Source of the DNA: an uncultured Acholeplasmatales bacterium
GTDB taxonomy: Bacteria > Bacillota_I > Bacilli_A > Acholeplasmatales > Anaeroplasmataceae
Direction of reading: 5' to 3'
Assembly (NCBI GenBank): GCA_944324705.1
Contig: CALUXI010000012.1
Location: forward strand, 1 to 48,135
DNA: 48,135 bases
This document shows, one piece after another, positions 1-48,135 of the stretch (position 1 is its first letter; each line of letters opens with the position of its first letter). The notes beneath the pieces were generated by a model. That model was not told the DNA's origin. It was given only the letters and a program-made list of their open reading frames with translations, and made no database searches. The position numbers and the translations under genes were made by a program.

Positions 1-43
1 AAAAAGCCGGTCACTTACTTAATCGAGTAGGTAATCGGCTTTT
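1..43. terminator. Hairpin downstream of truncated IS orfB
   Basis: An imperfect inverted repeat with outer arms AAAAGCCG and CGGCTTTT and inner TACT/AGTA encloses a six-base loop. T-rich or A-rich ends on both sides make it a plausible bidirectional intrinsic terminator for minus-strand transcription leaving the IS remnant. The window starts here, so what lies beyond is unknown. Confidence 0.55.
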
Positions 44-64
44 GTAGCATAACAACTGTAAAAC

Positions 65-628
65 TCAGGTTATAACATAAGAAACAATTCGCTTATCATA
101 TAAATCTAGGATAGCTGATAAATAAAGTTTTTGTTTTTGACTAGGAACTTTAAATTCGGTGACGTCAGTACACCATTTTTGATTAGTCCATAGTGCTTTA
201 AATTCTCTATGTAATATGTTTTGTCCAACTTGTTCTGGCCTTGATTTAATGTAATTTGATTTCTTTCTTCTAATGCGAGCACGAATTCCTATTACTTTCA
301 TTAGTCTATGAATATATTTTTCACTATAATTAGTTTGATTCAAAATATTAATATACAGTGTCATACGACGGTATCCTAATATACCATTATATGCTTCGTT
401 ATACTCATATATTAATTGTGCTAACATTAAATCTTGTTGTTCCTTTTGAGGTATAACTCGATTTTTCCATTTATAATAGCTAGAACGTGGTATTTCTAGT
501 ATTTTACACAAGAAATCAACAGTAAATCCAGGTTTATATCTAAATTCATCTATTGTTTCGTATTTGTCTTCTTGTAAAACCTTCGAGAATCTCGCTCCAT
601 TCGTTCTTGTATTTCTATGTTTTTTTTT
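65..628 (-). pseudogene. IS3-family transposase OrfB, 3' truncated
   Basis: This is the catalytic DDE part of an IS3-type transposase. From a TTG at 511 it reads 148 residues with an HTH_21-like start (SYYKW), then the integrase-core pieces WCTDVTEF and AILDLYDKRIVSY, which carry the first two catalytic aspartates. It stops at TGA (65-67) before the catalytic glutamate; intact family members run to about 280 residues. The frame stays open upstream to an A9 run (minus strand 628-620) in the end of orfA, reading QEDKYETIDEF just before the TTG. It is therefore normally made as an OrfAB fusion by -1 slippage. The missing third acidic residue makes it inactive. Confidence 0.85.
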
Positions 629-1290
629 AAAACTTCAATGACCATTTTAGAACGTTCTAATTCTCGCTTGAGTTTTTCATTTTTGGCAAGTAACCTTTCT
701 TCAACAGTTGATTCTCTTCTTGGGTCTTTAGAAGAAGGACGACCACGTCTATCTTTCAATGCGTCTTCACCATGTGTATTATATTTTAATACCCATTGAT
801 ATACACTTGCGTAAGGTACACTATATTTATCAGCTGCACCTTTATAATCATTATCATTAGCTAATACATAATTGACAATTTCGATACGCTCTTCAAATGT
901 TGTCTTTCTAGCTTTCATGGCATAGACCTCCGGTCTAGGATCATAGTCCTTAATCTCTATGCCATCATTATATTTTAAAATCCATTGCCTTACAATCTCA
1001 GTTGTACTTATATTATACAAATTAGCCAAATCTTCAAGAGAACCTTCTCTGTTTAGATATGAATTAATAACTTTAAGTTTTAACATTTTTGAGTATTTTT
1101 TATTTTGACTTGATTCATCAAATGTAGACTCACCAAATGCTTTAAATTTATTTGTCCATAGTCTAATTTTATTACCAGTACTCTTAGGCAGTCCATATTC
1201 ATTAGTTAGTGAAGTTACTGACTCACCTCTCATATATCTTTTGATAAGTTCTAATTTTAATTCTTTACTATATTTTGCTTTTCTTCCCAT
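550..1290 (-). CDS. IS3/IS150-family transposase OrfA
   Basis: OrfA supplies DNA binding for the IS3-type transposase. The 246 residues hold three helix-turn-helix-like repeats (about residues 1-55, 60-110 and 125-180), a basic linker (RRGRP near 183) and a C-terminal leucine-zipper-like helix (ERLLAKNEKLKRELE) that normally drives multimerisation. It is longer than a typical IS3 OrfA because of the extra HTH unit, as in the IS150 group. A run of nine A residues near the end can direct -1 slippage into orfB. The Shine-Dalgarno GGAGG (minus strand, near 1303) lies inside the hairpin formed by the IS end. Confidence 0.85.
   Translation of the reverse strand: MGRKAKYSKELKLELIKRYMRGESVTSLTNEYGLPKSTGNKIRLWTNKFKAFGESTFDESSQNKKYSKMLKLKVINSYLNREGSLEDLANLYNISTTEIVRQWILKYNDGIEIKDYDPRPEVYAMKARKTTFEERIEIVNYVLANDNDYKGAADKYSVPYASVYQWVLKYNTHGEDALKDRRGRPSSKDPRRESTVEERLLAKNEKLKRELERSKMVIEVLKKNIEIQERMERDSRRFYKKTNTKQ
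620..628 (-). promoter_or_regulatory. A9 slippery tract for -1 frameshift into orfB
   Basis: On the minus strand orfA reads GTT TTA AAA AAA AAC. A -1 slip on the nine A residues enters a frame that is open from here to the orfB stop at 65. IS3-family elements commonly make their transposase this way. Slippage here is inferred from frame continuity. Confidence 0.7.
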
Positions 1291-1295
1291 AAAAA

Positions 1296-1364
1296 AATAC
1301 CTCCAAAGTAGACTAATAATTAGAGGTATTCATTCTTTAATTATTTTATTTGTCTACTTTGGAG
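1296..1364 (-). promoter_or_regulatory. Competing hairpins at the IS end covering the orfA ribosome site
   Basis: A perfect 13-bp inverted repeat (1301-1313 with 1352-1364) pairs the IS terminal repeat with the sequence carrying the orfA Shine-Dalgarno. An alternative perfect 8-bp repeat (1296-1303 with 1323-1330) uses part of the same strand. On the minus strand both end just before a run of seven T residues and the orfA ATG. Each hairpin could stop incoming transcription from rpoE or hide the ribosome site, a known way for insertion sequences to limit transposase made from outside promoters. Confidence 0.6.
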
Positions 1365-1391
1365 ATATCATATCAAATTACACCTCTTTTT

Positions 1392-1907
1392 TTAGTTATC
1401 ATCATACATATCTTCAAAATCGTCCATGTAGTTATTATATTTGTCTTCATCAAAGTCGTCATCTTCATGATAACGTTCTAAAATTTCACCATTTTCATCA
1501 TGTTCTAAATCGTCATCATCGTAATCATCTTCATCGACTTCTTCGTCATCATAATCTTCTTCATCATCATTATCATAGTCATCACTATCATCATCTTCAA
1601 AAGTAAGATCATCTTCTTCTTTTTCAAATTCGTCTTCTACATCAACATTGAATTCAGAACCATCTTTATCGAACATAGCAAGTGGTTGTCTATCTTTTAA
1701 ATCCCACTCTTCTTCACCCATATAAACAAAACGAGCACTAGTTGTTATATCTAAATAAAGTTGAGTTTGTAAATCATAATCAGTACTGTCTAGTTCTTTA
1801 GCAGCTATTGTTTCCCTTAATAAATCACTCATTTTCATTTTACCTTGATTTTTTTCTAAAATCGAAGTAGCTACATCTAACATTGACATTTCTTGATAAT
1901 TTGCCAT
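1392..1907 (-). CDS. rpoE: DNA-directed RNA polymerase delta subunit
   Basis: Delta is an RNA polymerase accessory subunit of Bacillota that raises promoter selectivity and helps recycle the enzyme. The N-terminal HARE-HTH-like domain (about 1-90, ending near EEEWDLKDRQPLA) is followed by a roughly 80-residue, almost wholly Asp/Glu tail, the hallmark of the subunit. Two ATG codons are adjacent (1910 and 1907); the second has better spacing from GGAGG, so it is preferred. It is the last gene of the dnaX-ybaB-recR-DUF1934 minus-strand group. No own terminator is seen before the IS end 21 bases downstream, whose hairpin may serve instead. Confidence 0.93.
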   Translation of the reverse strand: MANYQEMSMLDVATSILEKNQGKMKMSDLLRETIAAKELDSTDYDLQTQLYLDITTSARFVYMGEEEWDLKDRQPLAMFDKDGSEFNVDVEDEFEKEEDDLTFEDDDSDDYDNDDEEDYDDEEVDEDDYDDDDLEHDENGEILERYHEDDDFDEDKYNNYMDDFEDMYDDN

Positions 1908-1933
1908 CATATTCCTCCAATTTCCTCAATATT

Positions 1934-2305
1934 CTAAACTATTTCACTTTCATTTGCAAGATATTTTATCCATATTTTATGTTCACTTAATAAGTCTTTT
2001 TCAGCAAAGAGTTTATATTTTAAATAAATACCTTTATCTGAGATATTTATTAAATCTGTATAAATTAAAAACTCTATTTCTAAACCAAATTCATCCTTTA
2101 AAATAGTTTTAGTTACTTTATTAGGAATAAATTCCATAACCTGTTTAAGTTTTCCACTTCTTAGACAAATTATATTATTATCATTTAGAATAAAGTTATA
2201 CGTTGTATCATCTAAAGAAAAATTTAATCTATCATCTTCTTTATCATATTCAAGTATATAATTATTAGCCTCTTTATCTTTAATCGTTTTAAACAATAAT
2301 TTCAT
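1934..2305 (-). CDS. DUF1934/YwiB-like protein
   Basis: The protein has 123 residues, no signal peptide and no membrane segment. Alternating short hydrophobic strands suggest a small beta-barrel. CLRSGKLKQVMEF and the later LEIEFLIYTDLINISDKG and IWIKY resemble the matching parts of Bacillus YwiB (DUF1934), a calycin-like protein of unknown function; this is recalled similarity, not an alignment. Context agrees, because ywiB lies near rpoE in Bacillus. Its ATG overlaps the recR stop by four bases, which suggests translational coupling. Confidence 0.65.
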   Translation of the reverse strand: MKLLFKTIKDKEANNYILEYDKEDDRLNFSLDDTTYNFILNDNNIICLRSGKLKQVMEFIPNKVTKTILKDEFGLEIEFLIYTDLINISDKGIYLKYKLFAEKDLLSEHKIWIKYLANESEIV

Positions 2306-2910
2306 TTATATTCTGTACGACCTTCTAAAGCTTTTAATAATGTCATTTGATCTGCATAAATTAAATCTTGTCCAACCGGAAGACCATAAGCTATGCGGGT
2401 AATTTTTAAATTTGGAAAATCTACAAGAACCTCTTTAATATAACGTGCTGTAGTTTCCCCTTCTAATGTTGCGTTAGTAGCCAGAATTATTTCTTCCACT
2501 TTATTTTCTTTAATTCTTTTAATCAAACTATCAATATTTAAATCTTTTGGACCTATTCCCTTAGAAAAGGCAATTGCTCCACCTAAAACATGATAAAGAC
2601 CATTAAACTCTGCTAATTTTTCAATACTTAAAACATCACGTTCTTGTTCAACAACCATTATTTTAGAAATATCTCTATTAGAATCACTGCAAATAGGACA
2701 TACATCATTATCCGTTAAATTACCACATATTGAACAATGTTTAATATTTTGTTTCACTTGTTCTAAATTGTGAGCAAATTCTAATACATCTTCTTCACTT
2801 AAATTGTCTAAAATATAAAAGGCATATCTTTCAGCTGTTTTTTTACCAATTCCTGGTAATAGACTAAAAGAATCAATTAAATTTAAAATACTTTGTGGGT
2901 ATTTAATCAT
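2302..2910 (-). CDS. recR: Recombination mediator RecR
   Basis: RecR acts with RecF and RecO to load RecA at single-strand gaps. The 202-residue protein is of normal family length. It shows the helix-hairpin-helix (LLPGIGKKTAERYAF, 18-32), a four-cysteine zinc site (Cys59, 62, 71, 74), a Toprim domain (about 80-175, IMVVEQERDVLSIE) and the family C-terminal region (YGLPVGQDLIYADQMTLLKAL). It starts inside the ybaB stop codon (TAATG) and overlaps the next gene by four bases, the usual ybaB-recR arrangement. Confidence 0.96.
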   Translation of the reverse strand: MIKYPQSILNLIDSFSLLPGIGKKTAERYAFYILDNLSEEDVLEFAHNLEQVKQNIKHCSICGNLTDNDVCPICSDSNRDISKIMVVEQERDVLSIEKLAEFNGLYHVLGGAIAFSKGIGPKDLNIDSLIKRIKENKVEEIILATNATLEGETTARYIKEVLVDFPNLKITRIAYGLPVGQDLIYADQMTLLKALEGRTEYK

Positions 2911-3212
2911 TAAAAACCAAACCCACCAAGCATACTAGCATAAGGTCCCATTAACTTTTCAGTTTCGGCATCTATTTGTTTATAAGCATCATTGATTGCT
3001 GAAACAATAGCATCTTCAATCATTGGAATATCATCTTTAGATTCAAATATATCTTCTAAAATATGAATTTTAACAATTTCTCTAGTACCTTTTACTTCAA
3101 CTTCACAAACCCCACCAGATTTGCCTACAAAAGTAGAGTTTTGTAACTTATCTTGAGCTTCCTTTAATTCTTTTTGCATTTTCTTTAATTTCATCATCAT
3201 TGCTTGATTCAT
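2910..3212 (-). CDS. ybaB: YbaB/EbfC family nucleoid-associated protein
   Basis: This is a small dimeric DNA-binding protein encoded between dnaX and recR in most bacteria. The 100 residues begin with a methionine- and lysine-rich helix (MKLKKMQKELKEAQDKL), followed by the beta region with GGVCEVEVKGTREIVKI and a C-terminal GPYASMLGGFGF tail, all typical. Six bases separate it from dnaX and its stop overlaps the recR start by one base. Confidence 0.93.
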   Translation of the reverse strand: MNQAMMMKLKKMQKELKEAQDKLQNSTFVGKSGGVCEVEVKGTREIVKIHILEDIFESKDDIPMIEDAIVSAINDAYKQIDAETEKLMGPYASMLGGFGF

Positions 3213-3218
3213 TTTCCA

Positions 3219-4928
3219 TTACTCCTTTATTTTTAAAATATCACCAAAAGTATCTTTTAATTTTTCTACAATTAGATCTTTTTCTTCTTTTTCTATTTTA
3301 ATTGGTTTATTAACCGGTATTATTATATTATCTAAAATTGGTTTTTCAATACCTTCACTATATTTCTTTTTAAAATCATCTCTAATTTGTCGCCAAATAT
3401 TTTGAGGAATAGTTAAGATATTATTAATGTTAGGAATTTGTTTATGAATTATTTCATATAATTGATTATAATTATCATATTTCATAACCCTATTACAAAA
3501 TCCTTCATCTTGTAAAACAAATATTATTGAATCATTACTTACAGCTACAACTTTACCATAAGATAAAATAGATACAGCTAATATATCTTGATATTTTGTT
3601 TTAATAAGTGGCCATTCTTTATTAAATACTTCTTTAGTTTCTTTAGAAGCATTATTTAATATTTCATTAATTTCTTCTATTTTAATATAATTATTATTTT
3701 TATCAGTTATTTCTTTTAATTTAGCAGTATTAGTAGGTTTAATAACTATTTCTTCTTTAACAGGTCTTTTATTAATTTCACTAACTAAATTTTCTACTGT
3801 TGTCTCTAAATATTTAATTTGATCTAATAATGAGTTTTCTTTTTGATTTAACTCATCACACATCTTTAAAATACATAAATCTAAATATGATCTTTTTTGA
3901 TTAGAAAATTTCATTTGATTAATTGAATCATTTAATAAATCTAACCAAGAAAATATTAATGATTTTTTTAAATTATCACTAATTTGTTTAAATTCATTTG
4001 TATTAAACATGGCTTTATTAAGAGAATTAATACCTGTTTTTACTAATAAAATATCTCTTAAAAATAAAACTAAATCAGAAGCTATTTTATCTATTTCTTT
4101 ACCGCTATCATATAAATAACTAATCTTATCAATAGCCTCTTCTGACTTATTATTTATTACTAAAGTAACTAAATCAAGTAAATCCTTACCTGATACATTA
4201 CCACTAACTTCATATACCTTAGTTTCATCAATTAAATCATTAGCTGCATAAGATATAACTTGATCAAGTAAACTTAAAGCATCACGCATACCACCTTCAG
4301 CTAGAATTGTTATTTCTTTAATTGCTTCTTTAGTAATATTTATATTTTCTTTTTCACAAATTTCTATAAGTCTATTTTCTATACCTTTATTAGAAATAGC
4401 TTTAAAATCAAATCTTTGACATCTTGATAAGATGGTCTCAGGAATTTTATAAGGTTCCGTAGTACATAAAATAAAAATAACATATTTAGGTGGTTCTTCT
4501 AATGTTTTAAGTAAAGCATTAAAAGCTGCGTTACTTAACATATGAACTTCATCTATAATATATACTTTATATTTAGCAGTTGAAGGTAAGAATTTAACAC
4601 TGTCTCTTAAAGCTCTAATGTCATCAGCCCCATTATTTGAAGCTGCATCAATTTCTATTACATCTGGATTTGTTCCATTTTGAATACTTTTACAAACTTC
4701 ACAATTTTGACAAGGTGTTATAGTAGGTCCGTTTTCACAATTAATAGCTTTAGCAAATATTTTTGCTAAAGTTGTTTTACCTGTACCTCGAGGACCACAA
4801 AATAAATAAGCATGAGCTACCTTATTATTTAAAATAGCATTCTCTAAAGTCTTAACAATTGGCTTTTGATCAACTACTTCTTCAAATATTTGCGGTCTAT
4901 AGGTTCTATATAAAGCAATATAACCCAA
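3219..4928 (-). CDS. dnaX: DNA polymerase III subunit gamma/tau
   Basis: DnaX forms the ATPase core of the clamp loader that places the DnaN sliding clamp on DNA. The 569-residue protein shows a Walker A motif (GPRGTGKTT, about 45-53), zinc cysteines (64, 73, 76, 79), Walker B/DEVH (IIDEVH), the SRC sensor motif (SRCQRFDF) and a GGMRDALSLLDQ region. The C-terminal half is Lys/Glu-rich and less conserved, as expected for the tau part. ybaB and recR follow at close spacing. Confidence 0.96.
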   Translation of the reverse strand: MGYIALYRTYRPQIFEEVVDQKPIVKTLENAILNNKVAHAYLFCGPRGTGKTTLAKIFAKAINCENGPTITPCQNCEVCKSIQNGTNPDVIEIDAASNNGADDIRALRDSVKFLPSTAKYKVYIIDEVHMLSNAAFNALLKTLEEPPKYVIFILCTTEPYKIPETILSRCQRFDFKAISNKGIENRLIEICEKENINITKEAIKEITILAEGGMRDALSLLDQVISYAANDLIDETKVYEVSGNVSGKDLLDLVTLVINNKSEEAIDKISYLYDSGKEIDKIASDLVLFLRDILLVKTGINSLNKAMFNTNEFKQISDNLKKSLIFSWLDLLNDSINQMKFSNQKRSYLDLCILKMCDELNQKENSLLDQIKYLETTVENLVSEINKRPVKEEIVIKPTNTAKLKEITDKNNNYIKIEEINEILNNASKETKEVFNKEWPLIKTKYQDILAVSILSYGKVVAVSNDSIIFVLQDEGFCNRVMKYDNYNQLYEIIHKQIPNINNILTIPQNIWRQIRDDFKKKYSEGIEKPILDNIIIPVNKPIKIEKEEKDLIVEKLKDTFGDILKIKE

Positions 4929-4939
4929 TTTAACACCTC

Positions 4940-5689
4940 CTATACTAATTTATAAATATAACGGGTACCATCATCAGCTAATTTAGAATAATATGTTAAA
5001 TAAACATTAGGGTTTGCCATAATATCTAAGACTGTTGTCGCTACCCCATCTGGATCTAAATCAATACCCACATAATCATACGCTTGTTTAATTAAATCTG
5101 AGCAATACTTTTTTGAATGTTTATTTATTATAAATAAGTAATTATATGATTGACCGTAGTATTTAAGTCCATTAATAAAAGCTTTAAATCTATTTTCAAA
5201 ACTTGTATTAACTCTATAAACCATAAATTCTTTATAATAACCATTTAAAAAAGAATAGGCACTTTCAGTGGTTGCTGTAATATCTGAACCAAAACCTGTT
5301 ATTTCATAGGTATCTCCTTTAGAAAATGAAACATTATTTCCTTCATAAGGAAATCCACATAAGGCAGCATGCCCACCTACATAATAAGTAATACCTTCAT
5401 AAATAATAGGTATTTCAATAGCCGCCGTTTTAGCACAAATTATATCTCCCATATAACCTGGATATTCTCTACTTCCTATTGTCATAGTTGATGGTTTATC
5501 AAGTGGCACATCAGATTTAACTTCATAATATTTAATTTTATTTGTACTTTTTTCTTCATTTAAAACAGCATTTTTCACAAAATCAGCTACAGTTGCGTCA
5601 ATTTTTATATTTTCTACACCAGCACCAATAGTAGCCCATATAATAAAGCACAATAATCCTGTTAAAATTAATCCTATAACTTTTTTCAT
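4940..5689 (-). CDS. Exported YiiX-like permuted papain-fold amidase/peptidase
   Basis: The protein has 249 residues. Residues 4-24 are one hydrophobic segment without a lipobox, so it is exported or membrane-anchored. The core carries a histidine motif (YYVGGHAALC) and, about 90 residues later, a cysteine motif (KKYCSDLIKQAYDYVGI). This His-before-Cys order is that of the circularly permuted NlpC/P60 (YaeF/YiiX) group, whose members cleave amide or peptide bonds in cell wall or lipid substrates. The substrate here is unknown. It heads the dnaX group with an 11-base gap, an uncommon neighbour for replication genes. Confidence 0.7.
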   Translation of the reverse strand: MKKVIGLILTGLLCFIIWATIGAGVENIKIDATVADFVKNAVLNEEKSTNKIKYYEVKSDVPLDKPSTMTIGSREYPGYMGDIICAKTAAIEIPIIYEGITYYVGGHAALCGFPYEGNNVSFSKGDTYEITGFGSDITATTESAYSFLNGYYKEFMVYRVNTSFENRFKAFINGLKYYGQSYNYLFIINKHSKKYCSDLIKQAYDYVGIDLDPDGVATTVLDIMANPNVYLTYYSKLADDGTRYIYKLV

Positions 5690-5718
5690 GACCCTATTAT
5701 ATCAAAAAATATGATTAA

Positions 5719-5724
5719 ATTATA
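5719..5724 (-). promoter_or_regulatory. Possible -10 box for the yiiX-like/dnaX group
   Basis: On the minus strand a TATAAT hexamer lies about 30 bases before the start at 5689, with a poor -35 region. A second TATAAT at 5701-5696 is so close to the ATG that its transcript would be nearly leaderless. Either could serve; neither is certain. Confidence 0.4.
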
Positions 5725-5754
5725 CTAATTTTTTCTTTTTTTATCTAATAGCAA

Positions 5755-5785
5755 TAAAGAGAAAGCCCGCAAGCTTTCTCTATTA
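5755..5785 (-). terminator. Terminator after jag
   Basis: On the minus strand AGAGAAAGC and GCTTTCTCT pair around a short CG-rich loop directly after the jag stop codon, followed by a short T-containing stretch. It separates the rpmH-rnpA-yidC-jag unit from the dnaX group. Confidence 0.75.
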
Positions 5786-6394
5786 ATCTTCTTTATTTTT
5801 TGGTTTTATAACTACGGCTCTATTTTCGCCTTCGCCTTCAGATTCAGTATAAACATCACGCCAATTAGCTAACTTTTCATGAATAACATGTCTTTCATAA
5901 GAATTCATCGGAGCTAATTTAGCTGGTATTTTTGTTTTAGCAACTTCTTTAGCTGTCTTAGTAGCTAAAATTTCTAAACGACGATCTTTGTTAGATTTAT
6001 AAGAACCAATATCTAATGTAACAACATTTTTTTCTTGGCTATAATTATAAATTACATTTCTAACTAATAATTGTAAAGCTTCTAAACATCTGCCATCTTT
6101 ACCAATCAATAGACTGTTTTCTGAACTTTCAATTAAATAATGAATTTCTTGTTCACCACTTACTGTTCTAGTTTCAATTTGATATTTAATATCCATAGCT
6201 TTTAAAATATTTTCGATATAACGTCTACCTTCTAAAGCTAAATTGATATCAATTAAAGCTTCACAATTAAGGCCCTCAGCTATTTCACCTAAAATATTAA
6301 TGAAAATTTTATTAGAAGGAACTCTTAAAATGTTAATTGCTTTATCTAAAACATCTTGTTCGTTAAGACCTACAACTTGAATTTGTCTTTTCAT
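5783..6394 (-). CDS. khpB: RNA-binding protein Jag/KhpB (EloR)
   Basis: KhpB is a cytoplasmic RNA-binding protein that, with KhpA, affects cell elongation and division in Bacillota. The 203 residues contain an N-terminal Jag-N domain (about 1-50), a KH domain with the GKDG loop (LLIGKDGRCLEALQLL, near 110-125) and a C-terminal R3H domain (APMNSYERHVIHEKLAN). It is the last gene of the rpmH-rnpA-yidC-jag block, one base after yidC. mnmE does not follow, unlike in many relatives. Confidence 0.93.
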   Translation of the reverse strand: MKRQIQVVGLNEQDVLDKAINILRVPSNKIFINILGEIAEGLNCEALIDINLALEGRRYIENILKAMDIKYQIETRTVSGEQEIHYLIESSENSLLIGKDGRCLEALQLLVRNVIYNYSQEKNVVTLDIGSYKSNKDRRLEILATKTAKEVAKTKIPAKLAPMNSYERHVIHEKLANWRDVYTESEGEGENRAVVIKPKNKED

Positions 6395-6395
6395 C

Positions 6396-7367
6396 TTACA
6401 TCATACTCTCCTTTTTCATCTTATAATATGCTCTTTCATTCATCTTACGTCCAATATATGATTGGAATATTTGATAAATCGCACCAATAAGCCAATAAAT
6501 GCCTAAAGCAGTAGAACTTAAAGCAATAAAGAAGAACATAACAATCATGACAATATTCATAATTCTCATTTGTTTAGCTTGATCATTTCCCTTGACATTA
6601 TAAGAAGTTTTACGCATATATGAAGGTTTTCTTTGAGCTAATTTTTGACTTAAGAATGTTATGCCTGCATATAATAAAGCAATAACAACACATAAGATTC
6701 TATCTTTCATTTCACCTTGTGTAGCACTTGTACCATTAAGTTCAAAGAAACCAAATAATTTTGTATCTGCTAAGGCAAATTTACCAAAAGTTTCTACTAA
6801 AACACCATTTCCAGCATCTACAATTTGTGTTAAGTTAATTCTTCTAACTACTTCATACATTGATACGAAAATTGGGAATTGAATAAACATTGTAAAGACA
6901 CAGCCAAGTGGGTTAAATTTATATTTTTTATAAATTAACATCATTTCTTGTTTCATTCTTTGTTGACTAGCTTCATCTTTTCTAAAAGCATACTTTTTTT
7001 GTAATTTATCAAGTTCTGGTTGCATCAACTGCATTTTAACTGATACTCCATTTTGTCTTGAATAAATAGGCCAAGCAATAGTTCTAATAATAATTGTAGT
7101 AAAAATAATACCCCAAATATATGAGTTTCCTAAACCTTTACCAATTGAACTGCAAAGCCATGCAAAAGGATATGATAAAATAGAAACCGGCCAACCCCAT
7201 AAACCATCCCAAAAGTTTTGGAAATGGAATTCATTCCCCCAAGTTGTATAAACCGTACCATACCAATAATCAGCACTTGTACGACAACTTGATAGGCCAA
7301 GCATTAAGAATGTAATTAAGAAAACAGTAGCTATCTTTAACCAATTTTTATATAAGAATAATTTCAC
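6396..7367 (-). CDS. yidC: Membrane protein insertase YidC/OxaA
   Basis: YidC inserts and folds inner-membrane proteins with or without SecYEG. The 323-residue protein begins with a lipoprotein signal (lipobox LSSC near residue 28), as in Gram-positive SpoIIIJ/YidC. It has five predicted membrane segments, the cytoplasmic helical hairpin (PELDKLQKKYAFRKDEASQQ) and the conserved NPLGC and FIQFPIFVSMYEVVRR regions. The start is GTG within a GTGA overlap with the rnpA stop, so translation is coupled. Confidence 0.95.
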   Translation of the reverse strand: MKLFLYKNWLKIATVFLITFLMLGLSSCRTSADYWYGTVYTTWGNEFHFQNFWDGLWGWPVSILSYPFAWLCSSIGKGLGNSYIWGIIFTTIIIRTIAWPIYSRQNGVSVKMQLMQPELDKLQKKYAFRKDEASQQRMKQEMMLIYKKYKFNPLGCVFTMFIQFPIFVSMYEVVRRINLTQIVDAGNGVLVETFGKFALADTKLFGFFELNGTSATQGEMKDRILCVVIALLYAGITFLSQKLAQRKPSYMRKTSYNVKGNDQAKQMRIMNIVMIVMFFFIALSSTALGIYWLIGAIYQIFQSYIGRKMNERAYYKMKKESMM

Positions 7368-7708
7368 TGTTTTTCTCCTTGTTTTGATAATTTCTTAATT
7401 GTTCTTAAAAACAAAATTTCTAATTCTTGATATTTAATTTCGTTAATTTTGGGTTTTGCTATTAAAAAATAATCATAAGTTAAAGCTTCTTTAGAATAAG
7501 TCAAAAATAACATTCTAAGTCTTCTTTTAATCTTATTTCTCACAACAGCATTACCAATTTTCTTTCCAACACTAATCGCATATCGAAAATGGCTGGTTTC
7601 TCTATTTTTATAAATAAAAAGTCTGAAGTATTCATTACCCATACTTTTTTTATTATTCAATACTTGTTCTATTTCTTTATTTTTCTTTATGCGAAATTCT
7701 TTTTTCAC
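7364..7708 (-). CDS. rnpA: Ribonuclease P protein component
   Basis: RnpA is the protein subunit of RNase P, which matures tRNA 5' ends. The 114-residue basic protein has the signature RNKIKRRLR in the region GNAVVRNKIKRRLRMLF. A GTG at 7717 also opens the frame, but that codon lies inside the AGGTGAT ribosome site; the GTG at 7708 sits five bases after it and gives the usual KKEFRIKK start. A terminator hairpin separates it from rpmH. It overlaps yidC by GTGA. Confidence 0.92.
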   Translation of the reverse strand: MKKEFRIKKNKEIEQVLNNKKSMGNEYFRLFIYKNRETSHFRYAISVGKKIGNAVVRNKIKRRLRMLFLTYSKEALTYDYFLIAKPKINEIKYQELEILFLRTIKKLSKQGEKQ

Positions 7709-7726
7709 TCTAATCACCTAAGTAAA

Positions 7727-7770
7727 TAAAAAAGAACAACTAAAAATAATAATTTAAATCTAGTTGTTCT
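7727..7770 (-). terminator. Hairpin between rpmH and rnpA
   Basis: AGAACAACTA (7733-7742) and TAGTTGTTCT (7761-7770) form a perfect 10-bp stem with an 18-base AT loop. On the minus strand it is followed by a run of T. It can act as a partial terminator, so that rpmH mRNA is more abundant than rnpA mRNA. Confidence 0.75.
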
Positions 7771-7786
7771 GGTAATCTTTATTTAA

Positions 7787-7921
7787 TTAAACTGTTAATC
7801 TTTTTCTACCTTTTTGACGACGACGTGCTAATACTTTACGACCATTTTTAGAAGCCATACGAACACGGAATCCATGTGTAACTTTTCTTTTACGTTTATT
7901 AGGTTGATATGTTCTTTTCAT
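7787..7921 (-). CDS. rpmH: 50S ribosomal protein L34
   Basis: L34 is a small basic protein of the large ribosomal subunit. Translation of the minus strand from ATG at 7921 gives 44 residues starting [18 protein letters not shown] and containing the conserved [22 protein letters not shown], a full-length match to the family. A GAAGGAAAGAGAGG region precedes the ATG. It is the first gene of the leftward unit from oriC and has its own promoter and hairpin. Confidence 0.97.
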
Positions 7922-7960
7922 GAATATAACCTCTCTTTCCTTCTGAAACCATGCTTGTAG

Positions 7961-7989
7961 ATTTTAACAAATTCAAAACTCTATGTCAA
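7961..7989 (-). promoter_or_regulatory. rpmH promoter
   Basis: On the minus strand a perfect TTGACA (7989-7984) is followed by a 17-base spacer and TAAAAT (7966-7961), about 40 bases before the rpmH ATG. This is among the best sigma-A-type promoters in the window. It would drive rpmH-rnpA-yidC-jag. Confidence 0.85.
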
Positions 7990-8002
7990 GTTTATTTTTT
8001 AT

Positions 8003-8442
8003 TTAGGCTAATTTATTTTTATTAAAAGCTGAATTAATTAAGCTTATTAATCCAAAAATAAAGCACACTATACCTATTATAAGTAGGCAGAAAAAACCTA
8101 CATCAAAATAAAATGTTTGATATTCTATTTTTAGACTTTCTTTATAGATTAAAATTAATTTTATTAATAAATAGCCCCAATTAAATTTAAAGAGAAAAAA
8201 ATCACTATTGTTGCTCTATTATTTAAATATGTTCCTAAAGCAAAACAACCAATTAATAAAAATATTATAATCAACATTTCATAACTATCAATGTTAAAGA
8301 TATCATTAATTCTTTTTGTTGGGTAACTTGAAACTGTATTACTATAACTATAGGAATAACAATCGGTAATTAGAACCCCAACAAAACATACAATAATAAC
8401 TAGTAAGATGATACTATTAATTATTCTTAGAGACTTGTGCAT
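8003..8442 (-). pseudogene. Four-segment membrane protein gene, frameshifted
   Basis: An ATG at 8442 with a good ribosome site (AAGAGGAGAG) opens 92 residues with two or three membrane segments and a Tyr/Ser-rich outer loop (CYSYSYSNTVSSYP). The frame stops at 8164 just after a GGGG run. One base back, the next frame continues without a stop to 8003, giving a third loop and a further membrane segment (FFCLLIIGIVCFIFGLISLI) and a basic C-terminus. One added G in the run would restore about 145 residues. I do not recognise the family. It follows a similar gene with a 26-base overlap. Confidence 0.6.
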
Positions 8443-9020
8443 TTAGTATCTCTCCTCTTAATTGATTAAATTCTTCTATTCTTTCACTTAATGATTTAAT
8501 TGACTTTCTTTTCTTATTTGCTATTAAATCAATTATTTTGTCCATCCAAACTGATAAAGCTATACAAATAATAATTAAAATTATAAGAATATTAAACCAC
8601 CTGTACTAATTTCCGTTTTTGATGAAGTACCTATTAGAGAATCAAACATTTGATTAATAAGACTATGTGTATTTAATATATAGAAGAAAATTACTATATT
8701 CAAAACAATAGCTATAGTTTTTAATACGTTCTTATTACAATTAATAGTAAATGCCCCTAATAAAATAATAGTTGGAATTAGAAGAGTTACTAATGTAAGT
8801 GAACTTGTATTTCCTGATGAAGAATATGAGTAATTTGAAAATAAAGTAAAGAATTTAACTGTTATTTCTTCTTTACCTTCAAATATTGATACCATCGGAA
8901 TAAACAAACAAATAACACTGATACTATTATAGTAATTACTCCTAAAATAATATTTTTTATATATCCCAGACTTTCGTTATATTCTCTAAACTGATTACTA
9001 ACAAGTTTTTTATTATCCAT
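8417..9020 (-). pseudogene. Multi-pass membrane protein gene with two frameshifts
   Basis: From ATG at 9020 the minus strand reads MDNKKLVSNQFREYNESL and a membrane segment, then runs to a stop near 8870. A second frame (8907-8581) continues with PMVSIFEGKEE, a Ser-rich loop (SNYSYSSSGNTSS) and two membrane segments. A third frame (about 8600-8417) continues with NILIILIIICIALSVW and a charged tail. Each switch is -1 and lies in a short T-rich run (around 8900 and 8595). Reassembled, the product has about 200 residues with four membrane segments, like the next gene. The family is unknown. Decay fits best; sequence error is the alternative. Confidence 0.55.
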
Positions 9021-9295
9021 TCTATAGTTAGTTTATTTTTATTTATCCACTTTAAAATAAGAAAAAAGTGGATAAATTTTTTGTTAATTGTTGATAAGTT
9101 TTCCACATTATTTTTTCACTGTGGATTTGTTGATAACTCATTTTTCGGCTTAAATATAGCTTTTTTTATCCACTTATCCACATTTTTTGTCAAATTTTCA
9201 CTAAAAATATTAAAGTTATCCACATTTTTTGGTGGATAACTTTGTGTTGCAAAAGTCTTTTTTTGTGTTATCATTAAGCTCACTTAAGGGGTGAT
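9021..9295. other. oriC: Chromosomal replication origin (oriC), DnaA box cluster
   Basis: The stretch between the leftward membrane pseudogenes and dnaA carries many DnaA boxes. Perfect or one-mismatch copies of TTATCCACA or its complement lie at 9043, 9067, 9166, 9174, 9216 and 9231. Weaker copies lie at 9099 (TTTTCCACA), 9120 (TGTGGATTT) and 9128 (TGTTGATAA). AT-rich tracts between them (9141-9170 and 9181-9215) are candidate unwinding sites. Genes diverge from here, leftward on the minus strand and rightward on the plus strand, as expected for replication co-orientation. Confidence 0.93.
9247..9274 (+). promoter_or_regulatory. dnaA promoter
   Basis: TTGCAA (9247-9252), a 16-base spacer and TATCAT (9269-9274) lie 22 bases before the dnaA start. 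The -35 begins eight bases after the DnaA box at 9231-9239, so DnaA probably represses its own gene. Confidence 0.6.
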
Positions 9296-10639
9296 ATGAT
9301 GCAAAATACCTATCAAGAGTTATGGGAAAAAACAAAAAATTGTTTAGCTGATGACTTAGGGGAATCTACTTTTGATAATACTTTTGCGAAAGTTAAGGAA
9401 GTAATTAAATTTCAAAATAATATCATTTATGTATTAGTTCCTGATAATTATACTCAAGTAAGAATTAATCACATGTATATTGAAAAAATTAATGAAATAT
9501 TAAATACTTTTACTACTCAAAAACTAAAATTTAAGTTTGTTTGTCAAAATGAAATAAAAAAAGAAGAAACTCCAATTACTTCTAACAATAGACTTTACTT
9601 AAATCATTTAAATGAAAACCATAGTTTTGAATCATTTGTCGTTGGGGAATCAAATAACTTTGCTTATCGTATTTGTTTAAACGTAGCTGAACAACCTGGT
9701 TTTATTGGTAACCCCCTTTATATTTTTGGTGGTGTAGGTCTTGGTAAAACCCATCTTATGCAAGCGATTGGTAATTATATTTTAGATAAAGATTTAAATA
9801 AAAAGGTTTTATATGTTCAAGCTAATGATTTTATTGTTGATTATTCTAAATCTACTCAAACTGGTAATATGGATTCCTTTAACGAAAAATATGGGGATTT
9901 AGATTGTTTTTTAGTTGATGATATTCAAATGCTTGATGTTGGGACTAAGAGTCAACAAGAATTTTTTAAACTATTTAATGATTTAATTAATCGTAAAAAA
10001 CAAATTGTAATTACAAGTGATAAGCCGGCAAATCAATTGAAAGGAATCATGGAACGTTTAACTAGTAGATTTTCTCAAGGTATGACAGTTGATATTAAAA
10101 AGCCAGATTTAGAACAAAGAGTTAATATTTTAAAAAGAAAATCCCTTGAATTAACGCCAAAAATTATTCCTGATGATGTTCTTTATTTTATCGCCCAAAA
10201 TTTTACTGATAATATTAGAGAACTTGAAGGAGCTTTAAATAGAGTTATAGGTCATAGTGATGTATGTAATTATAATGATATCACTTTAGAGAAAGCAAAA
10301 GATGCTTTAGAGGCATTACTTGCATACAAAAAGAATAATCATTATGACGAATCTAATAGTTATGATGCTTTATTAAGTATTATTGCTGATTTTTATGGCA
10401 TTACTGTCAGTGATATATTATCTACTAAACGTAAACAAAATTATGTTTTACCTAGACATATTGCTATGTATATTCTAAAACAAAACTTTAATTATCCTTA
10501 TGCTAAAATTGGAGTTATTTTAGGAAATAGGGATCATACAACAATTATGAATGGTTGTAATAAGATTGAAGATGAGATTAAGCAAAATAAAGAGTTAAAA
10601 ATGGCAGTTGATACTATTTTAAAAAAAGTGAATAAGTAG
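9296..10639 (+). CDS. dnaA: Chromosomal replication initiator DnaA
   Basis: DnaA binds DnaA boxes at oriC, unwinds the adjacent DNA and loads the helicase. The 447-residue protein has an N-terminal domain I (about 1-80), a short linker, the AAA+ domain with Walker A GGVGLGKTH and Walker B FLVDDIQML, and domain IV with the DNA-binding signature PRHIAMYILKQ and GNRDHTTIMNG. Two ATG codons are adjacent (9296, 9299); AAGGGGTGAT supports either. Its stop is followed by more DnaA boxes before dnaN. Confidence 0.98.
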   Translation: MMQNTYQELWEKTKNCLADDLGESTFDNTFAKVKEVIKFQNNIIYVLVPDNYTQVRINHMYIEKINEILNTFTTQKLKFKFVCQNEIKKEETPITSNNRLYLNHLNENHSFESFVVGESNNFAYRICLNVAEQPGFIGNPLYIFGGVGLGKTHLMQAIGNYILDKDLNKKVLYVQANDFIVDYSKSTQTGNMDSFNEKYGDLDCFLVDDIQMLDVGTKSQQEFFKLFNDLINRKKQIVITSDKPANQLKGIMERLTSRFSQGMTVDIKKPDLEQRVNILKRKSLELTPKIIPDDVLYFIAQNFTDNIRELEGALNRVIGHSDVCNYNDITLEKAKDALEALLAYKKNNHYDESNSYDALLSIIADFYGITVSDILSTKRKQNYVLPRHIAMYILKQNFNYPYAKIGVILGNRDHTTIMNGCNKIEDEIKQNKELKMAVDTILKKVNK

Positions 10640-10771
10640 AGTTATCTACTTTTTTATCCACATCATATATGGTATAATTTTTATTGTAGTTGCGTGATAA
10701 TTCTAAGTTATCCACAAATTCACATTCATAATAATAGTAATAATATAATAATAAATAATATGGAGGCAAAT
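10640..10771 (+). promoter_or_regulatory. dnaA-dnaN intergenic region: dnaN promoter and DnaA boxes
   Basis: Perfect TTATCCACA boxes lie at 10654-10662 and 10708-10716, with a weaker TTATCTACT at 10642. An extended -10 (TGGTATAAT, TATAAT at 10673-10678) lies between the two perfect boxes. The first falls in the -35 area and the second downstream of the start site, so DnaA binding should modulate dnaN. Boxes on both sides of dnaA give a bipartite origin like that of Bacillus. Confidence 0.75.
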
Positions 10772-11923
10772 ATGAATTTTACAATTGATAGAGAGGTTCT
10801 TTTAGATAAATTAAACATTATTAGTCATGGTCTTCCTACTAAGACTCCAATGAAAGTCATGGAAGGTATTATGATAGATGCAACTAGTGAAGATTTATTC
10901 TTAACTGCATCTAATTCTGATATTTCTATTCAAATTTTAGTTAAAGATAGTAGTTTAGTAATTCAAGAAGGTGGAAAAACTGTTGTTCCGGGTAAGACTT
11001 TCATTGATTTAATTAAAGCTTTTGATTCTCGTAAAATTACATTATTCTTAATAGAAGATAAAATGTTAATGTTAAAAGCTGATCGTAAAGAATATAGAAT
11101 AAATATTATGGATCCATTAGATTACCCAGATATTAAATTTATTTCTTTAGAAAATCCTTTTAAAATTAATTGTTATGATTTAAAACGCGCAATTGAAGAA
11201 ACTGTCTTTGCTTGTGCTAATACTACTAAGAGTCCAATGTTATTAGGTGTTAATTTAAAAAATAATGCTAATAAATTAATTTTAACTGCTACTAATAGTT
11301 ATCGTTTAAGTTTAAAGACATTAGATGTTGAAACTTATGATCCTTTTGATATAACCATTCCTGCTAAATCTTTAGATGAACTTGAAAAAGTTTTAGAAGC
11401 TTATGATGAATCATTACCACTTGAATTATATATCAGTAAAAATAAGATTTTAGTTAAATTTAATGATGTTTTATTCCAAACTAGATTATTAGATGGTAAT
11501 TTCCCTGATACTTCTAATGTATGTCCTAAAGAAAAAGATATAAAAGTTGTAGTTAGATTTAATAAAGATGAATTACAAACTGCTGTTAATCGTATTTCTA
11601 TTTTATCTCCTGTTGAAAAAGATAAAGATAGAGAAATGACTTTTGCGGCTGTATTATTGAAAATTGACCAAAATTTTGAAGTAGAATTATCAAGTGCTAA
11701 TATTCAAGGTGCTGGTAAAGAAACCATTATTCCTATTGATATTAAAGCTTACAATCCTTTAATGATTGGTTTTAGTTCTAAATATTTAGTAGAGGCTTTA
11801 AAAGTATTACCAGGTAATGAAATTGAAATATCATTTATTGATGGTTCTAAACAATTTGTTTTAAAATCTGTTTCAGATAATTCTTTAGTAGAAATTATTT
11901 TACCATTCAGATTAGATAACTAA
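10772..11923 (+). CDS. dnaN: DNA polymerase III beta sliding clamp
   Basis: DnaN is the ring-shaped processivity clamp of the replicative polymerase, loaded by DnaX. The frame opens earlier at 10694, but the ATG at 10772 follows GGAGG with five-base spacing and gives MNFTIDREVLLDKLN, the usual family start, with 383 residues. Three repeated clamp domains can be followed, and the protein ends with the family-type C-terminus (SLVEIILPFRLDN). A terminator follows directly. Confidence 0.97.
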   Translation: MNFTIDREVLLDKLNIISHGLPTKTPMKVMEGIMIDATSEDLFLTASNSDISIQILVKDSSLVIQEGGKTVVPGKTFIDLIKAFDSRKITLFLIEDKMLMLKADRKEYRINIMDPLDYPDIKFISLENPFKINCYDLKRAIEETVFACANTTKSPMLLGVNLKNNANKLILTATNSYRLSLKTLDVETYDPFDITIPAKSLDELEKVLEAYDESLPLELYISKNKILVKFNDVLFQTRLLDGNFPDTSNVCPKEKDIKVVVRFNKDELQTAVNRISILSPVEKDKDREMTFAAVLLKIDQNFEVELSSANIQGAGKETIIPIDIKAYNPLMIGFSSKYLVEALKVLPGNEIEISFIDGSKQFVLKSVSDNSLVEIILPFRLDN

Positions 11924-11924
11924 G

Positions 11925-11952
11925 AAAAACCTCTTTTGAGGTTTTATTTTTT
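11925..11952 (+). terminator. Terminator after dnaN
   Basis: AAAACCTC (11926-11933) pairs with GAGGTTTT (11938-11945) around a four-base loop, followed by T-rich sequence. It starts two bases after the dnaN stop. Confidence 0.85.
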
Positions 11953-12030
11953 GCTTAAATTTTTGATTTTAAGACATTTTTTATTTAAGTAATATATTTT
12001 ATCGGATTAGCTAAAAAGCTTTAAATTTGC

Positions 12031-12059
12031 TTTAAAATATAGTTAAAATATGATATAAT
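12031..12059 (+). promoter_or_regulatory. Promoter of the S4-recF-gyrB-gyrA unit
   Basis: TTTAAA (12031-12036), a 17-base spacer and TATAAT (12054-12059) with an upstream TG (extended -10) lie 20 bases before the first gene of the unit. Confidence 0.7.
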
Positions 12060-12078
12060 GTTTTAGCGTGGTGAAAAA

Positions 12079-12281
12079 ATGAAAGAAATAAAATTAAAAG
12101 GTGAATATATAACTTTAGGTCAACTTTTAAAGCTTTGTGACTATATTAATACTGGTGGTGAAGCTAAGATATTTCTAAGTGAAGAAAATGTTTTAGTTAA
12201 TGATGTATTAGAACAAAGACGTGGTCGTAAGCTTTATAAGAATGATTTAATCAAGATTAAAGATGAAATATATAAAATTAT

Positions 12282-12285
<4 letters not shown>
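12079..12285 (+). CDS. yaaA: S4-domain RNA-binding protein YaaA
   Basis: This 68-residue protein is nearly all S4 RNA-binding domain (ITLGQLLKLCDYINTGGEAKIFLSE, then NDVLEQRRGRKLYKNDLI). The dnaN-yaaA-recF order is standard in Bacilli, and such YaaA/RlbA-type proteins are linked to ribosome function. It overlaps recF by four bases (ATGA), so the two are probably translated together. Confidence 0.92.
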
Positions 12286-15228
<2,943 letters not shown>

Positions 15229-15237
15229 AGGTGAATT

Positions 15238-17745
15238 ATGAATCACGATAATAAAGAATTTTTAGAAGCTGAAGATAAAGAAATAGATCGTATTGAAAAG
15301 CTTAATATTAATGATAAATTACAAAAATCATTTTTAAGCTATGCGATGTCTGTTATTATCTCAAGAGCTTTACCAGATATTAGAGATGGTTTAAAACCAG
15401 TTCAAAGAAGAATTATTTATGGCATGAATGAAATGGGAGTTTACTCTAATGTAGCTCACAAAAAGTCAGCCCGTATTGTCGGTGATGTAATGGGTAAATA
15501 TCACCCTCATGGTGATTCTTCTATTTATGATGCGATGGTTAGAATGGCTCAACCATTTAGTTATCGTTACCCTTTAGTAGATGGACATGGTAACTTTGGT
15601 AATATTGATGGTGATGGGGCTGCTGCTATGCGTTATACAGAGGCAAGAATGTCAAAAATTGCTTCTGAAATGGTTAGAGATATTGATAAAAATACAGTAA
15701 ATTTTATAGATAATTATGATGGTACTGAACAAGAACCAGTAGTTTTACCAGCAAGAATTCCTAACTTGTTAGTAAATGGTACAACTGGTATTGCTGTTGG
15801 TATGGCTACTAATATTCCCCCTCATAATTTAGGTGAGGTAATAGATGGTATTCAAGCTTTAATTCATAATAAAGATATTACTATTGAAGAATTAATGAAT
15901 TATATTAAAGGCCCAGATTTCCCTACAGGAGGCCAAATTTTAGGTCTTTCTGGTCTTTATAAAGCTTATACAACTGGTAATGGTACAATTGTTATTAGAT
16001 CAAAAGCTGAAATTGAATCTAATGAGAAAAATGGTAAGAATTCAATTATTATTACTGAAATACCATATATGGTAAATAAAACTAAATTAATTGAACGTAT
16101 AGCTGAAATTGCTAAAAACAAAGTTGTTGAAGGTATCACTGATATTCGTGATGAATCAAATAGAAAAGGTATTAGAATAGTAATAGAACTTCGTAAAGAT
16201 GTTAACCCTGAAGTTATGTTAAATAATTTATATAAATATACGCAACTTCAAACAAGTTATGGTATTAATATGATTTGTTTAGTTAACAATGCTCCTAAGG
16301 CTGTTTCTTTAAAAGAAGCTTTGGAGGAATACTTAAAATTCCAAGTTGAAATTATTACTAGACGTACTGAATTTGATTTAGAGAAGGCTCTAGCTAGACT
16401 TCATATTTTAGCTGGTTATATAATTGCTCAAGATAACATTGAAGAAATTATTAAAATTATTAGAGAAACTAATGATGGTTCAGAAAAAGAAAAATTAATT
16501 GAAAGATTTGGCTTATCAGATATTCAAGCTACTGCTATTTTAGATATGCAACTTAGAAGATTATCTGGTTTAAATAGAGAAAAAATATTACAAGAACAAG
16601 CTGAATTAGAAGCTCAAGTTATCGAATATCGTCGTATTTTAGGTAGTGAAGAAGCTAAATACGAAATAATTGAAAACGAATTAATTGATATTAAGAATAA
16701 ATATAATGATGATAGATGTTCTGAAATTTGTTTACATACAGATTTAAACATTGAAAATGAAGACTTAATACCACGTGAAGATGTAATTATTACGCTTACT
16801 TCTTCTGGTTATGCTAAGAGAATGAAACAAGATGCATATCGTGTTCAAAATAGAGGTGGCGTAGGTATTACTGGTATTAAAACTAAGGAAGATGATGATG
16901 TAAGTTTAATTATTCCTACTTCTACTCATGATTATTTATACTTCTTTACTAATTATGGTAGAGTGTATGCTATTAAAGCATATCAAATTCCTGAATCTAG
17001 TAGAACATCTAAAGGTAGTCCAATTGTTAATTATATAACTTTCAAAGAAGGAGAAAAATTAGCAGCTGTTACTCGTATACCAACTGTAGAAAATAATTTT
17101 AAATATTTATTCTTTGTAACAAAAGATGGTATTGTTAAGAGAACTAGTATTACTGAATTTGAAAATATTAGAACAAATGGTAAATATGCTATCACATTAA
17201 GAGAAGGTGATGAATTATTTGGAGTTTGTTTAACAGATGGTAATAAAGAAATAGTTTTAGGTGCTTCAAATGGTAAATCTATAAGATTTAAAGAAGATGA
17301 TGTTAGAGTTATGGGTCGTACAGCTAGTGGTGTTACTGGTATGCGTTTTAAAGAGGATGATGACTATATCGTTGGTATGGCAGTTATAGATGATGATGCA
17401 TCAGAAATTTTAGTTGTTACTGAAAAAGGATTTGGTAAACGTAGTGATGCTTCATTATATCGTTTACAAAGTCGTGGTGGTACGGGTGTTAAAGCCTTAA
17501 ATGTAACAGAGAAAAATGGCCATCTTGTAACATTAAAAGCTGTTAATGATAAAGAAGATTTAATTATTACAACTGATAAAGGTGTAGTAATTAGAATGCA
17601 TATTAAAGATATTTCTATCACTGGTAGAGCCGCTCAAGGTGTTAAATTGATTAAATTAAAAGATGATCAAACAATTTCTACTATTGCGACTATTCCAGCT
17701 GATGAAGATGAAAAAGTTGAAGAAATAACTGAAGAAGGTTGCTAG
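15238..17745 (+). CDS. gyrA: DNA gyrase subunit A
   Basis: GyrA carries the DNA cleavage and wrapping functions of gyrase. The 835-residue protein has the catalytic tyrosine region ([12 protein letters not shown]), the quinolone-region sequence [17 protein letters not shown], and a C-terminal beta-pinwheel with six-fold repeats. The pinwheel contains the GyrA-box-like [10 protein letters not shown] near residue 540, which favours gyrase over topoisomerase IV, as does the position next to gyrB at the origin. The last codons are part of a terminator hairpin. Confidence 0.97.
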
Positions 17746-17762
17746 TCAATCTTCTTTTTTCT
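17730..17762 (+). terminator. Terminator overlapping the gyrA stop
   Basis: GAAGGTTG before the stop codon pairs with CAATCTTC after it, allowing one wobble, followed by TTTTTT. The stop codon lies in the loop, so translation to the end of gyrA may influence termination. Confidence 0.65.
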
Positions 17763-17772
17763 AGGAGATAAT

Positions 17773-20088
17773 ATGATAAAAATTGCAGTTAGAGAATTGG
17801 CTTATTATGTTTATCAAAGTGGCAATTTAACCAACTCTAATTCATTTAATCAAAAAGCTGTTGATGGTAAATATTTACATCAAATTAGACAAAGTGAGTA
17901 TGATGGCGAAAATGAAAAAGAATATTATGTTAGTAAAGAAATAGAGTATAAAAATAAGCAATATGAAATACATGGTTTCATTGATGGTTTATTAGAATCA
18001 AAAAAAAGATTAGTACTTGAAGAAATAAAAACAACAGATAACTATGTTTATGATGAGAATTTTAAAGAAAAACCAGAACATTTAGCACAATTAAAAATCT
18101 ATGGTTATTTAATGTTAATAGATAGTGAATTTAAAGAAGCTAATTTACAATTACTTTATATTGAAAGAAAAAAATATAATAGAAGAACATTTAAATATAA
18201 TTATTCTTATGAAGAATTAAAAGACTTCTTCTTTGCTACTTTAGATAAATATATTAAATATTTAGAATTAGTCAATAGTATTGAATTTGATAGAATTAAT
18301 TCCTTAAAAAATTTAAATTTTCCTTTTAATAATTTAAGAACTGGACAAAGTGAGATGTTAAACTTTTTAGCTGATAATTTAGTAACATCTAAATTTAACT
18401 TTATCTTAGCCCCAACTGGTATAGGCAAAACTATGGCTTCACTTTATAGTTCCCTTAATAAAACTAAAGAGTTAAATGCTAAATTATTTTATTTAACAGC
18501 TAAAACAAGTGGTAAAGAAATAGCTAAAAATAGCTTAAAATTATTACAAAAAGAAGGCTACTTAGGTAAAGTATTAATATTAACAGCTAAAAGGAAGATT
18601 TGTTTTAAAAATACTAATTATTGTGATGCAGATAACTGTGAATTTGCAAAAAACTTCTTTGATAAATTAAAAGCTGCTACTTTTAATATATTAGAAAAAG
18701 GAAGTATAATAGATGATAATATAATTAATAAATATGCTAGTTTATACCAAATATGTCCTTTTGAATTTAGTTTACATTTATCTTTATTTATTGGTGTTAT
18801 AATTTGTGATTATAATTATGTTTTTGATCCTAAAGTTAAATTAGTAAGATTTTTTGAAGAAAATAATTATAAAAATTTAATACTAGTTGACGAAGCACAT
18901 AACTTAGTCAGTCGAAGTCAAAATATGTATTCTAGTGAACTTAGTATTATTAGTTTATTAACTTTGAAAAAATATTTGCTTAAAGAAGAACATATTAGTA
19001 AAAAAATTACGAAAACTATTAATTATCTTCACAAGACTTATGATTTATTATTAAATAAAGATAACTATTACTTACAAAAAGATAATGATTTAGAATTAGA
19101 AGGCTATTTATTAGATATCTGCCAAGATATTGAAATATTATTAGAAAATGAACATGAACTTACCAATCGTGAACAAGTAGTTGAAAAGTATTTAGACTTA
19201 AGAGATTATTTAAGAATTTCTAATCTTTATTCTTCATCACATATTTTCTTAATTAAAAATATAGATAATAATTTAATTATATATTTGAATTGTTTAGATG
19301 CGTCTTACTTTTTAAGTCAAATAATAAAAGAAAGTACAAAAGGAGTTACTTATTTTTCTGCCACTTTATACCCAATAGATTATTATAAATCATTATTAAT
19401 AAATGATAATGAATATGAATATCTAGCTTTAGAATCACCATTTAAACAAGATAATTTAGGCTTGTTTATTAGTCCTGTTTCAACTAGATATAAAGATAGG
19501 GAAATGACAATTAATTATATTTATGATTTAGTTAATAAAGTTATTTATACAAAACCAGGTAAATATATTATCTTTTTCCCATCGTATCAATATTTAAATT
19601 TATTTTTGACTAACTTAGATTTAAAAGATTATAAAATAGTGATTCAAACTGAGGGAATGACAGAAAATAATCAAAGAGAAATATTAGAGAAATTTAATAG
19701 CGAAGATAATTTATTAGGCATATTTGTCTTAGGTGGTGTTTTCTCAGAAGGTATTGATTTTATTGGGGACAAACTACATGGTGTTATAGTTGTCGGAGTC
19801 GGCTTCCCCCAAGTTAACTTAGAAAACGAAATTCTAAAAGATTATTTTAACAATAACCAAATGAATGGTTTTGACTATGCCTACACTTATCCAGGATTCA
19901 ATAAAGTAGTTCAGGCAGCCGGGAGAGTTATTAGAACCGATACTGATAAAGGTATAGTTCTATTGATAGATGATAGATATTTGACACAAAGATATTTAAG
20001 TATCTTTCCTAAACATTGGTCACATTACGAAGTTATTAGATCACCTAAATATTTAGAAGATAAATTAGATAGATTTTGGTTTAAATAG
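17773..20088 (+). CDS. PD-(D/E)XK nuclease-DinG/XPD-type helicase fusion
   Basis: This is a superfamily 2 DNA helicase of the Rad3/XPD/DinG type, 771 residues. An N-terminal Cas4/RecB-like nuclease region shows Asp71 (GFIDGLL) and Glu84-x-Lys86 (LEEIKTT). Helicase motifs follow: Walker A APTGIGKTM (about 213), DEAH (about 373), SATL, and the motif VI sequence QAAGRVIRT (about 714). Four cysteines between motifs I and II (ICFKNTNYCDADNC and ICPFE) are placed as in iron-sulfur XPD/DinG helicases. A role in DNA repair is inferred from the family. AGGAGATA precedes the ATG. Confidence 0.85.
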   Translation: MIKIAVRELAYYVYQSGNLTNSNSFNQKAVDGKYLHQIRQSEYDGENEKEYYVSKEIEYKNKQYEIHGFIDGLLESKKRLVLEEIKTTDNYVYDENFKEKPEHLAQLKIYGYLMLIDSEFKEANLQLLYIERKKYNRRTFKYNYSYEELKDFFFATLDKYIKYLELVNSIEFDRINSLKNLNFPFNNLRTGQSEMLNFLADNLVTSKFNFILAPTGIGKTMASLYSSLNKTKELNAKLFYLTAKTSGKEIAKNSLKLLQKEGYLGKVLILTAKRKICFKNTNYCDADNCEFAKNFFDKLKAATFNILEKGSIIDDNIINKYASLYQICPFEFSLHLSLFIGVIICDYNYVFDPKVKLVRFFEENNYKNLILVDEAHNLVSRSQNMYSSELSIISLLTLKKYLLKEEHISKKITKTINYLHKTYDLLLNKDNYYLQKDNDLELEGYLLDICQDIEILLENEHELTNREQVVEKYLDLRDYLRISNLYSSSHIFLIKNIDNNLIIYLNCLDASYFLSQIIKESTKGVTYFSATLYPIDYYKSLLINDNEYEYLALESPFKQDNLGLFISPVSTRYKDREMTINYIYDLVNKVIYTKPGKYIIFFPSYQYLNLFLTNLDLKDYKIVIQTEGMTENNQREILEKFNSEDNLLGIFVLGGVFSEGIDFIGDKLHGVIVVGVGFPQVNLENEILKDYFNNNQMNGFDYAYTYPGFNKVVQAAGRVIRTDTDKGIVLLIDDRYLTQRYLSIFPKHWSHYEVIRSPKYLEDKLDRFWFK

Positions 20089-20146
20089 TAGATATATAAA
20101 TTAAAAAGATAGAAGTGACTAAATACATTATACTAAAAAAATAAAT

Positions 20147-20173
20147 AAAAATGGCTATTTTTAGCCATTTTTT
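20147..20173. terminator. Bidirectional terminator between helicase and AAA ATPase genes
   Basis: AAAAATGGCTA and TAGCCATTTTT form a perfect 11-bp stem with a four-T loop. A-rich and T-rich flanks allow it to act for both converging genes; it lies just past the ATPase stop. Confidence 0.85.
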
Positions 20174-20176
20174 ATA

Positions 20177-21469
20177 TTATAAGAACATAGCCATATATAA
20201 AGGGAGAGAAATAATATTTCCTTTTACTCCTACATTACCATTTATGAATTTAATACCATATAAATCAGGATTTTCTTTTAAAAAAGTCAATAAAGATTTT
20301 GCCTTATTATTACTTGCTTTACATTCGATTGGTAAAGGCTTACCATTAAAACTTATTATAAAATCTATTTCTAAACTATTATTTCTATTGTAATAATAGA
20401 CAGTATGATTATGACATAATAATTCTTTTAATATAACATTTTCAATTAATGCCCCGTTATAAACTCCCAAGTCATTATTTATAATAATATTACTAATATT
20501 TCTATCACGGAACATACCAAGTAACAGTCCAGTATCATTAGTATATACTTTAAATGAAGATTGATCCTTGTAGATTAAAAGAGGTAAATTAACTTGCTTA
20601 ATGTTATAGCATAAAGTAATGAAATTGGCATCTTCTAACCAATTTAGACTACCTAAATATTTTGAACTTCTACCATTTTTTTCAACTAATTTGTAGGTAA
20701 ATTTTTTATTTTCTTTAGCTAATTGTAAGGGAATAGAATCATAACACAAGGTAGCTTTAGTTTTCTCACTATTATCAGCATATTTGGCAATATCATTACG
20801 ATACCCTTCTAAAATAGCACTTATTTTGTCATATACTTGACTATAATCATTACTTTGTAAATAAGTTGTAACTACTTCTGGCATACCACCAATAACAATA
20901 TATTTTCTAAAATATTCTAGCATTTTAAGATTAATGCCATCGTTAATTTTCTCTCTTTTATTAAATTTGTCTCTTAGATTATTTATTATAGAAGAATCAA
21001 CATTAAAAGCCCATAAAAATTCTTCAAAATCTAAAGAATAGAGTTTTAAATAATCAACATAACCAACAGGATAAGATTTAACTTCTTTATAATGTAAGCC
21101 AAGTAAACTGCCTGATGAAATGATATCTAATTCGTTTTGCATAGATAAAAATTTTAAAGCTGTTATAGCATTAGGGCACTCTTCTATTTCATCTAAAAAC
21201 AATAAAGTTCTACCCGGTACTATTTTTAGATTAGTATATAATGTCAGATTTTCTTTAATAGTTTTATAATCTAAACCATTAGAAAAAATGTCTTTATATC
21301 TTGTGTCAGTAATAAAATTAAGTTCTATTAACAAATCATAATAATTTTTACCAAATTCTCTAATAGCTGTTGTTTTACCAACTTGTCTAGCCCCATATAC
21401 AATTAACGGTTTTTTATTTTTTTTATTTTTCCAAACAACAAAATCATTAATTATTTTTCTTTTTAGCAT
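20177..21469 (-). CDS. AAA_14/DUF4143 ATPase with PD-(D/E)XK-like motif, copy A
   Basis: The 430-residue protein has a P-loop (IVYGARQVGKTT, about 24-35), Walker B (LLFLDEIEECP), the ISSGSLLG sensor and a DUF4143 C-terminal half with NSLEIDFIISFNGKPLPIECKAS, an Asp...Glu-x-Lys pattern of PD-(D/E)XK nucleases. The cellular role of this widespread family is unresolved. An upstream ATG at 21481 exists, but GGTGAT lies just before the ATG at 21469, which gives MLKRKI, as in copy B (MLKREI). It stands alone, opposite to the replication direction, behind three 32-bp repeats. Confidence 0.85.
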   Translation of the reverse strand: MLKRKIINDFVVWKNKKNKKPLIVYGARQVGKTTAIREFGKNYYDLLIELNFITDTRYKDIFSNGLDYKTIKENLTLYTNLKIVPGRTLLFLDEIEECPNAITALKFLSMQNELDIISSGSLLGLHYKEVKSYPVGYVDYLKLYSLDFEEFLWAFNVDSSIINNLRDKFNKREKINDGINLKMLEYFRKYIVIGGMPEVVTTYLQSNDYSQVYDKISAILEGYRNDIAKYADNSEKTKATLCYDSIPLQLAKENKKFTYKLVEKNGRSSKYLGSLNWLEDANFITLCYNIKQVNLPLLIYKDQSSFKVYTNDTGLLLGMFRDRNISNIIINNDLGVYNGALIENVILKELLCHNHTVYYYNRNNSLEIDFIISFNGKPLPIECKASNNKAKSLLTFLKENPDLYGIKFINGNVGVKGNIISLPLYMAMFL

Positions 21470-21509
21470 AGTAATCACCATTGTTATTATATACTTTATA
21501 ATATTAATT

Positions 21510-21608
21510 TACAACATAATAACAATTATTCGATGGAAAAAATGTCATTAATAACATTTATTGGGCCGAAAAAATGTTAACAGCAACAATTATTCGAACG
21601 TAAAAATG
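21510..21608 (-). repeat. Three 32-bp tandem repeats upstream of ATPase copy A
   Basis: Read on the minus strand, three consecutive units of 32 bases begin ACATTTTT(A/T)C and continue with a variable triplet, then CGAATAATTGTT or a close variant. The starts are at about 21608, 21576 and 21544. Units 1 and 3 are closest; unit 2 has CCAATAAATGTT. They fill the space between the hit gene and the ATPase, so they probably hold its promoter and operator. Confidence 0.75.
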
Positions 21609-21611
21609 TAA

Positions 21612-22010
21612 TTAGCTATTAATTTTATTTAAGACATCATCTAAATTAGTATCTTTGCTGTGATCGGTAAAATTAATATTTAAATCATCATTTTTATATC
21701 TTGGTAAGATATGAATATGGTAGTGCATAACTGTTTGTCCAGCTGCTTCATCATTATTATTTAAGATGTTAATCCCATCAGCATGTAATTTATTCTTTAA
21801 TTTAATAGCTAATTCTTTTACTATTTTAATTAGATGAGCTAAAGTGTCATCATCTATTTCATAGATATTAGCATAATGTTTTTTTGGCATAACTAAAGTA
21901 TGACCGTAGGTTGCTTGAGATAAATCAAGGATAGCTATAACTAAGTCATCTTCATAAACTATTTTACTAGGTATTTCTTTATTTATTATTTTACAAAATA
22001 TACAATTCAT
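21612..22010 (-). CDS. HIT family nucleotide-binding protein
   Basis: HIT proteins hydrolyse or transfer nucleotidyl groups from dinucleotides or AMP conjugates. The 132 residues start MNCIFCKIINKEIPSKIVYE, the usual CxxC family start, and carry the histidine triad HYHIHILPR near residue 100. The frame opens at 22055, but AAGGAG lies 7-8 bases before the ATG at 22010, which matches the family start. Confidence 0.93.
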   Translation of the reverse strand: MNCIFCKIINKEIPSKIVYEDDLVIAILDLSQATYGHTLVMPKKHYANIYEIDDDTLAHLIKIVKELAIKLKNKLHADGINILNNNDEAAGQTVMHYHIHILPRYKNDDLNINFTDHSKDTNLDDVLNKINS

Positions 22011-22079
22011 TTTAAAAACTCCTTTTTTCTTATTATAAATTAAATCTTTAAGCAAATCGATACTTTATTTTGAAAAATA

Positions 22080-22088
22080 TGGTATAAT
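22080..22088 (+). promoter_or_regulatory. Extended -10 of the superoxide reductase gene
   Basis: TGGTATAAT (TATAAT at 22083-22088) lies 22 bases before the ATG at 22111, with only a poor -35. The TG extension probably compensates. Confidence 0.6.
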
Positions 22089-22110
22089 TTAAGCATAGGA
22101 GGAAAAGAAA

Positions 22111-22473
22111 ATGAAATTATATTTACATACAGAAAAGAAAGTTGTTATTGAATCATTTAATGACAAAGAATTAGATTGCAAATGTTTAAAAGAATTAAAA
22201 GCTAATACTACTGATGGTGCTAAAGAAAAACATGTACCTGTAGTTGAAGTTAAAGATGGTGTTGTTAATGTTGTTGTAGGAAGTGTATTACACCCACAAA
22301 CTCCAGAACATTTAATCGAATTTATTTTAGTAGTTACAACTAATGGTGTTTATCGTAAAGATTTAAAACCAACAGATGAACCAAAAGCAAGTTTTGCTTT
22401 AAAAGCAGATGAAAAAGTTATTGAAGTTTATGAATATTGTAATCTTCATGGCCTTTGGAAAGTAGTATTATAG
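22111..22473 (+). CDS. Superoxide reductase (neelaredoxin type)
   Basis: This enzyme reduces superoxide to peroxide without making oxygen, which suits anaerobes. The 120-residue protein has the iron-centre ligands in the expected places: His41 (EKHVPVVE), His61 and His67 (VLHPQTPEHLIEF), Cys110 and His113 (YCNLHGLW). The N-terminal desulforedoxin domain of two-iron forms is reduced to a vestige (LDCKCL), so this looks like the one-iron class. AGGAGG precedes the start. It has its own promoter and terminator. Confidence 0.9.
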   Translation: MKLYLHTEKKVVIESFNDKELDCKCLKELKANTTDGAKEKHVPVVEVKDGVVNVVVGSVLHPQTPEHLIEFILVVTTNGVYRKDLKPTDEPKASFALKADEKVIEVYEYCNLHGLWKVVL

Positions 22474-22476
22474 TCG

Positions 22477-22500
22477 ATGTGTCCTCATGGACACATTTTT
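22477..22500 (+). terminator. Terminator after superoxide reductase
   Basis: ATGTGTCC and GGACACAT form a perfect 8-bp stem with a TCAT loop followed by TTTT, four bases after the stop codon. Confidence 0.9.
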
Positions 22501-22514
22501 AGTAGGTGATGAAT

Positions 22515-23240
22515 ATGGTAGGTAAAATACATTCTTTTGAATCTTTTGGAACAGTTGATGGACCAGGAATTAGATTTGTAATATTTTTTAAAGGCTGTCC
22601 TTTACGTTGTTTGTATTGCCATAATCCAGATACATGGACATTTGAAAATAGTCAAGAATATAGTGTAGATGAAGTTATAGCTAAATCTATGAAATATAAA
22701 AACTATTGGGGCGATAAAGGCGGTATAACTTTAACTGGTGGTGAGCCGTTATTACAAATTGATTTTATTACCGAATTATTGAAAAAATATAAGGAATTAG
22801 GTGTAAATACAGCTCTTGATACAAGTGGAGCTTTATTTGAAAATATTGAACAGTCCAAGTTTGATGAATTGATTAAATATGTTGACTTATTTTTATTAGA
22901 TATTAAACATATCGACAATGATGAACATATTAAATTAACGGGTAAATCTAATCAAAATATTTTAAAATTTGCTAGATATCTGAGTGATAATAATAAAGAT
23001 ATGTGGATTAGACATGTTATAGTTCCAGGTATAAATTTAGAGAAAGATTACTTAATTAGAACTAAAGAATTTATTGATAGTTTAAAAACAGTAAAAAAGA
23101 TTGAAATTTTACCATATCATACTTTAGGAATTAATAAATATAGTAAATTAGGGCTAGAATATAAATTAAAAGATACTAGAGTTCCTACTAAAGAAGAAAT
23201 AAAATTGGCAAAGGATATTTTAGTAAATGGAAAAGTTTAG
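22515..23240 (+). CDS. pflA: Pyruvate formate-lyase-activating enzyme
   Basis: PflA is a radical-SAM enzyme that installs the glycyl radical on pyruvate formate-lyase. The 241 residues start MVGKIHSFESFGTVDGPGIR and have the CxxxCxxC cluster site (Cys28, 32, 35 in GCPLRCLYCHNPDTW), the GGEPLL motif and the C-terminal region EILPYHTLGINKY. The frame opens at 22506 (GTG), but GGTGAT at 22505-22510 is the ribosome site, so the ATG at 22515 is chosen. The lyase gene itself is not in the window. Confidence 0.93.
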   Translation: MVGKIHSFESFGTVDGPGIRFVIFFKGCPLRCLYCHNPDTWTFENSQEYSVDEVIAKSMKYKNYWGDKGGITLTGGEPLLQIDFITELLKKYKELGVNTALDTSGALFENIEQSKFDELIKYVDLFLLDIKHIDNDEHIKLTGKSNQNILKFARYLSDNNKDMWIRHVIVPGINLEKDYLIRTKEFIDSLKTVKKIEILPYHTLGINKYSKLGLEYKLKDTRVPTKEEIKLAKDILVNGKV

Positions 23241-23538
23241 TTTAGATAAAATAAATAATTTATTTGGTTATAATGTTATTTTAATAAGTGGGGAAAGTTG
23301 TGCTAATTGCTATAACTTAGTTCCTACTATCAATAATATTATGCCAAGTTTTAAAAATGTTAATTTTTATAATTTAGAAATTGAAGAAAAGTATTTTGAT
23401 TTTTTAAAAATAATGAAAGTTAATACTATACCAACTATTTTGGTTATCAAAGATAATGAGTTAGTTGGTAGTTGTCACGGCTATCAACCAGATGAAATAT
23501 TAGAAATTTGGTTAGAAGATAAGTTGAATTTTAAGTAG
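23227..23538 (+). CDS. Thioredoxin-like protein
   Basis: The protein has 103 residues with a CANC redox pair (Cys25, Cys28) and a cis-proline loop (NTIPTILVIKDNELVG), the layout of a thioredoxin fold. The active site differs from the usual CGPC, so it may be a specialised thiol oxidoreductase. It has no signal peptide. It overlaps the end of pflA by 14 bases in another frame, so the two are co-transcribed. Confidence 0.8.
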   Translation: MEKFSLDKINNLFGYNVILISGESCANCYNLVPTINNIMPSFKNVNFYNLEIEEKYFDFLKIMKVNTIPTILVIKDNELVGSCHGYQPDEILEIWLEDKLNFK

Positions 23539-23548
23539 TAATGCAAAT

Positions 23549-23603
23549 AAAAGCGTTATTACTTATTTTTTTAATTTACAATGAAAGCGTTTTACTTTAT
23601 AAT
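23549..23603 (+). promoter_or_regulatory. Promoter with embedded operator, pectin lipoprotein block
   Basis: TTTACA (23575-23580), a 17-base spacer and TATAAT (23598-23603) form a near-consensus promoter. The spacer contains TGAAAGCGTTTTAC (23582-23595), which matches most of the CcpA/LacI-type cre consensus. A second AAAGCGTT element lies at 23550-23557. The position predicts repression by a LacI-family protein; none is encoded in the window. Confidence 0.7.
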
Positions 23604-23626
23604 TGACCTAAAGGAAAGGTGAAACA

Positions 23627-26600
23627 ATGAATATTAAGAAAGTTTTATCAAGAATTTTTCTTGGTATGTGCTGTGTTACAGGTATAACAGCTAGTTCTGT
23701 TGTTTTAAGTGCTTGTAAGACAGAAGTCAATGAAACTCAAGAGTTTACGGTAACTTTTAATACTCTTGGAGGTTCAAGTATTGATAGTGTAAAAATCAAA
23801 GACGGAGAAAAAGTTACAAAACCAACTAGCCCTACAAGAGATGGTTATACGTTTAAGTATTGGTCACTACAACAAGATGGGGAAGAATATAATTTTGATA
23901 CAGCGGTTACTGGGGATGTTACACTTTATGCTGTATGGGAAGAAAATCAAGATCAAGTAGAAAAATATACGGTATCATTTAATACTGTAGGTGGAAATGC
24001 AATCGATTCTGTTGAAGTAGAAAAAGATGGTAAAGTTACAAAACCAGCTAATCCTACAAAGAGTGGTTACACGTTCAAATATTGGTCCTTAGCACAAGAA
24101 GGGGAAGAATATGACTTCAATACACCTGTAACTGGTGATATTACTCTTTATGCTGTATGGGAAGAAAATCAAGATCAAGTAGAAAAATATACAGTTACAT
24201 TTAATGCTGTAGGTGGAAGTGAAGTTTCTGCTATTGAAGTTGAAAAAGATGGTAAAGTTATAAAACCAGCTGATCCTACAAAAGAAGGTTATATTTTTAA
24301 ACATTGGTCTTTAACAGAAAATGGTGAAGCATATGACTTTAATACCCCAGTTACTTCTAATATTACATTATATGCGATATGGGAGGAAGAAACTGATGTT
24401 CCACCTGTTGAAGAGACTGAAACACTAACTAGAACATTAGATGTTACAATAACTGATTTGGCTACTGATACTAGTGGTAAAACAATTAATGATGAAGTTG
24501 TTGGTTATTTTACTTTAGGTAAAGGTATGAAACTTGAGGGTAATTGTATTAATACGCAAGGTAAATCAATTACATTTACTACTACTTCAGCTGGTGTATT
24601 AACAATTGTTGCAGAAGGAGCATCAAGTAATGCAAATAGTGATGTCTCTATAGTAGATCGTGAAGGAAATAGTACATATTTAGATACTTTAGAAAATAAA
24701 GTACGAAAAACTATCACTTGGAATATTCCTGTTGCTGGAACTTATACAATAGAACAAAGTAAATCTATTAGAGTTTATTCTATGAGTTATACTGAAACTG
24801 TTGAAAAATCAGATCCTAGTGCTGTTGAAATTAATAATTTACCAAATGTAAATTTCTTAGAAGGTAGAGAATTTGATTATAATGGTTTAAATGTTAGTTT
24901 AATTTACGAAAATGGTAGAGAGGATGTATTGTCAGCTAGCTCTTATACTGTATCTGGTCCAAGTGCTGATGATATGAAAACACCAGGTGTTTATACAGTT
25001 ACAATTTCAGCTAAAGTTGAAGGTTTAGAAAATCCTTTAACTACAAGCTATGATATTGTTGTTTATGATTTAGATTCTATTTCATTATCTTTATTAGATT
25101 ATCAAAATAAAACTAATGTTTATACACAAACCATTTTTTTAGTTAATGATGAATTTAATTATGATAATTTAGTAGTAATCGGTCATGGTAAATATGAAGA
25201 CAAAACATATGATTTTGTTTTAGATGCTAGTGAATATAAGGTTTCTAATCCTGATCTAACAAGTAAAGGTAATAAAGAAGTTACGGTTACTAGTGTTATT
25301 GATAATACTAAGACTAAAGGTTATGTAGTTGATGTAGTTGAAAATGTAATTGGCAGTGAAGCTGAACAAATAGATATTACAATTACCGCTGGTGCCTCTA
25401 CAAGCGTATCAAATGAAGAGTTAGTATTTGGTTCTATCAATGAAGCTTTAGCTTATTTAGCTTTAGTTAATATTGATGACGATGTAATTAAAGTTTTAAA
25501 TGTTGGCGAAGGTACATTTGAAGAAAAGATTGAAATCACTCTTCCTAATGTTCATTTAATTGGATCTAATCCAGATATTAATACTTCAAAGACTATAATT
25601 ATTTATGGAGCTTATAATGGCTTAACCGTTCCTAGCGGCGCTGGAACATATAGTACAGATGGTTCTGCAACCTTAACCATTTCTGCAAGTGCAGTTGGTT
25701 TTGAAGCTAAAAATATTACAATTGAAAATGAAATTAATACATTAGAAGAATATAAAGCAGTTGCTTCAGATGACAAACAAGCTGTAGCTGTTATGGTTGA
25801 AGCTGATCAAAGTATATTTGATACAGTAAGATTTAGTGGTTACCAAGATACATTATATGCACGTAATGGTCGTCAATATTATATTAATTGTTATATTGAA
25901 GGTAGAACTGATTATATCTTTGGTGAAGATGCTACTGCTATCTTTGAAAACTCAGAAATAAAATCAATTAGTGCTGGTAATGATGATACTAATGGTGGTT
26001 ATATCATAGCTACTAAAGGTGTGGAAAATTTAAAATATGGTTATATTTTCAATAATTGTAAGTTTACAGCTAGTGAAGATGTTGTAGCTGGTACAGTTTC
26101 AATTGCACGTGGTTGGGATAATTATATGACAACTTTAATTATGAATTCAGAAATTGGTAATCATATTTCTAAAGAAGCTTATGGTGAAGTTACTGCTACT
26201 GGTAAAAATAAGAATGATCGTTATGGTAATATGAATGCTGATCCTGATGCTTCAAGATTATTAGAATACAATAATACTGGAGAAGGTGCTATTGCTGAAT
26301 CATTAGTTAATACATGTACAGTTTTAACGGAAGAACAAATTGCAGAATATTTGAAAGATGGTTCTTTAGATTACGTAAAGATTTATGGCAAGGATACTAA
26401 TGGTTTAAATTACACAAATGACTGGACAGCAAACAAAGTAGCTTATGATGCAAAAATTGAATATTATTATAATGATGAATTATTATATACGCAGCAAGAT
26501 TATGTGGGAACTACTATAGATTCTCTTTATACACCTGAATCAATTCCTGATATGGCATTTGTTGGTTGGTACACAACTTCAACACTTGATGAAGGTACAG

Positions 26601-27157
26601 AATTTGACTCTACAAAACCACTTGAAGCAGAAACAAAATTATATGCTAAATATGAAGTTGGTTCTATAACTGAAAATTTAAGATTTGATTCATACGCACA
26701 AGAAACGAGTTATAGTGCCGGCAAAGAAATATATGCTGGAACATATTATAGTTTCGGGGTTGATGCTACATCTACTGGCGGTGCTGAAACATGGCAAACT
26801 CAATTCGCTAGTCCTGCAACATCAAATACTCAACCAGCTCTTGCATTTACTTCAGCAGTTATGGCTACTAGCTCAAACCGTGTATTTTATTTAACATCTA
26901 CTACTAATAACTTAGAAATAACCATATATTATACGATTAGTAATAGTGGTTTTGAGACTGGAGAAGTTAATCAAAAAGCTGGAGAATTAACAATTGATGG
27001 TCAAACAGTTCCAGGTTATGATAGTAGAGGTAAGATGGATAGCAATATTGGCTATGCAGTAAAAACAACCGTTTCTGCTGGACAAACTATTTTAATTGGT
27101 GAAAATTCTGGAAGCAATAGACTAATAATTTATGGAATTGATGTTGCTGTAAAATAA
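23627..27157 (+). CDS. Pectin methylesterase lipoprotein with InlB-type repeats
   Basis: This protein removes methyl esters from pectin outside the cell. The 1176 residues begin with a lipoprotein signal (VLSAC, Cys near 30). Three tandem Listeria/Bacteroides-type repeats follow (about 42-255, each ending LYA(V/I)WEE), then a beta-sandwich domain, two bacterial Ig-like domains (about 395-575) and the pectinesterase beta-helix (about 585-920). The helix carries GYQDTLYARNGRQYY and RTDYIFGE with the catalytic aspartates and the later ARGW. A fourth InlB-like repeat (about 985-1045) and a C-terminal domain ending NRLIIYGIDV complete it. It is the first gene of the lipoprotein block. Confidence 0.88.
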   Translation: MNIKKVLSRIFLGMCCVTGITASSVVLSACKTEVNETQEFTVTFNTLGGSSIDSVKIKDGEKVTKPTSPTRDGYTFKYWSLQQDGEEYNFDTAVTGDVTLYAVWEENQDQVEKYTVSFNTVGGNAIDSVEVEKDGKVTKPANPTKSGYTFKYWSLAQEGEEYDFNTPVTGDITLYAVWEENQDQVEKYTVTFNAVGGSEVSAIEVEKDGKVIKPADPTKEGYIFKHWSLTENGEAYDFNTPVTSNITLYAIWEEETDVPPVEETETLTRTLDVTITDLATDTSGKTINDEVVGYFTLGKGMKLEGNCINTQGKSITFTTTSAGVLTIVAEGASSNANSDVSIVDREGNSTYLDTLENKVRKTITWNIPVAGTYTIEQSKSIRVYSMSYTETVEKSDPSAVEINNLPNVNFLEGREFDYNGLNVSLIYENGREDVLSASSYTVSGPSADDMKTPGVYTVTISAKVEGLENPLTTSYDIVVYDLDSISLSLLDYQNKTNVYTQTIFLVNDEFNYDNLVVIGHGKYEDKTYDFVLDASEYKVSNPDLTSKGNKEVTVTSVIDNTKTKGYVVDVVENVIGSEAEQIDITITAGASTSVSNEELVFGSINEALAYLALVNIDDDVIKVLNVGEGTFEEKIEITLPNVHLIGSNPDINTSKTIIIYGAYNGLTVPSGAGTYSTDGSATLTISASAVGFEAKNITIENEINTLEEYKAVASDDKQAVAVMVEADQSIFDTVRFSGYQDTLYARNGRQYYINCYIEGRTDYIFGEDATAIFENSEIKSISAGNDDTNGGYIIATKGVENLKYGYIFNNCKFTASEDVVAGTVSIARGWDNYMTTLIMNSEIGNHISKEAYGEVTATGKNKNDRYGNMNADPDASRLLEYNNTGEGAIAESLVNTCTVLTEEQIAEYLKDGSLDYVKIYGKDTNGLNYTNDWTANKVAYDAKIEYYYNDELLYTQQDYVGTTIDSLYTPESIPDMAFVGWYTTSTLDEGTEFDSTKPLEAETKLYAKYEVGSITENLRFDSYAQETSYSAGKEIYAGTYYSFGVDATSTGGAETWQTQFASPATSNTQPALAFTSAVMATSSNRVFYLTSTTNNLEITIYYTISNSGFETGEVNQKAGELTIDGQTVPGYDSRGKMDSNIGYAVKTTVSAGQTILIGENSGSNRLIIYGIDVAVK
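23750..24390 (+). repeat. 222-bp tandem repeats coding for InlB-type domains
   Basis: Within the methylesterase gene the coding repeats recur every 222 bases (74 codons). The junctions around 23924-23972 and 24146-24194 are almost identical over more than 40 bases, much more alike than the repeat interiors. This suggests recent duplication or gene conversion and a possible change in repeat number. Confidence 0.75.
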
Positions 27158-27187
27158 TTAATTAGATAACATAATGTCAAATATAAG

Positions 27188-27240
27188 GTTGGAGATTGTT
27201 ATATTTAAAATATAATAATCTTCTCCTTTATCTTTTGAGT
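27188..27240 (+). terminator. Hairpin between methylesterase and Ig-like lipoprotein genes
   Basis: GGAG-ATTGTTATATT and AATATAATAAT-CTTCTCC can pair into a long stem with a small bulge, followed by TTTATCTTTT. It may partly terminate the methylesterase mRNA. A good ribosome site, but no clear new promoter, lies before the next gene. Confidence 0.5.
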
Positions 27241-27278
27241 AATTACTTTATATAAGTAAGAAAGGAATAAATAATAAA

Positions 27279-28727
27279 ATGAAGAAAATATTTATGCTAG
27301 CGGTTGTATTTATTTTAGGAATATTTACTTTAGCTAGCTGTGATGATACTGAAGTTGATACAGATGGGGACAAGGACCAAACAACTGGTGAATTTGTTGA
27401 ATCTGATATAACTCAAGGAAATAAAAATTATATTGTTTCTTTAAGTGTTGATACTTCACAAGCTAAGGTTGATTATTATTTAACTGAAGAATTTGATTCT
27501 AACAATGTTAAAGTAACCGCTAATTATCGTGATTCAAGCTCTGCTGATATTACTAGTAAAGTTACTTTTGATTCAAGTTCTTTTAATAATCAAAAAGAAG
27601 GAGTTTATAATATTGGTGTTTCTTATATAGATGATGAACAACAATTATATGCTTCTTATAATGTTACAGTAAATAATATATTAAGTCTTTTAACTGAGCC
27701 ATATATTGTTGGTTTAAACTTAGATTTAAGTACAATTAAAACTGATTATCAACATGATGAAGAAATTGAAGACTATTCAAATTTAAAGGCTACATTAGTT
27801 TTATCAGATGGTACTGAACAAACAATCACTAAAGAAGATGCTAATTTAAGTATAGATACATCTAATGTAGATATGAGTAAGGCTGGTTTTTATGATGTAT
27901 TAATAAGTTATTCTAAAACTTATACTACAACAGAAGGTTTCTCACAAACATTAGTTGTAAGTAATTATTATAAATTACAAGTTATAGACCCAGTAACTAC
28001 GTTAACTTTTGTTAGTGGTAATACTGTTGTTGATCAATATCAAACTTTAGATACTAGTGACTGGATTCTTGAAGTAACTTATGAATCAGGTAGCACTTTA
28101 GAAATTTCTGGTACTCAAGTTAAAGTTGTTTTAGATTCTAGTGTTGCTGGAGTTGGAAAAGCTACAGTATCTTATGAAGAATATGGTATTACTGTAAGTT
28201 GTGAAGTAGAAATAACAGTAAATGAAGTGGAGATTACAAGTGTTACATATAGTTTTATTGCCAATGATTTAACGGCTGGTACATTATCTAGTAATTTAGT
28301 ATGGAATGATGTTGATAATTTAGCGGGAGATATAGTTACTATTTTAGCAAAAACAGGATCTAAAGTGGCAATTGATAGTAGTAATAAAAGTTATGGTGAT
28401 TTAGATTTCACGCAAAGAGTTAAACTTGGCGGGTCTGGTAAAGTAGATGACGCATCTGTTACTATCGATTTAACAAGATTTGCAGATAAAAATGTAACTA
28501 TTGAAATTTATGCTCTTTCTAGTTCTAGTGGGGAAGATAGAAAATTAGATTTATATAATGGTTTATTTAAACAAGGAACTTTAGTTGGTAGTTTTGTTGC
28601 TGAAGGTAAACCGGTAGGTGCTGATGTAAGTTATTCATCATTAACAGTTGATGGTGGTTCTCTATATTCTTTAGGTAGTCCATCTTCCGGTGTTAATATT
28701 TATGGAATTGTAATATCAATTGCTTAG
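27279..28727 (+). CDS. Ig-like domain lipoprotein, pectin block
   Basis: The 482-residue protein has a lipoprotein signal (TLASC, Cys near 21) and then a series of beta-rich repeats. Two or three bacterial Ig-like (group 3) domains with the pattern 'KVDYYLTEEFDSNNVKVTA' and 'VTVN' span about 45-330. The C-terminal domain ends VNIYGIVIS, like the end of the neighbouring methylesterase. No catalytic motif is visible. A role in binding polysaccharide or presenting the neighbouring enzymes is inferred from position and domain type. Confidence 0.6.
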   Translation: MKKIFMLAVVFILGIFTLASCDDTEVDTDGDKDQTTGEFVESDITQGNKNYIVSLSVDTSQAKVDYYLTEEFDSNNVKVTANYRDSSSADITSKVTFDSSSFNNQKEGVYNIGVSYIDDEQQLYASYNVTVNNILSLLTEPYIVGLNLDLSTIKTDYQHDEEIEDYSNLKATLVLSDGTEQTITKEDANLSIDTSNVDMSKAGFYDVLISYSKTYTTTEGFSQTLVVSNYYKLQVIDPVTTLTFVSGNTVVDQYQTLDTSDWILEVTYESGSTLEISGTQVKVVLDSSVAGVGKATVSYEEYGITVSCEVEITVNEVEITSVTYSFIANDLTAGTLSSNLVWNDVDNLAGDIVTILAKTGSKVAIDSSNKSYGDLDFTQRVKLGGSGKVDDASVTIDLTRFADKNVTIEIYALSSSSGEDRKLDLYNGLFKQGTLVGSFVAEGKPVGADVSYSSLTVDGGSLYSLGSPSSGVNIYGIVISIA

Positions 28728-28739
28728 GAGGTAAAGAAA

Positions 28740-31700
28740 ATGAAATTATTCAAATATATAGGTGCATTAGGAATTACTTCCCTAGCAATGCTTGCTATGG
28801 CAAGTTGTAATGATACTAATGTTGATGAAACTTCAAATGGGGGTACAACTTATTATGTTTCCCCCGATGGAAGTGAAAAAGGTAGTGGTTCTAAAAATGA
28901 TCCATTAGATATAAGATATGGCTTATCTGCAGGAAAAAATCCTGGTGATGTAGTTATAATTCAAGAAGGAAATTATAAATTAGATTACCCAGTTACTCTA
29001 TTAAACTATGGAACAAAGGAAGCTCCAATTACAGTTAAGGCTGAAGGTAAAGTAGTAATTGATTTCAGTGGTATGGAATTCTTATCTACTAACCGGGGGA
29101 TTACAGTTAGTGGTAATTATTACTATATTGAAGGCTTAGAAATTATGGGTGCCGGAGATAATGGGATGTATATTTCTGGTAGTTATAATGTGGTTGATAA
29201 CTGTGTATTCCACGATAATAGAGATACAGGTTTACAGCTAGGTCGTGGTGGTTCATCAATGGCTACTATGGATTTATGGCCTTCTAACAATTTAATTAAG
29301 AATTGTACTTCATACGGTAATTTTGATGACCAAACTGGTGGGGAAAACGCCGATGGCTTTGCTGCTAAATTAACAGTTGGTTATGGTAATGTATTTGATA
29401 GTTGTATAGCATATCGTAATTCTGATGATGGTTGGGATTTATTTGCTAAACAAGATTCAGGTAATATTGGTAGAGTTATTCTTTACAACTGTGTTTCTTT
29501 TGAAAATGGATATTTATATACAAAAGAATCAGAAGTAGATATGAATAATAATCCAACAACTGATCCAGCATATAACACAACTTTAGGTGACGGAATTGGA
29601 TTTAAACTTGGTGGTTCTATTATGAAAGGTGACGTTTTGATGTATAACTGTTTAGCTTTCAATAATAAACTACATGGTGTTGGTGATAACTCAAATCCAG
29701 GTGTTATTTCAGTTTATAATACGACAACTTATAATAATAGTGCTCAATTAGATGAAAATACTGGTAAAATTGATGCAAGTTTAAAACTTCCTGATGGTGA
29801 AACCGCATCTGCAAACTTTAGTTTAGCTAGAACAGAAAACAGTTATAATACATATAGTGGTTTGTTATCTTATGCTAATAATGCTTCTTTAGGTGCTGAT
29901 GAATATAGAGGTTTAGCATATAATAGCTTATTTAGTACAGGCTCTAATTATAAATTAATTGAAGATTATACAGATGCTTCTAGTTATGTTGAAAGCAAGG
30001 CTGGAACAATTTATGAAAATGGGTTAAGTGATTCTTCATTTAAATCAGTTACTGCTCCTTCTGGCTTAGAAAATCCTAATATTCATACGGAATTAAGAAA
30101 CGAAGATGGTTCTATCAATATTGGTGATTTCTTAAGTTTAACAGATGAAACATTGGCTAAATTGAATAATGGTTCTCCTATTGGTGCTACATTGAATAAG
30201 AGCAGTTGGGAAGAATATGAGCACTATAACTTAGAAATTGATCCTTCATTAAGTACAAATGAAGCTGTATTAATGGCTGGTTACATGGCTCTTGAATTAA
30301 CATGTAATCCAAATGCTGTTATGCAAGATTTCAAGTTGCCAACAAAATTTAATGGTATTGAGGTATTATGGAAGTCTTCAAATCCTAATATTTTAGAGGT
30401 AGGAACTGAAGTAACAGAATCAAATTCAGGCTCTAAGGAAATAGTTATTAAGGTTAATAGACCGGAAGATAAAGATACTAAAGTAACTTTAACAGCTACA
30501 TTAATTTACAATGAAATTGAGATTGATGAAACTACATTTGAAGAAATTATTAAAGATACGGTTTCTACAACTAAGACATTTGAAGTTAACGTCAAACAAG
30601 CAAAACCAGAGTTAGGTGAGGTTGAAATTAATTCGGACTCTAAAGTGATTTTAGACAAATATGCTTATTATGTTGAACCTGGTGTTTCTGTTTATGATGC
30701 TTCTAATTATAATGGTAAATTATTAACCTTAGGAAAAGATTATAATTTAGAAAAAGAAATAATTTACAAAGAAACTAAAACAAGCGAAGGAAAAGAAGTA
30801 CCTGGTGTATATACTTCAACTCCTGGTATTTATGAAGTAGCTTATAAAGCTATATCTACTTTAAATCAAGCTGAGTCTAGTGCTTCATATACAGTATATG
30901 TAGTTGATCCTAATACAGAAATTGAATTATTAACATCTTCTTTATATGTTAATAGAGATGGATATAATTTAGTTGGTGAATTAAGTAATGTAAAGGCTAA
31001 TGTTTATATTTTAGTTGATGATTCTATTGTTACTGATGTAAACACGGTAATTGCAGAAGGTGAAAAATTTGTAATTAATGATGATATAGTTGATTTATCT
31101 GGTACTAATGACAATTCTAAATCTTATTATGTAAATATTGTTATCGAAAATAGTGGTCAAACGATTAAATCAGAAGTTATTTCAAAACAAGTTAATTATG
31201 TAGAAATTACAAATGAACAAGAATTCTATAATTTAATGAGTGGTAATACATCTAATAATTCATCTACAATTTATAGTTTAACTAATGATTTAGATTATGC
31301 TGATTTCACATGGAATCCAAACACTAAAAATGTTGAATTTGAGGGATTATTAAATGGTAATGGTCATACTATTAGTAATATTACTATTCATGGTATAGAC
31401 AAGGATCATTTAAGTGTTATTAATCGTTTACAAGGTGGAACAATAATGAATGTTAACTTTAATAATATCTCCATTAAAGATACAACCGAAGGTAAACCAG
31501 TTGCTGAAAGAGTTGGTTTAATTGGTAGATCTTATGGTGGTTATGTTCACAATGTTAAGATTAATAACATTGAATTATATGGTTATAGACGAGTTGGCTT
31601 AATTGGTCATGTTTCTGCAGGCGATACATATATTTCTTTAGTAGAGATATATAATGATGATAATCATATTATTACAGCGTATAATAATAAAGATGGTCAG

Positions 31701-32306
31701 GATATTGGTGGCCTAATTGGTCTTGTACAAAATGATTCTAGTGTAACAGAAATGTTAATAGATGTTGATAATTGTTATGTTAACACTGATTTAGGTTCTG
31801 GAGATAATAGATATACAGCTGGTGTAATTGGTAGAGCTGACGATAGAATCGAAGGAATGACAATTAATGTTAATCAAGTAATCTATGAAGGAACACAAAA
31901 AGTAGATAATTATGCTGGTGGTATTATTAATTTCACTACGGGTATTAGCCAAATTAATATAACTAAGTGTGCGGTAAATATTACTACTTATAAGCAAGGG
32001 AATAAGTTGTTAATTTGTGAAAAAAATAATAGTTCTATTACTGGTAGATTTGCAATTAATTCAGGTAATGGTTATACTAACATAACTCAATGTTATGGTA
32101 CATTAGGTGAATATAATGCTGATGCTTCTAATGATATATCTTATGGAGTAACAAAAACTTATGCTGAGTTCTTTGGTCCAGACGCATACGATATGGAAGT
32201 TGTTTATAATATGATTGAACTTGATATGGAAAATGTATGGCAACTATTACAAGTTGGTGTTGATGAAGATGGTACAACGCCTCTTTATCGGTTTGCATTA
32301 AAATAG
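28740..32306 (+). CDS. Family 9 pectate lyase lipoprotein
   Basis: The protein cleaves de-esterified pectin by beta-elimination at the cell surface. The 1188 residues start with a lipoprotein signal (AMASC, Cys near 23). YYVSPDGSEKGSGSKNDPL opens a right-handed beta-helix (about 35-420) with NADGFAAKLTVG and NSDDGWDLFAK, the conserved Asp/Lys region of PL9 enzymes. Later parts hold an Ig-like domain with SSNPN (about 500-620), a DUF5011-like domain, and GLUG-like repeats (VGLIGRS, VGLIGHV, GGLIGLV; about 900-1010). It follows the Ig-like lipoprotein by 12 bases with AGGAGG and ends the block. Confidence 0.85.
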   Translation: MKLFKYIGALGITSLAMLAMASCNDTNVDETSNGGTTYYVSPDGSEKGSGSKNDPLDIRYGLSAGKNPGDVVIIQEGNYKLDYPVTLLNYGTKEAPITVKAEGKVVIDFSGMEFLSTNRGITVSGNYYYIEGLEIMGAGDNGMYISGSYNVVDNCVFHDNRDTGLQLGRGGSSMATMDLWPSNNLIKNCTSYGNFDDQTGGENADGFAAKLTVGYGNVFDSCIAYRNSDDGWDLFAKQDSGNIGRVILYNCVSFENGYLYTKESEVDMNNNPTTDPAYNTTLGDGIGFKLGGSIMKGDVLMYNCLAFNNKLHGVGDNSNPGVISVYNTTTYNNSAQLDENTGKIDASLKLPDGETASANFSLARTENSYNTYSGLLSYANNASLGADEYRGLAYNSLFSTGSNYKLIEDYTDASSYVESKAGTIYENGLSDSSFKSVTAPSGLENPNIHTELRNEDGSINIGDFLSLTDETLAKLNNGSPIGATLNKSSWEEYEHYNLEIDPSLSTNEAVLMAGYMALELTCNPNAVMQDFKLPTKFNGIEVLWKSSNPNILEVGTEVTESNSGSKEIVIKVNRPEDKDTKVTLTATLIYNEIEIDETTFEEIIKDTVSTTKTFEVNVKQAKPELGEVEINSDSKVILDKYAYYVEPGVSVYDASNYNGKLLTLGKDYNLEKEIIYKETKTSEGKEVPGVYTSTPGIYEVAYKAISTLNQAESSASYTVYVVDPNTEIELLTSSLYVNRDGYNLVGELSNVKANVYILVDDSIVTDVNTVIAEGEKFVINDDIVDLSGTNDNSKSYYVNIVIENSGQTIKSEVISKQVNYVEITNEQEFYNLMSGNTSNNSSTIYSLTNDLDYADFTWNPNTKNVEFEGLLNGNGHTISNITIHGIDKDHLSVINRLQGGTIMNVNFNNISIKDTTEGKPVAERVGLIGRSYGGYVHNVKINNIELYGYRRVGLIGHVSAGDTYISLVEIYNDDNHIITAYNNKDGQDIGGLIGLVQNDSSVTEMLIDVDNCYVNTDLGSGDNRYTAGVIGRADDRIEGMTINVNQVIYEGTQKVDNYAGGIINFTTGISQINITKCAVNITTYKQGNKLLICEKNNSSITGRFAINSGNGYTNITQCYGTLGEYNADASNDISYGVTKTYAEFFGPDAYDMEVVYNMIELDMENVWQLLQVGVDEDGTTPLYRFALK

Positions 32307-32326
32307 CAAAAACAGTCAAAACAAAA

Positions 32327-32358
32327 GAAGAGCTTTCGATTATTGAAGGCTCTTTTTT
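32327..32358 (+). terminator. Terminator after the pectate lyase gene
   Basis: AAGAGCTTTC and GAAGGCTCTT form a 10-bp stem with one wobble and a seven-base loop, followed by a T run. It closes the lipoprotein block. Confidence 0.85.
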
Positions 32359-32375
32359 AATGTTGCAAAAAATAA

Positions 32376-32471
32376 AAGCGATTTTAATTTTATTAAATAA
32401 TAAAAAAACCGATTTTTGCCTTACAAATAGCGCTTTTTCAACTTTACAAACGCTTACAAAAATTATATAAT
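32376..32471 (+). promoter_or_regulatory. Promoter and operator region of the pectin importer block
   Basis: TTTACA (32443-32448), a 17-base spacer and TATAAT (32466-32471) repeat the promoter form of the lipoprotein block. The spacer contains AAACGCTTACAA, whose complement has the same AAGCGTTT core as the other promoter. AAAGCG (about 32375) and TAGCGCTTTTT (32428-32438) lie upstream as further operator-like elements. Confidence 0.7.
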
Positions 32472-32538
32472 TACAGCGATAGGAACAGCAGTGTTCTATT
32501 TTTAAACTACTAAAAAACATAAGTATAAGGGGGCACAA

Positions 32539-33183
32539 ATGAGTCTAGCTAAATATAGGTTAATTGACTTGACTTTGATTACAATTGTGGGGGTTGTTTC
32601 AGAAGTTATTGGATGTTATTTGATTAATTATTTCATGGTATCAGTTATTCCTGTTTTTGTAGCTAGTTTTGTTGTTTGCTATATGGCAATAATGCGTTGG
32701 GGGATATGGGGTATAATAGAGATACCTATTATGGCACTAGCTACCTTTGTTTCTGTCAAGTATGTTATTTATTTTACAGAACTAGCTGAAGGAAGTAGTC
32801 AGTTAGGAGAAAACTATTTATCAATCTTATGTTTTGATGCTGTTAACTTGTTATGGTTAGTATTTAGACCTAAGAAAGATGGTAATTTAATTCTAAATTC
32901 AGCCCCAAAACGTATAGGTGTATTAATACTTATGTATGTGGTAGGATCGCTTTTATGTGCTACTGTTTTGACTATTGATGGAATGAATTTTTTTGTTTCT
33001 ATTTTACGGTTGCTAGGTGAACAACTTTTAGCATTGTTTATTACTTGTTTCGTTATTGAAATATTACATAAATTTAATGCTATTTATGATGTAAAACAAC
33101 AACTGCTTAATAGAAAGAAAGAAATTCTTGAAGAAAAACAGTTTGAAAGTGATTATTACAACCAAATAAAGAAGAAAGAGTAG
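32539..33183 (+). CDS. Multi-pass membrane protein heading the importer block
   Basis: The 214-residue protein has about five or six membrane segments (between residues 10 and 175) and a charged cytoplasmic C-terminal helix rich in Lys/Glu (about 180-214). I do not recognise the family. It is the first gene behind the regulated promoter and lies immediately before the permease genes, so it is probably an accessory part of the oligosaccharide importer or its control. A vitamin-type (ECF) substrate subunit is a possible but unsupported alternative. GGGGG lies seven bases before the ATG. Confidence 0.7.
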   Translation: MSLAKYRLIDLTLITIVGVVSEVIGCYLINYFMVSVIPVFVASFVVCYMAIMRWGIWGIIEIPIMALATFVSVKYVIYFTELAEGSSQLGENYLSILCFDAVNLLWLVFRPKKDGNLILNSAPKRIGVLILMYVVGSLLCATVLTIDGMNFFVSILRLLGEQLLALFITCFVIEILHKFNAIYDVKQQLLNRKKEILEEKQFESDYYNQIKKKE

Positions 33184-33194
33184 GAGTGAAAAGT

Positions 33195-34259
33195 ATGCAA
33201 AATATTCAAGTTGCTGATATGAGTGAAGAACAAAAATCAACAATTCTGGATGAAATGGAACGTACTAGATGGAAACGCATAGGCTATGAATTAAGAAAAG
33301 ACTGGCGTTTGTATGTATTATTAGTTCCTCTACTTGTATTCATGTTTTTATTCAAGTATATTCCGGTATACGGAACAATACAAGGATTTAAACAGTATAC
33401 TTCTGAAGGTGTAATGGAAAATTATTGGCAAGGTTTGTACTATGTAAAAGAATTGTTTGCAGGCCAGGGTGCAACCTTATTCTGGAGAGCATTCAGAAAC
33501 ACTTTTGTTACTAGTATGTATGGTTTGATTTTTGGCTTCCCTATCCCAATTATTTTAGCTTTACTATTTAGCGAAATTAAAATTGGCTGGGCTAGAAGTA
33601 TATTCCAAGTATGTACATATTTACCAAAATTCTTATCTACAGTTGTTGTAACTAGTATTATTACCTTATGGTGTTATGGTGGTTCTGGTGAAGCTGGAAC
33701 AGGTGGTACAGGTATAAATCTAGAACCAGGTATTTTAACTCAATTATTTAGAAATTGGGGTTGGATAACTAGTGAAGGAAATATTGGTGTCTTACAATCA
33801 GCAAAATTCTTTAGACCAATCTACCAAATTTCTAATATTTGGCAAGATGCAGGTTATGGTTCAATTGTGTATTTTGCAGCAATAATGGCTATTTCACCTA
33901 CAAATTATGAAGCAGCTAAGATAGATGGTGCTTCTAAATTACAAGAAATAAAATATGTTACTTTCCCAGGCATGGCACCAACATTATCTATTATGTTGAT
34001 TATGCGTATCGGTCAAATACTAAATATTGGTTATGAAAAAGTTATGTTATTGTATAGACCAGAACAAGCAGATCAAGGTGGATATATTGAAACAGCCGAT
34101 GTAGTATCAACACTTATTTATAGATGGAAAATTGAGGGTAAGGCTGTATTCCAATCTATAGGTATCATTGCGGATTTGTTTAATTCTTTAATTGCGATGG
34201 TTTTAGTATTAGGTTCTAACGCAATTAGTAGAAGAGTGTCTGATACTTCATTATTCTAA
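33195..34259 (+). CDS. Oligosaccharide ABC transporter permease, YteP/LplB type
   Basis: This is one of two inner-membrane permease subunits of an importer for complex saccharides. The 354 residues have a cytoplasmic N-terminal extension (about 1-35), LYVLLVPLLVFMFLFKYIPVYG as the first membrane segment, five more segments and the EAAKIDGASKLQEIKYVTFPGM loop that contacts the ATPase. A GTG at 33186 also opens the frame, but GGAG with eight-base spacing favours the ATG at 33195. The next gene encodes the partner permease. Confidence 0.92.
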   Translation: MQNIQVADMSEEQKSTILDEMERTRWKRIGYELRKDWRLYVLLVPLLVFMFLFKYIPVYGTIQGFKQYTSEGVMENYWQGLYYVKELFAGQGATLFWRAFRNTFVTSMYGLIFGFPIPIILALLFSEIKIGWARSIFQVCTYLPKFLSTVVVTSIITLWCYGGSGEAGTGGTGINLEPGILTQLFRNWGWITSEGNIGVLQSAKFFRPIYQISNIWQDAGYGSIVYFAAIMAISPTNYEAAKIDGASKLQEIKYVTFPGMAPTLSIMLIMRIGQILNIGYEKVMLLYRPEQADQGGYIETADVVSTLIYRWKIEGKAVFQSIGIIADLFNSLIAMVLVLGSNAISRRVSDTSLF

Positions 34260-34273
34260 AGGAGGATAGATTG

Positions 34274-35122
34274 ATGAAAAGATTAACTAGATCAGAACTA
34301 ATCTTTAAAGTATTAGCTTATGTGTTACTATTATTGTTTTCAATAGCATGTATCTATCCATTGATATTTACCCTTGCTAATGCTTTATCTGATATGGAAT
34401 TTGTAGATAAAAACCAAGTTTTCATATGGCCTATGGGTTTAACTGCTGAAAACTTTATAGAAGTCTATAAGACAAAGCTATATTGGCTATCATATTGTAA
34501 TACTATTTTCTACACTGTATATGGTACAGCAGTATCTATGTTCGTAGCTGTTACTGGTGCTTATGCATTATCTAAACCAAGATTACTTTGGGGAAGAGGT
34601 TTTAACTTTTTATTAGTATTTACAATGTGGTTTACCGCAGGTATGATTCCAACATATGATAACTTCATTAGGTTAGGAATCAATAATCGTATCGGGTTTA
34701 TATTCGGTATGGGATTCAATGCATTTAATATTATATTACTTCGTAATTATTTTGCTGGTGTTCCTCATGAAATTGAAGAAGCAGCAACAATTGATGGTGC
34801 TAATGAATTCCAAATATTAACAAAAATTTATTTACCAATGTCAAAAGCATCTATTGCTACAGTTACAATGTTCTATGCTTTAAATAGATGGAATACTTAT
34901 TTCTGGGCTATGATGTTACTAGGTGAAGAAGATCGACCATTACAAGTTTATATGCGTATGAGAATCGATGAAATGATTGCTGAAAGTCAAAAAATGGACT
35001 TCTCACCAACTGCATTACAATATGCAATGATAATTTGTTCAATTATCCCTATTTGCATTGTATATCCACAGCTACAAAAATTCTTTGCAGCAGGTGTCAA
35101 TGTTGGTGGGGTTAAAGAATAA
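34274..35122 (+). CDS. Oligosaccharide ABC transporter permease, YtcP type
   Basis: This is the second permease subunit. The 282 residues show six membrane segments and the conserved EEAATIDGANEFQILTKIYLPMSK loop, with the family start LIFKVLAYVLLLLFSIACIYPL. AAAGGAGG precedes the ATG at 34274 (an in-frame TTG at 34271 is less likely). It is 14 bases after its partner and is followed by the binding protein gene. Confidence 0.92.
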   Translation: MKRLTRSELIFKVLAYVLLLLFSIACIYPLIFTLANALSDMEFVDKNQVFIWPMGLTAENFIEVYKTKLYWLSYCNTIFYTVYGTAVSMFVAVTGAYALSKPRLLWGRGFNFLLVFTMWFTAGMIPTYDNFIRLGINNRIGFIFGMGFNAFNIILLRNYFAGVPHEIEEAATIDGANEFQILTKIYLPMSKASIATVTMFYALNRWNTYFWAMMLLGEEDRPLQVYMRMRIDEMIAESQKMDFSPTALQYAMIICSIIPICIVYPQLQKFFAAGVNVGGVKE

Positions 35123-35144
35123 AAACAAAAAGGAAGGAAAAAAT

Positions 35145-37298
35145 ATGAAGAAAAAAATTATTGGGTCTGTTGCTCTAGCTTCAATTGCAGCTTTAAGTTT
35201 AACTGCATGTGATAATAGAGACCCTAACACAATTGATGCTGTTATTGTTTATAAGAGTAACAGTGGTATGACTTATCGTCAAGAAGATGCAACTACATTA
35301 GTAGATGGTCAAAGTGTAAAAAGAGGCGACTTGTTACCAATGTGGCAAGAATTAGAGAGGAAATTTGGTGTTAAATTTAATGATGCATCTGATTATTCTC
35401 AAGATTCTACAAAAGGTACAGTTACTAAATTTATGCAAGATGGTTATGTATCTGGTGGTCAAAAAGTTGAATTATTAATGACTATGAATTCCCAAACAAC
35501 AGAAATGGCAAACGCTGGTAAATTAGTTCCATTATCTGACCATTTAGATGAGATGCCTAATTTTAAAGCTTATTTAGAATCTCATCCATCTGTAGAAGCT
35601 CAATTAAAACAAGCTAATGGTAAAATTTATAATACACCTTATTTTGATGGCGTAGATAATATTGAAAAATATTATATGGTAAATTCTGACTATTTAAAGA
35701 AATTATTAGATGAAGAATATCCAGTTACTAGTATGGACAGTAAAGCTGAAATAATTTCAAAACAAGTTTATACAGCATTCTACGAAGATATGAAAGGTAG
35801 AACAATTGCTATTGCTGATCAAAATGGTAATTTTAAAGCTTTAAAAGTTAATGAATCAATGACATATGGTAATGCCGTTGATGCTCAAAAGAATGCTACT
35901 AATGGTCAAGAATATGTTCAAGCTCTAAGAGATTATATCGATGCAGCTTATAGATACAATGATGAATTAGAAGCAATTTATCCAAATCGTTCAGATGTAT
36001 TCTTGTCAGCTAGTGCTTGTTACAACGTTGATGATATGGTTGCATTATGGCGTTGTGTAAGAACAAATCCTCAATACTTAGCAAAAGTTGATTCTATTAA
36101 CGTATTCTTCCCTCGTTCTGGTGAAGCTAACCGTCAACGTGGTGTTGTAGAATTATTATCTGCATTCGGTGTTCGTGGTATGTCAGCTGAAAAAGAAAAA
36201 TTATACTTTGATGAAACAGGTAAATTACACGATGCACGTATCGAAGGTATCACATATCAAGGCTTGCAAAAATTAAATCAAATTTATCAAGAAGGCTTAA
36301 TTGTTCAAAACTATTCTGCAGGTTATGGGGGCCAACCAAAATCTGAATGGCGTAAAGCATTATTAGAAGATGGTACTGGTTTCGCTTCTTATGATTACAC
36401 TGGTACAACTTCTCCATATGCTGTTGGTCCATCAGAAAGTTATACAGCAATCTTACCTCCTGCTGCAATTTGGCAAGTTGGTGAAGCTGGTACAAATAAT
36501 TCAACAGCCGTTACAAAAGGTCCAGATGGTAAAGAAATTGGTGCTGAATTCTATCACTTCACTGAAGACTGCCGTGCTTTAAAAGATGGTGGTTGGTGTA
36601 TTCCAAATAATTATGATTATGAAAATTTAAATACACTTTTACATATAATGGATTATATGTTCTGTGATGAAGGTGCAGATTTACAAGATTACGGGCCAAA
36701 TACAACTGATTATCGTGCAAAAGTAATTGAATATGATGAAAATGGTAATCGTATTACAACTGCTAAATCAGATCCAGATGCTATGATTTCTGTAAATGGT
36801 AACGATTGTGTTATTATTTCTGATAAAGTTATGAAAGATATTACTGCAAGAAATAAGAACTGGAACGATTATTATAGACAATTTGTTGGTTCAACTCAAG
36901 GTATTGGTCATATTAGATCTGATGGTTTAGATTTCCAAACTATTATTCCAACTTTAAAAGAAGGTATGGACAATTGTACAGTTGCTATTCAAGCTGGTGC
37001 TATGTTCATTTGTAGAACAGATTCAACTGGTACATACTTCTCTTGTGTTCCATCATCTTTCGCAATTAATCAATCTCAACAAAACCAAATTGATACAAAT
37101 TGTCAAACATTTGCAGATGCATGGAAAGAAGATAGTGGTTCAAATACAGCAGCATATACAAAATATGTTGTAACTGCTTCTGAAATTACTGATGAAGCTA
37201 TTAGAAACATTCTAAATAAAGACGATGTTGATGCTGTTTTACAATTCTATTTACCGGCATATCAACAAGTATATGAAAATTCATTAAAATCACAATAG
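35145..37298 (+). CDS. Oligosaccharide-binding lipoprotein, YtcQ/LplA type
   Basis: This is the solute-binding protein that delivers saccharides to the two permeases. The frame opens at 35058, but AAGGAAGG precedes the ATG at 35145, which gives a lipoprotein signal (LSLTAC, Cys near 24) and 717 mature-type residues. The length is large for the family (usually about 500-560). Clear parts include LPMWQELERKFGVKFND near the start and GGWCIPNNYDYENLNTLLHIMDYM. Oligogalacturonides are the likely cargo, from the neighbouring enzymes. A strong hairpin follows the gene. Confidence 0.88.
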   Translation: MKKKIIGSVALASIAALSLTACDNRDPNTIDAVIVYKSNSGMTYRQEDATTLVDGQSVKRGDLLPMWQELERKFGVKFNDASDYSQDSTKGTVTKFMQDGYVSGGQKVELLMTMNSQTTEMANAGKLVPLSDHLDEMPNFKAYLESHPSVEAQLKQANGKIYNTPYFDGVDNIEKYYMVNSDYLKKLLDEEYPVTSMDSKAEIISKQVYTAFYEDMKGRTIAIADQNGNFKALKVNESMTYGNAVDAQKNATNGQEYVQALRDYIDAAYRYNDELEAIYPNRSDVFLSASACYNVDDMVALWRCVRTNPQYLAKVDSINVFFPRSGEANRQRGVVELLSAFGVRGMSAEKEKLYFDETGKLHDARIEGITYQGLQKLNQIYQEGLIVQNYSAGYGGQPKSEWRKALLEDGTGFASYDYTGTTSPYAVGPSESYTAILPPAAIWQVGEAGTNNSTAVTKGPDGKEIGAEFYHFTEDCRALKDGGWCIPNNYDYENLNTLLHIMDYMFCDEGADLQDYGPNTTDYRAKVIEYDENGNRITTAKSDPDAMISVNGNDCVIISDKVMKDITARNKNWNDYYRQFVGSTQGIGHIRSDGLDFQTIIPTLKEGMDNCTVAIQAGAMFICRTDSTGTYFSCVPSSFAINQSQQNQIDTNCQTFADAWKEDSGSNTAAYTKYVVTASEITDEAIRNILNKDDVDAVLQFYLPAYQQVYENSLKSQ

Positions 37299-37326
37299 AC
37301 TAGAAGAATCATTGAAACAAAGTTGT

Positions 37327-37358
37327 TGTTAGTGAGAGGAGTTTTTCCTCTCCTAACA
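37327..37358 (+). other. Stable intercistronic hairpin after binding-protein gene
   Basis: TGTTAG-GAGAGGA and TCCTCTC-CTAACA pair into a 13-bp stem with one bulged T and a five-base loop. The T run expected of a terminator is missing and the next gene follows with AGGAGG. It probably stabilises the binding-protein part of the mRNA, as after malE, although weak termination is also possible. Confidence 0.7.
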
Positions 37359-37377
37359 CATTAATTAGGAGGTTATT

Positions 37378-37911
37378 ATGTTACAAAAATTAACAAAACC
37401 ATCTATATATATTTATTTAGTTTATACGGTGGTTCTGTTTGTAATGGCACTTATTTTTGCAACAGGTTTAGAAAGCATAATGACTCAAGATAATTCTGTT
37501 CCGAAAGCTATTTTAGATAGTAGAGAAGCAATGCAAAAAGCTAATAATGCTGTTTTTTATTTGTTCGTGGGGGGAATTGTTGGTGTTATATTGTTATTTA
37601 TATTTGGTAATAGTTATAGAAAAAAATTATACATGTCAAATTTAATTGCTGGTACTGTTGTTCCGTTGGCTACCATTGTAGGTTCTGTTGTTGTGTTAGT
37701 ATTTATTAGTAAAGCAATATCTACTTATAATGAGAACCTAGATGGTATTAAAGAATATTATGAAACTTCTTTATTTGGAGCATCTACACCAGTTGAAACA
37801 CTAATATATCCTGCTATAGCTTTAGTTTTAGTAATTATATATATTGCTTTATGTGCTTTATATATAACTTATACGATATTAAAATATCGTAAAAGTGTAA
37901 TGGAAAGGTAG
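37378..37911 (+). CDS. Four-segment membrane protein, pectin importer block
   Basis: The 177-residue protein has four predicted membrane segments (about 10-32, 58-78, 88-112 and 140-165). A mostly polar outer loop lies between the first two (TQDNSVPKAILDSREAMQKAN), and the C-terminus is basic. I do not recognise the family and see no catalytic motif. It lies between the binding protein and the next membrane gene, nine bases before it, with AGGAGG before the ATG. Confidence 0.75.
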   Translation: MLQKLTKPSIYIYLVYTVVLFVMALIFATGLESIMTQDNSVPKAILDSREAMQKANNAVFYLFVGGIVGVILLFIFGNSYRKKLYMSNLIAGTVVPLATIVGSVVVLVFISKAISTYNENLDGIKEYYETSLFGASTPVETLIYPAIALVLVIIYIALCALYITYTILKYRKSVMER

Positions 37912-37920
37912 GTATTAGTA

Positions 37921-38817
37921 ATGCAAAATAATATTTCATTAGAAAAATATGATTCTACTATAATAGCAACTATATCTAACCAAGTTTTAACGACCATTTT
38001 TACTAAAGATTATACAAAGGTTAAATTAAAAAACAAATTTGGTGCTTATTCTACCGTTTATAAAATCGAAAAGAACGGAGATAACGAACTTGATTCTACT
38101 TGCTTTAGTCTTTCTGATAATTTATTAGAAGTTCATAGAAAAGAAAATGTTAATAAGAGTGCAAAATTAGTAGTTTATTTACTAGATGGTAATAATGAAA
38201 TTTATATTAATTCATGGGAACTATATTTATTAACAAAAGAACAAAGTAACACATACTCTTTACAGGAAATGAGATATAACAATAATAAAACATCTTATGC
38301 TTGTGGGTTTGTTGGTATTTTGTTTAGTTTAATAGCTGCAATTGTTATTTTGAACTCAGCTCCATATAGTTGGAATTCATTAATATTTATTCTATTAACG
38401 GTTGCTATGGTATTAGTTGGCTTTTTGGCTTCAGAAAAGGTTAAAACATATAAAATTAATTATTCTTATGTTATGTTTGCTCTAGCTATACTTTGCGTTG
38501 TTCTTGTCTTCTGGTATCCATTAAGTTTGATTGTTAACTATCAAAATTTATTGGAAGCTAGAAACAACCTTACTATTGATCCAACTAACCAACATTGGTT
38601 GGAAGTTGAAGCAAATGCATTAAAGAATTTAGGTATTCCTATTATTGGTGACGGCGAAACCCAAGCAATGTTACCACAAAGCGGTACATTTAGAGGAATA
38701 ACTTCAATAGTATTGTTATTAATTGCCGCTGTTGCATATGCTTATGGTGCATTTAATGCTTATGTAAAATCTAATAAATTAAATAAATACTTAGAAAGTA
38801 TTAATGAAAAACATTAG
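37921..38817 (+). CDS. Membrane protein with soluble N-terminal domain, pectin importer block
   Basis: The 298-residue protein starts with a soluble, strand-rich region of about 120 residues without a signal peptide, then has three closely spaced membrane segments (about 125-205). A loop of about 55 residues with WLEVEANALKNLGIPIIGDGE and a fourth segment (about 260-282) follow. The family is not recognised. Twelve bases separate it from the ATPase gene, so the two are probably made together. Confidence 0.75.
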   Translation: MQNNISLEKYDSTIIATISNQVLTTIFTKDYTKVKLKNKFGAYSTVYKIEKNGDNELDSTCFSLSDNLLEVHRKENVNKSAKLVVYLLDGNNEIYINSWELYLLTKEQSNTYSLQEMRYNNNKTSYACGFVGILFSLIAAIVILNSAPYSWNSLIFILLTVAMVLVGFLASEKVKTYKINYSYVMFALAILCVVLVFWYPLSLIVNYQNLLEARNNLTIDPTNQHWLEVEANALKNLGIPIIGDGETQAMLPQSGTFRGITSIVLLLIAAVAYAYGAFNAYVKSNKLNKYLESINEKH

Positions 38818-38829
38818 GAGGGAATTTAT

Positions 38830-40110
38830 ATGTCAGACGTCATTTTAAGAAATATAAACAAAATCTATCCTAATGGTGTACAAGCTGTATTTGATTTCAA
38901 TATTGAAATTGAACATGGTGAATTTATTGTATTAGCTGGTCCTTCTGGTTGTGGTAAATCTACAACATTACGTATGATTGCAGGTCTTGAAGATATTACA
39001 TCAGGGGATTTAATTATTAATAACAAGAGAGTTAATAATGTTGCTCCACGTGATCGTGATATTGCTATGGTTTTCCAAAACTATGCTTTATACGCTCATA
39101 TGACAGTTTACAATAACTTAGCTTTCTCATTATTAATCAGACATGTTGATGAAGATGAAATTCATAGACGTGTTATGGCAGCAGCAGAAATTTTAGGTTT
39201 AGTTCCTTATTTAAATAGAAAACCTAAACAATTATCTGGTGGTCAACGGCAAAGAGTTGCTGTTGGACGTGCTATTGTTCGTAACCCTATTGTATTCTTA
39301 TTAGACGAACCTTTATCTAATCTAGATGCTAAGTTACGTGGCACAATGCGTAAGGAATTAATGTTACTCCACAATAGATTAAATGGTACATTCATTTATG
39401 TAACCCACGACCAAATTGAAGCCTTAACTTTAGCTACTAGAATAGTAGTTATGGCTGATGGTCGAGTTCAACAAATCGCAACACCAAAGGAAATGTTTGA
39501 TAACCCAGAAAACTTATTCGTTGCTGGTTTCATAGGTACTCCTCCAATGAATTTCTTCCATGGTGAAGTGCTTGAAGATGGCTATTTCTTGCAAATTCCT
39601 GAAGAATATGATGAGAAGAAAGCGGAATTAGCTGCTTTAGAAGAAAAGAAAAATTCTTTGTCTGAAGAAGAATTATCTAAATATGATGAACTAAAACAAT
39701 ATATTGATGAAGAAACACCTAAATTAAATAAAATTAAGATTTCCGATGCTAAATTTGCTATCCTAAAAGAACAAGGTTATGTTGGTAAACGTGTTATTAT
39801 GGCAAGCCGTCCGGAATATGTTTATTTAGATGATGCTCATTTAACTGAGTTTAAGGATTGTACTTTTGATTTAGTATATGATTTAGATGAAATGTTAGGT
39901 GCTTACTCTTTAATTTATGGCACTTTTGGCAATGAAAAAGTTATTGCCAAAGTATCAGTAAGAGAAGATGTTAAAAAGAGAAATGAACCACTTATTAAAG
40001 CTTGCTTTGATAATAATAAGTTACATTTCTTTGATATTGATACTACTCGTAGAATTAGAGCAGAGGAATACGTAGGATTACCTAATAAAGAGGAGGAGAA
40101 CAATGTCTAG
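38830..40110 (+). CDS. Sugar ABC transporter ATPase, MsmX/UgpC type
   Basis: This is the ATPase that powers the saccharide permeases. The 426 residues have Walker A GPSGCGKST (37-45), the Q-loop (VFQNYALYAHMT), signature LSGGQRQRVA (about 134-143), Walker B VFLLDEPLSNLD and a C-terminal TOBE-like region. It is about 60 residues longer than usual, with an extra Lys/Glu-rich helical stretch (EEKKNSLSEEELSKYDELKQ, about 270-289) inside the regulatory domain. ATPases of this type often serve several importers. It overlaps the next gene by eight bases. Confidence 0.92.
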   Translation: MSDVILRNINKIYPNGVQAVFDFNIEIEHGEFIVLAGPSGCGKSTTLRMIAGLEDITSGDLIINNKRVNNVAPRDRDIAMVFQNYALYAHMTVYNNLAFSLLIRHVDEDEIHRRVMAAAEILGLVPYLNRKPKQLSGGQRQRVAVGRAIVRNPIVFLLDEPLSNLDAKLRGTMRKELMLLHNRLNGTFIYVTHDQIEALTLATRIVVMADGRVQQIATPKEMFDNPENLFVAGFIGTPPMNFFHGEVLEDGYFLQIPEEYDEKKAELAALEEKKNSLSEEELSKYDELKQYIDEETPKLNKIKISDAKFAILKEQGYVGKRVIMASRPEYVYLDDAHLTEFKDCTFDLVYDLDEMLGAYSLIYGTFGNEKVIAKVSVREDVKKRNEPLIKACFDNNKLHFFDIDTTRRIRAEEYVGLPNKEEENNV

Positions 40111-40588
40111 ATTTTTTAAAGCTTTAGGCCGTGGGCTTCACCAAATCGGTTTTGATTTCGTAGACTCTTTTAGAGCTAGACCATGGAAAATATGTACAAT
40201 ATTATTCATGATTCCTGCTATTTTTATTGGTCTATTCTTAGGTACTCACTATGATGCAATAATTGGTTTAACTGAGGAATATGGTCAATCTGGTTTTATC
40301 TTATTCTTAATAATTATGCTTGGATGTATTAATATTTTTAATGCATTAGGGTTTAATTCTAAGAGAAACCTGTTTATGGCTATATTTTCTACAGTTATCA
40401 CAATAATAGCTATTCTTTGTGCAGCTTGGTATACATTACTTTTAATTCAGGCAAAAGCTGAAATTAATTATGCATTTACTAGTTCAACATATCTTTCATT
40501 AATAATTGTTTGGGTATCTGAAATATGTGCCTTAGCAGGTTCTATACTTTCATACTTCTTTATTGATAAAGATAGAGAAAAGGAATAA
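40103..40588 (+). CDS. Four-segment membrane protein after the ATPase gene
   Basis: The 161-residue protein has an amphipathic basic start (MSRFFKALGRGLHQIGFDFV) and four membrane segments (about 30-48, 64-82, 90-115 and 128-152). It ends in a charged cytoplasmic tail. The family is not recognised. The start overlaps the ATPase end by eight bases with GAGGAGG as ribosome site, so translation is coupled. The position suggests an accessory role in the importer. Confidence 0.75.
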   Translation: MSRFFKALGRGLHQIGFDFVDSFRARPWKICTILFMIPAIFIGLFLGTHYDAIIGLTEEYGQSGFILFLIIMLGCINIFNALGFNSKRNLFMAIFSTVITIIAILCAAWYTLLLIQAKAEINYAFTSSTYLSLIIVWVSEICALAGSILSYFFIDKDREKE

Positions 40589-40592
40589 ATTA

Positions 40593-41156
40593 ATGAAAAA
40601 GCAACAGAATTTTGATCCAAATAATGAAACATTTGTAGTAAATAATAAATCTAAAGTTCCATCTTGGCTAAAAATTCTATTATTAAAATATTGGACAGCC
40701 GGGTCTGTCCTTTATTTTTTTGGATTTGGTCTTGGCCTTTTATGGGCTTCAACAACAAATCTAGAAAATCAAACTATTTATTTAGCTGTTTTACTTATTT
40801 TAGGTTATTGTTTAATTAATGAGTATATAGTTAAACCTATAGTAAGATTGTTTAAGTCAAGTAATGATGATACATATTATTATAATATGATTAATTTAAA
40901 AGGAACTAAGTCATTTTTCTTAAATTTAGGTTATTCAATAATAGTTATAATTCCAACAGTTATTATAATGTCACAAATGGCTGCCCATGGAATAACTTTA
41001 GATATCACTTTCCAAGGTGGTATAGATCCATTTAGTTTTGCTTTGGTTGTTGTAATTATTGACTTTATTTACTTGTTTATTAAGAATACAATTATGAACT
41101 TTATTAAAAAGAGAAAATTTAATAAAGATAATAAAATTAAAAATGAGGAATTGTAG
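40593..41156 (+). CDS. Membrane protein before the polygalacturonase gene
   Basis: The 187-residue protein has a polar N-terminus (NFDPNNETFVVNNKSKVPSW), then about four membrane segments (about 30-55, 58-78, 108-128 and 145-170) and a Lys/Asn-rich tail. The frame opens at 40563, but the ATG at 40593 follows the previous stop by four bases and gives the likely start. The family is not recognised. It is the fifth unknown membrane protein in this block. Confidence 0.7.
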   Translation: MKKQQNFDPNNETFVVNNKSKVPSWLKILLLKYWTAGSVLYFFGFGLGLLWASTTNLENQTIYLAVLLILGYCLINEYIVKPIVRLFKSSNDDTYYYNMINLKGTKSFFLNLGYSIIVIIPTVIIMSQMAAHGITLDITFQGGIDPFSFALVVVIIDFIYLFIKNTIMNFIKKRKFNKDNKIKNEEL

Positions 41157-41164
41157 GTGATTTT

Positions 41165-42724
41165 ATGGAATTTGATGTAATATATTTAGGTACAAGATCG
41201 TGTACTATTGAAATTGATAATCATAATCCTTATTATGCAGAAAAACCTTATAGTGTTTATGTTAATGATGAATTATATGCATCTGATGTAAAGACTAATA
41301 TCTTTTCTATTTATAATTTAGAGCCTAATAAGAATTATGAAATTATTGTTGATGATGGAAGTCTACCTAAATTCTTCCAACAAATTAAAACTAAGAAAGA
41401 ATATGTAACAATTAATGTTAAAGATATAGGGGCTCATGGTGATGGTAAGACTTTAGATACTAATTTCTTACAGGCTGCTATGGAAGTGTGTCCTAAGGAT
41501 GGTAGGGTATATATTCCGGAAGGAACATATTTAACAGGTCCTTTATTCTTAAAGAGTGATATAACTATTGAATTACACCCTAAGGCTCACCTTTTAGGTG
41601 CTACAGATCGTAAGTTATATCCTATTTTACCAGGTATGATATATGCAACTGATGAAAAAGGAGAATATAACTTAGGTTCTTGGGAAGGAAATCCTATTAG
41701 CTGTTTTGCAAGTATTATAACTGGTGTTAATATTAAAAATGTTAATATTATCGGTACTGGTATTATTGATGGTAATGCTCAAAATAGTGATTGGTGGGTT
41801 AATATTAAAGAAAAAAGAGGAGCTTGGAGACCACGTGGGGTTTTCTTAAATCACTGTGAAAATATTTGTTTTCAAGGTGTTACAGTAACTAATACCCCAT
41901 CATGGAACTTACACCCATATTTCTCTAAAAATATTCGCTTTATTGATATGAAATTAATAAGTCCTAAAGATAGTCCTAACACAGATGGTTGTGATCCTGA
42001 ATCATGTAAAAATGTTGACATTATTGGTGTTCATTTTAGTGTTGGTGATGATTGTATTGCTATTAAAGCAGGTAAAATTTACATGGGTGCTAAATATAAG
42101 AAACCATCAGAAAACTTTAATATTCGCAATTGCTCAATGAATTTTGGTCATGGTGCGGTTGTGTTAGGTAGCGAAATGGCCGGTGGTATTAAAGATATTA
42201 AAGTTTCTAAGTGTATCTTTAATGAAACTGATAGAGGTTTACGTATTAAAACAAGACGTGGTAGAGGGAAAGATGCAATTATTGATGGTATTACATTTGA
42301 AAACATTAAAATGGATAATGTTTTAACACCACTTGTAATTAATATGTTCTATTTCTGTGATCCTGATGGTAAAACTGAATATGTTTGGTCTAAAGAAAAA
42401 CTACCTGTTGATGATAGAACACCATATTTAGGAAAATTCACTTTCAAACATATTGATTGTCAAAATGTTAATTGTGCGGCCGGAGCTTTCTATGGTCTTC
42501 CAGAACAACCAATTGGGGAAATCAATTTTAATGATGTTCATTTTACATATGCTGATAATCCTCAAGCTGGTAAACCGGCTATGATGAGTTTTGCTGAAGA
42601 TATTAAAGGTAAAGGTTTATTATTTAACTATGTTAAGAAAGTAAATATGAAAGATGTAACATTTACTAAACTAAATGATAAACCAATTGAATGTGTAGAA
42701 GTTGGAGAAATAAATCAAGAATAA
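41165..42724 (+). CDS. Cytoplasmic polygalacturonase, GH28
   Basis: This glycoside hydrolase cuts oligogalacturonides. The 519-residue protein has no signal peptide. An N-terminal fibronectin-III-like domain (about 1-85) precedes the beta-helix (VKDIGAHGDGKTLDTNFLQAA). All four GH28 signatures are present: NTDG (about 272), GDDCIAIK (about 294), GHGAVVLGSE (about 328) and RIKTR (about 360), which include the catalytic aspartates. Absence of export means it acts on imported fragments, consistent with the preceding importer genes. A terminator follows. Confidence 0.93.
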   Translation: MEFDVIYLGTRSCTIEIDNHNPYYAEKPYSVYVNDELYASDVKTNIFSIYNLEPNKNYEIIVDDGSLPKFFQQIKTKKEYVTINVKDIGAHGDGKTLDTNFLQAAMEVCPKDGRVYIPEGTYLTGPLFLKSDITIELHPKAHLLGATDRKLYPILPGMIYATDEKGEYNLGSWEGNPISCFASIITGVNIKNVNIIGTGIIDGNAQNSDWWVNIKEKRGAWRPRGVFLNHCENICFQGVTVTNTPSWNLHPYFSKNIRFIDMKLISPKDSPNTDGCDPESCKNVDIIGVHFSVGDDCIAIKAGKIYMGAKYKKPSENFNIRNCSMNFGHGAVVLGSEMAGGIKDIKVSKCIFNETDRGLRIKTRRGRGKDAIIDGITFENIKMDNVLTPLVINMFYFCDPDGKTEYVWSKEKLPVDDRTPYLGKFTFKHIDCQNVNCAAGAFYGLPEQPIGEINFNDVHFTYADNPQAGKPAMMSFAEDIKGKGLLFNYVKKVNMKDVTFTKLNDKPIECVEVGEINQE

Positions 42725-42727
42725 TAA

Positions 42728-42757
42728 ATAGCTAAGGCAATACCTTAGCTATTTTTA
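42728..42757 (+). terminator. Terminator after GH28 gene
   Basis: ATAGCTAAGG and CCTTAGCTAT form a perfect 10-bp stem with a five-base loop followed by a T run. It ends the importer block. Confidence 0.92.
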
Positions 42758-42761
42758 ATGT

Positions 42762-42892
42762 TTGAAAACTGACAAAATGTTATATTAATTTTACTTGAAA
42801 ACTTACAAAAAACAATATATAATTTTATTGAAAACTGACAAAATATTGTATCAATTTTACTTGAAAACTGACAAATGTAATAAAATATAGGG
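42762..42892 (+). repeat. 33-bp tandem repeats upstream of ATPase copy B
   Basis: Three full units of 33 bases start at 42762, 42795 and 42828 and a partial fourth at 42861. Each begins TTGAAAACT(G/T)ACAAA and most end in AATTTTA(C). The array begins just after the GH28 terminator and runs into the ribosome site of the ATPase gene. Because every unit carries a TTGAAA that can serve as a -35 box, the array probably contains both promoter and binding sites for a regulator. It is not a CRISPR: there are no spacers. Confidence 0.85.
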
Positions 42893-42901
42893 TGATTAAT
42901 T

Positions 42902-44209
42902 ATGTTAAAAAGGGAAATAGAAGATTATATATTCAATTATTTAATTAGTAATTCAAATAAAATTTTATGTATAACAGGGGCTAGGCAAATAGGTAAAACT
43001 TACATAATTAGAGAAGTGGCTAAGAGAGTTTATAGTGACTTTATTGAAATCAATATGGCTAGTGATAAATTAGGACCGAAACTATTTAAAAATGTTAAAA
43101 CTATAGATGATTTTTATTTGAGGGTTAGTATTGTTGCTGGTCCTAAATTTAAAGAAAAAAACTTAATATTTATTGATGAAATACAAGAATATCCTAATTT
43201 ACTTACTTTATTAAAGTTTTTAAGAGAGGATAATAAATATAGGTTTATTTGTAGTGGTTCTTTACTCGGTATAACTTTAAAGAAGACAACTTCTATACCT
43301 ATTGGTTCTATAATTGAAAAGAAAATGTATCCTTTAAGTTTAAGGGAGTTTTTATGGGCTTCTGATGTTAATGAAAATTATATAGAACATCTTAAAAATA
43401 ATTACTTAAATTTAAAAGAACTACCAGAAGAGGAACATAATTATATAATGCATTTATTTAAATTATATTTATTAATTGGTGGTTTACCAGATAGTATTAA
43501 TATTTATAAAGAAACTAATAATATTTATAAAGTTAGAGAATATCAAGACAGTGTTTTAAACTATTATTTAGATGATGCTAGTAAATATGATGAGACTAAC
43601 AAATTAAAAGTAAAAAGAATTTATCAAATGTTGCCATCTAATATTGATAATAAAATTAAACGTTTAAATTATAAAGCTATCGAAGATAAAGAAGGAAAAG
43701 GGTATAGTGATTATGAAAGAGAAATTGAATATTTAATTTCTTCAGGTATTGCCCTAGAAACTAAGGCTATATCTAATCCTAAATTTCCTTTAATTGAATC
43801 TAGTAGTAAAAATTTAATTAAGCTATATTTAAATGATGTTGGGTTACTAACTAATATTTTATATAAATATAATATTAATGTAATTCTAGATGATGTAAAT
43901 GTAAATTTAGGGGCAGTTTATGAGACATATGCAGCTTGTGAGCTTAAAAATAAAGATTATAAGTTATATTATTTTGACAAGAGAAAAGAAGGCGAAGTAG
44001 ATTTTTTATTAGATGATTATGATAATTTGTGTGTTAAGCCAATTGAAATAAAATCAGGAAAAAACAGTCAAAATTATAGAGCTTTACCTAAGATTGTAAA
44101 CAATAGTGAATATAATGTGAAAGCTGGATATGTATTTTATAATAAAAAAGAAGTTTTAGAAAAAAATAAAATAATTCATTTACCTATTTACTATCTTATG
44201 TTTCTTTAG
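42902..44209 (+). CDS. AAA_14/DUF4143 ATPase with PD-(D/E)XK-like motif, copy B
   Basis: The 435-residue protein has the same plan as the gene at 20177: P-loop (ITGARQIGKTY, about 27-37), Walker B (LIFIDEIQEYPN), the sensor ICSGSLLG, and a DUF4143 half with KEGEVDFLLDDYDNLCVKPIEIKSG (Asp...Glu-x-Lys). Overall the two copies are clearly diverged. AGGGTGAT precedes the ATG. Unlike copy A it is followed after eight bases by a small gene. Function is unresolved; an ATP-driven nuclease or DNA-handling role is inferred. Confidence 0.85.
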   Translation: MLKREIEDYIFNYLISNSNKILCITGARQIGKTYIIREVAKRVYSDFIEINMASDKLGPKLFKNVKTIDDFYLRVSIVAGPKFKEKNLIFIDEIQEYPNLLTLLKFLREDNKYRFICSGSLLGITLKKTTSIPIGSIIEKKMYPLSLREFLWASDVNENYIEHLKNNYLNLKELPEEEHNYIMHLFKLYLLIGGLPDSINIYKETNNIYKVREYQDSVLNYYLDDASKYDETNKLKVKRIYQMLPSNIDNKIKRLNYKAIEDKEGKGYSDYEREIEYLISSGIALETKAISNPKFPLIESSSKNLIKLYLNDVGLLTNILYKYNINVILDDVNVNLGAVYETYAACELKNKDYKLYYFDKRKEGEVDFLLDDYDNLCVKPIEIKSGKNSQNYRALPKIVNNSEYNVKAGYVFYNKKEVLEKNKIIHLPIYYLMFL

Positions 44210-44217
44210 GAGGAATT

Positions 44218-44622
44218 ATGTTAGAATTAACAATTTATAGTGATAATATTTTAAGTAAAAGTTTTGATGAAAATATAATTAATGATACCATTAAAGATAT
44301 AGGTATTAACAATAAACTTTTTAAATATCCTGATTTAAGTTATTATAAATCATTAGAAAAAAGAAGAAGTTATATTCTTTCTAATGATGAAATAAATAAA
44401 ATATTAAATTCTAAGTTTGAAGAAAGAGAAGAAAAATTAGTTAAATTATTATTGGATTTAATAGAAAATAAAGTGATATTTATTAATGATGAAATAAAAG
44501 AATTCTTTAAATTAATTAAGAGATTTAGAAATTATGGTAGACTAGATGAAATGTATGAATATCTAAATGATAATAAAGAAGAATTATTTGTAGCTACTAA
44601 ATTAGAAATAAGAATAAAATAA
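44218..44622 (+). CDS. Small protein of unknown function paired with ATPase copy B
   Basis: The 134-residue protein is charged, mainly helical in appearance, and has no signal peptide or membrane segment. It contains runs such as SLEKRRSYILSNDEINKIL and KFEEREEKLVKLLLDLIENK. I do not recognise a family. AGGAGG precedes the ATG, only eight bases after the ATPase stop, so the two genes form one unit ending at the next terminator. A partner or regulator of the ATPase is the simplest guess. Confidence 0.7.
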   Translation: MLELTIYSDNILSKSFDENIINDTIKDIGINNKLFKYPDLSYYKSLEKRRSYILSNDEINKILNSKFEEREEKLVKLLLDLIENKVIFINDEIKEFFKLIKRFRNYGRLDEMYEYLNDNKEELFVATKLEIRIK

Positions 44623-44653
44623 AATGGAGTTTTTTTGACTCCATTAATTTTTT
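44622..44653. terminator. Bidirectional terminator
   Basis: AATGGAGT (44623-44630) and ACTCCATT (44638-44645) pair around a seven-base T-rich loop, with T-rich sequence on the plus strand and A-rich sequence upstream. It serves the small gene and the converging permease gene, whose stop codon lies within it. Confidence 0.85.
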
Positions 44654-45396
44654 ATATTCTTAAGATAAGTAATTAATTTAGGTAAGGATTCTAGTATTAA
44701 GACTAAAATAATGGTTAATAAACTCCAGGCAAAAACTTTATCATATTCTAGATAATTGGCATTAAAAACAATTTGTTCGCCTATTGAATTCTTAGTACTA
44801 CACAAGAATTCAGCCATTACTAAAACTTTAATTCCAAGACCTACACTTTGAACAAAAGCCGTACTTATAAATGGCTTAGCTAAAGGAAAAATAATAGTTT
44901 TTAAGACTGTGAAGTTCATTGTGCTTTCAAGTTTCCACACTTGCATTAAGTCCTTATCTAAATTTAATATACCATTTAAAAAACATTCATAAATTATAGG
45001 TATTAGTATTAACATACATACTAAATATGGGGATAAATCAAAACCTAAGATAACCATTATAATTACAATAATAGCGGCTAGGGGAAGAGATCTAATTAAA
45101 GTCATATAAGGTTTTAAAAATAATTTAAAATAATAAAAGCGACCGGCTAAGAAACCTAAAGTACCACCTATAATAAAACTAATTAATAAGGAAATAATAA
45201 GTCTTAAAAAGGTGTAACCAAGAATAACGTAAGTATTTATATCTTTAAATAAATTAAAAAAAGTAAGAATACTAGTTAAGGGATTTGGGAATATGATATT
45301 GTTATCTACAATTATATATATTAGAAATAATATTAAAATTATTGATAATAAAGAAGAAGAGTAAGTAATAATTTTTTTATTAGTAGTATATTTCAC
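44644..45396 (-). CDS. NitT/TauT-type ABC transporter permease
   Basis: This is a BPD_transp_1 permease subunit of the nitrate/sulfonate/taurine/pyrimidine-precursor group. The 250 residues have six membrane segments and the family loop containing LESTMNFTVLKTIIFPLAKPFI. It overlaps the preceding binding-protein gene by 17 bases. No ATPase gene lies in this pair, so one must be elsewhere or shared. The substrate cannot be told from the sequence. Confidence 0.85.
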   Translation of the reverse strand: MKYTTNKKIITYSSSLLSIILILFLIYIIVDNNIIFPNPLTSILTFFNLFKDINTYVILGYTFLRLIISLLISFIIGGTLGFLAGRFYYFKLFLKPYMTLIRSLPLAAIIVIIMVILGFDLSPYLVCMLILIPIIYECFLNGILNLDKDLMQVWKLESTMNFTVLKTIIFPLAKPFISTAFVQSVGLGIKVLVMAEFLCSTKNSIGEQIVFNANYLEYDKVFAWSLLTIILVLILESLPKLITYLKNIKN

Positions 45397-46378
45397 TATC
45401 TACTTCTCCACCAAATAAAGTAGGATTTAAATTAACTAAGGCATTAACACTATCTTTAATTTCATTAGATTTTCTAAAATGTAAGTTACAACCTGGAATG
45501 GCTACTTTTAAGACGGCTTCAGCAGGTAAATTTAAATTTAGTGATTGAGCTAGTTTAGCTGCTTCATCAACATTTTGATTAACGTAATTAATACTTTCTT
45601 CTAAAGCTTTTAAATAGGTTGTGACAAATTCACTATCAATATCACTCTTGACAAAAACACCAGCTTGTAAAAAATTCATACCTGAACTTGCTTCATTAAA
45701 TAATTTTTGAACATCTAAAGTATAAACTGTTTTACCTTGAGAAGATAATTTTTTTTTGGCAGCAGATAAAACAGGTTCAGCTACTAAATAAATGGTATTA
45801 GGATTAGCATCAGCTACTAATTGTTGTTGAGTGGTGTTAGTATCAGCTAAGTATTGGATATCAGTTCTATTAATTTCATTGTAACTTAATACTTTATTAA
45901 CAATAGCTTCATTAATTGTACCTTGACCAAAGAAAACTAAGTCTTTAGTCTTTAAGTCTTCAATAGTAATTGGGCTTGTAGAAGCAAAGAATAAATTACC
46001 ATCAGTTACATTAGCTAAATATTTATAAGTTTTGTTACTCTTATATAATTTAATTCCTAAATTGATTGGGGAAACTATGACATCATGAGATTTACTAGTA
46101 ATGGCAGCTTGCACACCTTGGGCTCCATTAGCGGTTTCAAAGGTAATTTTATAATTACCAATTGTATAGTCTAGAGCTGCGGCATCATTAACTATTTTAA
46201 GATGACTTAAGGACGGGGCACCTGTTGGGGCAATAATTTTAATTGTACCTTTAATTTCATCAATTGGTTTTTCCGTATTGTTTCCGTCATCAGGTTGTTC
46301 TTTATCATTAGATTTTGTACAACCTACAACTTGTAAAGCTAAGATAATTGTTAAAAATAAAAATAAAAACTTTTTCAT
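45380..46378 (-). CDS. NitT/TauT-type substrate-binding lipoprotein
   Basis: The 332-residue protein has a lipoprotein signal (LQVVGC, Cys near 20) and a periplasmic-binding fold of the NMT1/THI5-SsuA type. It includes GTIKIIAPTGAPSL near the start, AAITSKSHDVIVSPINLGIKL, and DLVFFGQGTINEAIVNKVL. The next gene is its permease. AAAGGAAAGTGAT precedes the ATG. Candidate cargos include sulfonates or thiamine precursors; none is supported specifically. Confidence 0.85.
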   Translation of the reverse strand: MKKFLFLFLTIILALQVVGCTKSNDKEQPDDGNNTEKPIDEIKGTIKIIAPTGAPSLSHLKIVNDAAALDYTIGNYKITFETANGAQGVQAAITSKSHDVIVSPINLGIKLYKSNKTYKYLANVTDGNLFFASTSPITIEDLKTKDLVFFGQGTINEAIVNKVLSYNEINRTDIQYLADTNTTQQQLVADANPNTIYLVAEPVLSAAKKKLSSQGKTVYTLDVQKLFNEASSGMNFLQAGVFVKSDIDSEFVTTYLKALEESINYVNQNVDEAAKLAQSLNLNLPAEAVLKVAIPGCNLHFRKSNEIKDSVNALVNLNPTLFGGEVDSEIYY

Positions 46379-46485
46379 ATATGTATCACTTTCCTTTTCT
46401 TTAAAATTATATGCTTTTTTATTTTATTTTACAAATAAATTGCATTATCTTAAAAAAATAATTTTAAATCCAAAAAAATCCCGTA

Positions 46486-46528
46486 TTTAGTCTATATATT
46501 AAATGAAGACTAAAGGAGGAAAAATTAA
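46486..46528 (+). promoter_or_regulatory. Leader hairpin abutting the ribosome site
   Basis: TTTAGTCT (46486-46493) pairs with AGACTAAA (46507-46514), and GGAGG follows directly. The stem ends at the edge of the ribosome site of the surface protein gene, so it may influence mRNA stability or initiation. Confidence 0.45.
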
Positions 46529-47838
46529 TGAAAAAAATATTAAGTATTGTTTTAGCTTTAACAAGTATTTTAATTATTAGTTTAAATAATGTTAAAGCGA
46601 GGGAAAGTAACATTATTATTGGCTTTCAGGAAGTAGAAAAAGAAAATAGTGTTGGGCCGGGTTATTATGCGATAAAAATAGATAACCGAGATGAAAATTG
46701 TGCTGACTTTGATCAAGCAGCCAAATTTATATGGGATATTTTTGATGGTAATACAATGGAAAGATTTACTAAAGAAAACTATAATGATGTTCTAGATAGT
46801 ATTGGTTTAACTACAAGTGATCAAGATGTAATTGAAATGTTATGTGCTGTAGAAAACCCTGAAGAACTTCGCTGGACTTGTGTTATTGTAATTTATACTG
46901 CAAACTCTTGGAGTTATGCTGATTTTAATGAAGCTTTACCAGATCATCATGGTGCTTATAAACTATTGTTTGCAGAATTACCCGATATTGATGTTTCTGA
47001 TGAAGTCCATATTTTAGATTATGATAAACATTTTACTTTAGATGATATTAAAGCTAGATATAGTGCAAGTGATAATTATGATAAAGATTTAACTAGTCAA
47101 ATTAAGTTTGAAAGTAATTTCCCGACTACAGAAGAAGATTATAAAATAGGGGAATATTATATTACAGCTACGGTAACTGATAGTAGTGGTAATACAACTA
47201 GTGTGACTAATAAGATTTATATTGTTGATATAGCAGTACCAAAATTTAATGTTGAGGTTCTTAGTAAAGAATATGAATATGGACAAGATTTAACATTAGA
47301 AGATATTTTTAGTGAAGTTACTTGTATAGATAACTATGATGGAGAAATACCTGTTAGTAATTGGCAATTATCTAAAGATATAGATTTTTCAAGTTTGAAG
47401 GAACAAAATATAACGGTTACGGTTACTGATTCTAGTGATAATAGTTCTAGTTTTGAATTAAATATAATATTTAAGGATGTGGACGCTCCAGTTATTAGTG
47501 TGGATGCAATTGAATTAAGTACTAATAATCCATTAACGGAAGATGAATTAGTAAATGTCTTAGTTAAGACAAAAAACATCCCTAATAATTATTTATCTTA
47601 TAAATTAACAACTGATTATTTTGACTATCAAACAGAAATAGGAATTCATGATGCTACATTAGAATTAGAGTATGAAAATGATGTTAAAAAAACTTATAAA
47701 TTTAAAATAAATGTTACAGAAGACAAAAATGTAGAAGAAGATAAACCTAATTACATACCTTACATTATTGGTGGTGTTGTCGGGACTTTAGTAATTGTTG
47801 GGGTAGTAGCTATTATCTTAAAAAGAAGATTATATTAA
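46528..47838 (+). CDS. Surface protein with Ig-like domains and C-terminal membrane anchor
   Basis: The 436-residue protein has a signal peptide (about 1-24), a unique N-terminal domain (about 25-160, with DENCADFDQAAKFIWDIFDG), two DUF5011/HYR-like Ig domains ending in VTVTDSSDNSSSFELN and TATVTDSSGNTT (about 165-320), a further beta-rich region and one C-terminal membrane helix (IIGGVVGTLVIVGVVAIIL) with a basic stop-transfer tail. It is exported and anchored to the outside. The role is unknown; cell-surface binding is typical of such domains. AAAGGAGG precedes the ATG. Confidence 0.8.
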   Translation: MKKILSIVLALTSILIISLNNVKARESNIIIGFQEVEKENSVGPGYYAIKIDNRDENCADFDQAAKFIWDIFDGNTMERFTKENYNDVLDSIGLTTSDQDVIEMLCAVENPEELRWTCVIVIYTANSWSYADFNEALPDHHGAYKLLFAELPDIDVSDEVHILDYDKHFTLDDIKARYSASDNYDKDLTSQIKFESNFPTTEEDYKIGEYYITATVTDSSGNTTSVTNKIYIVDIAVPKFNVEVLSKEYEYGQDLTLEDIFSEVTCIDNYDGEIPVSNWQLSKDIDFSSLKEQNITVTVTDSSDNSSSFELNIIFKDVDAPVISVDAIELSTNNPLTEDELVNVLVKTKNIPNNYLSYKLTTDYFDYQTEIGIHDATLELEYENDVKKTYKFKINVTEDKNVEEDKPNYIPYIIGGVVGTLVIVGVVAIILKRRLY

Positions 47839-47908
47839 TTATTATAAATATCAGCATATATTAAAGAGAATTTATTATGCTTATATAATATTTTAATAAA
47901 ATCTTTTT

Positions 47909-48031
47909 ATGGTATATTAGCTACTTTTGTAGTGTAATTAGTGTAATATGTTATTTAGTATTTTCTATTTTAGAAATAAAATTAGTAGAAAAAGAAAGTA
48001 GAATAATCACCTTTAATTAGGTGATTTTTTT
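47909..48031 (+). ncRNA. Candidate small RNA
   Basis: An extended -10 (TGGTATATT at 47910-47918) is followed by a short CTAC-TTTT-GTAG hairpin and about 100 bases that end in a strong terminator (AATCACC/GGTGATT with a T run, 48005-48031). No gene fits except a 17-codon frame at 47949. A -35 box is not clear. The terminator could instead belong to the surface protein gene, whose stop is about 170 bases upstream. Confidence 0.35.
48005..48031 (+). terminator. Strong intrinsic terminator
   Basis: AATCACC and GGTGATT pair around a short AT loop, followed by seven T residues. It ends either the surface-protein transcript or a small RNA. The remaining bases to the window end show only a weak CAGCT/AGCTG inverted repeat. 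Confidence 0.85.
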
Positions 48032-48135
48032 GTGGTTTTATATTATAATTTATCTTGAAAAGAAGCCAGCTATAAATAAATCAAGCTGATTTTTAAAAAA
48101 TATAAAAATGCATTTTATCCAAGCTTAAAAAACCT

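Follow-up and report, generated by a model that had tools for sequence, protein, structure and literature searches.

A stand-alone PDC-S01 defence-candidate gene and its upstream array of 33-bp repeats, a probable private operator

A gene for an ATPase with a nuclease-like C-terminal domain, in an uncultured Acholeplasmatales bacterium, is preceded by an array of direct repeats whose core sequence is its own. Because nearly every relative in its subfamily carries its own version of such an array at the same place, we read the array as a private docking site for the encoded protein. The sequence comparisons make it likely that this is a stand-alone, horizontally moving PDC-S01 defence-candidate gene that keeps itself repressed by means of a private operator with helically phased cores. 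The protein very probably binds the repeat cores directly; negative autoregulation is the probable outcome, repression being preferred over activation on geometry; and the link to defence, a case of guilt by embedding, is somewhat favoured.

The array, its gene and the insertion that carries them

The window, the whole stretch analysed, comprises 48,135 bp of contig CALUXI010000012.1. The array, the promoter and their surroundings are laid out as follows.

42726..42754: terminator-like stem-loop, bidirectional, closing the upstream GH28 gene at its 3' end; marks the left edge of the insertion by empty-site comparison
42762..42882, + strand: 33-bp direct-repeat array of 3.7 units, proposed private operator (TRF, core scan, shuffles)
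42762..42777, + strand: core 1, TTGAAAACTGACAAAA (core scan)
42795..42810, + strand: core 2, TTGAAAACTTACAAAA; the TTGAAA inside it is the -35 of the best promoter-like site
42795..42823, + strand: sigma-70-type promoter TTGAAA-17-TATAAT (11/12), with its -35 in core 2 and its -10 in the spacer
42828..42843, + strand: core 3, TTGAAAACTGACAAAA; would overlap the predicted transcription start
42861..42876, + strand: core 4, TTGAAAACTGACAAAT (core scan)
42902..44209, + strand: AAA_14/DUF4143 gene, 435 aa, PADLOC PDC-S01 (PDLC04792, E 6e-152)
44218..44622, + strand: orphan 134-aa ORF in the same insertion, which is no conserved partner of the ATPase gene; starts 8 bases past the 44209 stop
44623..44645: bidirectional terminator-like stem-loop; right border of the insertion

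TRF ranks the array as the top non-coding one in the window (period 33, 3.7 copies, score 156). Its cores, of the form TTGAAAACTKACAAA, start at 42762, 42795, 42828 and 42861, in steps of exactly 33 bp, and the upstream region has a repeat score of 39.2, against a best of 17.4 in 300 dinucleotide shuffles. About 6 bases separate the end of the array from a Shine-Dalgarno-like GGGTGAT, and the ORF starts at 42902. A sequence-only reading of this DNA had described 3.6 repeat units running into the ribosome site of a P-loop ATPase gene with an Asp...Glu-x-Lys pattern, the whole bounded by terminators on both sides. Each element holds up: TRF counts 3.7 units and the shuffles are exceeded, the AAA_14/DUF4143 ORF contains D367...E382-x-K384, and stem-loops lie at 42726-42754 and 44623-44645, with four terminator-like sites found where 0.2 would be expected. 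Elsewhere in the window, 222-bp tandem repeats (23810-24388) fall within a 1176-aa ORF (23627-27157) that probably encodes a repetitive surface protein.

Comparison with congeners places the gene in an insertion. In two of them (G003, G004) the GH28 gene and an ABC permease gene lie 30-35 bp apart, at the point where the window has a 1.9-kb insertion; a third (G002) has a sister-clade PDC-S01 gene at this point, and a fourth (G005) two other, unrelated ORFs. Empty in two congeners and variously filled in two, the site (window 42724-44644; L216, L218, L219, L220) is thus an insertion hotspot, and what had been proposed as a self-contained or mobile cassette can be described as a variable, probably mobile insertion. 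COG1373 also figures in a published list of horizontally shared gut-bacterial genes (PMC10782964).

The 134-residue gene, previously taken as a member of the module, has no support as part of it. No relative lies downstream of any of 113 homologues, its matches in 99 other genomes are at chance level, and it has no Pfam match above cut-off and none in PADLOC, NCBIfam or PHROG. The absent relatives and absent profile matches rule it out as a partner, toxin or antitoxin, and to judge from these comparisons it is cargo or an ORFan. No recurrent downstream partner was seen among the 113 homologues, as expected of a single-gene system.

The genome (1.64 Mb in 55 contigs) has about ten DUF4143 genes plus fragments; a second copy in the window has an array of its own.

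20177..21481, - strand: copy A, a PDC-S01 paralogue; its start is more likely at 21469, after GGTGAT
21517..21614, - strand: copy A array, three 32-bp units with a different core (TRF)

Broken or partial AAA_14/DUF4143 copies occur in this same genome (G000) at C2:7313-8419, C1:96875-97261, C14:29985-30260, C17:15856-15984 and C28:14947-15081, suggesting rapid gain and loss.

The encoded protein matches the PDC-S01 profile PDLC04792 over its full length (residues 1-435, E 6.1e-152) and the Pfam families AAA_14 (E 7e-26; 91.1 bits against a gathering score of 27) and DUF4143 (E 3e-21; 76.1 bits against 28.1). Its principal features are these.

42977..43000, + strand: Walker A, residues 26-33, GARQIGKT
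43169..43180, + strand: Walker B, residues 90-93, FIDE
43607..43837, + strand: winged-helix region (AF2 model, covariation), residues ~236-312, proposed to read the core
44000..44053, + strand: PD-(D/E)XK motif D367...E382-I-K384 in an alpha-beta-beta-beta-alpha-beta arrangement (alignment, AF2 model)

Across 37 aligned sequences, G26..K32, D92-E93 and G194-x-P196 are invariant, the last corresponding by analogy to the GxP motif of STAND NTPases; D367 and K384 are likewise invariant among these relatives, and E382 nearly so. The AF2 model (pLDDT 91.7) comprises a P-loop domain, a helical domain, a winged helix and a C-terminal alpha-beta-beta-beta-alpha-beta domain, so that the P-loop, helical and winged-helix fold of STAND proteins is found together with Walker A, Walker B and GxP. 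A sequence search of solved structures with the protein gave no match. By structure, VIA-align places the archaeal STAND ATPases 2QEN (PABY2304; Z 17.0, 273 residues aligned at 4.9 A) and 2FNA (SSO1545; Z 15.4) first, followed by CED-4 (Z 15.1) and plant NLRs; Foldseek ranks generic AAA+ proteins first. The structural matches listed lie within residues 1-353 and leave the C-terminal nuclease part outside; the likeness to 2QEN and 2FNA, the best matches, covers residues 1-321 and so stops short of that domain. The secondary-structure order of the domain fits PD-(D/E)XK, although folded alone without an alignment it reaches a pLDDT of only 40. On its best reading the model shows an AAA_14 ATPase of STAND-like build that carries a winged helix and, at its C terminus, a putative PD-(D/E)XK nuclease domain. 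We know of no operator array for the 2QEN and 2FNA ATPases.

Upstream arrays and private cores across the subfamily

The bacterial relatives compared come from the genome itself, from 100 related genomes and a collection at species level, and from annotated plasmids and phages. The operator idea had been staked on repeats of 30-35 bp recurring upstream of orthologous genes, and they do recur: direct repeats spaced by about 33 bp stand just upstream of the start codon in 96 of 110 subfamily genes, about 13% having no clear array, and in 0 of 29 genes of the sister clade. Among 113 non-redundant genes having enough upstream DNA, which still include near-identical orthologues so that the counts are not fully independent, the best self-match lag is 33 in 69, 32 in 15, 34 in 6 and double that (64-66) in 7. 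A repeat score of at least 15 is reached by 83 of these 113 genes and by 7 of 201 control ORFs from the same loci, the seven exceptions tracing mostly to repeats that encode coiled coils or to de-duplicated copies of the family genes themselves. Over 638 kb of loci, there are 77 strong repeats of period 32-34 upstream of family genes and almost none in other non-coding DNA.

Array-bearing relatives span at least six phyla and include genes of Segatella, Prevotella, Agathobacter, Collinsella, Glaesserella, Vibrio, Acinetobacter, Parabacteroides and Fusobacterium, with further arrays in Treponema, Petrimonas, Croceitalea and Melioribacteraceae loci. No candidate stretch on viral contigs encodes a relative; relatives with arrays do occur on human-gut scaffolds that were deposited as phage without annotation. 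Could such repeats be functionless, AT-rich tandem sequence produced by chance or slippage? The genome is AT-rich and slippage does create tandem repeats, but the same period and place recur in more than 90 diverged genes of several phyla, with the core kept while the spacer varies, and the repeats are absent from the sister clade and rare in control genes (7/201). The comparative data already refute such an origin, which we regard as scarcely credible.

Two orphan repeats were noted in passing: a non-coding 33-bp repeat with no gene, beside a tRNA-like stretch (L131, 2787-2843), perhaps the remnant of a lost cassette, and a 32-bp repeat built of TCTACACGAT units, flanked by a PDC-S01 gene and groES-like genes (L041, 3189-3264).

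Each repeat unit consists of a gene-specific core of ~14-16 bp, resembling TTGRAAAAGTGTA, and a variable spacer. Expectation-maximisation, seeded by eye but with the spacing withheld, converged on TTGRAAAAGTGTA and placed 237 sites in 97 of 124 upstream regions; neighbouring sites of this spacing-blind motif lie 33 bp apart 110 times, 32 bp 13 times and 34 bp four times, with no other distance occurring more than three times. Arrays contain 2-6 cores within 200 bp. The core type differs from gene to gene (GCG, GTG, CCG, CTGACA and others) and is constant within an array, the spacers varying.

Core sequence follows protein sequence, as the earlier reading had proposed to check: protein and core similarity are correlated (Mantel r 0.37, permutation p 0.001). 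Two windows of the protein predict the core over and above its overall identity (corrected p 0.004 each), namely residues 206-220, the helix before the winged helix, and residues 256-270, the helix-turn-helix of the winged helix; this covariation is modest (partial r about 0.27) and its null models phylogeny incompletely, so the evidence that the winged-helix region reads the core is suggestive.

The cores also keep to their own genes. Allowing one mismatch, the core of the 42902-44209 gene has four occurrences genome-wide, every one of them within the array of that gene. With this gene, six were examined for exclusivity, one core at a time: the cores of copies C6, C19 and C17 (two mismatches) and of the orthologues in G031 and G053 likewise fall in their own arrays, bar one two-mismatch match. 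Each gene's core is thus shown by sequence to be private, confined to its own array and changing with the protein. Since the cores are so confined, the array is unlikely to be part of a regulon or to mark a genome-wide target.

Promoter geometry and what the array may do

Located by a consensus scan in which the -35 model is similar to the core, -10-like hexamers are most frequent at +11 from the core start (28 arrays) and at +23 (18 arrays, in positions that fall outside the core), against a mean of 4 per offset. Two registers emerge: in one, the TTGRAA of the core serves as the -35, followed by a 17-bp spacer and a TATAAT in the spacer of the repeat; in the other, the 3' end of the core is the -10. 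The spacing of 33 (32-34) bp puts all cores on the same face of the DNA, in agreement with the earlier remark that 33 bp is about three helical turns. We infer repression mainly because binding to the cores would cover the promoter. The suggestion of self-control by the ATPase, with the repeats as its binding sites, gains weight from the survey, with repeats at 96 of 110 genes and cores that co-vary with the protein.

On the reading that we prefer, subunits of the protein would bind the cores through the winged helix and oligomerise along the array, excluding RNA polymerase and holding a potentially toxic nuclease at a low level. A change linked to infection, be it in nucleotide state, in DNA state or by titration of the protein, would then free the protein from the array; more speculatively, its release might raise expression, leave the ATPase-nuclease free to act, or both. 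As the operators are private, many paralogues could coexist in one genome without cross-talk.

An alternative is that the array is an upstream activating platform on which the ATP-bound protein polymerises and recruits RNA polymerase, in a positive feedback like that of MalT- or IniR-type STAND proteins. The fold is of STAND type, IniR, a STAND-type ATPase, binds and activates a promoter (PMC5760070), and in some cases the array stops 60-100 bp before the gene, a separate promoter following downstream. In most arrays, however, the cores cover the -35 or the -10, and the last core, which starts between -16 and -60 in most genes and often extends into the start region or the Shine-Dalgarno sequence, sits where a repressor would. 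Activation therefore seems unlikely to us.

The array might instead be a DNA substrate, nicked or cut by the PD-(D/E)XK domain or used as an iteron- or centromere-like site in the replication or recombination of a mobile cassette. The nuclease motif is intact (D367 and K384 invariant), the ATPase core also resembles the origin-repeat binders Orc1/Cdc6, and the cassette is probably mobile. Yet the array is bound to the promoter of the gene in two fixed registers, the borders of the cassette are terminators beyond the array with no array copy at the opposite end, and no replication gene accompanies it; we consider this explanation improbable. The comparison with Orc1/Cdc6 has its own limits. Those proteins are AAA+ ATPases with a winged helix and with repeats close to their own gene; they differ in their origin function, in a site sequence that is shared and in being without PD-(D/E)XK, the structural match is partial (2QBY, 2V1U), and no such family is among the Pfam or NCBIfam matches of our protein.

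A third alternative is a transcribed array whose RNA restrains the protein, as in type III toxin-antitoxin systems, of which ToxIN has tandem repeats (~34-36) upstream of one protein gene. The tandem units here are of like length and also precede a single protein gene, and the array would be partly transcribed in some genes, including the one at 42902-44209. ToxIN differs in having an RNA antitoxin, a small RNase toxin and a terminator between them, none of which was found at 42762-44209: the protein is a 435-aa ATPase and not a small RNase, no terminator separates array and gene, and -10 boxes lie inside the array. The array RNA folds no better than shuffles (z +0.97) and has no Rfam match near the gathering score, on which grounds an RNA antitoxin or guide was ruled out; restraint by RNA is very improbable. 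Nor does the array resemble a CRISPR array, the spacers being AT-rich promoter DNA, the cores gene-specific and cas genes absent from its neighbourhood. Self-repression through a private operator is the preferred reading.

Known systems and related PDC-S01 groups

PDC-S01 is ranked fourth in abundance among the defence systems of prokaryotes, at 9,986 instances in archaea and 29,494 in bacteria (about 39,500 in all), and is described as an ATPase fused to a PD-(D/E)XK domain, experimental validation pending for most such candidates (PMC12988326); in rumen genomes it is reported as the most frequent single locus (PMC13356809). Our gene is like these in profile family, in being a single gene with ATPase and PD-(D/E)XK domains, and in occurring in many copies per genome and in gut and rumen bacteria. 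The difference lies in the upstream array: the descriptions of PDC-S01 that we cite from PMC12988326 and PMC13356809 come without regulation or an upstream array, and activity stands there as 'pending'. In the open-access literature we found no description of such arrays and no account of a PDC-S01 mechanism.

Among known regulators the closest counterpart is RptR, which represses a defence island as a separate protein bound at three direct repeats over its -10 (PMC12255303). The likeness lies in the repression of defence genes via direct repeats over the -10; but RptR is small, works as a homodimer, and has repeats that are 9-bp palindromes and a single conserved site (PMC12255303), whereas in our system the presumed effector itself would read private, gene-specific 33-bp repeats. 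In an Argonaute-positive strain of Thermus thermophilus, an AAA_14/DUF4143 gene rises 6.6-fold with plasmid DNA (PMC4406477); one member is therefore inducible, though the finding does not indicate by what means.

A gene-specific DNA site that accompanies nearly every member of a subfamily is a candidate ligand for binding, footprinting, structural and reporter assays. The private arrays suggest how a dangerous nuclease stays quiet and how many paralogues coexist per cell, and they could act as a sequence signature by which to find and classify PDC-S01 members.

Other PDC-S01 groups show different spacings. In the sister clade (~400 aa, PDLC04787), 15 of the 16 genes with any signal have it at 40-42 or 75-87 bp, and palindromes or half-sites lie around promoters (L182, L183 and others of L156-L185), as where GTAGAATTCTAC palindromes 76 bp apart flank a promoter. 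An alphaproteobacterial group (PDLC04790) has sites of TTCCAAT/AATTGG or TCAATCGGTCGG about 22 bp apart, strongly in Salipiger (L201, score 26) and weakly in Ensifer, Sinorhizobium and Rhizobium (L224-L226); the region upstream of the Agrobacterium PDC-S01 gene has no repeat spacing of note. The shared theme appears to be a private operator spaced in whole helical turns particular to each group, the pattern being thinner beyond the 33-bp group. It is conceivable, if doubtful, that the entire family consists of self-sensing effector-regulators, each a nuclease and its own sole DNA-binding regulator, resting on a private operator whose geometry is set per subfamily (two turns in the alphaproteobacterial group, three in the 33-bp group, about four or 7-8 in the GIRRCGKS group) and triggered when the on-array state is lost in infection. 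Were this true, private operators would explain the stacking of ten or more copies per genome.

Two observations concern plasmid-borne copies. On a plasmid of Fusobacterium animalis, the end of the PDC-S01 gene runs into a gene for RNA 2'-phosphotransferase, the two overlapping (L149, 3840-4379), and genes in the vicinity of plasmid PDC-S01 copies include those for AbiE, HipA and type III restriction.
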